The notes below the pieces were generated by a model, which had not been told where the DNA came from, searched no databases, and saw only the letters and a list, made by a program, of their open reading frames with translations. A stretch of 40,207 nucleotides of DNA from the NCBI GenBank assembly GCA_946412245.1, contig CAMKGM010000027.1:1-40207 (forward strand), given 5' to 3'. Of this stretch, positions 1-40,207 are shown in pieces; positions within the stretch are counted from its first letter, which is position 1; every line of letters begins with the position of its first letter. The DNA comes from an uncultured Bacteroidales bacterium. Lineage in GTDB: Bacteria > Bacteroidota > Bacteroidia > Bacteroidales > Muribaculaceae. The translations under genes were made by a program, and so were the position numbers.

Positions 1-82
1 ACAATGTCTGTCTTGTTCCTTCTTCAGATTATTGTAACCATTTCAATGATCGTAAATCGCTTTTTTGTTCCGAAAAGCGGTG

Positions 83-114
83 CAAAGTTACTGCCTTTAA
101 AAATACTGACCAAA
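83..114 (-). promoter_or_regulatory. Leftward Bacteroidota promoter for a gene beyond the left edge
   Basis: On the minus strand there is a -33 box TTTG (111-114), a 20-base spacer and a -7 box TAACTTTG (83-90), which matches the Bacteroidota sigma-ABfr consensus closely. No minus-strand start codon with an open frame follows before position 1; the ATG at 39-41 meets a stop within six codons. The gene it serves therefore starts outside the window, with an untranslated leader of at least about 75 bases. Confidence 0.65.
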
Positions 115-150
115 TTTTTCGGCAACTTTTTTTCAAGAAAAATTTAAAGA

Positions 151-187
151 AAATTGCAACACACTCATCAACAGCGCATTGCAATTT
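151..187 (-). terminator. Possible terminator hairpin after lgt
   Basis: AAATTGCAA (151-159) and TTGCAATTT (179-187) form a perfect 9-bp inverted repeat with a 19-base loop, about 50 bases past the lgt stop. On the minus strand the lower arm is followed by a T-rich run, as expected of an intrinsic terminator. The long loop and AT-rich stem make it weaker than the other terminators in the window. Confidence 0.45.
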
Positions 188-234
188 AAGAAAAAATCCA
201 TCAAAAAGCTTATTTTTACTGAAAAAGGGAGTAT

Positions 235-1131
235 CTATTTGCGAGAGTCGGCGAAACGGTTAGGAAAATCGATGTGAATTCGAGGGCGACGCATGGCACG
301 CACCACAAGCCAAATGCCCAGCACGATAAACGGGATGCTCAGTATCTGTCCCATGTCGAGTCCACAAGACTGACGCAAACCCACTTCCCATGCTTCCTGC
401 ACGTTCTTGAGGAACTCGATGCAGAATCGCGGCACAAAGATGCCCAGCATGAACACGCCGAAGATGAGTCCCGGGCGCTCCTGCAGGTTGCGCTTCCAGT
501 ACATCCACATCACAATACCAAAGATGAGCAGATAGCAGAGCGCTTCATAGATTTGTGTGGGATGGCAGGGCACAGTAAAGAACTCGGGGGTGGGTGTAGC
601 ACCGTTGACAAACTGGTCGAGATAACGCGTGGGCGCATCGTTAGTAATGAACTTGAAACCCCAAGGCATGGTAGTGGGGCCACCGTAGATTTCGTGATTC
701 ATGAGATTGCCTATGCGAATGAGCGCCGCTACCAAGCCTACGGGAACGACCACACGGTCAAAGGTCCAAAGCATCGGTTTTTTTGTAATCCACTTGCTAT
801 AGAGCCAAATGGCAATGATAATACCCAGCACGCCTCCGTGACTTGCCAGGCCGCCTTCCCAAATCTTGGGAATCTCGCTCAAGTGTTGTGAATAGTAGTC
901 CCAATCATAGAAAAAGACATGACCCAAGCGCGCCCCGACCACGGTAGCGATGACCACAAAGAAGAAAAGAGCGTTGACCCAACTCTCGCGTGCGCCCTCG
1001 TGTTTAAAAATGCGATAGACCACCTCGTAACCGAACCAAAATCCGATAGCAAACATCACGCCATACCAGCGCACGGTTACGAAGCCGTCGAAAATATTGG
1101 GACTTGCCGTCCATGTCACATAACTCAACAT
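235..1131 (-). CDS. lgt: Prolipoprotein diacylglyceryl transferase
   Basis: Lgt transfers diacylglycerol from phosphatidylglycerol to the lipobox cysteine of prolipoproteins in the inner membrane, the first step of lipoprotein maturation. The 298-residue product has several hydrophobic segments and the family landmarks: VRWYGVMFA near the N-terminus, the GARLGHVFFYDW stretch, the ASHGGVLG motif with the conserved His, and the signature around RIGNLMNHEIYGG, where most homologs have RIGNFxNxExxG. Length is slightly above average for the family. It lies 110 bases downstream of the CNNM/CorC-type gene on the same strand and could be read from it; I see no clear promoter in the gap. The window itself encodes several lipoproteins that would be its substrates. 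Confidence 0.95.
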   Translation of the reverse strand: MLSYVTWTASPNIFDGFVTVRWYGVMFAIGFWFGYEVVYRIFKHEGARESWVNALFFFVVIATVVGARLGHVFFYDWDYYSQHLSEIPKIWEGGLASHGGVLGIIIAIWLYSKWITKKPMLWTFDRVVVPVGLVAALIRIGNLMNHEIYGGPTTMPWGFKFITNDAPTRYLDQFVNGATPTPEFFTVPCHPTQIYEALCYLLIFGIVMWMYWKRNLQERPGLIFGVFMLGIFVPRFCIEFLKNVQEAWEVGLRQSCGLDMGQILSIPFIVLGIWLVVRAMRRPRIHIDFPNRFADSRK

Positions 1132-1241
1132 ATAGTCAAAAATTTTTCAGTAACAATCAATATTCAAAAAACCACGGTGAATTCAAAAACGACTCACACA
1201 TTATTATATATAATGACACTCGTCGTAAACATCGGTAACGA

Positions 1242-2528
1242 TTATGACTCAACAGGGAGCATAACGAGTCTGATGAGTTCGAGTCTGGGTCCCACCTTCT
1301 TGAGCACCGTAAACTTAAAATTGTCAATATCAACGCACTCGCCCTCAGCCGGAATTGCACCCAGGTGATGCATGAGCAGTCCGGCAAGAGTCTGATAGTC
1401 GTCGCTCTCAGGCAAGTCCAGATGATAGGTTTCGTTCACCTGTTCTATCTCAATGCGGCCTGAGAATTCAAAGGTATTCTCGTCGATTTTGCGCGACACA
1501 AGGCGTCGGCGATCGTGCTCGTCCTCAATGTCGCCAAAGATTTCTTCAACCAAGTCTTCGAGCGTAACCATTCCTGACGTTCCGCCGAACTCATCAATCA
1601 CAATCGCCATGCTGCGCTTTTCCTTGAGCAGGTTTTGCATCATCTGCTTGGCGAGCATGGTTTCAGGAGCGAAGAGCACAGGCTTAACTTGATCCTTCCA
1701 GTTCACGTCGGTAACAAAGAGTTCACTAACCTGAATGAAACCCAGCACGTTATCAACATCGTCATGATACACCACAAGTTTGCTCAATCCGGAGCGAGTA
1801 AACAACTCAACCAGTTGCTCGCGTGTGGTATCGGCAATGTCGACACCGATTATCTCGTTGCGCGGCACCATACAGTCGCGCAAGTGCGTGTCGCTAAAGT
1901 CAAGTGCATTCTCAAAAATCTTCACCTCTCGCTCCACCTCTTGATTCATGTCCTCCTGCTTGTCGATATTCTCCTGCAAATAAGCGTCAAGTTCCTGCAC
2001 CGAGAGCGCGCCGATGCGCTCCTTACCGGCCTTGATACCCAGCAAGCGCATGAGCCCTTGCGACAGCAACTCGGTGAAACGGCTGATGGGATAAAGGATG
2101 CAATAGCAGGTGAATAGCGGCACCGAGAACGTGCGCAGCGAGTAGTTGGGATTTATGCGGAAGATGGCCTTTGGCAAGAACTCACACATAATGAGTACCA
2201 GCACGGTGGCAATGAGAGTCTGCAGAATCATGAGTAGCGCATCGTTGTCGCCCACAAGCGGCTTCAAGGGTATTGTGAGCAGCTGCACCATGGCAATATC
2301 GTAGATGACATTAACCACATTATTGCCAATGAGCAAGGTAGAAATGAACATGTGGCTATCGCCATAAAAGACGTTCAAGATGCGGTTCACCAGACCACCT
2401 TTCTTGATATCAATTTCAGCCCTCACCTTATTTGATGAGACAAAGGCAATCTCCATGCCCGAAAAGAAGGCCGAGAACAGCATCGCCACAAGGGCTATGA
2501 TTAACGGATATAGATAATTATCGCTCAT
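1242..2528 (-). CDS. CNNM/CorC-type transmembrane protein (DUF21-CBS-CorC_HlyC)
   Basis: The 428-residue product has an N-terminal DUF21/CNNM transmembrane domain (about residues 1-190, beginning with four hydrophobic segments and an SGMEIAFVSSNKVR motif), a linker that leads into a CBS pair (about 205-335, with MVPRNEIIGVD and an EFGGTSGMVTLEDLVEEIFGDI segment), and a C-terminal CorC_HlyC domain. Families of this build are annotated as hemolysins or as magnesium/cobalt efflux proteins; the Bacteroidota gliding protein GldE shares the architecture. No gliding genes lie nearby, so I keep the general name. An ion transport role is family knowledge, not something this sequence proves. A probable promoter lies at 2536-2566 just upstream. 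Confidence 0.88.
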   Translation of the reverse strand: MSDNYLYPLIIALVAMLFSAFFSGMEIAFVSSNKVRAEIDIKKGGLVNRILNVFYGDSHMFISTLLIGNNVVNVIYDIAMVQLLTIPLKPLVGDNDALLMILQTLIATVLVLIMCEFLPKAIFRINPNYSLRTFSVPLFTCYCILYPISRFTELLSQGLMRLLGIKAGKERIGALSVQELDAYLQENIDKQEDMNQEVEREVKIFENALDFSDTHLRDCMVPRNEIIGVDIADTTREQLVELFTRSGLSKLVVYHDDVDNVLGFIQVSELFVTDVNWKDQVKPVLFAPETMLAKQMMQNLLKEKRSMAIVIDEFGGTSGMVTLEDLVEEIFGDIEDEHDRRRLVSRKIDENTFEFSGRIEIEQVNETYHLDLPESDDYQTLAGLLMHHLGAIPAEGECVDIDNFKFTVLKKVGPRLELIRLVMLPVES

Positions 2529-2535
2529 GATGATG

Positions 2536-2566
2536 CAAAATTACTATGAAAGAAGACAAATCGCAA
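2536..2566 (-). promoter_or_regulatory. Probable promoter of the CNNM/CorC-type gene
   Basis: On the minus strand a -7 box TAATTTTG (2536-2543) follows a short GTTG -33 element near 2564-2567 with 20 bases between. The -7 box sits within 10 bases of the start codon at 2526-2528, so the transcript would be nearly leaderless. Confidence 0.4.
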
Positions 2567-2603
2567 CTTTTTCACAAAATTCTTTTTTTCACTCGTTCAC
2601 GTC

Positions 2604-2638
2604 TCTCAACACTAAACACTCAACCCTCAACCCTCAAC
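2604..2638 (+). repeat. 7-bp tandem tract (NCTCAAC type, five units)
   Basis: Five heptamers in phase: TCTCAAC, ACTAAAC, ACTCAAC, CCTCAAC, CCTCAAC. The tract lies between two leftward genes and runs into the last codons of the rRNA methyltransferase gene. A related tract of the same period lies at 12631-12665. Confidence 0.7.
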
Positions 2639-3428
2639 GCAACTGCCAGAACGCTACCGCTGCGGCGGCAGCTACATTGAGCGAATCAACATTGTGGCTC
2701 ATGGGAATGCGCACCACATAGTCGGTTTGCTCAATGACGTGATGCGGCAGTCCGTCACCCTCGGTACCCATAACGATGGCCAACCGCGGTTCGGCCATGA
2801 GTTGCGGGTCGTCAATTGCCACCGAGTCGTCGCTGAGTGCCATCGCCGCCGTTTTGAAGCCCAAAGCGTTCAGGCTACTCACGGATTCATCGAGCCAAGT
2901 CCAAGGCACCAGGAACACCGAGCCCATAGACACACGCACGGCCCGCCTATTGAGCGGGTCGCACGAGTCGCGTGTGAGTAGCACAGCATCAATGCCCAGC
3001 GCCGCCGCCGAGCGAAAGATGGCTCCAATGTTGGTTGTGTCGGTCACGGCATCTATCACCACCACACGGCGAGCTTCGCGACACACCTGCTCAACCGACG
3101 GCATAGTAGGACGACGCATGGCACAAAGCACTCCGCGCGTGAGTACATATCCCGTGAGTTGCGCCAGCAACTCGCGTGTGCCTGTGTAAACGGGAATATC
3201 GGGACAATGGGCAATGATGCCGGCAGCATCGCCGTCAATGTGCTTGCGCTCGCACAGCAGCGAAAGCGGCTCATAACCCGCACGCAATGCCACCTCAATC
3301 ACCTTGGGGCTCTCGGCAATGAAGATACCCTTACCGGGATCAAGACGGTTGCGTAGTTGCGCTTCAGTGAGCGCGGCATAAACCTCTACACCGGGGTGAT
3401 TAAGCGATAATATCTCAACTATAGGCAT
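2634..3428 (-). CDS. TrmH/SpoU-family RNA 2'-O-methyltransferase
   Basis: This 264-residue protein belongs to the SPOUT class, which transfers methyl from S-adenosylmethionine to ribose 2'-OH groups of rRNA or tRNA. Visible signatures are the DTTNIGAIFRSAAALG motif 1, IVMGTEGDGLP motif 2 and a C-terminal RIPMSHNVDSLNVAAAAA motif 3, which builds the trefoil-knot cofactor site. The N-terminal part, with GIFIAESPKVIEVAL, resembles the substrate-binding domain of RlmB/TsnR-like enzymes. The exact target nucleotide cannot be told. It starts six bases after the adk stop, so it is the third gene of the hpt-adk operon. Confidence 0.9.
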   Translation of the reverse strand: MPIVEILSLNHPGVEVYAALTEAQLRNRLDPGKGIFIAESPKVIEVALRAGYEPLSLLCERKHIDGDAAGIIAHCPDIPVYTGTRELLAQLTGYVLTRGVLCAMRRPTMPSVEQVCREARRVVVIDAVTDTTNIGAIFRSAAALGIDAVLLTRDSCDPLNRRAVRVSMGSVFLVPWTWLDESVSSLNALGFKTAAMALSDDSVAIDDPQLMAEPRLAIVMGTEGDGLPHHVIEQTDYVVRIPMSHNVDSLNVAAAAAVAFWQLR

Positions 3429-3434
3429 ATATTC

Positions 3435-4013
3435 TTACACCAGCGGGTCGAGTTCAGCCTTGATGCGGTTAAACACATCGGCCGGCGTATCGGTGCCCTT
3501 AATCATGTGCAAGACACCCTGTTCCTCGTAGTATTGCTTGAGGGGTGCTGTGCTGTTGTGATAGACCTTGAGACGATCGTTGATGGTCTCCAGATTGTCA
3601 TCGCTACGACCCTGTTCCTTGCCACGATTGAGCAGGCGAGCCACCAGCACTTCCTCGGGCACATCAAGGCCAATCACCGCCGAGATGGCCGTACCGCGCT
3701 CGGCAAGCATCTTGTCGAGTGCCTCGGCTTGTGCTATAGTACGGGGGAATCCGTCAAAGATGACACCATTACGAGCCTTGTCGGCGTTCTCGTCAACTAC
3801 CGAAGCCAGTATGCCGGTCATCAGTTCGTCGGGAATGAGTTGTCCTTTATCAATGTAGTCTTTAGCTGTCTTGCCCAACTCGGTGCCTCGCTTAATGTTG
3901 TCGCGCAGCACGTCGCCGGTTGAAATGTGAAACAGTTGATAAGTCTCAATGAGCATATCGCTTTGTGTGCCCTTTCCGGAGCCGGGAGCTCCAAACATGA
4001 CAATGTTCAGCAT
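3435..4013 (-). CDS. adk: Adenylate kinase, short form
   Basis: Adk catalyses ATP + AMP = 2 ADP in the cytosol. The 192-residue chain begins with the P-loop GAPGSGKGT (residues 8-16), followed by the AMP-binding region and the DGFPRT motif. The LID is short: the segment after RLLNRGKEQGRSDDN lacks the long zinc-binding insert, so this is a short-type adenylate kinase rather than the long type with about 215 residues. It sits between hpt (35 bases upstream) and the RNA methyltransferase (6 bases downstream), in a purine nucleotide operon. Confidence 0.96.
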   Translation of the reverse strand: MLNIVMFGAPGSGKGTQSDMLIETYQLFHISTGDVLRDNIKRGTELGKTAKDYIDKGQLIPDELMTGILASVVDENADKARNGVIFDGFPRTIAQAEALDKMLAERGTAISAVIGLDVPEEVLVARLLNRGKEQGRSDDNLETINDRLKVYHNSTAPLKQYYEEQGVLHMIKGTDTPADVFNRIKAELDPLV

Positions 4014-4048
4014 AGTTGTTTTATTTTACTTATTAAATTGGTTATTAT

Positions 4049-4597
4049 TTATTTCTCATTTTCTTTCAGGACCATAATGTCACGCAGGCCGCGCACCTTG
4101 CCGTCAAGATCCAGACCATAACCGATGATAAATCTCGAGGGAATCTCAAAGCCCACGAACTCAGGTTTTTGCCCCACTGTAATTGAAGCCGGCTTGAACA
4201 GCAGAGCGGCCATTACCACGCTCTTGGCTCCATGGCTTACCAGCAACTCCCGCAGTTTTACGGCAGTAAGTCCGGTGTCGACGATATCCTCCACAATCAC
4301 CACCTCACGGCCTGTAATATCTTCAGTCAAGCCAATGAGTTGCTTGATTTCGCCCGTAGACGACGTGCCCTCATAGGATTTGAAACGCACAAACGAGATT
4401 TCAGCCTCGGGCATATCAAGGGCGCGTAACAAATCAGCAGCAAACACAAATGCACCATTCAGCACGCACAGCAACAGGGGGTTATCCGTTGTCAGCGACG
4501 CTCTGATTTCGCTCGCCACACGTTGAACTTGTTTCTGAATATCGCTCTCTTTCAAATAGGGCTCAAACGTCAGCCCGTTAATCGTCAGTTCGTTCAT
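4049..4597 (-). CDS. hpt: Hypoxanthine phosphoribosyltransferase
   Basis: The enzyme salvages hypoxanthine or guanine by joining it to PRPP, giving IMP or GMP. The 182-residue protein shows the PRPP-binding loop EDIVDTGLT (residues 103-111), the LCVLNGAFVFAADL stretch that forms the second loop, and the SYEGTSSTGEIK flexible loop. Length is typical. It is the first gene of hpt-adk-methyltransferase and has a near-perfect promoter at 4620-4651. Substrate preference between hypoxanthine and guanine cannot be read from the sequence. Confidence 0.95.
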   Translation of the reverse strand: MNELTINGLTFEPYLKESDIQKQVQRVASEIRASLTTDNPLLLCVLNGAFVFAADLLRALDMPEAEISFVRFKSYEGTSSTGEIKQLIGLTEDITGREVVIVEDIVDTGLTAVKLRELLVSHGAKSVVMAALLFKPASITVGQKPEFVGFEIPSRFIIGYGLDLDGKVRGLRDIMVLKENEK

Positions 4598-4619
4598 TAT
4601 CGTTACCGTTTTTGTTGAG

Positions 4620-4651
4620 CAAAATTACTAAAGTTTCTCCCCACCACCAAA
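4620..4651 (-). promoter_or_regulatory. Promoter of the hpt-adk-methyltransferase operon
   Basis: On the minus strand the -33 box TTTG (4648-4651), a 20-base spacer and the -7 box TAATTTTG (4620-4627) match the Bacteroidota consensus exactly. The hpt start codon is 22 bases downstream. Confidence 0.75.
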
Positions 4652-4736
4652 CATAATGCACTTTTTAACGCTAAAATATTATTTCATCAATATTTAAGTT
4701 TTTTCTTTTATCACATTATATTATCAAAAAAACTTG

Positions 4737-4744
4737 TATATTTG
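4737..4744 (+). promoter_or_regulatory. -7 element of the PH-domain gene
   Basis: TATATTTG fits TAnnTTTG and lies 31 bases before the ATG at 4776. No good -33 TTTG is seen at the usual distance. The leftward hpt promoter lies less than 100 bases away, so 4598-4775 is a divergent promoter region. Confidence 0.5.
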
Positions 4745-4775
4745 CACTAAGTAAAACAATCAAAACTTTTTTATT

Positions 4776-5234
4776 ATGGGATACATTCAGAGCCATTTGA
4801 TGGAAGGAGAAATAATCGTTTATCAGGCCAAACAGCACGGAATCATTTACACCGGCCCGGTTCTTGTCGCACTGCTTTCCATTGCCGCCTTGTTTTTGCC
4901 GGTTGATGCATTAATAATCGTTTGTATTTGTGCCGCCATACTTCTCACTGCCTTGATTTGGTCTATTTCTATTTATGGCGGCAGGCAATATGTTGTCACC
5001 ACACATCGCCTCATCTTTAAGCGCGGCATCATTAACCGTAATTCCTTTGAACTACTCTTGAGCAAGTGCGAGGGAGTCCAAGTCGACCAGCCCATTTTGG
5101 GGCGCTTGTTAAACTATGGCACCGTTAATGTCACAACCGGCGAGGCTACAAATAAATATAATTACATTAGCCATCCGCTCACATTCAGCACCAAGATTCA
5201 CGAACAAATATTCAATCTGAAAAAGGCGGAATGA
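4776..5234 (+). CDS. PH-domain (DUF304/YdbS-like) membrane protein
   Basis: The 152-residue protein has a short N-terminal segment (GEIIVYQAKQHGIIY), two adjacent hydrophobic helices (about residues 24-66) and a C-terminal bacterial PH-like domain starting at QYVVTTHRLIFKRGIINR and including ELLLSKCEGVQVDQPILGRLLNYGTV. That order is typical of bPH_2/DUF304 proteins such as YdbS, whose biochemical role is poorly defined. The gene is alone between divergent promoters and the NAD(P)HX repair gene. The topology call is from hydrophobicity only. Confidence 0.85.
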   Translation: MGYIQSHLMEGEIIVYQAKQHGIIYTGPVLVALLSIAALFLPVDALIIVCICAAILLTALIWSISIYGGRQYVVTTHRLIFKRGIINRNSFELLLSKCEGVQVDQPILGRLLNYGTVNVTTGEATNKYNYISHPLTFSTKIHEQIFNLKKAE

Positions 5235-5286
5235 ACATAGGAATCATTTGAGTGAAAAAAAATTTTTTTATGTTGGTGAAAACCCG

Positions 5287-5294
5287 TATTTTTG
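5287..5294 (+). promoter_or_regulatory. -7 element of the NAD(P)HX repair gene
   Basis: TATTTTTG fits TAnnTTTG and is preceded at about 20 bases by a run of T rather than a clear TTTG. It lies 55 bases before the ATG at 5350. Confidence 0.45.
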
Positions 5295-5349
5295 TAAATT
5301 CAAAATTCAACTAATATTTACAACAACTCTTGCAACACCATAACAACAC

Positions 5350-6882
5350 ATGAAAATATTCACAACTGAAGGCATACGCCGCATTGACGAGCAGACTATT
5401 GACGAAGAAAACATCTCAAGACTCGAACTCATGGAACGAGCCGCATCGGCTGTAGCCTACGAAATCATGTCGCGCTGGCTACCGTCAAAGCGCATCGTGA
5501 TTTTCGCGGGCCCCGGCGACAATGGCGGCGACGCTCTGGCAACCGCCCGAATGCTCTATGAGCAGGGCTATCGTCCCGAGGTGTACTTGTTCAACATCAA
5601 GTCGTCGCACCTGTCGGCATGTTGCTCCACTAACCGCGACCTGATCCTGAAAATGGAGGGTATCAACTTCATTGAGATTGTTGACACTTTCAACCCTCCC
5701 TATCTGGACCAGAACGACCTCGTGGTCGACGGCCTTTTCGGTTCCGGCTTGCGCAGCCCGCTCAAGGGTGGCTATCAAGCGCTGGTGCGATACATCAACG
5801 AGTCCGAAGCCTATGTTGTGTCAATTGATATGCCTTCAGGAATGTTTGGCGAATGGAATTTGGGCAGCGACCCGCGCAACATTATCCAAGCCGATCTCAC
5901 CCTCACCTTCCAGTTCAAGCGACTGTCGTTCTTCTTTGCCGAGAACGCCCAGTTTGTGGGCGAGTGCAAGGTGCTGGACTTGGATTTGAGCGAAAATGCC
6001 ATCAACAAGACTCCCACCGACTTCTACCTGATTGAGGAAGAGGACGTGCGCGAAATTCTGAAGCCCCACACGCCGTTCATCAACAAATACAACAACGGCA
6101 CCGTGTTCTTGGTGGCCGGTAGCTACGGCATGATGGGTGCCGCCATCTTGGCAGCCCGCGGAGCGACACGCGCGGGAGCCGGTCTGGTGACAGTCCATGC
6201 GCCACGTTGCGGATTCTCGCCGCTGAGCGCCGCCGTGCCTGAAGTGCTGTTTGAAGGTGATCGCAACGAAATATTCACCACAGGCATTGAACTGCACCAC
6301 AAGTATAGCGTGGTGGCCCTCGGCCCGGGCATGGGTATTGCCGACGAGACGCTCGACGCCGTCGACTCGTTCCTCAAGAGCTACCGTATGCCCTGCATCC
6401 TCGATGCCGACGCACTCAACTGCATTGCCTTGAGGCCCATGTTGTTACGCAGCATCCCCAAGGGATCAATTCTCACACCGCACGATGCCGAGTTTGACCG
6501 GCTCTTCGGTCTGCACCACAGCGACGAGGAGCGACTCAAGAAAGCCATTGACGTGTCAAAACTCTATGAAATCACCATCGTGCTCAAGGGGCATTACACC
6601 ATGACAGTCCGCCCCGACGGCAAAGTCTACATCAACAGCAGCGGCAATCCCGGCATGGCAACAGCCGGTAGCGGCGACGTGCTCACCGGCGTAATAGCGG
6701 CGTTTATCGCGCAAGGCTACTCGCCCGATTGGGGCGTGGTGCTGGGCGTGTATGTGCATGGCAAGGCCGGCGACATTGCAGTGGAACAAGAGGGTACTTA
6801 CGGCCTCATTGCGGGCGACATTGCCAACCATGTGGGCCGAGCCGTCAAGGCCATCATGCGTCCACAGCACACCACAGCATAA
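5350..6882 (+). CDS. nnr: Bifunctional NAD(P)H-hydrate epimerase / ADP-dependent dehydratase
   Basis: The enzyme repairs hydrated NADH and NADPH: the epimerase half interconverts R and S forms and the dehydratase half uses ADP to restore NAD(P)H. The 510-residue chain has an N-terminal YjeF_N domain (about 1-215), with GPGDNGGDALATARML at the NNGGDG-like motif and DGLFGSGL. The C-terminal ribokinase-like domain (about 230-505) contains VAGSYGMMGAAILAARGA, ALGPGMG, LTPHDAEFDRL and the catalytic AGSGDVLTG with Asp near residue 443. Length and domain order fit the E. coli YjeF type. It appears to be a single-gene unit. Confidence 0.95.
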   Translation: MKIFTTEGIRRIDEQTIDEENISRLELMERAASAVAYEIMSRWLPSKRIVIFAGPGDNGGDALATARMLYEQGYRPEVYLFNIKSSHLSACCSTNRDLILKMEGINFIEIVDTFNPPYLDQNDLVVDGLFGSGLRSPLKGGYQALVRYINESEAYVVSIDMPSGMFGEWNLGSDPRNIIQADLTLTFQFKRLSFFFAENAQFVGECKVLDLDLSENAINKTPTDFYLIEEEDVREILKPHTPFINKYNNGTVFLVAGSYGMMGAAILAARGATRAGAGLVTVHAPRCGFSPLSAAVPEVLFEGDRNEIFTTGIELHHKYSVVALGPGMGIADETLDAVDSFLKSYRMPCILDADALNCIALRPMLLRSIPKGSILTPHDAEFDRLFGLHHSDEERLKKAIDVSKLYEITIVLKGHYTMTVRPDGKVYINSSGNPGMATAGSGDVLTGVIAAFIAQGYSPDWGVVLGVYVHGKAGDIAVEQEGTYGLIAGDIANHVGRAVKAIMRPQHTTA

Positions 6883-7061
6883 AACCGCTTTTAATGAGGT
6901 TTAGACACTATAAATACTGTTAAAATTTGTTATTTTGTTCATTTTCTATTTTTATCGGTTTGTAAATCAAAATAGTGCCTACACCCCTAATAACTGACCT
7001 TTAACGCACTTGAACACGCCAAATTGTTTACAACCGTAAATGTTTAAGAACCTTTAGCGGG

Positions 7062-7093
7062 TTTGCACACACGTCATGAAATAGGTAATTTTG
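7062..7093 (+). promoter_or_regulatory. Promoter of the NlpC/P60 gene
   Basis: -33 TTTG (7062-7065), 20 bases, -7 TAATTTTG (7086-7093). The ATG at 7164 is 70 bases downstream, leaving a leader of about 60 bases. The rest of the gap from 6883 shows AT-rich DNA with no other feature I can name. Confidence 0.7.
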
Positions 7094-7163
7094 TATCGGG
7101 TTAGTAAAAAACCCTTTCAGTTTTGGAGTTTATGCTCCGTGGTTACATTAAATTATTTATTGC

Positions 7164-7745
7164 ATGACTTTTTCGAAACAACACCGCATTTTCATTCAAC
7201 TGTTCATAGCCATCATAGCGTGCGCCACCGCTTTCAGCGCCCAGGCGCAGCGTCTGCAACGCGACGTTCCACCCCCTCCCGCTAAAGAAAAAGCAACCGC
7301 CACCGTGCGCGAACAGCTGAACAATGCACCCATCAATAACGATGCCGCATCAGGACGAGTGAAAGACCTGCTCAACTTCGCCTTCCAGTTCAAGGGAGTG
7401 CCCTATCGCTATGGTCAAGCAAGTCCACGCGGTTTTGACTGTTCAGGATTCACCAGCTACGTATTCAAGCGTTTCGGCTTCAGTCTGGATCGCACCTCAC
7501 GCGGACAAGTGAACGACGGTCGCAGCATTGCCCGCCACGAGCTCAAACCGGGCGACCTTGTGTTCTTCAACGGCCGTGCACGCGGCGGTAAGCGCGTGGG
7601 CCATGTGGGCATCGTCACCGAAGTTCATAATGACAACAACTTCAAGTTCATTCACGCTTCGTGCCACAAAGGCATCACTGAGAGCAACTCAACCGAGACT
7701 TACTACCAGTCACGCTATGTGGGAGCATGCCGCGTTATTGAATAA
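7164..7745 (+). CDS. Secreted NlpC/P60-family cell-wall hydrolase
   Basis: The 193-residue protein starts with a signal peptide (hydrophobic stretch about 9-25, cleavage likely after AQA), then a proline-rich linker and a C40 peptidase domain from about residue 66. The catalytic Cys is in RGFDCSGF (C93), the His in VGHVGIV (H147), and the third polar residue in FKFIHAS (H164). Such enzymes cut gamma-D-glutamyl-diamino acid bonds in peptidoglycan stem peptides. A single catalytic domain without SH3 or LysM repeats is seen. The gene has its own promoter upstream and its own terminator downstream. Confidence 0.92.
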   Translation: MTFSKQHRIFIQLFIAIIACATAFSAQAQRLQRDVPPPPAKEKATATVREQLNNAPINNDAASGRVKDLLNFAFQFKGVPYRYGQASPRGFDCSGFTSYVFKRFGFSLDRTSRGQVNDGRSIARHELKPGDLVFFNGRARGGKRVGHVGIVTEVHNDNNFKFIHASCHKGITESNSTETYYQSRYVGACRVIE

Positions 7746-7787
7746 CAAAAGCGACAAAACAGAATAATTGATATAATAGCAATCAGG

Positions 7788-7828
7788 AAAAGCACTTCTC
7801 CACACATCATGGGGAAGTGCTTTTTTTT
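7788..7828 (+). terminator. Intrinsic terminator after the NlpC/P60 gene
   Basis: An 11-bp stem with one G-T pair (AGCACTTCTCC with GGGGAAGTGCT) encloses a short loop and is followed by eight T residues. It lies about 45 bases after the stop codon. Confidence 0.85.
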
Positions 7829-7862
7829 AGGCACTTTTCATGGCGAGAACGATATTTTTCCC

Positions 7863-7870
7863 TAATTTTG
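7863..7870 (+). promoter_or_regulatory. -7 element of the patatin gene
   Basis: TAATTTTG fits the consensus, sits just after the terminator of the previous gene and 26 bases before the ATG at 7896. A TTTTC stretch lies about 24 bases upstream in place of a clean -33 box. Confidence 0.55.
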
Positions 7871-7895
7871 TATATACATTACAACTCCAGCAGTC

Positions 7896-9983
7896 ATGAA
7901 AAATATAGTATTGTCAATCATCATGTGTGTACTGACATTGCCTGCAGTAGCACAAACCATTGTTCCCGACAGCACCTCAACAGTGCCTAACACCACAGAA
8001 ACAGACAATAGTTTGGGCCGCAAGAAAGTAGCCCTTGTGCTCAGCGGCGGCGGAGCATTCGGAGCCATTCATGTGGGCGCGCTCAAGGTGATTGAAGAGG
8101 CCGGCCTCCCCGTCGACATGGTAGTGGGTACCAGCATGGGAAGCATCGTGGGAGCCCTGTATAGTGTCGGCTATGACAGCAACGACATAGCCACCATGTT
8201 CCGCACCATGGATTGGGCCGAACTATTTCTGGACCGAGAGAACCAGCACGGGCTCACACTGAGCGAACGCGACGCGCAAAACACCTACATCTATCAACGC
8301 GACTTCTACGTGCGCGGTGGCATTGACCCCCAGCCCGGCGGTGTGATTCGCGGCACCAATGTTGAGACCACATTTGAGCACTACTTGCAGGGATATACCG
8401 ACAGCATCAACTTCTTGAAAGACCTGCCCCGACAGTTTGCCTGTATAGCCACCGATTTGGTGAATGACGAAGAGGTCGTACTCACTAACGGCTATCTGAC
8501 AAAGAGCATCCGCTCAAGTATGTCGGTGCCCGGTGTATTCACTCCCATGCACATAAACAATATGGTGCTGGTAGACGGCGGCGCGAAAAACAACTTTGCC
8601 GCCGATGTGGCCCGCAAGTTGGGTGCCGACATCGTGATTGGTGTCAAGTTTGATTTGGGGCTGGGCACTGACAAGCAATATCGCACGCTGCTCGATGTCA
8701 TGGAGCGGTCTATGGGCAGTGACGTGAGTCGTCGCGCGCGTGAAAACGAGAAGTATTGCGACTTGGTTATCAAAGTGCCCGTCAGAGGCTACACCAGCGG
8801 CAGTTTCACCGGAGGCGCACTCAATTCGCTCATGGAGCGCGGCGAGACGGCCACCCGCGAGAAACTTGACTCCATCGTCTTGCTCAAGCAGCAAGCAGGA
8901 GCCTTGCCCGATGTCAACTACACCTTGCACCTGCGCGACATGGAGCACCTCACCCCCTCCAATAATGAGCAGGGCGGGCTCGTTGACACCCGCGAGAGTA
9001 ACACCATGGTGGCATCGGTGGGCCTGCACTTCGACAGCGAAGACATTGCCGCTGCGCTACTGAATGCCCGTTACTTTGAGAGCGGCTCTGTCAACAAGGA
9101 ATTGAACCTGACCTTGCGACTGGGTTTGCGCTCCATGTTGCGGCTCAGTTTTGACATCGAGCCATGGAAATTCCGCAAGATGGGCGTGAGTTATGAGTTC
9201 TGGTACAAATACTTCGATCTCTACACCCATGGCCACCGCAGCAACAATCTGTCGCTCATCTATCAGCATGCCAATCTTAAACTGTTAAGCTTCGACGCGC
9301 TCAACTTCGACTGCGAGTTGGGTGTGGGATGGGAGCATTACCACCACTTCAAGGGATTGTGGAACGATGAGAGTACTATCATGTTCGACCCCAACGAGCA
9401 CTACTTAAACTATCATGTGCGGCTGCGCTACAACAATGAGGACAACCGCTACTTCACACGCCGCGGCGCCAGAATCGAGGCGAAATATGCCTACTATACC
9501 GACAACTTTGCACACTGGAAAGGACATAGCGGATTCAGCGCACTGACAGCAATGGCGCAGGTTACCCTGCCCATCACACAAAGCACACATTTGCGCCCGG
9601 GCATTCAGGGTCGTTTGCTCTTTGGCGACGACCTGCCCATCATGGCACAAAATGTGGCCGGAGGCAGGAGTTACGGCAAGTTCTTCCCCCAGCAGTTACC
9701 TCTGGTGGGATTGGGACACGTGGAGTTCTTCGGCTCTAAATTCGTGAGTGCGTCGCTACGATTGCAACAACGCCTCACGGGCAAGCACTACCTGATGCTC
9801 GACGGTTGTGTTGCCGAGCATAACGAGAAACTTGGCAATATCTTCGACCGCAAACCGCTGTGGGGTGCGAGCATTTCCTACTTCTACAACAGCAACATTG
9901 CCGGACCTCTGGGAGCATCGCTGGGCTGGAATAGTCACAGTCATCGGCTTAACTTATTCTTGACCGTGGGCCTTGACTTCTGA
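7896..9983 (+). CDS. Patatin-like phospholipase with C-terminal outer-membrane barrel
   Basis: The 695-residue protein has a signal peptide (cleavage near AVAQ, residue 20), a patatin domain (about 45-260) and a long C-terminal region (about 340-695) rich in alternating aromatic strands that ends in Phe, as outer-membrane barrels do. The patatin catalytic set is intact: oxyanion GGGAFG (51-56), nucleophile GTSMG (Ser80) and DGG (Asp227). A small linking domain around 300-345 may be POTRA-like. The order matches type Vd, PlpD-like proteins, in which the lipase is tethered to or moved through an Omp85-type barrel. Lipase or phospholipase activity and outer-membrane location follow from the family. 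It is transcribed alone. Confidence 0.9.
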   Translation: MKNIVLSIIMCVLTLPAVAQTIVPDSTSTVPNTTETDNSLGRKKVALVLSGGGAFGAIHVGALKVIEEAGLPVDMVVGTSMGSIVGALYSVGYDSNDIATMFRTMDWAELFLDRENQHGLTLSERDAQNTYIYQRDFYVRGGIDPQPGGVIRGTNVETTFEHYLQGYTDSINFLKDLPRQFACIATDLVNDEEVVLTNGYLTKSIRSSMSVPGVFTPMHINNMVLVDGGAKNNFAADVARKLGADIVIGVKFDLGLGTDKQYRTLLDVMERSMGSDVSRRARENEKYCDLVIKVPVRGYTSGSFTGGALNSLMERGETATREKLDSIVLLKQQAGALPDVNYTLHLRDMEHLTPSNNEQGGLVDTRESNTMVASVGLHFDSEDIAAALLNARYFESGSVNKELNLTLRLGLRSMLRLSFDIEPWKFRKMGVSYEFWYKYFDLYTHGHRSNNLSLIYQHANLKLLSFDALNFDCELGVGWEHYHHFKGLWNDESTIMFDPNEHYLNYHVRLRYNNEDNRYFTRRGARIEAKYAYYTDNFAHWKGHSGFSALTAMAQVTLPITQSTHLRPGIQGRLLFGDDLPIMAQNVAGGRSYGKFFPQQLPLVGLGHVEFFGSKFVSASLRLQQRLTGKHYLMLDGCVAEHNEKLGNIFDRKPLWGASISYFYNSNIAGPLGASLGWNSHSHRLNLFLTVGLDF

Positions 9984-10047
9984 ATCTTGACCGAGGCTGT
10001 TGTAAAACCGCACAACTCCCCCTCACGACTGTTTTTACCGCTACAAT

Positions 10048-10078
10048 TTTGCAATAACGAGAATATTTGCTAAATTTG
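10048..10078 (+). promoter_or_regulatory. Promoter of the ATPase-TOPRIM gene
   Basis: -33 TTTG (10048-10051), 19 bases, -7 TAAATTTG (10071-10078), 29 bases before the ATG at 10108. This shows the gene is transcribed on its own rather than with the patatin gene. Confidence 0.65.
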
Positions 10079-10107
10079 AGCTGTAAACCCTGAAATAACC
10101 AAGAACG

Positions 10108-11688
10108 ATGGACATCAAGCTTCCCAATAAGAGCAATAGTCAACCCGCCGACGTGTTGCACGATGTGCGCCAGCTCACCCTCATCGGTGCCAACGGCTCG
10201 GGCAAAAGCCGCTTTTGCAGCAAACTCATGGAGCAGTGCGGCGACAACGTGTTTCGCATTTCGGCACTCAGAGCAATATTTCCCAGCACCAACAAGAATC
10301 CACGCAAGGGCTCAATCAGCGCCATGTTTGATACACTGAATGAAAATGCGTTGGAAGTCAAGAGCTATGCCGTGACCGAGTTTGACAAACTCTTCTATGT
10401 GATGATGAACGAGGAGTTTCGCGACATGATGAACTACAAGGCACACCTGCTCATGGGCGAGCAACTGGATTTCCCCAAGACGAAACTCGATGTCACCGTC
10501 AAGGCTTGGCAAGAGGTGTTTCCCAAGAACAAGGTGTTGCGAGAAAACGGGAAACTGCTATTCACCACCGAGGGGCAAGACGACCGATACTCGTCGCTCC
10601 GCTTGTCCGACGGCGAGAAAGCCGTGCTCTACTACATCGGCGCGGTGCAATATGCCATGCCCGAAGCGCTTATCGTCGTCGACGACCCCGAGTCGTTCAT
10701 CCATCCTTCTATTATGGTCACCTTATGGAACGAGATTGAAGGGTTGCGACCCGACTGCACGTTCATTTACAACACCCACGATGTAAACTTCGCAACTTCA
10801 CGTTCCGATAATACTTGCGTGTGGGTCAAGAGTTTCGACCCCGCCGGCATGACGTGGGACTATGAGGTCATGGACACCAGCCGGCAGTTGAGCGAGGCAC
10901 TCTACTACGACCTGTTGGGAAGCCGTCGGCCGGTACTCTTTATCGAGGGCGACGACACTCACAGCATTGATTCACGACTCTACCCGCTCATCTTCCCCAA
11001 CTGCACCGTCAAGCCGTTGGGTAGCTGCAACAAAGTGATTGAGAGCGTGCGCTCATTCAACGACCTCAAGTCGTTCCACCACATGGACAGCATGGGCATC
11101 GTGGACCGCGACCGACGCGACGATGTGGAAGTAGAGTATCTGCGCAAGAAGAAGATTCTGGTGCCTAATGTGGCCGAGATTGAGAATCTGCTGATGCTTG
11201 AGGGAGTTGTCAAGGCCGTTGCACGACAGCGACACCGCAATCCCGACGATGTATTCAACTCGGTTCGGCGCTCGGTTATCAAAATGTTTGCCGCTGAGCT
11301 CAAGCAGCAAGCGCTCATGCACGTTAGGCATCGGGTCAAGCATGAGGTTGAAGTGCGCATTGACCGCAAATTCCGCAACATCAATGCGCTCGAGGAGCAC
11401 ATGATTGACTTGGTTAATGAAATTGACCCACGGAGCACCTACGAGGACTTGTGCCGCGAGTTCCACCGCTATGTGAGCGAGAATGACTATGCGCAGATTT
11501 TGCGCGTTTATAACCAAAAAATGATTCTGGGCGACTCAAATGTAGCCGCTCTGTGCGGACTCTCCAAGAAAGATGACTACATCAAGCAGGTACTGCACAT
11601 CCTCAAGAGTGGCGGGCGCGAGGCTAATGCCATCAGAAAGGCCGTGCGCGACTGTTTCGGAATCACCGATGAGTTACCGCTGGAATAA
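10108..11688 (+). CDS. ABC-type ATPase fused to a TOPRIM/DUF4435-like domain (AriA-AriB-like)
   Basis: I see two domains in one 526-residue chain. The N-terminal ABC-type ATPase has Walker A GANGSGKS (27-34), signature LSDGEK (166-171), Walker B LIVVDDPE (188-195) and an H-loop THD (223-225). The C-terminal part reads as a TOPRIM fold of the DUF4435 kind: VLFIEGDD (Glu280), a GSCNK segment (305-309), GIVDRDR with Asp333 and Asp335, and AEIENLL (356-362). OLD-family nucleases and the PARIS system (AriA ATPase plus AriB DUF4435 effector) combine the same parts, usually in PARIS as two genes. A phage-defence role is my inference; a housekeeping DNA or RNA repair role is possible. It has its own promoter and no mobility genes beside it. 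Confidence 0.8.
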   Translation: MDIKLPNKSNSQPADVLHDVRQLTLIGANGSGKSRFCSKLMEQCGDNVFRISALRAIFPSTNKNPRKGSISAMFDTLNENALEVKSYAVTEFDKLFYVMMNEEFRDMMNYKAHLLMGEQLDFPKTKLDVTVKAWQEVFPKNKVLRENGKLLFTTEGQDDRYSSLRLSDGEKAVLYYIGAVQYAMPEALIVVDDPESFIHPSIMVTLWNEIEGLRPDCTFIYNTHDVNFATSRSDNTCVWVKSFDPAGMTWDYEVMDTSRQLSEALYYDLLGSRRPVLFIEGDDTHSIDSRLYPLIFPNCTVKPLGSCNKVIESVRSFNDLKSFHHMDSMGIVDRDRRDDVEVEYLRKKKILVPNVAEIENLLMLEGVVKAVARQRHRNPDDVFNSVRRSVIKMFAAELKQQALMHVRHRVKHEVEVRIDRKFRNINALEEHMIDLVNEIDPRSTYEDLCREFHRYVSENDYAQILRVYNQKMILGDSNVAALCGLSKKDDYIKQVLHILKSGGREANAIRKAVRDCFGITDELPLE

Positions 11689-11753
11689 TCCCCTGCCGCT
11701 CATTGGTTTTCTCACTTTTCATACAATACACTCACCCCATAACACTGCCCATC

Positions 11754-12605
11754 ATGAAACCTTTATTTTCCACATCACGCAATGCGTCGCACACATTGGT
11801 AGGAATATTCCTCTTGGCTATCTTCTTGCTGACAACTTCTTGCGGCAACGACGGATTCAAAATTGAAAACGGCAAGGTCTATTACTCTTACTGGACCTTC
11901 AGTTTCGGCCAAAGGAACGATGAACTGCCCGATGCCGACCCTAACACCTTCAAGGAGGTGAATAACTGGCTGGGCCGCGATGCGCGTCATGTCTATTTCA
12001 AGGATCGCTTGGTTCACGGTGCCGACCCTGCAACTGTCGTGGCTGAAAAATACCCGCTGTTCCGCGACAAGAACGACTACTACATTCAGGGTGCACCCCT
12101 GCATGTAGCCGACATGAAATCATTTAAGGTTCTCCGACAAATTGAAAATGATATTTGGGCCAAGGATAGCCGCTATGCCTACTACGACAGCACGCGATTT
12201 GCCGTCGATGACATCAAGAACTTCAAAGTGGTGGAATGGAACTACGCCACCGATGGCATTCACATCTATCTCTACGGGAAGAAATTGGCTGATTCCGATC
12301 CGGACACCTTCCAAGATTTGGGTGGTTGCTACTACAGGGATAAAGCGCGTGTGTGGTTCCTGGAACGACCCGTTGTGGGGGCCGACCCTGCCACTTTCCA
12401 ATTCATTGGCCACGGCTACGCCAAGGACAAAGCGCACATCTACTACGACGAACTGATCGTGACCGATGCCGACTACGCCACATTCATCATCGATGAATAT
12501 GGTGACGCCCGTGACAAGAACGGGCGGTTTGCAGGCGAAAAACGATTTGAAGACGTTCCGGTGTCTGAAGCACCGGAACCCGTGCCCGAGTCAGAACTCA
12601 AGTAA
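11754..12605 (+). CDS. DKNYY-repeat lipoprotein
   Basis: I start the gene at the ATG at 11754 because a lipoprotein signal follows: a hydrophobic stretch and the lipobox TTSC, giving 283 residues; an upstream in-frame start at 11703 would bury the signal. The mature protein is a run of short motifs of the form D-K/S-x-x-x-Y-Y: RDKNDYYIQG, KDSRYAYYDS, TDGIHIYLYG, RDKARVWFLE, KDKAHIYYDE. Each is followed by ADPATF-like segments. This is the DKNYY family, of unknown function. The C-terminus is Pro/Glu-rich. It begins 65 bases after the ATPase-TOPRIM gene and may share its transcript. Confidence 0.82.
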   Translation: MKPLFSTSRNASHTLVGIFLLAIFLLTTSCGNDGFKIENGKVYYSYWTFSFGQRNDELPDADPNTFKEVNNWLGRDARHVYFKDRLVHGADPATVVAEKYPLFRDKNDYYIQGAPLHVADMKSFKVLRQIENDIWAKDSRYAYYDSTRFAVDDIKNFKVVEWNYATDGIHIYLYGKKLADSDPDTFQDLGGCYYRDKARVWFLERPVVGADPATFQFIGHGYAKDKAHIYYDELIVTDADYATFIIDEYGDARDKNGRFAGEKRFEDVPVSEAPEPVPESELK

Positions 12606-12608
12606 CAC

Positions 12609-12686
12609 AAGTTTCTAAGCGAAAGGCGACCTCCAACCTCTAACCCCTAACCTCTAACCTTCAAGTTTCTAAAGCATTAGAAACTT
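12609..12686. repeat. AAGTTTCTAA repeat and hairpin around a 7-bp tandem tract
   Basis: Between two convergent genes, AAGTTTCTAA occurs at 12609-12618 and again at 12663-12672, where it pairs perfectly with TTAGAAACTT (12677-12686) across a 4-base loop. Five 7-bp units lie between the copies (12631-12665): CTCCAAC, CTCTAAC, CCCTAAC, CTCTAAC and a degenerate CTTCAAG. The hairpin may end transcription from both sides, although no strong T run follows on either strand. Confidence 0.7.
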
Positions 12687-12689
12687 AAA

Positions 12690-13508
12690 TCAAAGATTGT
12701 AGAGATCGCGGGCAGCGGGCGTGAGCAAGTCTGCCAGGTCATACACGGGAATCTTGACCGTGATGATACCCTCTGACCAGGGAGCGATGTCGTAGGGGTT
12801 ATAGTGGAACACGATACTGTCGCCGGTCAGGTACACATTGCGACTCACGAAAATTTGGTCAGTAAAGATTCCGGACTTCTCGGCAAGTTCCTCAAGTGTC
12901 TCGGCAAAGTAGTTTCCCTTGAGGCGGTTAGTAATGATTGTCAGCAACTTCTCCTCAGCGCCGGCGGCAAAGATGTCGGCAAAGTTCAGCACCTTGTTAT
13001 CCTTGATATCATAGTTCAGGAAGTGGCTGTAGAAATTAGCATGCGCCCCGCCACCAAACTCATAGTTATCTACCTTATATACAATGTAGCGTTCGCAGAA
13101 TCCCACCGACGAGACCGACACCGTGCTAGTGAGCATCAGTGCATCGTCGGGTATAGCCTGCTCTCCCTCAGGTAGCAAATCAAGCACCTTGTCGCCATAG
13201 CCTTGCGGATGAGCCAAGTAGTTGTTAATCACATCATCGGGTGCGCCCGTCTCGCCAAAGGTGAGCATCAGCAGTGAGTCTTGCAAGGCCGACAAGTCGT
13301 TGGTACCAAACCGCATAGGCCACTGTAGGGCCACCGACGCCATGGTGTAGGTGTCTTGTTCAGCATCCTTATCCAGAATGTGATATACACTCTGAGCCGT
13401 CTTGAATACCTGGTTCACTTCAAAGTTCTCGATGCCCAGGGCTCGGCCCGAAAGGCCCACGGCCAACATGGCCAGCAGCAGTAGGTTTCTATATGTCTTC
13501 ATAGTCAT
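12690..13508 (-). CDS. Exported DUF3298 (RsiV-like) protein
   Basis: The start at 13508 (MTMKTYRNLLLLAMLAVGLSG) gives 272 residues with a clear signal peptide; a longer open frame continues upstream but overlaps the DUF4491 gene in another frame. The C-terminal DUF3298 domain is visible in YEFGGGAHANFYSHFLNYDI and in YDIAPWSEGIITVKIP. DUF3298 with its DUF4163-like N-terminal partner is known from RsiV-like anti-sigma factors and from many Bacteroidota periplasmic proteins; there is no membrane anchor or sigma factor here, so a regulatory role is unsupported. Third gene of a leftward operon, starting 13 bases after DUF4491. Confidence 0.85.
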   Translation of the reverse strand: MTMKTYRNLLLLAMLAVGLSGRALGIENFEVNQVFKTAQSVYHILDKDAEQDTYTMASVALQWPMRFGTNDLSALQDSLLMLTFGETGAPDDVINNYLAHPQGYGDKVLDLLPEGEQAIPDDALMLTSTVSVSSVGFCERYIVYKVDNYEFGGGAHANFYSHFLNYDIKDNKVLNFADIFAAGAEEKLLTIITNRLKGNYFAETLEELAEKSGIFTDQIFVSRNVYLTGDSIVFHYNPYDIAPWSEGIITVKIPVYDLADLLTPAARDLYNL

Positions 13509-13521
13509 TGCATTTTGAGTT

Positions 13522-13860
13522 TTATTGATGTTTCTTATCTGTTTCTTGAGTTGACGACGATGCCTCGTCCCACCGATAGGTGCGCTTGGGGTTGCGGGGG
13601 AACCAACCGCGCTGCACGCGTTTCTCTTGCTGATGCACCTCCAAAATACCCCAAAAGCTGGAGAACGAAGCGACACCCAGCAACGACGACACCAGCACAT
13701 TGCTCACCAGCGTCGACAACAGCCCGAACACGATGCCTGCCACCAAAAACACCCACCAAAAACGCGTCCCGTAGTGGTACTCGCCCTTGATGACCAAGGG
13801 GTGGAACAAGCCGATAATCAGAAATGTGCCCAGGCCTATAATTAGCCCTTCAAAAGTCAT
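13522..13860 (-). CDS. DUF4491 membrane protein
   Basis: The 112-residue protein has three predicted membrane helices in its first 75 residues. Its N-terminus, with GLIIGLGTFLIIGLFHPLVIKGEY, then GTRFWWVFLVAGIV and SFWGILEVHQQEKRV, matches what I know of DUF4491, a family largely restricted to Bacteroidota with no known function. The C-terminus is basic and likely cytoplasmic (RGWFPRNPKRTYRW). It starts two bases after the stop of the 78-residue gene upstream and leads into the DUF3298 gene. Confidence 0.85.
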   Translation of the reverse strand: MTFEGLIIGLGTFLIIGLFHPLVIKGEYHYGTRFWWVFLVAGIVFGLLSTLVSNVLVSSLLGVASFSSFWGILEVHQQEKRVQRGWFPRNPKRTYRWDEASSSTQETDKKHQ

Positions 13861-13862
13861 CC

Positions 13863-14099
13863 TTAATCGTCGTCTTTTTCTTCTTTTTTATCTTTAGGAG
13901 GTGCCAGCAACCTATTCTGCTTCTTGAGCAGGTCCTTTATATCGTCAAGACGGTCAATCACAAAGCCCAGCGCTATGAGCAAAATGCCCGCAAACACCAT
14001 TGAGAGCATCGGCATCAACCCAAAGTTCTCTACCTTAAAGTAGCACACTGCGCCTGTACCGCAAAAGAACACGCCTATCAAGTACAATACATATTCCAT
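13863..14099 (-). CDS. Small two-helix membrane protein
   Basis: The 78-residue product has two hydrophobic segments (about 3-20 and 29-47), then a charged tail ending in KDKKEEKDDD. I do not recognise a family. Reality is supported by the tight two-base spacing to DUF4491, the same strand and a coherent membrane-protein composition. It is the first gene of a leftward three-gene operon; no clear -33/-7 pair is seen in 14100-14160. Confidence 0.7.
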   Translation of the reverse strand: MEYVLYLIGVFFCGTGAVCYFKVENFGLMPMLSMVFAGILLIALGFVIDRLDDIKDLLKKQNRLLAPPKDKKEEKDDD

Positions 14100-14191
14100 A
14101 GTTTCTTTGATTTTTGATGATACATTTTCAATTATTGGCCACTAAATTAGTGAAAATTGACGAAAATACCAACCCTAACCACATTTTTTCT

Positions 14192-14199
14192 TATCTTTG
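14192..14199 (+). promoter_or_regulatory. -7 element before the lipoprotein-mazG-topB operon
   Basis: TATCTTTG fits TAnnTTTG and lies 57 bases before the ATG at 14257. A matching -33 box is not evident. Confidence 0.5.
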
Positions 14200-14256
14200 C
14201 AAAGTTAAATGACCCGTTTTAGCAGGTTTCTTTTATCATTTTTTCAGCTTATCATA

Positions 14257-14931
14257 ATGAAAAAACTGTTCTTCATATTCTGTGCAGCCCTACTGCTTGC
14301 CTCCTGTGGCAAGGGCGACAAAAAAGAGGCCATTGAAGGCGAGGCCAACAATCCCGTCACCTTCTTTGAGTGCACATTTGGCGACAATGTCGATGATGTG
14401 ATTGAAACCCTCAAAGGCTCTAACAAGACCTATAAGGTGGGCGTCGACGACGTGGACAATCCCACGGTCGTCACCCTCACACCGCGCAAGAAGGGGTTGA
14501 GCATCAAATACAAGAACACCAACTATGAGGAAGCCCGGTTGGGTTTCGCCCGCGACGAGTTCAGCCGCATTGCCCTGCGGCGAGTATTCACCGACAAGGC
14601 ATCGTTCAAGAAGTTTGTGAACCGCCACGACAACAACCCCGACGCCATCTCGCTCAACGAGACCGACTCCACCCGCACCTTTGTAATCAAGGGCGAGGAA
14701 TCGCGCTGCTCAGTCTTCGTTGACCTGCCTGAACAGACCGCGCGCATCTCCTACACCGACAATGCCGTGCTGCAACGCGCCAACCAGAGCGGCGTGAAGA
14801 CCGCCTGGCAAGATTTCATCGACTTCATGTCGTCGCCGTTCGACAACCTGTGGTCGCTCCTGGTGTGGTGCGTCATCCTGGGCATCATCTACTGGCTCTA
14901 CAAAAAATACGGCAAGGACCTGCTCGAATAA
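14257..14931 (+). CDS. Lipoprotein with a C-terminal membrane helix
   Basis: The ATG at 14257 gives 224 residues with a textbook lipoprotein signal (MKKLFFIFCAALLLASC, lipobox LASC); an earlier in-frame ATG at 14209 only adds 16 residues before it. The mature part is a soluble domain of about 170 residues that I cannot place, followed by a hydrophobic helix (about 200-216) and a basic tail. A lipid anchor plus a C-terminal helix implies two membrane contacts. It ends 23 bases before mazG, so the two are likely co-transcribed. Confidence 0.72.
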   Translation: MKKLFFIFCAALLLASCGKGDKKEAIEGEANNPVTFFECTFGDNVDDVIETLKGSNKTYKVGVDDVDNPTVVTLTPRKKGLSIKYKNTNYEEARLGFARDEFSRIALRRVFTDKASFKKFVNRHDNNPDAISLNETDSTRTFVIKGEESRCSVFVDLPEQTARISYTDNAVLQRANQSGVKTAWQDFIDFMSSPFDNLWSLLVWCVILGIIYWLYKKYGKDLLE

Positions 14932-14954
14932 CCTGACAAGAAACTATTTTGACT

Positions 14955-15752
14955 ATGCCTAACAACAGCCGAGAAAAGAAACTGGAAGCCTTTGGGCGAC
15001 TGCTCGACGTGATGGACACACTGCGTGAGCGGTGCCCCTGGGACTCGGTGCAGACCAACGAAAGCCTGCGACCCAACACCATAGAGGAGACAATGGAGCT
15101 TGCCGAGGCTATCATTGCCGACGACAACGACAACATTCGCAAGGAACTGGGCGATGTGCTGCTCCACATCGTCTTCTATGCCAAGATTGGCGACGAAAAG
15201 GGACTCTTTGACATTGCCGATGTGTGCAATGCCATTTGCGACAAACTCATCTTCCGCCATCCGCACATCTACGGCACTGAGCACTACGAAACTGCCCGCG
15301 ACGTGCTCGACCACTGGGAACTCATCAAGATGAAGGAGAAAGGCGGCAACAAAACCGTGCTGGGCGGGGTGCCCGTCACCCTACCCTCGCTCATCAAGGC
15401 CGAACGCGTGCAGGAGAAAGCCGCCAATGTGGGCTTTGACTGGGAGAAACGCGAGGATGTGTGGGACAAGGTGAAAGAGGAAGTCGCCGAGGTAGAGCGT
15501 GAACTCGCCGACGGACACGAAAAGGACCGCGAAAAGGAGTTTGGTGACCTGCTGTTTGCCGTGGTCAACGCCGCCAGACTCTATGGCGTGCGGCCCGACA
15601 ACGCACTGGAGCGCACCAACCTGAAATTTATTGCACGATTCAACTACATAGAACAAGAAGCCAAGAAACAAGGCCGTCGGCTGGGCGAGATGACACTCGA
15701 TGAGATGGACGCCCTGTGGGACGAGGCAAAGAAACTGAAGTTGGGCGAATGA
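14955..15752 (+). CDS. mazG: Nucleoside triphosphate pyrophosphohydrolase MazG
   Basis: MazG hydrolyses (d)NTPs to monophosphates and pyrophosphate and is thought to clear aberrant nucleotides or lower ppGpp. The ATG at 14955 gives 265 residues; a TTG two codons earlier is less likely. Two tandem MazG domains are visible. The first has RCPWDSVQT, EETMELAEA and ELGDVLLHIV; the second has DVWDKVKEEVAEVERE and EKEFGDLLFAVVNAARL, which carry the E-x-x-E and E-x-x-D metal ligands. The length fits E. coli MazG (263). Its stop overlaps the topB start in ATGA, which suggests translational coupling. Confidence 0.95.
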   Translation: MPNNSREKKLEAFGRLLDVMDTLRERCPWDSVQTNESLRPNTIEETMELAEAIIADDNDNIRKELGDVLLHIVFYAKIGDEKGLFDIADVCNAICDKLIFRHPHIYGTEHYETARDVLDHWELIKMKEKGGNKTVLGGVPVTLPSLIKAERVQEKAANVGFDWEKREDVWDKVKEEVAEVERELADGHEKDREKEFGDLLFAVVNAARLYGVRPDNALERTNLKFIARFNYIEQEAKKQGRRLGEMTLDEMDALWDEAKKLKLGE

Positions 15753-17806
15753 AACTGTGTGTGACTGAGAAACCGAGCGTGGCGCGCGACATTGCCGCCA
15801 TTTTGGGAGCCGGCGACCGACACGACGGCTACTTCGAGGGCAACGGCTACTATGTGAGTTGGACCTTCGGACACCTGTGCGAACTCAAAGAGCCGCACGA
15901 GTACACCCCGCTATGGAAGCAATGGAGCCTGGGCGCACTGCCCATGATTCCGCCCCGCTTCGGCATCAAGGTCAAGGATGACGATGGCATCAAGAAGCAA
16001 TTCCATGTAATTGAAACCCTAATGCGGCAAGCCGATGAGGTGATTAACTGCGGTGATGCCGGGCAGGAAGGCGAACTCATTCAGCGATGGGTTTACCAGA
16101 AAGCAGGCTGCAACATTCCCGTCAAGCGCCTCTGGATTTCGTCTCTCACCGAGGAGAGCATTCGCGAGGGATTCAACCAACTGAAACCCGCGACCGATTT
16201 CGACAACCTGTACTTTGCAGGCCTTTCGCGGGCCATTGGCGACTGGATTTTGGGCATGAATGCCACCAGACTCTACTCACTCAAGTACGCTCACGGCCGC
16301 AACGTGCTCTCGATAGGTCGCGTGCAGACCCCAACACTGGCGCTCATCGTCAACCGCCAGCGCGAAATCGAGAACTTCGTGCCCGAAGACTTCTGGGAAA
16401 TCAAGACCCTGTACCGAGGCACCACTTTCAATTCCACCCGCGGCCGCTTCAAGACTGTGGGCGATGCGAGCGCTGTGATGGAAAACATCAAGGATTTACC
16501 GCTCACGGTGACCGGCATTGAGACCAAGAAAGGCAAGGAGGCTCCTCCGCGCTTGTTCGACCTCACCTCACTGCAAGTGGAGTGCAACAAGAAGTTCGGT
16601 TTTAGCGCCGAAAAATCACTGAAACTGGTCCAGTCGCTCTACGAGAAGAAAGTCACCACCTATCCGCGCGTCGACACCACCTACCTGAGCGATGACATCT
16701 ATCCCAAGATTCCCGGCATCATGCAGGCCATGGTGCCTTACGCCCCCCTCACCGCCCCCATCCTGACCGACAAGAAGTTGCCCAAGAGCAAAAAGGTGTT
16801 TGACAACAGCAAGGTAACCGACCACCACGCCATCATACCCACCAATGTGGACCCCCGACGGGCCGCGCTCGACAACGAGGAGAAACGCGTCTACGACCTT
16901 ATCGCCAAGCGATTCATCGCGGCATTCTACCCCGACTGCGAGTTCCTCACCACCACAGTGATGGCTGAAATAGGCGAACATGAATTCAAGGCCACAGGCA
17001 AGCAAATTGTGAAAGACGGCTGGCGTGCCGTCTATGCCCGAGAGGCCCAAAACGACGAGAAGGACGAAACCGACAACAATAATGCGATGCCTGAGTTTGT
17101 GAAAGGCGAGAGCGGACCCCACGAGCCATCCCTACTCAAGAAGAGCACGCAGCCGCCCAAGCCTTACACCGAGGGCACACTGCTACGCGCTATGGAAACC
17201 GCAGGCAAACTGGTCGACGATGAAGAACTGCGCGATGCCATGAAGGAGAACGGCATAGGGCGACCGTCAACACGAGCCGCCATCATTGAGACGCTGCACA
17301 GGCGCCACTATATCAGCAAAGAACGCAAAAGCCTGGTCGCAACTGTAGCCGGTTGCCAACTCATCGACACGATTCATGTGGAGTTGCTCAAGTCGGCAAA
17401 ACTCACGGGCCTGTGGGAGAAGAAACTGCGACAGATTGAACGAGGAGAATTCAGCGCTCAGCAGTTTATCGACGAACTCAAAGTCATGGTGGGCGATATT
17501 GTGCTCAATGTGCTGCGCGACAATACCGGCACCAGCATCGTTGTTGAATCAGCCGGCGAAAAAAAATCCAAGAAGAAAGGGGCCAACACTCCTACCGGCG
17601 AAAAGAAACCACGCGCACCGCGCATCAAGTCATATGACCAAATTGTGTGCCCCGTGTGCGGCAAAGGTCACATCGTGAAAGGCAGAACCGCCTTCGGGTG
17701 CAGCGAGTACCGAAACGGCTGCCAAACGCTGTTCCCCTTCACCGACTATCCTGCCGACCTCACACCGGCCCGTCTCAACACAGCCCTCAAAAAACTCAAA
17801 AAGTAA
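15749..17806 (+). CDS. topB: DNA topoisomerase III
   Basis: A type IA topoisomerase that passes or unlinks single strands, with a role in resolving replication and recombination intermediates. I begin it at the ATG at 15749 because the TOPRIM starts at once (MKLCVTEKPSVAR, Glu7). The second TOPRIM motif is CGDAGQEGEL (Asp103, Glu107), the nucleophile is Tyr305 in TTYPRVDTTYL, and DHHAIIPT and GIGRPSTRA follow. A basic linker leads to one C-terminal zinc-finger-like unit (CPVC...C...C). It has 685 residues. The DAG variant at the DxD position is familiar from plasmid and Bacteroidota enzymes. No mobile element genes adjoin it, so it looks chromosomal. Confidence 0.94.
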   Translation: MKLCVTEKPSVARDIAAILGAGDRHDGYFEGNGYYVSWTFGHLCELKEPHEYTPLWKQWSLGALPMIPPRFGIKVKDDDGIKKQFHVIETLMRQADEVINCGDAGQEGELIQRWVYQKAGCNIPVKRLWISSLTEESIREGFNQLKPATDFDNLYFAGLSRAIGDWILGMNATRLYSLKYAHGRNVLSIGRVQTPTLALIVNRQREIENFVPEDFWEIKTLYRGTTFNSTRGRFKTVGDASAVMENIKDLPLTVTGIETKKGKEAPPRLFDLTSLQVECNKKFGFSAEKSLKLVQSLYEKKVTTYPRVDTTYLSDDIYPKIPGIMQAMVPYAPLTAPILTDKKLPKSKKVFDNSKVTDHHAIIPTNVDPRRAALDNEEKRVYDLIAKRFIAAFYPDCEFLTTTVMAEIGEHEFKATGKQIVKDGWRAVYAREAQNDEKDETDNNNAMPEFVKGESGPHEPSLLKKSTQPPKPYTEGTLLRAMETAGKLVDDEELRDAMKENGIGRPSTRAAIIETLHRRHYISKERKSLVATVAGCQLIDTIHVELLKSAKLTGLWEKKLRQIERGEFSAQQFIDELKVMVGDIVLNVLRDNTGTSIVVESAGEKKSKKKGANTPTGEKKPRAPRIKSYDQIVCPVCGKGHIVKGRTAFGCSEYRNGCQTLFPFTDYPADLTPARLNTALKKLKK

Positions 17807-17809
17807 AGG

Positions 17810-17912
17810 ACTAGTCAAAGGCTTGATGTAGTGTAAAGCACTTTGTGCGATTCACCATAGTTGACTAGTAATTCTAGTTAAACTAGATTATCTAGAAAGA
17901 CTAGAGATACCA
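17810..17912. repeat. CTAG-rich convergent intergenic hairpin region
   Basis: Between the stops of topB and the esterase gene, ACTAGTCAA (17810-17818) and TTGACTAGT (17861-17869) form a perfect 9-bp inverted repeat with a 42-base loop. Six CTAG tetramers lie in about 100 bases (for example in ATTCTAGTT, AACTAGATT, ATCTAGAAA, GACTAGAG). The same CTAG clustering occurs at 22786-22840. It may be a bidirectional terminator or a repeat family. Confidence 0.6.
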
Positions 17913-17966
17913 TCTCTAACACCTCATGCTGTCTTCAACTTACCCGCACTACACCATAATCAAAAT

Positions 17967-19262
17967 CTACTGCATGTGGAACTGGGTTTTGAGCCAGGCG
18001 ATGGCGTTGTCGACCTGCCAGGGATAGAGCCAGTGACCCGTATCACGCCCTACCTGCAACTGCTTGGGCGCGGTAATCACATTGTAGGCGCTGAAGGTCG
18101 ATGTGGGGCAGCATGCCGGGTCGTTGAAGCCCCAGGCGTAGAAGCCCGGCGTCTTGAGAATGCGGGCAAAGTTCACCGTGTCGTAGTAGCGCGATACTTC
18201 CATGCGCGCTTTCAGGTTAGGTTCGTCGGGGTTGCGGAACAAGTGAGGCCAGCCTCCTCCACGACCATGATAATAGCCGGTGAGTTCGCAGAAGGCGGGG
18301 AAATAGGCAAACAGGGCACTCACCCTGTTGTCGAGCGCCGCCGTCATGATCGAGAGCATACCGCCCTGACTGCCGCCGTAGGTGGCGATGCGGCTCGCGT
18401 CGACATCGTCACGGCTGCACAGGTAATCGATGGCACGCACGCAACCCAGTATGGAGCGTTTATAGTAATAGGTATCACGGTTGTCAATGCCTTGCGTTGT
18501 GTAGCCTGCCAGTGCACCCGCCTCAAGTTGGCGGTAGATTTCCTCGCTCTGGTCAACGGGAATGCCGTGAACGCCAATCTCCAACACCACAAAACCCTCG
18601 TATGCTAACTCGTTAGGCCCTTTGAAACTGCGCACCGCGGCACCCGGCAGACGCAGGATGGCGGGCTTGCGACCCTCGGCCTTAGGCACGGTGAGCACCC
18701 CGTACACATAGTTGCCCTTGCGGTAGGATTGCAGCCGCACATAGTAAACATCCACACGGTCGTTGCTCTCCTCCAGGCTGTGACGCAGTACGGGTTGCAT
18801 GGGTATCTTGGCCGCCTTTGCCTTGGCATCGTTCCAGAACTGCTCGAAGTCGGCAGGCATAGTGGTGGTGGGCTGAATATTATAAGGGTCAAAGGCGATG
18901 TTGGTCATCGACGAGTAGTCGCGCCCCTCGTGCGTCACCTTCACGCGCACGCTGGTGAACCCCGGCGCTTTAGCACCTGGTACGGTGAAGTGTGCCATGC
19001 CGGTGCGGTCGGTCTTTACCTTGCCGGTGTACACGGCATCGAGTTTGTCGGGGCCATAACTGTAAGTAATCTCAGTGTTTGGCATGCGCACATTCTCCTT
19101 GATGGCATAGGTGGTAATCTGGGCACGCTCGCCCACATGATAGGTCCAGTCGGCGTGGTCGGGCTCGGCCACAACGGTGATATACTGATGACTCGACGAC
19201 TGCGCCACGGCTGTCAGCGACAGCACGAGCACAGCAAGCAGTGTGATGATGATGCGGTTCAT
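17967..19262 (-). CDS. Secreted acetylxylan-esterase-like alpha/beta hydrolase
   Basis: The start at 19262 (MNRIIITLLAVLVLSLTAVAQ) gives 431 residues with a signal peptide. An N-terminal beta-sandwich-like domain (about 25-130) precedes an alpha/beta hydrolase of the AXE1 type. The catalytic triad is readable: Ser298 in YGGSQGG, Asp381 in GFNDPACCPTST and His410 in DTGHW. The GGSQGG motif and the RGxxxSxG-like arrangement resemble carbohydrate esterase family 7, which deacetylates xylo-oligosaccharides and cephalosporin C. The natural substrate is unknown, and no glycoside hydrolases or SusCD pair lie beside it. A -7 element TAACTTTG lies upstream at 19296-19303 on the minus strand. Confidence 0.85.
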   Translation of the reverse strand: MNRIIITLLAVLVLSLTAVAQSSSHQYITVVAEPDHADWTYHVGERAQITTYAIKENVRMPNTEITYSYGPDKLDAVYTGKVKTDRTGMAHFTVPGAKAPGFTSVRVKVTHEGRDYSSMTNIAFDPYNIQPTTTMPADFEQFWNDAKAKAAKIPMQPVLRHSLEESNDRVDVYYVRLQSYRKGNYVYGVLTVPKAEGRKPAILRLPGAAVRSFKGPNELAYEGFVVLEIGVHGIPVDQSEEIYRQLEAGALAGYTTQGIDNRDTYYYKRSILGCVRAIDYLCSRDDVDASRIATYGGSQGGMLSIMTAALDNRVSALFAYFPAFCELTGYYHGRGGGWPHLFRNPDEPNLKARMEVSRYYDTVNFARILKTPGFYAWGFNDPACCPTSTFSAYNVITAPKQLQVGRDTGHWLYPWQVDNAIAWLKTQFHMQ

Positions 19263-19295
19263 TGTCAATTTCTTTACGAGTTTCTTATGCAAACA

Positions 19296-19303
19296 CAAAG
19301 TTA
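19296..19303 (-). promoter_or_regulatory. -7 element of the esterase gene
   Basis: TAACTTTG on the minus strand, 33 bases upstream of the chosen start at 19262. The sequence further upstream is AT-rich with no sharp -33 box. Confidence 0.45.
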
Positions 19304-19377
19304 ATCATTATTATCAAAACATAAACTTATATTTATAATTTTATCAATAAAACATAGAGGAATTGTAAAATTTTATT

Positions 19378-19385
19378 TACTTTTG
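19378..19385 (+). promoter_or_regulatory. -7 element of the first leucine-rich repeat gene
   Basis: TACTTTTG fits TAnnTTTG and lies 106 bases before the ATG at 19492, implying a leader of roughly 100 bases. The gap 19263-19491 therefore holds two divergent promoters. Confidence 0.45.
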
Positions 19386-19491
19386 CAATATGAGATATTA
19401 TAGGCAGGCCTCTCGACCGACCCTGACACTATATTCTTGGACATTTAGAGTGCTGAAACTTATTAACTAAAAACCTGTAATCAACCACATT

Positions 19492-22400
19492 ATGAAAAGA
19501 CTTATACTCCACCTCTTTACTTTCATGTCTGCAGAAATGAAAAAGATTTCATTAATTCTTATCGCCCTTGTGGCATGTGGGTTGGCGGCAAACGCTGCAA
19601 CCGACTATGGCATTGAGGTGAACGGCACTAAAATCACGAGCGACAAACTCAGTTTCTCGATTGGGAGCGGTTCAGTGAAATATAATGTCAGCACCAACAC
19701 ACTAACCATCAGCAATGTTGAAATATGGCGCGCGGGTGATGCCATCAAGATTCAAGACAACACAAACCGTGACCCAGATGCAAATAGCCAAAAATTAAAC
19801 ATTAAATTCACTGGAACTAACAGTATTACCAGTACCACAGGGTCTGGTATATTGACCGAGGGCTCTCATGAAAACGAGGTGATAGTGATTACTGTGACTG
19901 GCACTACAACAATCAACGGGTTAAGTGCAGCTGTACATATCAAAGAGATTAATCAACAGTCTCGTAATGTTAGTTTTGAAGGTTCTGGCACGCTTAATTT
20001 AAATTCAGAACAAGGTTATGGTGTTCTTGCCACCCCCACAAACTCCACAGTGCAGGTTCACTCTGGAGTTAGCTTCGAAATAGCCAACATCAACATTGGA
20101 GGCAAATATGGCAATATTTATGACCTGCCAAGAATCTATTTCCATGAAGTTAACAATCAAGTGGAACTGTCAACGACCATCACATTGTTGCCCACAAAAG
20201 GCGCTGACTACCCTCACATAAAAGGCCAGACAATTAATTTTGGCACTGATGTACACATCGAATTGCCAAGTGATTTACATGATGCCGATCCTAACAACCT
20301 GAAATACGGCAACTATTATGACAAGACCTTTATCATCAACGATGACCGCGACAATCCCAATTCAGGTTACTACAGCGTTGACAATTACCTTTACGCAATA
20401 TCTTCGTTCTATGGAGCCAACTATGCCGAATTGAAGGGGGCTAAAAAGATTTACAAGCGTTCAAAACCCACCGAGCTGTCAATACCTGGCTATGTGAAGA
20501 TAAATGGCACATGGTATCCAGTGGGTTTAGGGGCTTATTCATTAAATGGCATGTATTATGCAAAAAAAATATGGTTGAGTTATGGGGTCACAACTATTGG
20601 CGATTGTGCCATGGCTGATTGTTTCGATCTCGTAGAAGTTCACCTCCCAAGTTCAGTGTTGACAATTGGAGAAAGCATCTTCGTAGGCTCAAGCTCCTCG
20701 TCATTGAACTTTGATTTGTATTGGAGCACTCTTGATGTCACGAAAACCAGCATGGAGTCAAACTCTTTCTCAGGATGCCAAGCCAAAACAAAGAATGCCC
20801 ATTTCTCAACCAGGCCCGTTGTGGCACAGGCAAAAACAAAAACCAGCATTACCAACTACATGACTGTGAACTCAACACCTGCTCCCGAAAGATGCTATGA
20901 TAGTCGCACAAGTTTTCAGGACGGTACTTATATTTTCTATATTGTAGATGAATCGGCTTTTCTTAGAACCACCAATGGATCAATGTCTTTAATAGGTTCG
21001 ACAAAAAGTGCAATTAAAGATATGATATCATTAGAAACTGGAGGTAATAAGTATTACCCCAAAAAGGTGGCACCCGAAGCGTTCTATAATAACAAGAACA
21101 TCACTGAGATTGACCTCACGGGTTATATCGAGATAGGAGAAAACGCCTTCTATGGTTGCACCAATACAAGAAAACTGACTTTGGGCGAGGATATTACATC
21201 GATGGGAGAATCTCCTTTTGCATCCATGACAGCGTTAGACACGGTAAACTGGAACATTAAAACATGGAGCAATTTCACTTACGACACCAGGCCGTTCAAG
21301 AATTCTGCCAAAAATATCAGTTCATTCAATTTTGGCGATAATGTGAAGGCAATTCCAGCATATCTGTGTTACAATATGTCGAAATTGAATACGCTTACCA
21401 TTCCTAAAAACATGACTTATCTTGGAATGTATGCCTTCAAGGGATGTACGGGTTTAAAAACCATTAACTGGAATGCCATAGATGGTCGATATCCCCTTGC
21501 CGAAGTTAACGAAGAAACCGATTTGCCCTTCTGGGAAATGAACAATGTGACCACCATTAACATAGGCAATTCAGTGCAATACATTCAACGATCGCTGTTT
21601 GCAGGAATGTCGGGGTTGAAAACCCTCACATTGGGCAGCTCGTTAAAAGAGATTGAGGAATCTGCATTTTACCAGTGTAGCAACCTCACTTCGGTGGATT
21701 TCCCATCATCGTTGCTCAGCATAAAACAATATGCTTTCTACCAATCGGGCCTGACATCGGTCACCATCCCAGCCAATGTTAATAATGTGGAACAGGCTGC
21801 ATTTTCGCAGAGTAACAATTTGACCAAGGTGAACTGGAACACCACAAAAATCACTGAAACCAGTGCTCCATTCAGCAACTGCCAAGCATTGAATACCTTT
21901 GTTTTTATTAATGGTCTGACCAAAGTTCCCAACGCCGTCTGTTCAGGATTACCCGCTCTGACATCGGTAACGATTCCCGGCACGGTGACTGAAATCGGAG
22001 CATCGGCCTTTGCCAGCTGCACTGCACTCAAGTCGATAACGCTGCCACAGGCGGTAAAAACAATAGGACCGTACGCTTTTTATAACTGCAAGAGCCTCTC
22101 ATCGTTTGCTATGCCCAACCAGGTGACCGAAATCGGAGAAGCGGCATTTGCCGTATGTCCCGCGCTCAAGTCAATATCGTTGCCGCAGTCGGTGAAAACA
22201 ATTGGCCGCAACGCATTCAATTCATCGGGTTTGGTCTCAATCACCATTCCAAAATCGGTGACCACCGTCGATTACGGCACATTTGCCGCGTGCACTGCAC
22301 TCAAGTCGGTGTCACTGCCACAAGGGTTGAAAGTCATAGGCGAAGGAGCATTCTATCAAACGGCATTGACTTCGGTGACCATCCCAAACCAGGTGAACTC

Positions 22401-22782
22401 GATTGGCGGGCAGGCTTTCGCCAACTGCACCGCACTGGCTAACATCTATCCCAAGATGGCCGCTCCGGCGGACCTCACCTATGGTGAGCAAATCTTTGAA
22501 GGTGTGAACAAGCAGACCTGCAAACTGGGTGTGCCCAAGGGCACGCTCGCCAAATACAAGGCCACCATGCCGTGGAAGGAGTTCTACAACATCACCGAGA
22601 TTGACTACTTGCGTGGTGATGTAAACGGTGATGGTGCGGTGAATGTGACCGATGTGACCACGCTTGTGAACATGATTCTGGGCACTGTAACCAAAGACCC
22701 AGAACGTGCCGACATTGACGGCAACGGCACGGTGAACGTGAGCGATGTGACCGCCCTGGTCAACATCATCCTCGGCGTGTAG
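19492..22782 (+). CDS. BspA-like leucine-rich repeat surface protein with C-terminal dockerin repeats
   Basis: The 1096-residue protein is exported. The ATG at 19492 is preceded by AT-rich DNA, but an in-frame ATG at 19537 (MKKISLILIALVACGLAANA) gives a cleaner signal peptide and is a real alternative. Residues about 40-330 form a beta-rich domain opening with GIEVNGTKITSDKLSFSIGSG that recurs in the next gene. From about 350 to 1030 come many BspA/LRR_5 repeats (for example LTSVTIPxxVxxIGxxAFxxC). The C-terminus holds two dockerin type I calcium-loop repeats, DVNGDGAVNVTDVTTL and DIDGNGTVNVSDVTAL. BspA-like proteins bind host or bacterial surfaces; a ligand cannot be inferred here. No cohesin or type IX sorting domain is seen. 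Confidence 0.88.
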   Translation: MKRLILHLFTFMSAEMKKISLILIALVACGLAANAATDYGIEVNGTKITSDKLSFSIGSGSVKYNVSTNTLTISNVEIWRAGDAIKIQDNTNRDPDANSQKLNIKFTGTNSITSTTGSGILTEGSHENEVIVITVTGTTTINGLSAAVHIKEINQQSRNVSFEGSGTLNLNSEQGYGVLATPTNSTVQVHSGVSFEIANINIGGKYGNIYDLPRIYFHEVNNQVELSTTITLLPTKGADYPHIKGQTINFGTDVHIELPSDLHDADPNNLKYGNYYDKTFIINDDRDNPNSGYYSVDNYLYAISSFYGANYAELKGAKKIYKRSKPTELSIPGYVKINGTWYPVGLGAYSLNGMYYAKKIWLSYGVTTIGDCAMADCFDLVEVHLPSSVLTIGESIFVGSSSSSLNFDLYWSTLDVTKTSMESNSFSGCQAKTKNAHFSTRPVVAQAKTKTSITNYMTVNSTPAPERCYDSRTSFQDGTYIFYIVDESAFLRTTNGSMSLIGSTKSAIKDMISLETGGNKYYPKKVAPEAFYNNKNITEIDLTGYIEIGENAFYGCTNTRKLTLGEDITSMGESPFASMTALDTVNWNIKTWSNFTYDTRPFKNSAKNISSFNFGDNVKAIPAYLCYNMSKLNTLTIPKNMTYLGMYAFKGCTGLKTINWNAIDGRYPLAEVNEETDLPFWEMNNVTTINIGNSVQYIQRSLFAGMSGLKTLTLGSSLKEIEESAFYQCSNLTSVDFPSSLLSIKQYAFYQSGLTSVTIPANVNNVEQAAFSQSNNLTKVNWNTTKITETSAPFSNCQALNTFVFINGLTKVPNAVCSGLPALTSVTIPGTVTEIGASAFASCTALKSITLPQAVKTIGPYAFYNCKSLSSFAMPNQVTEIGEAAFAVCPALKSISLPQSVKTIGRNAFNSSGLVSITIPKSVTTVDYGTFAACTALKSVSLPQGLKVIGEGAFYQTALTSVTIPNQVNSIGGQAFANCTALANIYPKMAAPADLTYGEQIFEGVNKQTCKLGVPKGTLAKYKATMPWKEFYNITEIDYLRGDVNGDGAVNVTDVTTLVNMILGTVTKDPERADIDGNGTVNVSDVTALVNIILGV

Positions 22783-22792
22783 CAGCTAGCCT

Positions 22793-22877
22793 CTCTAGCC
22801 CTACTATATCTAGAAAGGCTAGAGCATCTAGAACATCTAGAAAACTGAGAACTGAGAACTGAAAACTGAAAACTATA
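22793..22877. repeat. CTAG-rich hairpin and 7-bp tandem tract between the two dockerin genes
   Basis: CTCTAGCC (22793-22800) pairs perfectly with GGCTAGAG (22817-22824) over a 16-base loop, amid six CTAG tetramers in 22786-22840. Directly after comes a 7-bp tandem tract, 22843-22877: AACTGAG, AACTGAG, AACTGAA, AACTGAA and a degenerate AACTATA. The tract ends just before the next ATG at 22885, so it lies in that gene's leader. Confidence 0.7.
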
Positions 22878-22884
22878 TAGAATT

Positions 22885-24594
22885 ATGAAAAAATTTTTAC
22901 TATTACTAATGGCAATTGCCACAGTTGCAATGCCATTGAGCGCCACAAAAATATATGTGTGCGGCGAGAAAATCACTGGCACCACGAGTTTCTCGGTAGG
23001 TAACGGAACGGTGTCATATAACAACAACACGCGCACACTGACAATCTATAATGTGGAATATGAAAAGAGCGGCAGCAGCAACAACGGCATCAGCGTCGAC
23101 GAAGTAGATGGACCGCTCACCATCATTTTGACGGGCGTCAACAAGTTCACCATCAAAGGAGCCGACACTTTCTTGTTCAAGAGCAAAAAGAAGACCACGA
23201 TGACCGTGCAGAACGGCATCACCAGCCTGTATTGCGAAAGCAATGACCATGCCGCCATAAAACTGCAAGACAGCGACTTGGCCATTGAGGGTTTAGGTAC
23301 CCTCAAGGTCTATCATAATGAAACCAGCAACAGCCAGCGTCGGGCCATTAAAGGCGGTTCAGGCACCGAGAACATCACTTTCCAAATCAAGAATTGTTTC
23401 ATCAGTTCCCGTGAAGAATGTCTTTATCACCTGAACACGGTGACCATGAACCCGACAGGCGATTTTGTTAATGGTGGTTACAGTTATGAATACAGCGGTG
23501 AAATAAGATTTGACACCCGCGACTTGTATGGCAGCACTAAAATTGCAAGCGATATCAATGATTGGTATTCCGGAACAGGGATGAAAATCTTTGGGGTGCT
23601 GTATTATGACTCTTCTGGTTCTTATGATTACAGTTTCACATCCAATAATCTCCATAATCAGCCCATCGGCAATCTTGAAACATTGGGCAATCAGTATGGC
23701 GTTGTTGTCATCAATGACATCAATGCGGTGGCGGTTTTCGACCTGAGCACTTTCCCCGATGCTCAATTTCGCAAATACCTTTACGAGCAGTTTCCCAGTA
23801 GATATATCATGCAAAATGATGTGGACCGTTGCACCTTTATGAATGTAGGGAACAGACAGATAAGCAACTTGCAAGGATTAGAATACTTCAGCAAATTGAA
23901 GACATTGTATTGCAACGACAATCTTTTAACATCCTTGCCCACACTACCAGGCACACTTGAGACTTTAAACTGCAGTAACAACAAGTTCACCACATTGGAA
24001 ATTGTAGGCAAGTCAAACCTGCACAATCTTGTTTGCAGCAACAACAAGTCGCTCACCAACTTAGTGTGCTGTCAGAATGCTTTGGAAAGTCTCAACTTGT
24101 CGAGCTGCACTTACTTGGTGGAACTCGATTGCAGCCAGAACAATCTCTCTGAGCTCTCGGTGCAGGACTGTGTCTTGCTCGCTTTCTTGAATTGCAGCGA
24201 GAATCATATAGCAGCTCCGGCAATGACCTCGCTGATTAACACGCTGCGCACAATACCTGCTAACAGTAAAGGTAAGTTATATGTTAGAGGTACTGCCGAC
24301 AAGCAAGGCAACGGCAATGTAATTACCGAATCCCAGATAAGAGCCGCAAACAAAAAGAATTGGGTAGCCTATCAATATATTAAAGCAAGAGAACGATGGC
24401 TTGAAATGGGGATTGGCTTAGAAGGTGATGTGAACAGCGACGACAATGTGAATGTAACCGATGTGACAACACTGGTCAACATGATTCTGGGTGTCATTCC
24501 CGTTGACATTGTGCATGCCGATGTGAACGGCGACGGTAATGTGAACGTCTCTGACGTCACCGCCCTGGTCAACATCATCCTCGGCACCTCCTGA
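22885..24594 (+). CDS. Exported leucine-rich repeat protein with C-terminal dockerin repeats
   Basis: The 569-residue protein has a signal peptide (MKKFLLLLMAIATVAMPLSA). Its N-terminal domain (about 20-270) starts with KIYVCGEKITGTTSFSVGNG and NTRTLTIYNVE, clearly related to the same domain of the upstream neighbour. Residues about 300-470 hold leucine-rich repeats of a different kind from BspA, Cys- and Asn-rich and internalin-like (LNCSNNKFTTLEI, LDCSQNNLSELSV). Two dockerin repeats close the chain: DVNSDDNVNVTDVTTL and DVNGDGNVNVSDVTAL. No promoter is obvious in the 102-base gap, so it may be read with the first gene. The pair looks like a partial duplication. Confidence 0.86.
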   Translation: MKKFLLLLMAIATVAMPLSATKIYVCGEKITGTTSFSVGNGTVSYNNNTRTLTIYNVEYEKSGSSNNGISVDEVDGPLTIILTGVNKFTIKGADTFLFKSKKKTTMTVQNGITSLYCESNDHAAIKLQDSDLAIEGLGTLKVYHNETSNSQRRAIKGGSGTENITFQIKNCFISSREECLYHLNTVTMNPTGDFVNGGYSYEYSGEIRFDTRDLYGSTKIASDINDWYSGTGMKIFGVLYYDSSGSYDYSFTSNNLHNQPIGNLETLGNQYGVVVINDINAVAVFDLSTFPDAQFRKYLYEQFPSRYIMQNDVDRCTFMNVGNRQISNLQGLEYFSKLKTLYCNDNLLTSLPTLPGTLETLNCSNNKFTTLEIVGKSNLHNLVCSNNKSLTNLVCCQNALESLNLSSCTYLVELDCSQNNLSELSVQDCVLLAFLNCSENHIAAPAMTSLINTLRTIPANSKGKLYVRGTADKQGNGNVITESQIRAANKKNWVAYQYIKARERWLEMGIGLEGDVNSDDNVNVTDVTTLVNMILGVIPVDIVHADVNGDGNVNVSDVTALVNIILGTS

Positions 24595-24607
24595 TTCATG
24601 TCAGCAG

Positions 24608-24627
24608 GGACAAGGTCCGCCTTGTCC
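24608..24627. repeat. Perfect 8-bp palindromic hairpin
   Basis: GGACAAGG and CCTTGTCC flank a TCCG loop, about 14 bases after the stop of the second dockerin gene. It lacks a T tract, so it is either a weak terminator, a 3' stabilising hairpin or a REP-like element. Apart from it and the tRNA promoter, 24595-24817 shows nothing. Confidence 0.6.
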
Positions 24628-24767
24628 GCGATGCTAGCTATAGATCGCCATCAGAGGATGACAGAGACGATGACATCTCCTATTTATATAACCGCTAGAA
24701 CGGCAAGATCTTTGGCAACCGAGAACCTTCTCAAAAAAGACGAAAATGAAAAAAAACTGCAAGAATG

Positions 24768-24798
24768 TTGCAGATGTGAAAAAATAGCACTACTTTTG
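24768..24798 (+). promoter_or_regulatory. Promoter of tRNA-Cys
   Basis: TTG (24768-24770), 20 bases, TACTTTTG (24791-24798). Transcription would begin some 10 bases before the mature tRNA 5' end at 24818. Confidence 0.6.
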
Positions 24799-24817
24799 TA
24801 GTCCCAAATCACATGAT

Positions 24818-24889
24818 GGTCGCTTGGATGAGTGGTTTAGTCATCGGTCTGCAAAACCGGGCACGGCGGTTCGAGTCCGCCAGCGACCT
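24818..24889 (+). tRNA. trnC: tRNA-Cys (anticodon GCA)
   Basis: The 7-bp acceptor stem pairs GGTCGCT (24818-24824) with AGCGACC (24882-24888). The anticodon loop CTGCAAA carries GCA, closed by a stem with ACCGG on its 3' side. The T arm is GGCGG-TTCGAGT-CCGCC. The discriminator base is T, as cysteinyl-tRNA synthetase requires, and the D arm is short (GAT/GTC). CCA is not encoded. It is a single tRNA, flanked by its own promoter and terminator. Confidence 0.95.
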
Positions 24890-24893
24890 CAAC

Positions 24894-24920
24894 AAAACGC
24901 CGCATTTAGCGGCGTTTTTT
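24894..24920 (+). terminator. Intrinsic terminator of tRNA-Cys
   Basis: CGCCGC (24898-24903) pairs with GCGGCG (24909-24914) across an ATTTA loop, extended by flanking A and T runs, with six T residues on the 3' side. The symmetric A run could also serve the leftward menA transcript. Confidence 0.88.
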
Positions 24921-25045
24921 GTTATTATTGCTACCCCAAATATCTGAGCGTGTGTGGCAAGATGAGGGGGGCGTTCTGTAGATGCTGACTCACAAACGAT
25001 GCACAGGAAAACTCGGCAAGATGCTGCAAGACATCGCCCGACTTG

Positions 25046-25951
25046 TTACTGCGGATAGAGGATGAGCGGAATGAGCAGCATAACTGTGAAGATGAGCATA
25101 TTGCGCGCGGTGGCTCCCAGCAGAGGGTTCAGCGCCCTACCGTCGCGCGAGCGCACCTGCAACCAGGTGTGCGTGTGCAGAATGAGGTAGATGGCGGGAG
25201 CGAAGAGCGTCCAAATGGGCATGGTGAAGAACATGTGCAACCATAGCGCCGCCAGAATGGCAAAGCCGACAAAGCCATTAAACAGATAAGCAACGACTGC
25301 CGCCTGCCTGCCGAACACCACCGCCGAGGTGCGCTTGCCCGCCTCACGGTCGTCGTCAATGTCTCGAATATTGTTCACCAGCAACACATTCACTCCCATA
25401 AACCCGATGCAAATGGATGCCATGAGCACAAAGGGATGAAAAGAGCCCGTGACCACATAGTAGGTGAAATTGACCGGAATGATGCCGTAGAAAATGAATA
25501 CGGCGAGTTCGCCCAGGGTGTGGTAGCTGAGCGGATAGGGCCCTGTGCTGTAAGCGAGAGCACCAACCGCAGTCACGATTCCCACCAGCACCAATATCCA
25601 CCACTTGCCTGCCGGAGCATAGGGCAGCATGGCCAGGCCAATACCGCACGCCACGGCCAGGGTGGCATAGGTCACAATCTTGAGCGTTCGTGGCTTAATG
25701 TCGCCCTCGGTCACGCCGCGGCGTGGCCCTACGCGACCTTTCTTGTCGGCTCCGTGCTTGTAGTCGTAGTATTCGTTGGCAAAGTTCGACACAATTTGTG
25801 CCAGCAGTGCAAACACGATGCACAAGAGGGCAGGAACGAGCCTGAAACAGTGACTCCACTTGGCAAATCCCAGGGCAATCAACACCCCGCTAAGCGACAC
25901 GGGCAGAGTGCGCAATCGCATCGCCTCAAGCCATATTTTAATTTTTTTCAT
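25046..25951 (-). CDS. menA: 1,4-dihydroxy-2-naphthoate polyprenyltransferase
   Basis: MenA attaches the polyprenyl tail to DHNA in the inner membrane, giving demethylmenaquinone, the precursor of the menaquinone used in Bacteroidales respiration. The 301-residue protein is of the UbiA fold with about eight hydrophobic helices. The first Asp-rich motif is NEYYDYKHGADKKGR (Asn59, Asp63, Asp69) and the second is NNIRDIDDDREAGKRT. RVGPRRGVTEGDI after the first motif is typical of MenA rather than UbiA. It is not adjacent to other men genes here. A minus-strand -7 element TAACTTTG lies at 25975-25982. Confidence 0.93.
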   Translation of the reverse strand: MKKIKIWLEAMRLRTLPVSLSGVLIALGFAKWSHCFRLVPALLCIVFALLAQIVSNFANEYYDYKHGADKKGRVGPRRGVTEGDIKPRTLKIVTYATLAVACGIGLAMLPYAPAGKWWILVLVGIVTAVGALAYSTGPYPLSYHTLGELAVFIFYGIIPVNFTYYVVTGSFHPFVLMASICIGFMGVNVLLVNNIRDIDDDREAGKRTSAVVFGRQAAVVAYLFNGFVGFAILAALWLHMFFTMPIWTLFAPAIYLILHTHTWLQVRSRDGRALNPLLGATARNMLIFTVMLLIPLILYPQ

Positions 25952-25974
25952 AACAATGCTATGTTTTTGCAGGG

Positions 25975-26011
25975 CAAAGTTAGCGATTTTTAGAAAATTT
26001 ATCTATTTTTG
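25975..26011. promoter_or_regulatory. Closely spaced divergent promoter elements (menA left, lipoprotein right)
   Basis: A minus-strand -7 box TAACTTTG (25975-25982) faces menA and a plus-strand -7 box TATTTTTG (26004-26011) faces the gene at 26033. They are 21 bases apart, so the upstream -33 regions overlap and the two polymerase sites should compete. Neither has a strong -33 TTTG. Confidence 0.5.
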
Positions 26012-26032
26012 CAACATAACAATTACCGGTTT

Positions 26033-27076
26033 ATGCGTCACAAGATAGCACATATTGTCAGGAGTCTGTTGCTCACAAGCCTGTTGTGCGTTTTGATGCC
26101 GGCTTGTTCCAAGTCGCCCGGCGAAGTGCCACGACCGGCTCCGGCTGTCTACTACTGGCGCACGGTGATGCGTCTCGACAGCACAGAGCGTGACTTTCTA
26201 CGGCAGCACGGCATCAAGAAGATGTATGTGCGCTACTTTGATGTGGTAGTGAAGAACGGCGTGCTCATGCCTAACGCCACGCTGCACTTCAGCGAGCCGA
26301 TGCCTGAAGGCTTGGAAATCGTACCCACGGTGTTCATTATGAACAACTGCCTGGAGGCCGACACCACCCAACTGGCGCAGTTGCTCGTGGACCGACTGGT
26401 GCAAATGAGCGAGACCAACCATGTGCAGGGCGTTAAGGAAGTGCAGGTAGACTTTGACTGGACTGTGCGCAACCGTGAGGCCTACTATGCCTTGCTGGAG
26501 CGCATGCGCACGTTGCTCACTGCGCGTGGCTTGGGATTGTCGGCCACCATCAGGCTACACCAGCTCGCCATGCCCGCTCCACCGGTAGACTACGGTGCAC
26601 TGATGATGTATAACACGGGCAATGCCCGAGACTACACTTGCGAGAACCCCATTCTGGACTACCGCGACGTGGAGCCCTATCTGAAACACCTTGCCGACTA
26701 CGACCTACCGTTGTGCGCCGCCTATCCCGACTTCTCGTGGCACCTGCACTTCAGGCAACAGCAGTTCCAAGGCACACTCTACGATGTGAATCTGAACGAC
26801 AGCACGCTCTTCTACCGCACGGCTCCGGGCAAGTATTTGGTGATAGGCTCCAGCGACCTGCCATCGGGTGGTAGCGACGACGCACTGTCGGCCCACATCC
26901 GTGCCGGCGACGAGGTGCTGCTACGACAAGTTCCCGCGTCGGTCATCGTCAAGGTGCACGACGAACTGTCGCGACTCCGTCCCGAGATTAACCGTCAAGT
27001 CATCATCTACGACTTGGATTCCAAGAATATCAATAACTATCAAAATAGCGATTATGAAAAAATTTATCATCCTTAG
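26033..27076 (+). CDS. Lipoprotein with a TIM-barrel-like (DUF3142-like) region
   Basis: Starting at the ATG at 26033 gives 347 residues with a signal (SLLLTSLLCVLMPAC) whose Cys could be lipidated. The body has barrel-like strand motifs: MYVRYFDVV, VQVDFDW (residues 137-143, with Asp140 and Asp142), LSATIRLHQL, ALMMYNTGN and LCAAYPDFSW. The DFDW strand end resembles the DxD-type catalytic strand of glycoside-hydrolase-18-like and DUF3142 barrels, but the general-acid Glu of GH18 is absent, so enzyme activity is uncertain. Its 3' end overlaps the next gene by 23 bases, which argues for a joint function. Confidence 0.72.
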   Translation: MRHKIAHIVRSLLLTSLLCVLMPACSKSPGEVPRPAPAVYYWRTVMRLDSTERDFLRQHGIKKMYVRYFDVVVKNGVLMPNATLHFSEPMPEGLEIVPTVFIMNNCLEADTTQLAQLLVDRLVQMSETNHVQGVKEVQVDFDWTVRNREAYYALLERMRTLLTARGLGLSATIRLHQLAMPAPPVDYGALMMYNTGNARDYTCENPILDYRDVEPYLKHLADYDLPLCAAYPDFSWHLHFRQQQFQGTLYDVNLNDSTLFYRTAPGKYLVIGSSDLPSGGSDDALSAHIRAGDEVLLRQVPASVIVKVHDELSRLRPEINRQVIIYDLDSKNINNYQNSDYEKIYHP

Positions 27077-29216
27077 CGTTGTGGCGCTGGCCGGCGTGAG
27101 TGCCGCTTTGGCTTGTGGCCCCAGCCCCACGCCTAACTATTACATGTTCAGCGTGTATAACCGTGAGCAAATGAATGACCGCTTTAGCGACGGTTTCTTC
27201 AAGTATTGGAGCGACTACACCGGAGGCAAAGCCTCGAAGTGGGACATGGAAGCGCTTGCGAACCTGGACCCGAATGATTTGGCTAACAGCAACAATCCCA
27301 TTGTACAGACCGCCAGCGCGCGCGCCGACCGCGAGACCATTGACTACCTGCTGCTGCTCAGCAAGTACATGGCCGGCTGCGATATGCTCGATGAGAACCG
27401 TTGGCAGTATCCCACTGAACAGGAACGCAGCGGTGCCTTGCGCGATATGCAGTACATCAACAACCGAGCACGCACCTACGAGGGAACCCGCTATCGCGCG
27501 CAATATGACCTGCTGGCCATGCGCACCTACATGATGCTCAACAAACCTACGGCTGTCATGCAGTTCTGGGAGACCGAGGCCAAGGCGTTGCCCGCCAGTG
27601 TGTACAAGGACAAGATGAAAAACATCTTTGCCTGGGGCTTGCTCAACTCGGGCAAGAAACAAGAGGCTTGCGAAATCTACGCCGAGCAAGGCGATATGCA
27701 GAGCATCAAGTGGTGCGTGCGCGAGAAACGCAACCTCAAGGGCATCAAGGCTGAGTATGCCGCTAATCCCAACTCGCCCACACTCATCTTCCTCGTGCAA
27801 GACTTCGTGAACAATGCTCAGGAGACTGCCGATGCAGGCAGCCCCGAAGTGATGCAATATGTCGAGGCGACCTCGATTTATGAGAACGAAATCAGGCAGT
27901 TCATCGCCTTTGCTGCCGATGTCGTGAAGCAAGGCAAGACCAAGAGTCCCGCCATGTGGCAGGCTGCTTCAGGCTTCCTGAACTACATGATAGGCAACCA
28001 GAGTGCCGCCCTCAAGCAACTCACTGAGGCGCAGAAGATGAAGGGCACCCAGCGCATGAAGGACAACGCCCGTGCTTGCTATCTGTTGGTAGCCACCAAA
28101 GATGCCAAACCTGAAAACAAGTACTACGACTTCCTCAAAAAAGAACTTCAGTGGCTGGGCGAGAAAGATAAGGAAGAGCAGGCCGTGGGTGGAGACGACT
28201 ACAACTCGCACTATGCCGAGGTTATTGACCGCGTGACACGCTCAGCCCTCATTCCACAGTTTGAAGCATGGAACCGTCCCGAAGTGGTGGTGAACCTCAA
28301 AGCAATGCTTTCGCTCTATCCTCATCGCGACTATATGAACAAGTCGCTGAACTACTTTGGCGAAGAGTGGTACATGATTGATGACCTCACCGCACAGCAG
28401 ACCATCGACTACCGTAACTACATGAACTCGACACCCGGCAACGACTTCGAGCGCTGGCTCATGACCTTTATCGACAAGAAGGCCAACGACAATGTGCTCA
28501 ACGACCTCATCGGCACCAAGTATCTGCGCGAAGGCAACTTCGACGCTGCACTGCCCTATCTCAAGCAAGTGCCCGCCAGCTACATCTCTACACTGGGCTT
28601 GAGCCGCTACATGGCACGCCGCGACTTCAACAAGGAACGCTGGATGGGTCGCCAGATTGTGGACTACGAGTCGACCTACTGGAGTGGTGAAGACTACGGG
28701 CCCAAGCAGGTGAAGACCAACCAGCGACTGGAGTTCTGCCAAGAGATGATTGACTTGCAAAACCGACTGGCCACCGCCACAAGCGCTGAGCAACAGGCAC
28801 AGTTGCACTACAAGTTGGCTTCTATCATGTATCAGGCTTCATACAAGGGTGACTGCTGGTATCTGACCCGCTATGCACAGAGCGCCTACGACTCGATTGA
28901 CTACAAGAACGAATACAACTATATAGCCCAGTCTATTAAGCACTTGGAGGCAACCAAGAAGCTCACCGGCGACTTCCGCCTCAAGGAAAAGGCCCTGTAC
29001 GCCCTCGCTTTCGTGCCACATGGCGACGAAATCTTCACCTACACCTACGATGCCGACTATAACGCCATTCCGCACCTGAACCGCGGTTCCAAGGCTTTCA
29101 ACGCCATGAACGAACTCTGGGAATTCTACTACGCCAACCGCAACAAGGTCTCCAAGTTCGTCAGCAACTGCGACGCCCTCATCGTCTTCCAGAACCTCAA
29201 GGGCATCAACCGATAG
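27054..29216 (+). CDS. Large exported helical-repeat protein of unknown function
   Basis: The true start is the ATG at 27054, giving 720 residues with a signal peptide ending near ALAC; the Cys may be lipidated although the -3 residue is Ala. The mature N-terminus is CGPSPTPNYYMFSVYNRE. The rest is mostly helical with spaced aromatic and Ala/Leu pairs (for example YLLLLSKYMAGC, YDLLAMRTYMMLNKPTAVMQFWE, EACEIYAEQGDMQ), as in TPR-like solenoids. I recognise no named family and no catalytic motif. It overlaps the upstream lipoprotein gene by 23 bases and ends before a strong terminator at 29275. Confidence 0.8.
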   Translation: MKKFIILSVVALAGVSAALACGPSPTPNYYMFSVYNREQMNDRFSDGFFKYWSDYTGGKASKWDMEALANLDPNDLANSNNPIVQTASARADRETIDYLLLLSKYMAGCDMLDENRWQYPTEQERSGALRDMQYINNRARTYEGTRYRAQYDLLAMRTYMMLNKPTAVMQFWETEAKALPASVYKDKMKNIFAWGLLNSGKKQEACEIYAEQGDMQSIKWCVREKRNLKGIKAEYAANPNSPTLIFLVQDFVNNAQETADAGSPEVMQYVEATSIYENEIRQFIAFAADVVKQGKTKSPAMWQAASGFLNYMIGNQSAALKQLTEAQKMKGTQRMKDNARACYLLVATKDAKPENKYYDFLKKELQWLGEKDKEEQAVGGDDYNSHYAEVIDRVTRSALIPQFEAWNRPEVVVNLKAMLSLYPHRDYMNKSLNYFGEEWYMIDDLTAQQTIDYRNYMNSTPGNDFERWLMTFIDKKANDNVLNDLIGTKYLREGNFDAALPYLKQVPASYISTLGLSRYMARRDFNKERWMGRQIVDYESTYWSGEDYGPKQVKTNQRLEFCQEMIDLQNRLATATSAEQQAQLHYKLASIMYQASYKGDCWYLTRYAQSAYDSIDYKNEYNYIAQSIKHLEATKKLTGDFRLKEKALYALAFVPHGDEIFTYTYDADYNAIPHLNRGSKAFNAMNELWEFYYANRNKVSKFVSNCDALIVFQNLKGINR

Positions 29217-29274
29217 CACTAACGGCGCCAACCGATAGCGCAACACTTCAAGACAAGCCCTAACACCTTATTAG

Positions 29275-29304
29275 AAAGCCACGCAGTCGCGTGGCTTTTT
29301 TATT
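29275..29304 (+). terminator. Intrinsic terminator of the exported-protein pair
   Basis: AAAGCCACGC (29275-29284) pairs perfectly with GCGTGGCTTT (29289-29298) around an AGTC loop, followed by TTTTATT. It lies about 60 bases after the stop codon. Confidence 0.92.
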
Positions 29305-29350
29305 GTAGTTTCGTGAAGCACCTATGGTAAGAGAGGGAAAGGTGGAATTT

Positions 29351-29541
29351 GTAGAGTGGCATGGCGCGTTGTTGTAGAGTGGCTTGGTGTGTTGTTGTAG
29401 AGTGGCTTGGTGCGTTGTTGTAGGGTGGCATGGCGCGTTGTTGTAGAGTGGCTTGGTGCGTTGTTGTAGAGTGGCATGGCGCGTTGTTGTAGGGTCGCTT
29501 GGTGCGTTGTTGTAGAGTGGCTTGGTGCGTTATTGTAGAGT
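29351..29541 (+). repeat. Array of eight 23-bp tandem repeats plus a partial ninth
   Basis: Eight uninterrupted units start at 29351, 29374, 29397, 29420, 29443, 29466, 29489 and 29512. Consensus: GTAGAGTGGC-(A/T)TGG-(C/T)GCGTTGTT. Two unit types alternate irregularly, ATGGCGCG and TTGGTGCG, with few other changes (AGGG for AGAG twice, TCGC once, TATT once). The period is not a multiple of three, there are no spacers, and the array lies between a terminator and the promoter of a RepA-like ATPase gene. It ends at a perfect palindrome (29540-29557). Confidence 0.95.
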
Positions 29542-29557
29542 CGCCACCTGTGGCGAC
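29540..29557. repeat. Perfect 8-bp palindrome at the end of the 23-bp array
   Basis: GTCGCCAC and GTGGCGAC separated by CT. The left arm begins inside the partial ninth repeat unit. It has the form of a REP-type hairpin or a protein-binding dyad. Confidence 0.75.
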
Positions 29558-29654
29558 CGCTGCGGCAGATAGGTGATGTTTCGCAATAAATGGTGAGGGG
29601 GTGGGCAAGCGCCACTTCTGTGCGATTAACATTTCCACCGCTCCCCCCATCCCT

Positions 29655-29662
29655 TACCTTTG
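29655..29662 (+). promoter_or_regulatory. -7 element of the RepA-like ATPase gene
   Basis: TACCTTTG fits TAnnTTTG and lies 31 bases before the ATG at 29694. A weak ATTTCC stretch is present about 20 bases upstream. Confidence 0.5.
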
Positions 29663-29693
29663 CCCCCAAATACTAACTTTAAAACCTACCACC

Positions 29694-31262
29694 ATGACAC
29701 CAGAACAAAAAAACACCCTTACCAACTACTTCCGAGTCAGCTCCCTCGAGGACCTTAACGCCGACACCGACGGCAAACGCTACCCCGACAACCCGGGCGG
29801 CCAGTCTGTTTTCATCACCCGCTCGGCCTACGAGGTCGTCGAATCCACACCACCTCCGGTCGACCTCTGGCACGGTCTTTGGCACCAGGGCGAAATGGCC
29901 TGTCTCTTCGGCGAGCCCAACGTCGGCAAGACCATCCTGGCCATGAAAATCGCCTCCGACATCGTCGCGCGAGGCCAAAACGTCCTCTACTTCGACTTCG
30001 AGAACGCTGAACACCAACTCCTTCCGCGCTTTGCCGAGCACTCCTTCGATAGCCCCAACTCGCCCAAGTTCACCATCCTCACGCCCAACTACTACAACCA
30101 CGACTTGCCCAAGTCTAACCGCGAACTCATCCCCCACATCCTCAAGTATGCCGCCAACAACCTCGCCAGCATTATCATCATCGACGACATCACCCACCTC
30201 TTCGGCACCGGCGACCCGGCCGACGTTCGCTACGTTCTCAACACGCTCCGCTCCTGGGTCAAGCAGCAGCGCATCTCCATCCTCGTACTGGCCCACGCAC
30301 GCCGGCGCAAGCCCCTCCAACCCATCACCCTCGAGCACATCGCCGGCTCCTACGAGTGCGCCTATTCCTTCGATTCCATCTTCTCGCTCAGCAAGGCCAA
30401 CCGTTACCAACGCCGCAAAAAGGGCATCTCGGCCTACATCAAGCAGCACAAGTCGCGCATGGGCGAAGTCATCTACGACGACGAGAACGTCATCACCGCC
30501 AGTCTACGCTTCGACGAAAAGTCGCAGTCACTCACCCTTTGCGACTTCATGACCGGCGGCAACGAGCGCCAACTCCTGCGCGACTTCGGCTACCGAACGC
30601 GCGAGGAAGTCCTGAAGGCGGTCCTTGACTACAAAGACAAATCTTTCACCATCTGCGAGATTGCCGACCACGTCGGCATCTCCAAGTCACAGGTCGGGCG
30701 ACTACTCAAGGAGCATTACGATGCCGACAGTCGCCCACCTGTGCCGTCGCGGCTACAACCCCTGCCGCCCATGACGACCGAACCCATCAACCCCTACGAT
30801 GTCGACTCACACCGTGTCGTTGACCAGGGCGGAGTAGACACCCTCCTTGAAGACGATAATGACCTGCCCCTGCGACGCGAAGACCCCGTCACAGGCAAGA
30901 CCTACATCTACGACCCGACAACCAACTCTGCCCGCGAAATCAAGCCCGACCAGTACCCCAATCTCCCCTTCTACAACCCCGAGGACGATGACCCCAACCG
31001 CCCGCTGCCCTTCATGATCCAACTCGACCGCCGCCGCCACGCCCGCGCCACCATCCTCCCCTCCTCCCCTTCCACCTCAGCTACCACCCCCGCAGCAGTG
31101 ACTACCCCCGTAGAGCAGCCCCAAACCCCTTCTCCCGAGCCCCTCGATGACGATGACTATGAAGACGACGAAGAAGAAAACCCCACTCCCTGGGACCCCT
31201 GCGCCTACGAAGAGCCCGTCTCCTACGACCCCGCCTACTACGAACTCCTCAACAACCAATAA
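29694..31262 (+). CDS. RepA-like AAA ATPase with helix-turn-helix and acidic tail
   Basis: The ATG at 29694 gives 522 residues. The ATPase core is of the AAA_25/RepA (RecA-fold helicase) type: Walker A GEPNVGKT (73-80), FDFEN after strand two, Walker B IIIIDD (160-165), and LVLAHARRR (His201) as sensor. A helix-turn-helix follows (about 316-343, ICEIADHVGISKSQVGRLLKEH). The last 170 residues are Pro-rich and then strongly acidic (LDDDDYEDDEEENP). Relatives drive plasmid replication or accompany primases on mobile elements; here there is no primase, relaxase or integrase. Codons end in C far more often than in neighbouring genes, which hints at foreign origin or unusual expression. Function is inferred from the fold only. 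Confidence 0.82.
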   Translation: MTPEQKNTLTNYFRVSSLEDLNADTDGKRYPDNPGGQSVFITRSAYEVVESTPPPVDLWHGLWHQGEMACLFGEPNVGKTILAMKIASDIVARGQNVLYFDFENAEHQLLPRFAEHSFDSPNSPKFTILTPNYYNHDLPKSNRELIPHILKYAANNLASIIIIDDITHLFGTGDPADVRYVLNTLRSWVKQQRISILVLAHARRRKPLQPITLEHIAGSYECAYSFDSIFSLSKANRYQRRKKGISAYIKQHKSRMGEVIYDDENVITASLRFDEKSQSLTLCDFMTGGNERQLLRDFGYRTREEVLKAVLDYKDKSFTICEIADHVGISKSQVGRLLKEHYDADSRPPVPSRLQPLPPMTTEPINPYDVDSHRVVDQGGVDTLLEDDNDLPLRREDPVTGKTYIYDPTTNSAREIKPDQYPNLPFYNPEDDDPNRPLPFMIQLDRRRHARATILPSSPSTSATTPAAVTTPVEQPQTPSPEPLDDDDYEDDEEENPTPWDPCAYEEPVSYDPAYYELLNNQ

Positions 31263-31476
31263 ACCCCCATCACAGAGCCTCACTCTCTATAATGTCAAGT
31301 AATGCAAAACTGTATCAAACGGCAAATCAAGAGGAATTATTGGCCAAGAGGATGCATTGAGAACGTTGAAGTTCCTCTACGAGGCACGACCTTAAGTCGC
31401 TGTCTGTCACCAAGCTGCGATGACCTTCGGCCCTCTTGCATGGTGTTAATCATGATTGCGACTCTCCGAGCCGCTT

Positions 31477-31495
31477 GACCTCATCGAGGTCTTTT
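31477..31495 (+). terminator. Possible terminator downstream of the RepA-like ATPase gene
   Basis: A 6-bp perfect stem with a 3-base loop followed by TTTTCT. It is 215 bases from the stop codon, which is far, so it may instead belong to an unannotated transcript. Confidence 0.4.
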
Positions 31496-31853
31496 CTACT
31501 TTTTATACATTTTCGACCCATCACCTCAGCGATAGGTAATCTAATAACCTCCCGTGTGCGAGTTGTTTTTGCCACCTGCAATGGATAAAGGTTATCTATC
31601 ACCAACTCAACCTCAGTCCATCATTCTGCATTATGTCTATGTATTGCGAGACGCAGTCTCGTACCCCACACCGTCAGCACCGCCTCTGGTCTCCCCTATG
31701 CTGCGACTCCCGTCGCAGCCCTCACCACCACCTCGTTCTTTGACACTCTTCCCATTTTTCCCACCTTTCCCAAGTGTTCCCATCCACCTCATCACCCTTT
31801 CGGCAATCAGTGAGCAAGCTCACATTGCACTCGCTCACTCGCGGTTTTGCGCC

Positions 31854-31947
31854 CGTCCGGTTGCGAGCACTTCGTGGTTCTCGCGCGCTAGCGCGACTCC
31901 CGTTCGGTTGCAAGCACTTCGGGGTTCTCATGCGGTAGTGCGACTGG
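31854..31947. repeat. 47-bp imperfect tandem duplication
   Basis: Copy one (31854-31900) and copy two (31901-31947) share the order CGTYCGGTTGC-AGCACTTC-GGTTCTC-GCGACT with scattered changes. Copy one holds the CGCGCTAGCGCG palindrome; in copy two that segment is altered to ATGCGGTAGTGCG. It lies just beyond the 3' end of the glycosyltransferase gene. Confidence 0.7.
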
Positions 31948-31969
31948 GGACCGAAGGGAGGAGGGGGGA

Positions 31970-33040
31970 TTAGAAGAGGGACTGGGTGCGGCGGGCGATG
32001 ATGCGCCAGTCGTAGTCGTCGAGGCGGTATTGTTGCACGGTGTCATCGCTCCGGAGGTGCTTGTCTAAGACCTGTGCGAGCGATTGTGCATTGCGGCATT
32101 CAAAATAGCGGTCGTGCGGCAGCTCCAACAAGTGCGATGCGGGAATGTCGCTCACTACCAGGGGTAAGCCATAGCTCATGGCCTCGAGTAGCACCAGCGG
32201 GAAACCCTCAACCACCGACGAGAGTACGAACATGCGCGCGTGGCTGTAGAGCTGACGCAGGTCCTCGCCGGTAGTGAAGCCGGTGAAAATCACCTTGTGC
32301 TCAGTGTCGAGCGACTTGAGTTGCTCATAGTAGGCCGTGTCGTGATCGCTGCTGCCGGCAATCACCACCTGCTTGAGCTCGGGCAATTGTGTTGCGGCTT
32401 GGATTAAAAATTCAAAGCCCTTCTCCGGCGTGAGACGCCCCACAGCCAACGCATAGGCCCCCGGCTCAATGCCATGACGGTCAAGAAACCGGGTTTCAGC
32501 GGTGCGCGTCACATGATGGATGCCGTTAGGAATGTAGACACTCTTGCGCTGAATGCGAGTGCTATACTTTTGCATTTGGAACTTGTTCACAAAGATGATG
32601 CGGTTGCTGCATCGCAGCGAGATGCTCTCGCACAGGCGCAAGAGTACGCGTGCCAGCCATCCCCACTTGGCATGCTCATAGTTGGCACTGTGATAGGTCA
32701 TAACCACCTTGAGGCCCATGAGGCGCAAGAGCGGAATGAACATGCCCGGCCCGATGTTGTGCACATGAACGGCTTGGGGTTTGCGATGAAACAGAATGTG
32801 CATGACACACAAAAAGGTGTGCAACACCGCCTCAAAGCCCTTGATGCGGGTTGAGGGCAGGTCGACGAACTCCACATTGGGATATTCTACGGCCGAGTAC
32901 CGCGTGAGATAGGGTTTGCGACGATAGACACGCACCCTTGTGTCATCAGAGAAAAAAGGATAGATATTCTCGCAATGCATTTCCACGCCACCCTGAATGC
33001 CGGGGAAGCCGCGTGTTCCTATTACTGCGATGGTTTTCAT
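31970..33040 (-). CDS. GT4-type glycosyltransferase
   Basis: The start at 33040 (MKTIAVIGTRGFPGIQGGVE) gives 356 residues; a 13-residue upstream extension is unlikely. The GTRGFPGIQGGVEMHCENI opening is the DUF1972-like N-terminal Rossmann domain seen in many polysaccharide glycosyltransferases. The C-terminal GT4 half has AVGRLTPEKGFEFLI for the donor site and EGFPLVLLEAMSYGLPLVVSD, the E-x7-E signature. It would add a sugar from an activated nucleotide to a surface glycan or lipid carrier at the cytoplasmic side; donor and acceptor are unknown. It follows the radical SAM gene by 50 bases on the same strand. Confidence 0.9.
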   Translation of the reverse strand: MKTIAVIGTRGFPGIQGGVEMHCENIYPFFSDDTRVRVYRRKPYLTRYSAVEYPNVEFVDLPSTRIKGFEAVLHTFLCVMHILFHRKPQAVHVHNIGPGMFIPLLRLMGLKVVMTYHSANYEHAKWGWLARVLLRLCESISLRCSNRIIFVNKFQMQKYSTRIQRKSVYIPNGIHHVTRTAETRFLDRHGIEPGAYALAVGRLTPEKGFEFLIQAATQLPELKQVVIAGSSDHDTAYYEQLKSLDTEHKVIFTGFTTGEDLRQLYSHARMFVLSSVVEGFPLVLLEAMSYGLPLVVSDIPASHLLELPHDRYFECRNAQSLAQVLDKHLRSDDTVQQYRLDDYDWRIIARRTQSLF

Positions 33041-33090
33041 GAGGCCTGTTGCTGAATGACCTGCTACTGACCGGGACAAAGGCTGTCAGC

Positions 33091-34098
33091 TTAATCCCAG
33101 CTGAGTTCCTTACCGCGCCAAATGCGCCACTTGTTCTTCAAAATCCACTTGATGGGAATCCACGGGCGGCGTTTCATATCGTGACGCTCGGTGACAATGA
33201 AAGCGCAGTTGCGATCGCACTTTTTCACTTTCTCCAGAGCCTCGCGAGCCTTGTCGCTGTTCATAATCTCTTCAAACGACTGCTCCTTGATGTTGCCCAT
33301 AATCCACTCTTCCTGGCTGCCGTTGCAGGGCGACACATTGCCCCACGGGTCAATGAAGAAGAAGTCGGTGAGAGCACCGCATGCCGGTCGATAGCCGGCA
33401 TCGTCGCCGCGCAGACGGCGGTGAATGGAGCGGTTGAAGTAGGCGCGTCCGTAGTCTTTCAGGCGATCTTTGAGGTGACGGCGCTTGGAAGTGAGCAGAG
33501 CCTTGACAAAGAGTTCGTGTTGACGCAAGGCTTCTTCACTCTCGATTTGGTTATCGTCTTTATGAAAATACCATGAATTGTGTACAGCTGAGTTACCGAG
33601 TTCCACATCGAGTGCGACGCAGAGCTCATAGAGCGACACGAGGTCCTTGTAGTTGTCGGGCGAAATAACGACTGAGAAACCAATGTTCTTGCACTTGGTC
33701 TTCTTGAGTTCGAGTATGGTGCGGAGCGCGTGGTCAAACCCATTTTGCAAGCCGCGCTTTGAGTCATTGATTTGAGGCAGCCCCTCGACACTCACCCTGA
33801 TGAGAATCTTGGGATACTTGTTAGCGAGTTCAACAATCTTCTCGGTGTTGTAGCCATTAGTACTGAGCTCCAACAACACCGATTTGGGATATAGAATCTC
33901 AAAAATCTTGTCTATATCCTTTCTGATGGTTGCCTCGCCGCCTGTGATGTTGATGCGCAGACCGTCGGGCAGTTTCTCGTAGAAAGAGGCGTCAATCTCT
34001 TCCTGAGGATGGGTCTGATATTTCCAAATGTTGCACATATTGCATTTCGCATTGCAACGAAAAGTGGTAATCAGACTGCCTTGTATGATATTTTTCAT
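33091..34098 (-). CDS. Radical SAM/SPASM-type enzyme
   Basis: The 335-residue protein carries the radical SAM cluster CNAKCNMC (Cys15, Cys19, Cys22), an ITGGEATIRKDI motif for SAM binding, and LLELSTNGYN. The C-terminal part has further Cys (RPACGALTDFFFIDPWGNVSPCNGS, then KKCDRNCAF), typical of a SPASM or twitch domain with auxiliary iron-sulfur clusters. Such enzymes modify peptides, proteins or small molecules. I see no precursor peptide next to it. The gene lies directly upstream of a glycosyltransferase, so a role in glycan or glycolipid modification is one reading. A -7 element TACCTTTG lies upstream at 34154-34161. Confidence 0.88.
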   Translation of the reverse strand: MKNIIQGSLITTFRCNAKCNMCNIWKYQTHPQEEIDASFYEKLPDGLRINITGGEATIRKDIDKIFEILYPKSVLLELSTNGYNTEKIVELANKYPKILIRVSVEGLPQINDSKRGLQNGFDHALRTILELKKTKCKNIGFSVVISPDNYKDLVSLYELCVALDVELGNSAVHNSWYFHKDDNQIESEEALRQHELFVKALLTSKRRHLKDRLKDYGRAYFNRSIHRRLRGDDAGYRPACGALTDFFFIDPWGNVSPCNGSQEEWIMGNIKEQSFEEIMNSDKAREALEKVKKCDRNCAFIVTERHDMKRRPWIPIKWILKNKWRIWRGKELSWD

Positions 34099-34153
34099 AT
34101 AGTTTTTTTAGTCGCTTCCGCTTGCCAACACGCGCAAGGGGGGTTTCAATCTG

Positions 34154-34161
34154 CAAAGGTA
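34154..34161 (-). promoter_or_regulatory. -7 element of the radical SAM-glycosyltransferase pair
   Basis: TACCTTTG on the minus strand, 55 bases upstream of the start at 34098. The -33 position is weak. Confidence 0.45.
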
Positions 34162-34318
34162 CAAAATAAAATGATAAAAAACAGTTTTTTGGGCACCTGA
34201 ATGAATTTTTCTTATATTTTTACCCAATACGGTGGAAATTCAGCCCGATTTTTGGGTTGGTTCGCATAGCGATTGACCACTTATGTGTGAAATATTTTTT
34301 AGTTTCGCACAAAATAAG

Positions 34319-34326
34319 TAATTTTG
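34319..34326 (+). promoter_or_regulatory. -7 element of the CoA transferase gene
   Basis: TAATTTTG fits the consensus and lies 44 bases before the ATG at 34371; a run of T occupies the -33 position. Confidence 0.55.
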
Positions 34327-34370
34327 TGTCTGTTTTTGAGAACTTAATACACAATTATATTTTTACAACA

Positions 34371-35861
34371 ATGATTTATCCTGTATTTACCCCTGAAGAA
34401 GCTGCCGAATTCATCCAGAATGGGATGACCGTCGGTGTGTCAGGCTTTACCAGTCCCGGTTGCCCTAAAGTGGTGCCCCCCGCAATAGCAGCGAAAGCTA
34501 TACGCGAGCACGAGGCCGGCCGCGAGTTTAAAATCAATTTGTTCAGCGGTGCGTCGACCAACGACCACCTGGATGGCGAGCTCACCCGCGCCAAAGCGCT
34601 GAACTTCCGCGCGCCTTACCAGTCGCTGGGCGATATGCGCAAGGCTATCAACGCCGGCGAGATTCACTATAACGACCGTCACTTGAGCGAGATGTCGCAG
34701 GAATTCCGTTATGGATTCTACGGCAAAATGGATGTAGCCATCGTTGAAGCCCAGAGCATCACCGACGATGGTGAAATCGTGCTGGGTCCCGGTGTGGGTA
34801 GCACCCCCACTTGGCTTAAAGTAGCCGACAAGGTGATTATTGAGCTTAACGACCAGTTGCCCGAGTCGCTCCGCGGCTTGCACGACATCTACATCCCCGC
34901 CGATCCCCCCATGCGTCGCGAGATACCCATCTATCATGTGAGTGACCGTGCCGGTACACCCACAGCCCATGTCGATCCCAAGAAGGTGCTGGGCGTGGTT
35001 AAGTGCTCAGCTCCCATCGGCAAGGAGTCGGCCTTCACCCCTGTAGATGAAGTGACCCGCAAGATTGGCGAGAACGTGTGCGATTTTTTGGTGAACGAGA
35101 TGAAGCAGGGCCGCATTCCCAAGTCGTTCCTGCCCATTCAGAGTGGTGTGGGCAACATTGCCAACGCCGTGCTCGACGCACTTGAGAACAGCCACGAGAT
35201 TCCACCGTTTGAGATGTACACCGAGGTGGTTCAAGACAGCGTGCTGAAGTTGCTGGAAAGCGGTCACTGCAAGTTTGCAAGTACCTGCTCGCTCACCTTC
35301 TCAGGCAGTGCTATGGCCGAGTTCTTCTCGAAACCCGAACTGCATGACAAGGTAGTGATGCGTCCGTGCGAGATTTCGAACAACCCCGAGGTGATTCGCC
35401 GCATTGGTGTCATCTCCATGAACACAGCCATTGAGGCCGACATCTACGGCAACATCAACTCGAGCCATGTGAGCGGAACAAGGTTGATGAACGGCATTGG
35501 CGGTAGCGGTGACTTTACCCGCAACGCCTACACGAGCATCTTCCTGTGCCCGTCGATCAAGAAGGACGACTGCATCAGTACCATCGTGCCTATGGTCACC
35601 CATGTGGACCACACCGTGCACTCGGTGGATGTCATCGTGACCGACCAGGGTGTGGCCGACTTGCGCTTCAAGGATCCCATTCAATGTGCCGAGGAAATCA
35701 TTGAGCACGCAGCTCACCCCGTTTATCGCCCGTTGCTGCGCGAGTATCTCAAGGTTTCGAAGGGTGGTCACATCTTGCAAGACCCCGACATCGCACTGGC
35801 ATTCCACAGCGCACTGGCCAAAGACGGCGACATGCGCAAAGCCGACTTCTCAAAGAAGTAA
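34371..35861 (+). CDS. Acetyl-CoA hydrolase/transferase-family CoA transferase (Cat1-type)
   Basis: The start at 34371 (MIYPVFTPEEAAEFI) gives 496 residues, standard for this class I CoA-transferase family; the open frame reaches further upstream without a domain. The probable catalytic Glu is Glu285 in YTEVVQDSV, which forms the glutamyl-CoA intermediate, and NGIGGSGDFTRNAY near the C-terminus is the oxyanion/CoA-binding glycine motif. In Bacteroidales such enzymes move CoA between succinyl-CoA or propionyl-CoA and acetate or succinate in the succinate-propionate fermentation. The exact acyl pair cannot be read. It is transcribed alone and ends before a clear terminator. Confidence 0.93.
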   Translation: MIYPVFTPEEAAEFIQNGMTVGVSGFTSPGCPKVVPPAIAAKAIREHEAGREFKINLFSGASTNDHLDGELTRAKALNFRAPYQSLGDMRKAINAGEIHYNDRHLSEMSQEFRYGFYGKMDVAIVEAQSITDDGEIVLGPGVGSTPTWLKVADKVIIELNDQLPESLRGLHDIYIPADPPMRREIPIYHVSDRAGTPTAHVDPKKVLGVVKCSAPIGKESAFTPVDEVTRKIGENVCDFLVNEMKQGRIPKSFLPIQSGVGNIANAVLDALENSHEIPPFEMYTEVVQDSVLKLLESGHCKFASTCSLTFSGSAMAEFFSKPELHDKVVMRPCEISNNPEVIRRIGVISMNTAIEADIYGNINSSHVSGTRLMNGIGGSGDFTRNAYTSIFLCPSIKKDDCISTIVPMVTHVDHTVHSVDVIVTDQGVADLRFKDPIQCAEEIIEHAAHPVYRPLLREYLKVSKGGHILQDPDIALAFHSALAKDGDMRKADFSKK

Positions 35862-35922
35862 TTCACTCTTTGTGAGAAAGATAAACACCCGTCTGACAAT
35901 AGCAGAACCGGGTAAAAACAAT

Positions 35923-35960
35923 CAGAGCCTCTCGCAACAGCGAAAGGCTCTGTTTCTTTG
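35923..35960 (+). terminator. Intrinsic terminator of the CoA transferase gene
   Basis: CAGAGCCT (35923-35930) pairs with AGGCTCTG (35945-35952); inside it CGC and GCG extend the pairing. TTTCTTTG follows. It lies about 60 bases after the stop. Confidence 0.85.
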
Positions 35961-36003
35961 TCTGGCGCAAGTAAAAATAGACCATTAGGCAGAATTGCGC
36001 CGG

Positions 36004-36309
36004 CTATGTTCCACCCTGCTTTTTCTTCTTGATATCGTTGCTGATTTTAATGGCAAAGATAATAGCACTCATAGTGGTCGTGCACAGGTTGCACAGGAAT
36101 AGCGGCCAGTTTTCGAGCAGTAGTCCTTGAATCATGAAGAAGAATCCACCGATGCCCATGAGCAGGAACGTGCCCACGGCAATGTCGTCGGTCTTGCGGG
36201 TGCGCAAGGTGTGAATGAGTTGCGGTAAATATCCCAGCACCATGCAAATGGAGGCCGCATAGCCCACGATGTTGGGGATATATTGTGAAAACGAGAGTAG
36301 CGTCATCAT
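36004..36309 (-). CDS. SemiSWEET-type small sugar transporter
   Basis: The 101-residue protein has three hydrophobic helices and a PQ-loop motif, GYLPQLIHTLRTRKTDDIAVGTFLLM, the hallmark of the MtN3/SemiSWEET family. SemiSWEETs dimerise to form a pore that moves sugars by facilitated diffusion in the inner membrane. The C-terminus is basic (KKKKQGG). The substrate is unknown and it does not sit in a sugar-use cluster. It is on the same strand as the tricorn-like gene upstream, but a terminator (36338-36367) separates them. Confidence 0.9.
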   Translation of the reverse strand: MMTLLSFSQYIPNIVGYAASICMVLGYLPQLIHTLRTRKTDDIAVGTFLLMGIGGFFFMIQGLLLENWPLFLCNLCTTTMSAIIFAIKISNDIKKKKQGGT

Positions 36310-36337
36310 TCAATATTTTAAGAATTCATGAAAAAAC

Positions 36338-36367
36338 AAAGGCTGTGCCGACAGCGACACAGCCTTT
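36338..36367 (-). terminator. Intrinsic terminator of the tricorn-like gene
   Basis: AAAGGCTGTG (36338-36347) pairs with CACAGCCTTT (36358-36367). On the minus strand the stem is followed by GTTTTTT. It starts 15 bases past the stop codon at 36382. Confidence 0.9.
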
Positions 36368-36381
36368 ATGCTCAAATAGAA

Positions 36382-39300
36382 TTACTTGCCGTCGATTTCA
36401 CGCAGCAATTCCTTGACAGCGGCCTTGAGTTGGTCGTCAACACCATTCACCACAGTCTCGGGATTATTAGCCACCTTGATATCGGGCTCCAGTTGGGTAT
36501 TCTCAAGGTAGTTGCCATCCTTGGTCTTGTAGCCGATGATGGGAATACCGAAGTACATGGTCTCGTCTTGCAGAGTCTCCCACGACACGCTGGTCATGGT
36601 GCCGGGCACCGGCATACCGACGAGCTTGCCCATCTTCTTGTAGTTGTAGACCCAGGGTGTGCCGTGCGCGTTACTGTAGTTAGCCTCGCACTGAAGCATG
36701 ATGCTGGGTTTGTTCCAACGGCGGCTGGGCATGTCGCAAGCCTCGCGGCCACGAATCACCTGGGTGAGGTACTTCTCGCCGCTGAAGAGCGTCTCGATGT
36801 CTTCGTGCAGACGTCCACCGCCATTCCAACGCGTGTCGATGACGATGCCCTCGCGCTTGTTGTACTTGCCCAAGATTTGGCTATAGATGTCACGGTAGCT
36901 CTCGTCGTTCATGGAACGCAGATGCACATAGCCCAATCGACCGTTTGACAGGCTGTCGACCATGTGCGCGCAGTGCTTCACCCAACGGTTATAGAGCAAA
37001 TCGCTCAAGCGACCGCTACTGATGGGCACCACCACCTCGTCCCAAGTCTTGCCGCCCTGGCTCAGTGTGACAAGGGTCTTCTTGCCTGTGAGGCCGTTGA
37101 GCAGCAGCGAGTAGTCGTTCTCATTGGTGATTTCTGTACCGTTGATTTTCTCAACAATCGTGCCGGGAACGACTTTAGACTTGGACTTGTTGAAAGGACC
37201 ATTTTCAATCACCTCGGCCACGCGGAGGCCCTTGCCGGTGTAGTTCCAGTCATAGATGAGGCCCAAATCGGCAGTGCGCTCGCCTGCACCGGCGGGACGG
37301 TATCCGCTACCGGTGTGCGACACATTGAGTTCGCCCAGATACTCGCTGAGCATCTCCGAGAAGTCGTAGTTATTATTAATATGTGGCAAGAACTTGCGAT
37401 AAGTCTCGGTGAGCGCATCCCAGTTGATGCCGTGATAGTTCAGGTTGTAGAAGCGTTTCTGGATTTGCTTGTGAACGTGGTTGAACATAGCTTCGCGCTC
37501 GGCCATGCGGTCGAGTTTCATCTCGCCGCTATAGGAAATGTTGGTCAGCTTGTCGCCGGCCACGGTGAGTTTCTTCATGGTGTTGCCGCCCAAGATGAAC
37601 ATATTCTTGCCGTCCTTGTCCATCTCAATGTTAGCCCAGCGCGAGTCCATCTTGTTGATGAGTTGTGTGCTGTGCTTGCGCAGGTCGAGTTTCCACAGGT
37701 CATAGCCTTTCTCGAAAGCCGAGAGATAGTAGAGGCTGCTGCCGTCTTTCGTGATCATAGCCGAGGCAATGTCGCTGGAGTTGGGTGTCACGCGCACAAT
37801 GCGGTGCTCAATGCCGTCGAGTTCCATGACGATGTCCTTGGACTTGTCATCCTTTTTGGCATCTTTCTTATCGTCTTTCTTGGCATCTTTCTTGTCGGCC
37901 TCTTTCTTCTTGTCTTCTTCTTTCTTCTGCTCTTTTTCAAGTTCTTGGAGCAGTTCGTAGTCTTCCTTGTTGAGCTGATACTTGTCGTAGGCTTCCTGAT
38001 TGACAAAGGCGAGAATCACATCGTTGAGCGAGCCCCACGATGCTTGGCTACGCATACCGTAGCGATTGCTGGTGAACATGATGGCATTGCCGTCGAGCAC
38101 CCACTTGGGCGACTCACTGATGTAGGCGCTACCGGTGATGTTGGTAATCTTGCCACCCTTAGAGCTCACGATACCAATGTCGGAATAGGGGTCGCGCTGG
38201 TTGCCGATGAATTCAAGGGCAAACCATTTGCCGTCGGGCGACCAGCTGTAGCCAAAGCCGCCGTTGGTTTCATACCAGGAGCTACCGTCGGTCACTTGGC
38301 GCACGTTCTTGCTCTTGAGGTCCATGACCATGAGTTTGAAGCGGTCTTCGATAAAGGCGAGTTCCTTGCCGTCGGGCGAGACATCGGGATAGGCACGCTC
38401 CACGGTGGTAGAGGGAAGCAGAATCTCCTCCTTGACCAGTGTGGCATTGGGGAAGTTGAGGTCTTCCTTGCGCTCGATGCTAGCCTTCACCAGTTGCCAG
38501 TTGCCGTTGCGCTCGCTGGCATAGTAGAGGCTACGGTTGTCGGCACCCCAGCTGAGTCCGGCCTCACGCTGCGGTGTGTTGGAAATTTGCTTGGTAGTAT
38601 TATACTCGACCGAGGTCACAAACACATCGCCACGAGCTATGAAAGCCACTTGCTTGCCGTCGGGCGAGACGGTGGCGCTGGTGGCACCGCGAGTCAGGGT
38701 GAGGTTTGAGATTTGGTCGGCATCGTCATGAATCAGTTCAATGGCCACTTTTTTAGGTTTGCCGGTGGGTTGCTGGGTGTAGATTTCGCCGTCGTAGGCA
38801 TAACAGAGTGTGCCGTTGGCAGCGATGGAGAGGAAACGCACCGGATTGCCCTTGAACGAGGTCACCTGCTTGGCGTTTGAGGGATTGTCGATGGGGAATT
38901 GCCACACGTTGAACGAGCCACCGTTGCGCTCACTCAGGATGTAAGCGGTCTTGCCGTCGGCACTGAGCACCGGGTTGCGGTCCTCGCCGGCACGGTTGGT
39001 GAGGTTGGTGTGCTTGCCGGTGGCCACGTCGTAACGCCACACATCGCGCGTAACCGACGAGGTGTGATGCTTGCGCCATGCGCTTTCATTACCATTGGCA
39101 TCGTGATAGAGGAAGTACTTGCCACCGGGAGCGAAGTGCACCATCTCGGCCGGTGTGGCCAGTACGCGAGTGGTGCGTCCACCCTGCACGGGCACCTTGT
39201 AGAGCTCGGTAAGACGGCCCGAAGGGAAGAGGGCGCTACTTGCCGGGTCCTGGATAGCCGCTGAGAAGTAGACATACTTGCCGTCGGGCGAGAACGCCCA

Positions 39301-39636
39301 CGGTGTCTCATTGGCAGAGTTGAAGGTCAGTTGCTTGGCTGTGCCACCGTTAGCGGGCATAACAAAGATGTCGAAATTGCCCTTGCGGTTGCTGGCGAAA
39401 GCAATACTCTTGCCGTCGGCCGACCACACGGCATTGAACTCGTAAGTGGGCTGTGTGGTGAGTTGGACGGCATAGCCGCCACCGACGGGCACCTTGTAAA
39501 TATCGCCCTTGTAGTTGAATAGAATCTCGTTACCGTTGGGCGAAATCTGAACATAACGAAGCCACAACGGTGTCTCGGCTTGAGCTGCGGTGCTGAGCAG
39601 TGCTGCACATGCGCAGCCAATCAAAAATTTTCTCAT
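36382..39636 (-). CDS. Tricorn-like S41 family peptidase
   Basis: The 1084-residue protein has a signal peptide (cleavage near AQA, residue 20). Residues about 25-540 hold WD40/PD40-type beta-propeller repeats with SPDGK motifs, as in tricorn. A charged insert of Lys and Asp/Glu spans about 562-598. The C-terminal half has the tricorn C1 domain, a PDZ domain (about 800-890) and the S41 core. The Ser-His pair is Ser773-His774 (NVSHTG), the nucleophile is Ser988 in EANYSNAHG and Glu1020 is a candidate for the last catalytic residue. The Asp that follows the nucleophile in archaeal tricorn is Asn here. It would degrade peptides in the periplasm. It appears monocistronic. Confidence 0.92.
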   Translation of the reverse strand: MRKFLIGCACAALLSTAAQAETPLWLRYVQISPNGNEILFNYKGDIYKVPVGGGYAVQLTTQPTYEFNAVWSADGKSIAFASNRKGNFDIFVMPANGGTAKQLTFNSANETPWAFSPDGKYVYFSAAIQDPASSALFPSGRLTELYKVPVQGGRTTRVLATPAEMVHFAPGGKYFLYHDANGNESAWRKHHTSSVTRDVWRYDVATGKHTNLTNRAGEDRNPVLSADGKTAYILSERNGGSFNVWQFPIDNPSNAKQVTSFKGNPVRFLSIAANGTLCYAYDGEIYTQQPTGKPKKVAIELIHDDADQISNLTLTRGATSATVSPDGKQVAFIARGDVFVTSVEYNTTKQISNTPQREAGLSWGADNRSLYYASERNGNWQLVKASIERKEDLNFPNATLVKEEILLPSTTVERAYPDVSPDGKELAFIEDRFKLMVMDLKSKNVRQVTDGSSWYETNGGFGYSWSPDGKWFALEFIGNQRDPYSDIGIVSSKGGKITNITGSAYISESPKWVLDGNAIMFTSNRYGMRSQASWGSLNDVILAFVNQEAYDKYQLNKEDYELLQELEKEQKKEEDKKKEADKKDAKKDDKKDAKKDDKSKDIVMELDGIEHRIVRVTPNSSDIASAMITKDGSSLYYLSAFEKGYDLWKLDLRKHSTQLINKMDSRWANIEMDKDGKNMFILGGNTMKKLTVAGDKLTNISYSGEMKLDRMAEREAMFNHVHKQIQKRFYNLNYHGINWDALTETYRKFLPHINNNYDFSEMLSEYLGELNVSHTGSGYRPAGAGERTADLGLIYDWNYTGKGLRVAEVIENGPFNKSKSKVVPGTIVEKINGTEITNENDYSLLLNGLTGKKTLVTLSQGGKTWDEVVVPISSGRLSDLLYNRWVKHCAHMVDSLSNGRLGYVHLRSMNDESYRDIYSQILGKYNKREGIVIDTRWNGGGRLHEDIETLFSGEKYLTQVIRGREACDMPSRRWNKPSIMLQCEANYSNAHGTPWVYNYKKMGKLVGMPVPGTMTSVSWETLQDETMYFGIPIIGYKTKDGNYLENTQLEPDIKVANNPETVVNGVDDQLKAAVKELLREIDGK

Positions 39637-39710
39637 ATATTTAAAGCTTTAAATAATTGTTATTTCAACAAGAAAAATTGTGCTTAATTAGCCACATGAT
39701 AAGCCTTTGG

Positions 39711-39718
39711 CAAAAATA
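39711..39718 (-). promoter_or_regulatory. -7 element of the tricorn-like gene
   Basis: TATTTTTG on the minus strand, 75 bases upstream of the start at 39636. The -33 region is AT-rich without a clear TTTG. The gap 39637-39899 otherwise holds only the divergent promoter below. Confidence 0.4.
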
Positions 39719-39857
39719 TCATACAAACTTACATAAAAAAATTGAGAAAAGCCACATTACAAAGGGAAAATGTGTTGCAATCAAGAAAAAAGAGGTTCAA
39801 GCGCGCTCAAATCGCAAAAAACCTGCGATGATTTTTCGTACAGTCAGTAATTTATTG

Positions 39858-39865
39858 TAATTTTG
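39858..39865 (+). promoter_or_regulatory. -7 element of the repeat-protein gene at the right edge
   Basis: TAATTTTG fits TAnnTTTG and lies 34 bases before the ATG at 39900. A TTTTCG stretch lies about 20 bases upstream. Confidence 0.5.
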
Positions 39866-39899
39866 TTGGAATTTACATTATTCCACAGATTTAGAAAGA

Positions 39900-40207
39900 A
39901 TGAAAATGAAATTGAAACATAATAAGATGCGATGGTTGCTCGCAGTCATACTATTAATATGGCTGTGCGACATAGGTTTGACATCGCATGCTCAGGGAGG
40001 AATGATGTTTGTGCTGAGCGGCAATCATGTAACCTCAGACACGACCGATACCATTACACCCCCCAATGACACGACCGACACGGTATTACCGCCACCTAAC
40101 GACACGACTGACACCGTGTTGCCACCACCTAATGACACGACTGACACCGTGTTGCCACCACCTAACGACACGACCGACACGGTGCTGCCGCCACCTAACG
40201 ACACGAC
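39900..40207 (+). CDS. Exported protein with NDTTDTVLPPP repeats (partial, runs off the window)
   Basis: From the ATG at 39900 the frame stays open to the window end (102 codons). A signal peptide (basic start, then MRWLLAVILLIWLC, cleavage likely after HAQ) leads to a short linker and then tandem 11-residue repeats with the sequence NDTTDTVLPPP. Four full 33-bp units start at 40065, 40098, 40131 and 40164, a fifth begins at 40197, and a degenerate unit (SDTTDTITPP) precedes them. Pro/Thr/Asp repeats of this type form extended spacers in surface proteins, so a larger functional domain probably follows beyond the edge. The Asp-Thr-Thr runs could be O-glycosylation sites, since Bacteroidales glycosylate D-S/T-A/L/V/I/M/T motifs; that is inference. 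Confidence 0.8.
   Translation, partial: MKMKLKHNKMRWLLAVILLIWLCDIGLTSHAQGGMMFVLSGNHVTSDTTDTITPPNDTTDTVLPPPNDTTDTVLPPPNDTTDTVLPPPNDTTDTVLPPPNDT
40065..40207 (+). repeat. 33-bp in-frame tandem repeat
   Basis: Four complete 33-bp copies and the start of a fifth, differing only at synonymous third positions (AAT/AAC, ACC/ACT, GTA/GTG, TTA/TTG/CTG, CCG/CCA). Silent-only variation means the amino-acid repeat is under selection. Copy number could change by slippage or recombination. Confidence 0.92.

Follow-up and report, generated by a model that had tools for sequence, protein, structure and literature searches.

The gene at 10108..11688 in the window (the whole stretch analysed here, 40,207 nucleotides from an uncultured member of the Muribaculaceae, order Bacteroidales) belongs by profile and predicted fold to the AriAB family, in which an ABC ATPase platform and a DUF4435/TOPRIM nuclease lie in one chain. 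It is part of a fixed, vertically inherited lineage in which the catalytic base of the ATPase has been replaced, and this lineage is a distinct variant of the family. Our preferred reading, to which we give a probability of about 0.55, is that with the loss of the glutamate the protein is held off by bound ATP and, as a resident part of the genome, likely acts in immunity or in shutting growth down under stress.

The open reading frame begins with an ATG at 10108, its stop codon ends at 11688 and the product has 526 aa. The ABC-type ATPase motifs and TOPRIM-like acidic motifs named in the first-pass annotation are all found in the translation, where the Walker B motif reads VVDDPE (residues 190-195). 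The AriB-type domain keeps the catalytic Glu and Asp of the DUF4435/TOPRIM site. The features are as follows, with conservation counted over 100 distinct core sequences.

10048-10078, + strand: putative promoter of the Bacteroidota type, TTTG-N19-TAAATTTG, lying some 30 bp 5' of the ATG
10108..11688, + strand: whole gene of the fused AriAB-type protein (open reading frame, Pfam, PADLOC profile)
10108..10917, + strand: AriA-like ABC ATPase domain, residues 1-270
10186..10209, + strand: Walker A GANGSGKS, residues 27-34 (Lys33 in 100/100)
10603..10620, + strand: ABC signature LSDGEK, residues 166-171 (Ser167 and Glu170 in 100/100)
10681..10692, + strand: altered end of Walker B, D192-D193-P194-E195, aligned with AriA D392-E393-P394-E395
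10774..10782, + strand: H-loop THD, residues 223-225 (His224 in 97/100)
10918..11688, + strand: AriB-like DUF4435/TOPRIM domain and C-terminal helices, residues 271-526
10942..10956, + strand: TOPRIM motif IEGDD, residues 279-283 (Glu280 in 99/100)
11104..11112, + strand: TOPRIM motif DRD within VDRDR, residues 332-336 (Asp333 and Asp335 in 100/100)
11173..11187, + strand: AEIEN within AEIENLL, residues 356-362 (Glu357, Glu359 and Asn360 in 100/100)
25046..25951, - strand: menA (TIGR00751, 177.9 bits, cut-off 102.15), about 14 kb from the AriAB gene and on the other strand

Pfam places DUF4435 at residues 273-500 (E = 2.3e-28) and also matches AAA_21 (8.6e-11), while NCBIfam gave no match above its cut-offs. 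The gene is the sole DUF4435 match of its own genome at E <= 0.001. Among 43 PADLOC families the best match was PDLC02982 (AriAB; E = 5e-106, 353.6 bits), which also ranked first for 8 of 8 fused relatives scanned, the other two proteins scanned being a two-gene AriA and AriB. Predicted alone, residues 271-526 gave a model with pLDDT 87.6 and pTM 0.84, and a TOPRIM fold is predicted over residues 275-365, the span in which its lack would have told against the first-pass annotation. Ranking by VIA-align, which re-aligns Foldseek candidates, placed AriB first for this half (score 9.5) and the TOPRIM domains of OLD nucleases next (6.2), and the predicted fold of the other half is that of an AriA-type ABC ATPase. 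The proposal of a fused AriA-AriB-type protein is thus borne out by the profile and by the predicted folds of both halves. OLD was not among the best 50 VIA-align rows for the ATPase half and GajA was absent among the matches listed, and neither absence carries weight against the family concerned. Foldseek ranked PtuA first for the full model and returned no match at E <= 0.001 for the TOPRIM domain. A phmmer search of the PDB found neither AriA nor AriB; profiles did find AriA.

The Walker B motif reads D-D and not D-E, so that the usual catalytic glutamate is absent from the window protein. A profile of this region aligns gap-free to AriA 365-430 and sets Asp193 on AriA Glu393, the residue changed in PDB 8v49, titled 'AriA (E393Q)'; this glutamate is a property of the solved AriA and lies outside the AriAB profile criterion. 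Across the 100 distinct core sequences, position 193 is Asp in 70, Ser in 13, Asn in 9, Glu in 7 and Ala in 1. The seven with Glu belong to families f28, f101 and f3, and Parabacteroides distasonis also has Glu; the fixed lineage as a whole has therefore not lost it. Asp stands at 193 in 12/12 sequences of f105, f60, f22 and f86. None of the 81 distinct Muribaculaceae sequences has Glu: Asp is found in all 54 that are 62% or more identical to the window protein, and the remaining 27 have Ser (13), Asn (9), Asp (4) or Ala (1). Some core sequences are also without Glu195 (DSPG, DNPA, DSPT).

Outside the core clade, Glu occupies the equivalent position in 28 of 28 sequences. These comprise 17 alignment rows (4 sporadic Bacteroidales copies, the second copy of genome G452, a two-gene Paraburkholderia pair, 10 plasmid proteins and one phage protein), Pseudoalteromonas, viral contigs L198-L202, L090 and phylum matches L204-L207, of which L205 reads DEPE in the alignment. 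P. distasonis, which groups with the core, was left out of this count, as were L203, with 96 residues matched, and the viral-collection contigs L196 and L197, which match at 49% identity and carry Thr at 193. On these two contigs the gene that follows is bioA by NCBIfam, and they are therefore probably host chromosome. Read from these alignments, the Muribaculaceae and families f105, f60, f22 and f86 have kept the ATP-binding residues and lost the Walker B catalytic glutamate.

Lys33, Ser167, Glu170, Pro194, Asp333, Asp335, Glu357, Glu359 and Asn360 are invariant in the 100 distinct core sequences. Parsimony over 68 sequences counts no change at Lys33, Ser167, Glu170, Pro194, Glu280, Asp333, Asp335 and Glu359, two changes each at His224 and Glu357, and three at Asn360. 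There are 7 changes at position 192, 10 at 193 and 9 at 195, against a mean of 20.3 over all sites, and position 193 is thus still constrained, only less than the other catalytic positions. Values of dN/dS range from 0.038 to 0.163 in nine pairs, four of them resting on dS above 1, with two further pairs saturated. Taken by halves, dN/dS is low in both halves of most pairs, the highest value being 0.252 in the ATPase half of G479/G719. By these substitution patterns the nuclease site is invariant or almost so, and under purifying selection. All but two of the 104 extracted proteins have at least 515 aa; in the exceptions the gene runs off its contig or is broken into two. Asp193 might still support hydrolysis, perhaps with slow turnover, and 'hydrolysis-deficient' is for that reason a prediction and not a result.

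The first-pass annotation took the gene for a solitary defence gene in one chromosome. Instead, in a set of one genome per species, 87 of the 91 genomes from the window's genus carry a homologue, mostly one each and at 59-83% identity, and 260 of 297 Muribaculaceae genomes give a match, in a pattern that follows the species tree. The family count amounts to 185 of 205 good-quality genomes and 29 of 30 genera, and includes a few weak matches (e.g. 2.6e-8) that may be other copies. A match is absent from 37 of the 297 genomes and 20 of the 205 of good quality, some rated 98-99% complete, including all four g85 genomes (G174, G194, G214, G230) and six g62 genomes (G151, G198, G217, G233, G246, G270). 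In these two genera the gene seems to be lacking from most or all of the genomes listed. The same tool recovered rpoB in 51 of 54 genomes (28/30 and 23/24). When an empty site was sought through the MATE neighbour in the four genus genomes that gave no match (G007, G031, G040 and G052), close flank orthologues were not found; through an antiporter-like neighbour in four g63 genomes, flanks were not found except for one 49% match in G282. The assemblies of these genomes are fragmentary, so that some absences may be assembly gaps.

Among representatives of other families, 5 of 59 have a homologue. The order-wide search matched 36 of 392 genomes, which fall into two classes. One has full-length proteins at 41-50% identity, in families f22, f28, f60, f86, f101 and f105 and in a single genome of f3; the other has sporadic copies with 26-33% identity. 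Muribaculaceae scored 48-52% in this search, the window's own genome aside. The gene is found in every genome sampled of three families (f105 9/9, f60 5/5, f22 9/9), and in 4 of 295 other genomes across the phylum, at 22-33% identity. We infer that f101 is Tannerellaceae, since P. distasonis groups with it. A P. distasonis record labelled plasmid carries a core-type AriAB (L106:9001-10557) among uvrA, nhaA and tldD-type genes and looks chromosomal. In genome G452 (L120, L126) a core-type copy, reading EEPE, coexists with a fused copy of the sporadic type, which has 29% identity and reads DEPE.

The AriAB tree agrees in large part with that of RpoB. For the 50 genomes with both proteins, 26 of 47 splits are common, compared with at most 3 in 200 label shuffles, and 21 of the 29 AriAB splits with support of at least 0.95 are also in the RpoB tree. 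Two of these well-supported splits contradict strong splits of the RpoB tree; one lies within the window's genus, the other among the sporadic copies. Distances in the two proteins correlate moderately, at 0.45 over 46 core genomes and 0.63 over 50 genomes (Mantel p 0.001). In a tree with outside relatives, support is 0.999 for a clade of the 51 core sequences and 1.0 for monophyly of the 31 Muribaculaceae, and the nearest outsider is Synechocystis (0.978); this tree omits five rows with long branches (Parab2gene, Oenococcus phage, E. coli, Acidiphilium and Kocuria). In an earlier tree, to which a concatenate of two-gene PARIS and very distant members belonged, support for the core clade was 0.295. 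The trees omit G105, with a split gene, and Pseudoalteromonas, with a partial frame. These phylogenies show a lineage of most Muribaculaceae and several other Bacteroidales families that has been inherited vertically, and acquisition of a solitary defence gene by horizontal transfer at this site was dropped in view of its presence throughout genus and family and the match with RpoB. The nesting of the core among sporadic and plasmid relatives in the earlier, rooted tree would suggest a domesticated mobile ancestor, the root of that tree being assumed.

The compact fused form suggested in the first-pass annotation is not new: AriAB has been in PADLOC since at least the 2023 release, and fused genes occur on plasmids, phage and viral contigs. 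Plasmid-borne relatives include those of Synechocystis, Paraburkholderia, Campylobacter, Rhizobium, Psychrobacter, Agrobacterium and others; 53 plasmid records have some match and 27 have one covering at least 80% of the query. Further relatives are found in an Oenococcus phage and on viral contigs (8 loci). We looked closely at 12 of the 53 plasmid records and at one of two phage records. Plain defence-like company was seen in two of the 12 plasmid copies, from Paraburkholderia and Kocuria, the latter sitting between a TIR protein and a DNA methylase. On the conjugative plasmid of Paraburkholderia sabiae (L179:3402-7677), the fused AriAB lies directly behind a two-gene AriA/AriB pair, near EAD1/GASH genes; two PARIS-like units thus make up one defence island here. 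On a small mobilizable E. coli plasmid of 6.4 kb (L188:1926-3605), a fused AriAB that has diverged strongly lies near a ToxN/AbiQ toxin gene, and at least eight similar E. coli records are among the matches listed.

In the window the gene lies between a patatin-Omp85 gene upstream (7896-9983, a patatin phospholipase fused to an Omp85-type barrel) and a gene for a DKNYY protein downstream. A promoter of its own, as first proposed, is plausible from the pattern about 30 bp 5' of the ATG, which fits the Bacteroidota -33/-7 consensus; the pattern has 4 matches in the window against 0.48 expected. Pfam detects no GajB-like helicase among the ten neighbouring proteins, one of which has no Pfam match. 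The first-pass annotation had counted conservation in all strains at this locus, together with a lack of effect on phage, as evidence against its proposal. Conservation across species largely holds, and one shared locus was not found: when 18 window proteins were searched in 40 loci, neighbours recurred in few, so a single conserved locus was rejected. Only L067 and L105 have NlpC and YjeF nearby, in altered order, and a few other loci share one gene. Within the genus, a MATE transporter directly follows AriAB in 10 of 14 loci. AriAB in this genus is also often near a ubiE/menG methyltransferase, a menaquinone gene (NF001244 above cut-off), with the MATE transporter behind (loci L083-L085, L098 and L100-L104).

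At 22 of 80 loci, with some genomes represented by two loci, a second menaquinone gene, menA, immediately follows AriAB in the same orientation. These are 5/5 loci of f105, 3/3 of f60, 4/4 of f28, 1/1 of f86 and nine of Muribaculaceae, and menA starts there between 111 bp before and 115 bp past the point where the AriAB match ends; one further locus has a single intervening gene. The assignment is to TIGR00751 above cut-off, tested on L088 and the window copy. No such adjacency was seen in f22 (0/3), f101 (0/2), f3 (0/1), P. distasonis (0/1), six sporadic-copy loci or the 14 loci of the window's genus. Most simply read, AriAB and menA are an old pair that some lineages have since broken up.

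In the mechanism that we favour, ATP binding, more than a hydrolysis cycle, would close the platform, hold the oligomer off and restrain the tethered nuclease. Nucleotide-gated GajA would be the closest working analogy for such ATP-held inhibition. Release would come from loss of nucleotide or from a bound trigger (a phage protein, as in PARIS), and not from a hydrolysis stroke and dissociation. The trigger would re-orient the tethered TOPRIM nuclease, which, once freed, may cut RNA (tRNA, as in PARIS) or DNA, so that growth stops. The role is most likely still immunity or stress-induced shutdown, by a resident component and not a mobile cassette.

The alternative that survives best, though we think it unlikely, is an ordinary PARIS with AriA and AriB fused, in which hydrolysis continues, the Asp or Glu195 acting as base, a phage anti-restriction protein is the trigger and constant phage pressure accounts for near-fixation. 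Profile and folds match AriA and AriB, and most core sequences have an acidic residue at 193 (70 Asp and 7 Glu of 100). Against this, the family-wide vertical inheritance is unlike that of relatives outside the clade, and 193 is Ser, Asn or Ala in 13, 9 and 1 of the 100, with Glu195 gone too in some.

Next in order, and also unlikely, is a domesticated cellular gene with no antiviral role, for example an energy- or redox-gated nuclease once co-transcribed with menaquinone synthesis. Its broad presence is in keeping with this, as is menA directly downstream in f105, f60, f28, f86 and the nine Muribaculaceae loci; but menA is not adjacent in f22, f101, f3 or any genus locus, operon neighbours need not have a common function, and some genomes rated 98-99% complete have no match. 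A bolder version, which we regard as rather doubtful, is that an ancestor of several Bacteroidales families made AriAB a resident housekeeping switch. It would be a hydrolysis-deficient, ATP-clamped nuclease, once in a menA operon, that senses nucleotide or respiratory state and cuts tRNA as ATP falls, phage being one trip among others.

That the protein is instead a DNA nuclease of the OLD/Gabija kind, which responds to nucleotide level and does not cut tRNA, is improbable given the higher VIA-align score of the TOPRIM half for AriB and the failure of Pfam to detect a helicase like GajB in the ten neighbours scanned. Decay was dropped: a relic with a dying ATPase that persists by inertia could explain the Walker B change and the absence in some genera, but is scarcely credible when most pairs show low dN/dS in the ATPase half as well as the nuclease half, when residues of Walker A and the TOPRIM site are invariant over at least 24 genera and when the set of full-length proteins is nearly complete.

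An ATP-clamped resident AriAB thus remains our preferred reading, and the gene may work differently from the PARIS defence system whose name it bears. Software that relies on the AriAB profile would call PARIS in most genomes of a common gut family. This bears on how defence repertoires are counted, as the gene behaves as a common, vertically inherited gene with an altered ATPase. The lineage is a natural experiment on whether ATP binding or hydrolysis controls an AriB-type nuclease, and a possible example of a defence module turned resident.

Among known systems, PARIS with fused AriAB (PDLC02982) has the same domain order, a similar length, the DUF4435 effector and the AriA and AriB folds. 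The window lineage differs in being vertically fixed (260/297 in the family, RpoB-congruent tree) and not sporadic or borne by mobile elements, a distribution typical of PARIS and not strictly defining. It differs further in the replaced equivalent of AriA Glu393 in the window protein and the menA neighbour in several families. PARIS is triggered by a phage anti-restriction protein, T7 Ocr being one known trigger, and cleaves tRNA, the two-gene form working by a hydrolysis stroke and dissociation of the effector. Compared with that form (PDB 8ux9, 8v45-8v49), the window protein is one chain without the Walker B glutamate, its ATPase part is about 270 aa as against 464 aa in the AriA chain, and, being one chain, its nuclease presumably cannot simply dissociate. 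OLD nucleases (6njv, 6nk8, 6p74) give a weaker fold match than AriB, and here the DUF4435 profile is matched. Gabija GajA, which is gated by nucleotide and reportedly triggered by a drop in it, is likewise a one-chain ATPase-TOPRIM protein; the window gene has no GajB-like partner among its ten neighbours, and GajA is absent among the best 25 PADLOC matches listed. PtuA of Retron and Septu systems works with the HNH nuclease PtuB, whereas the window protein has its DUF4435 domain fused.
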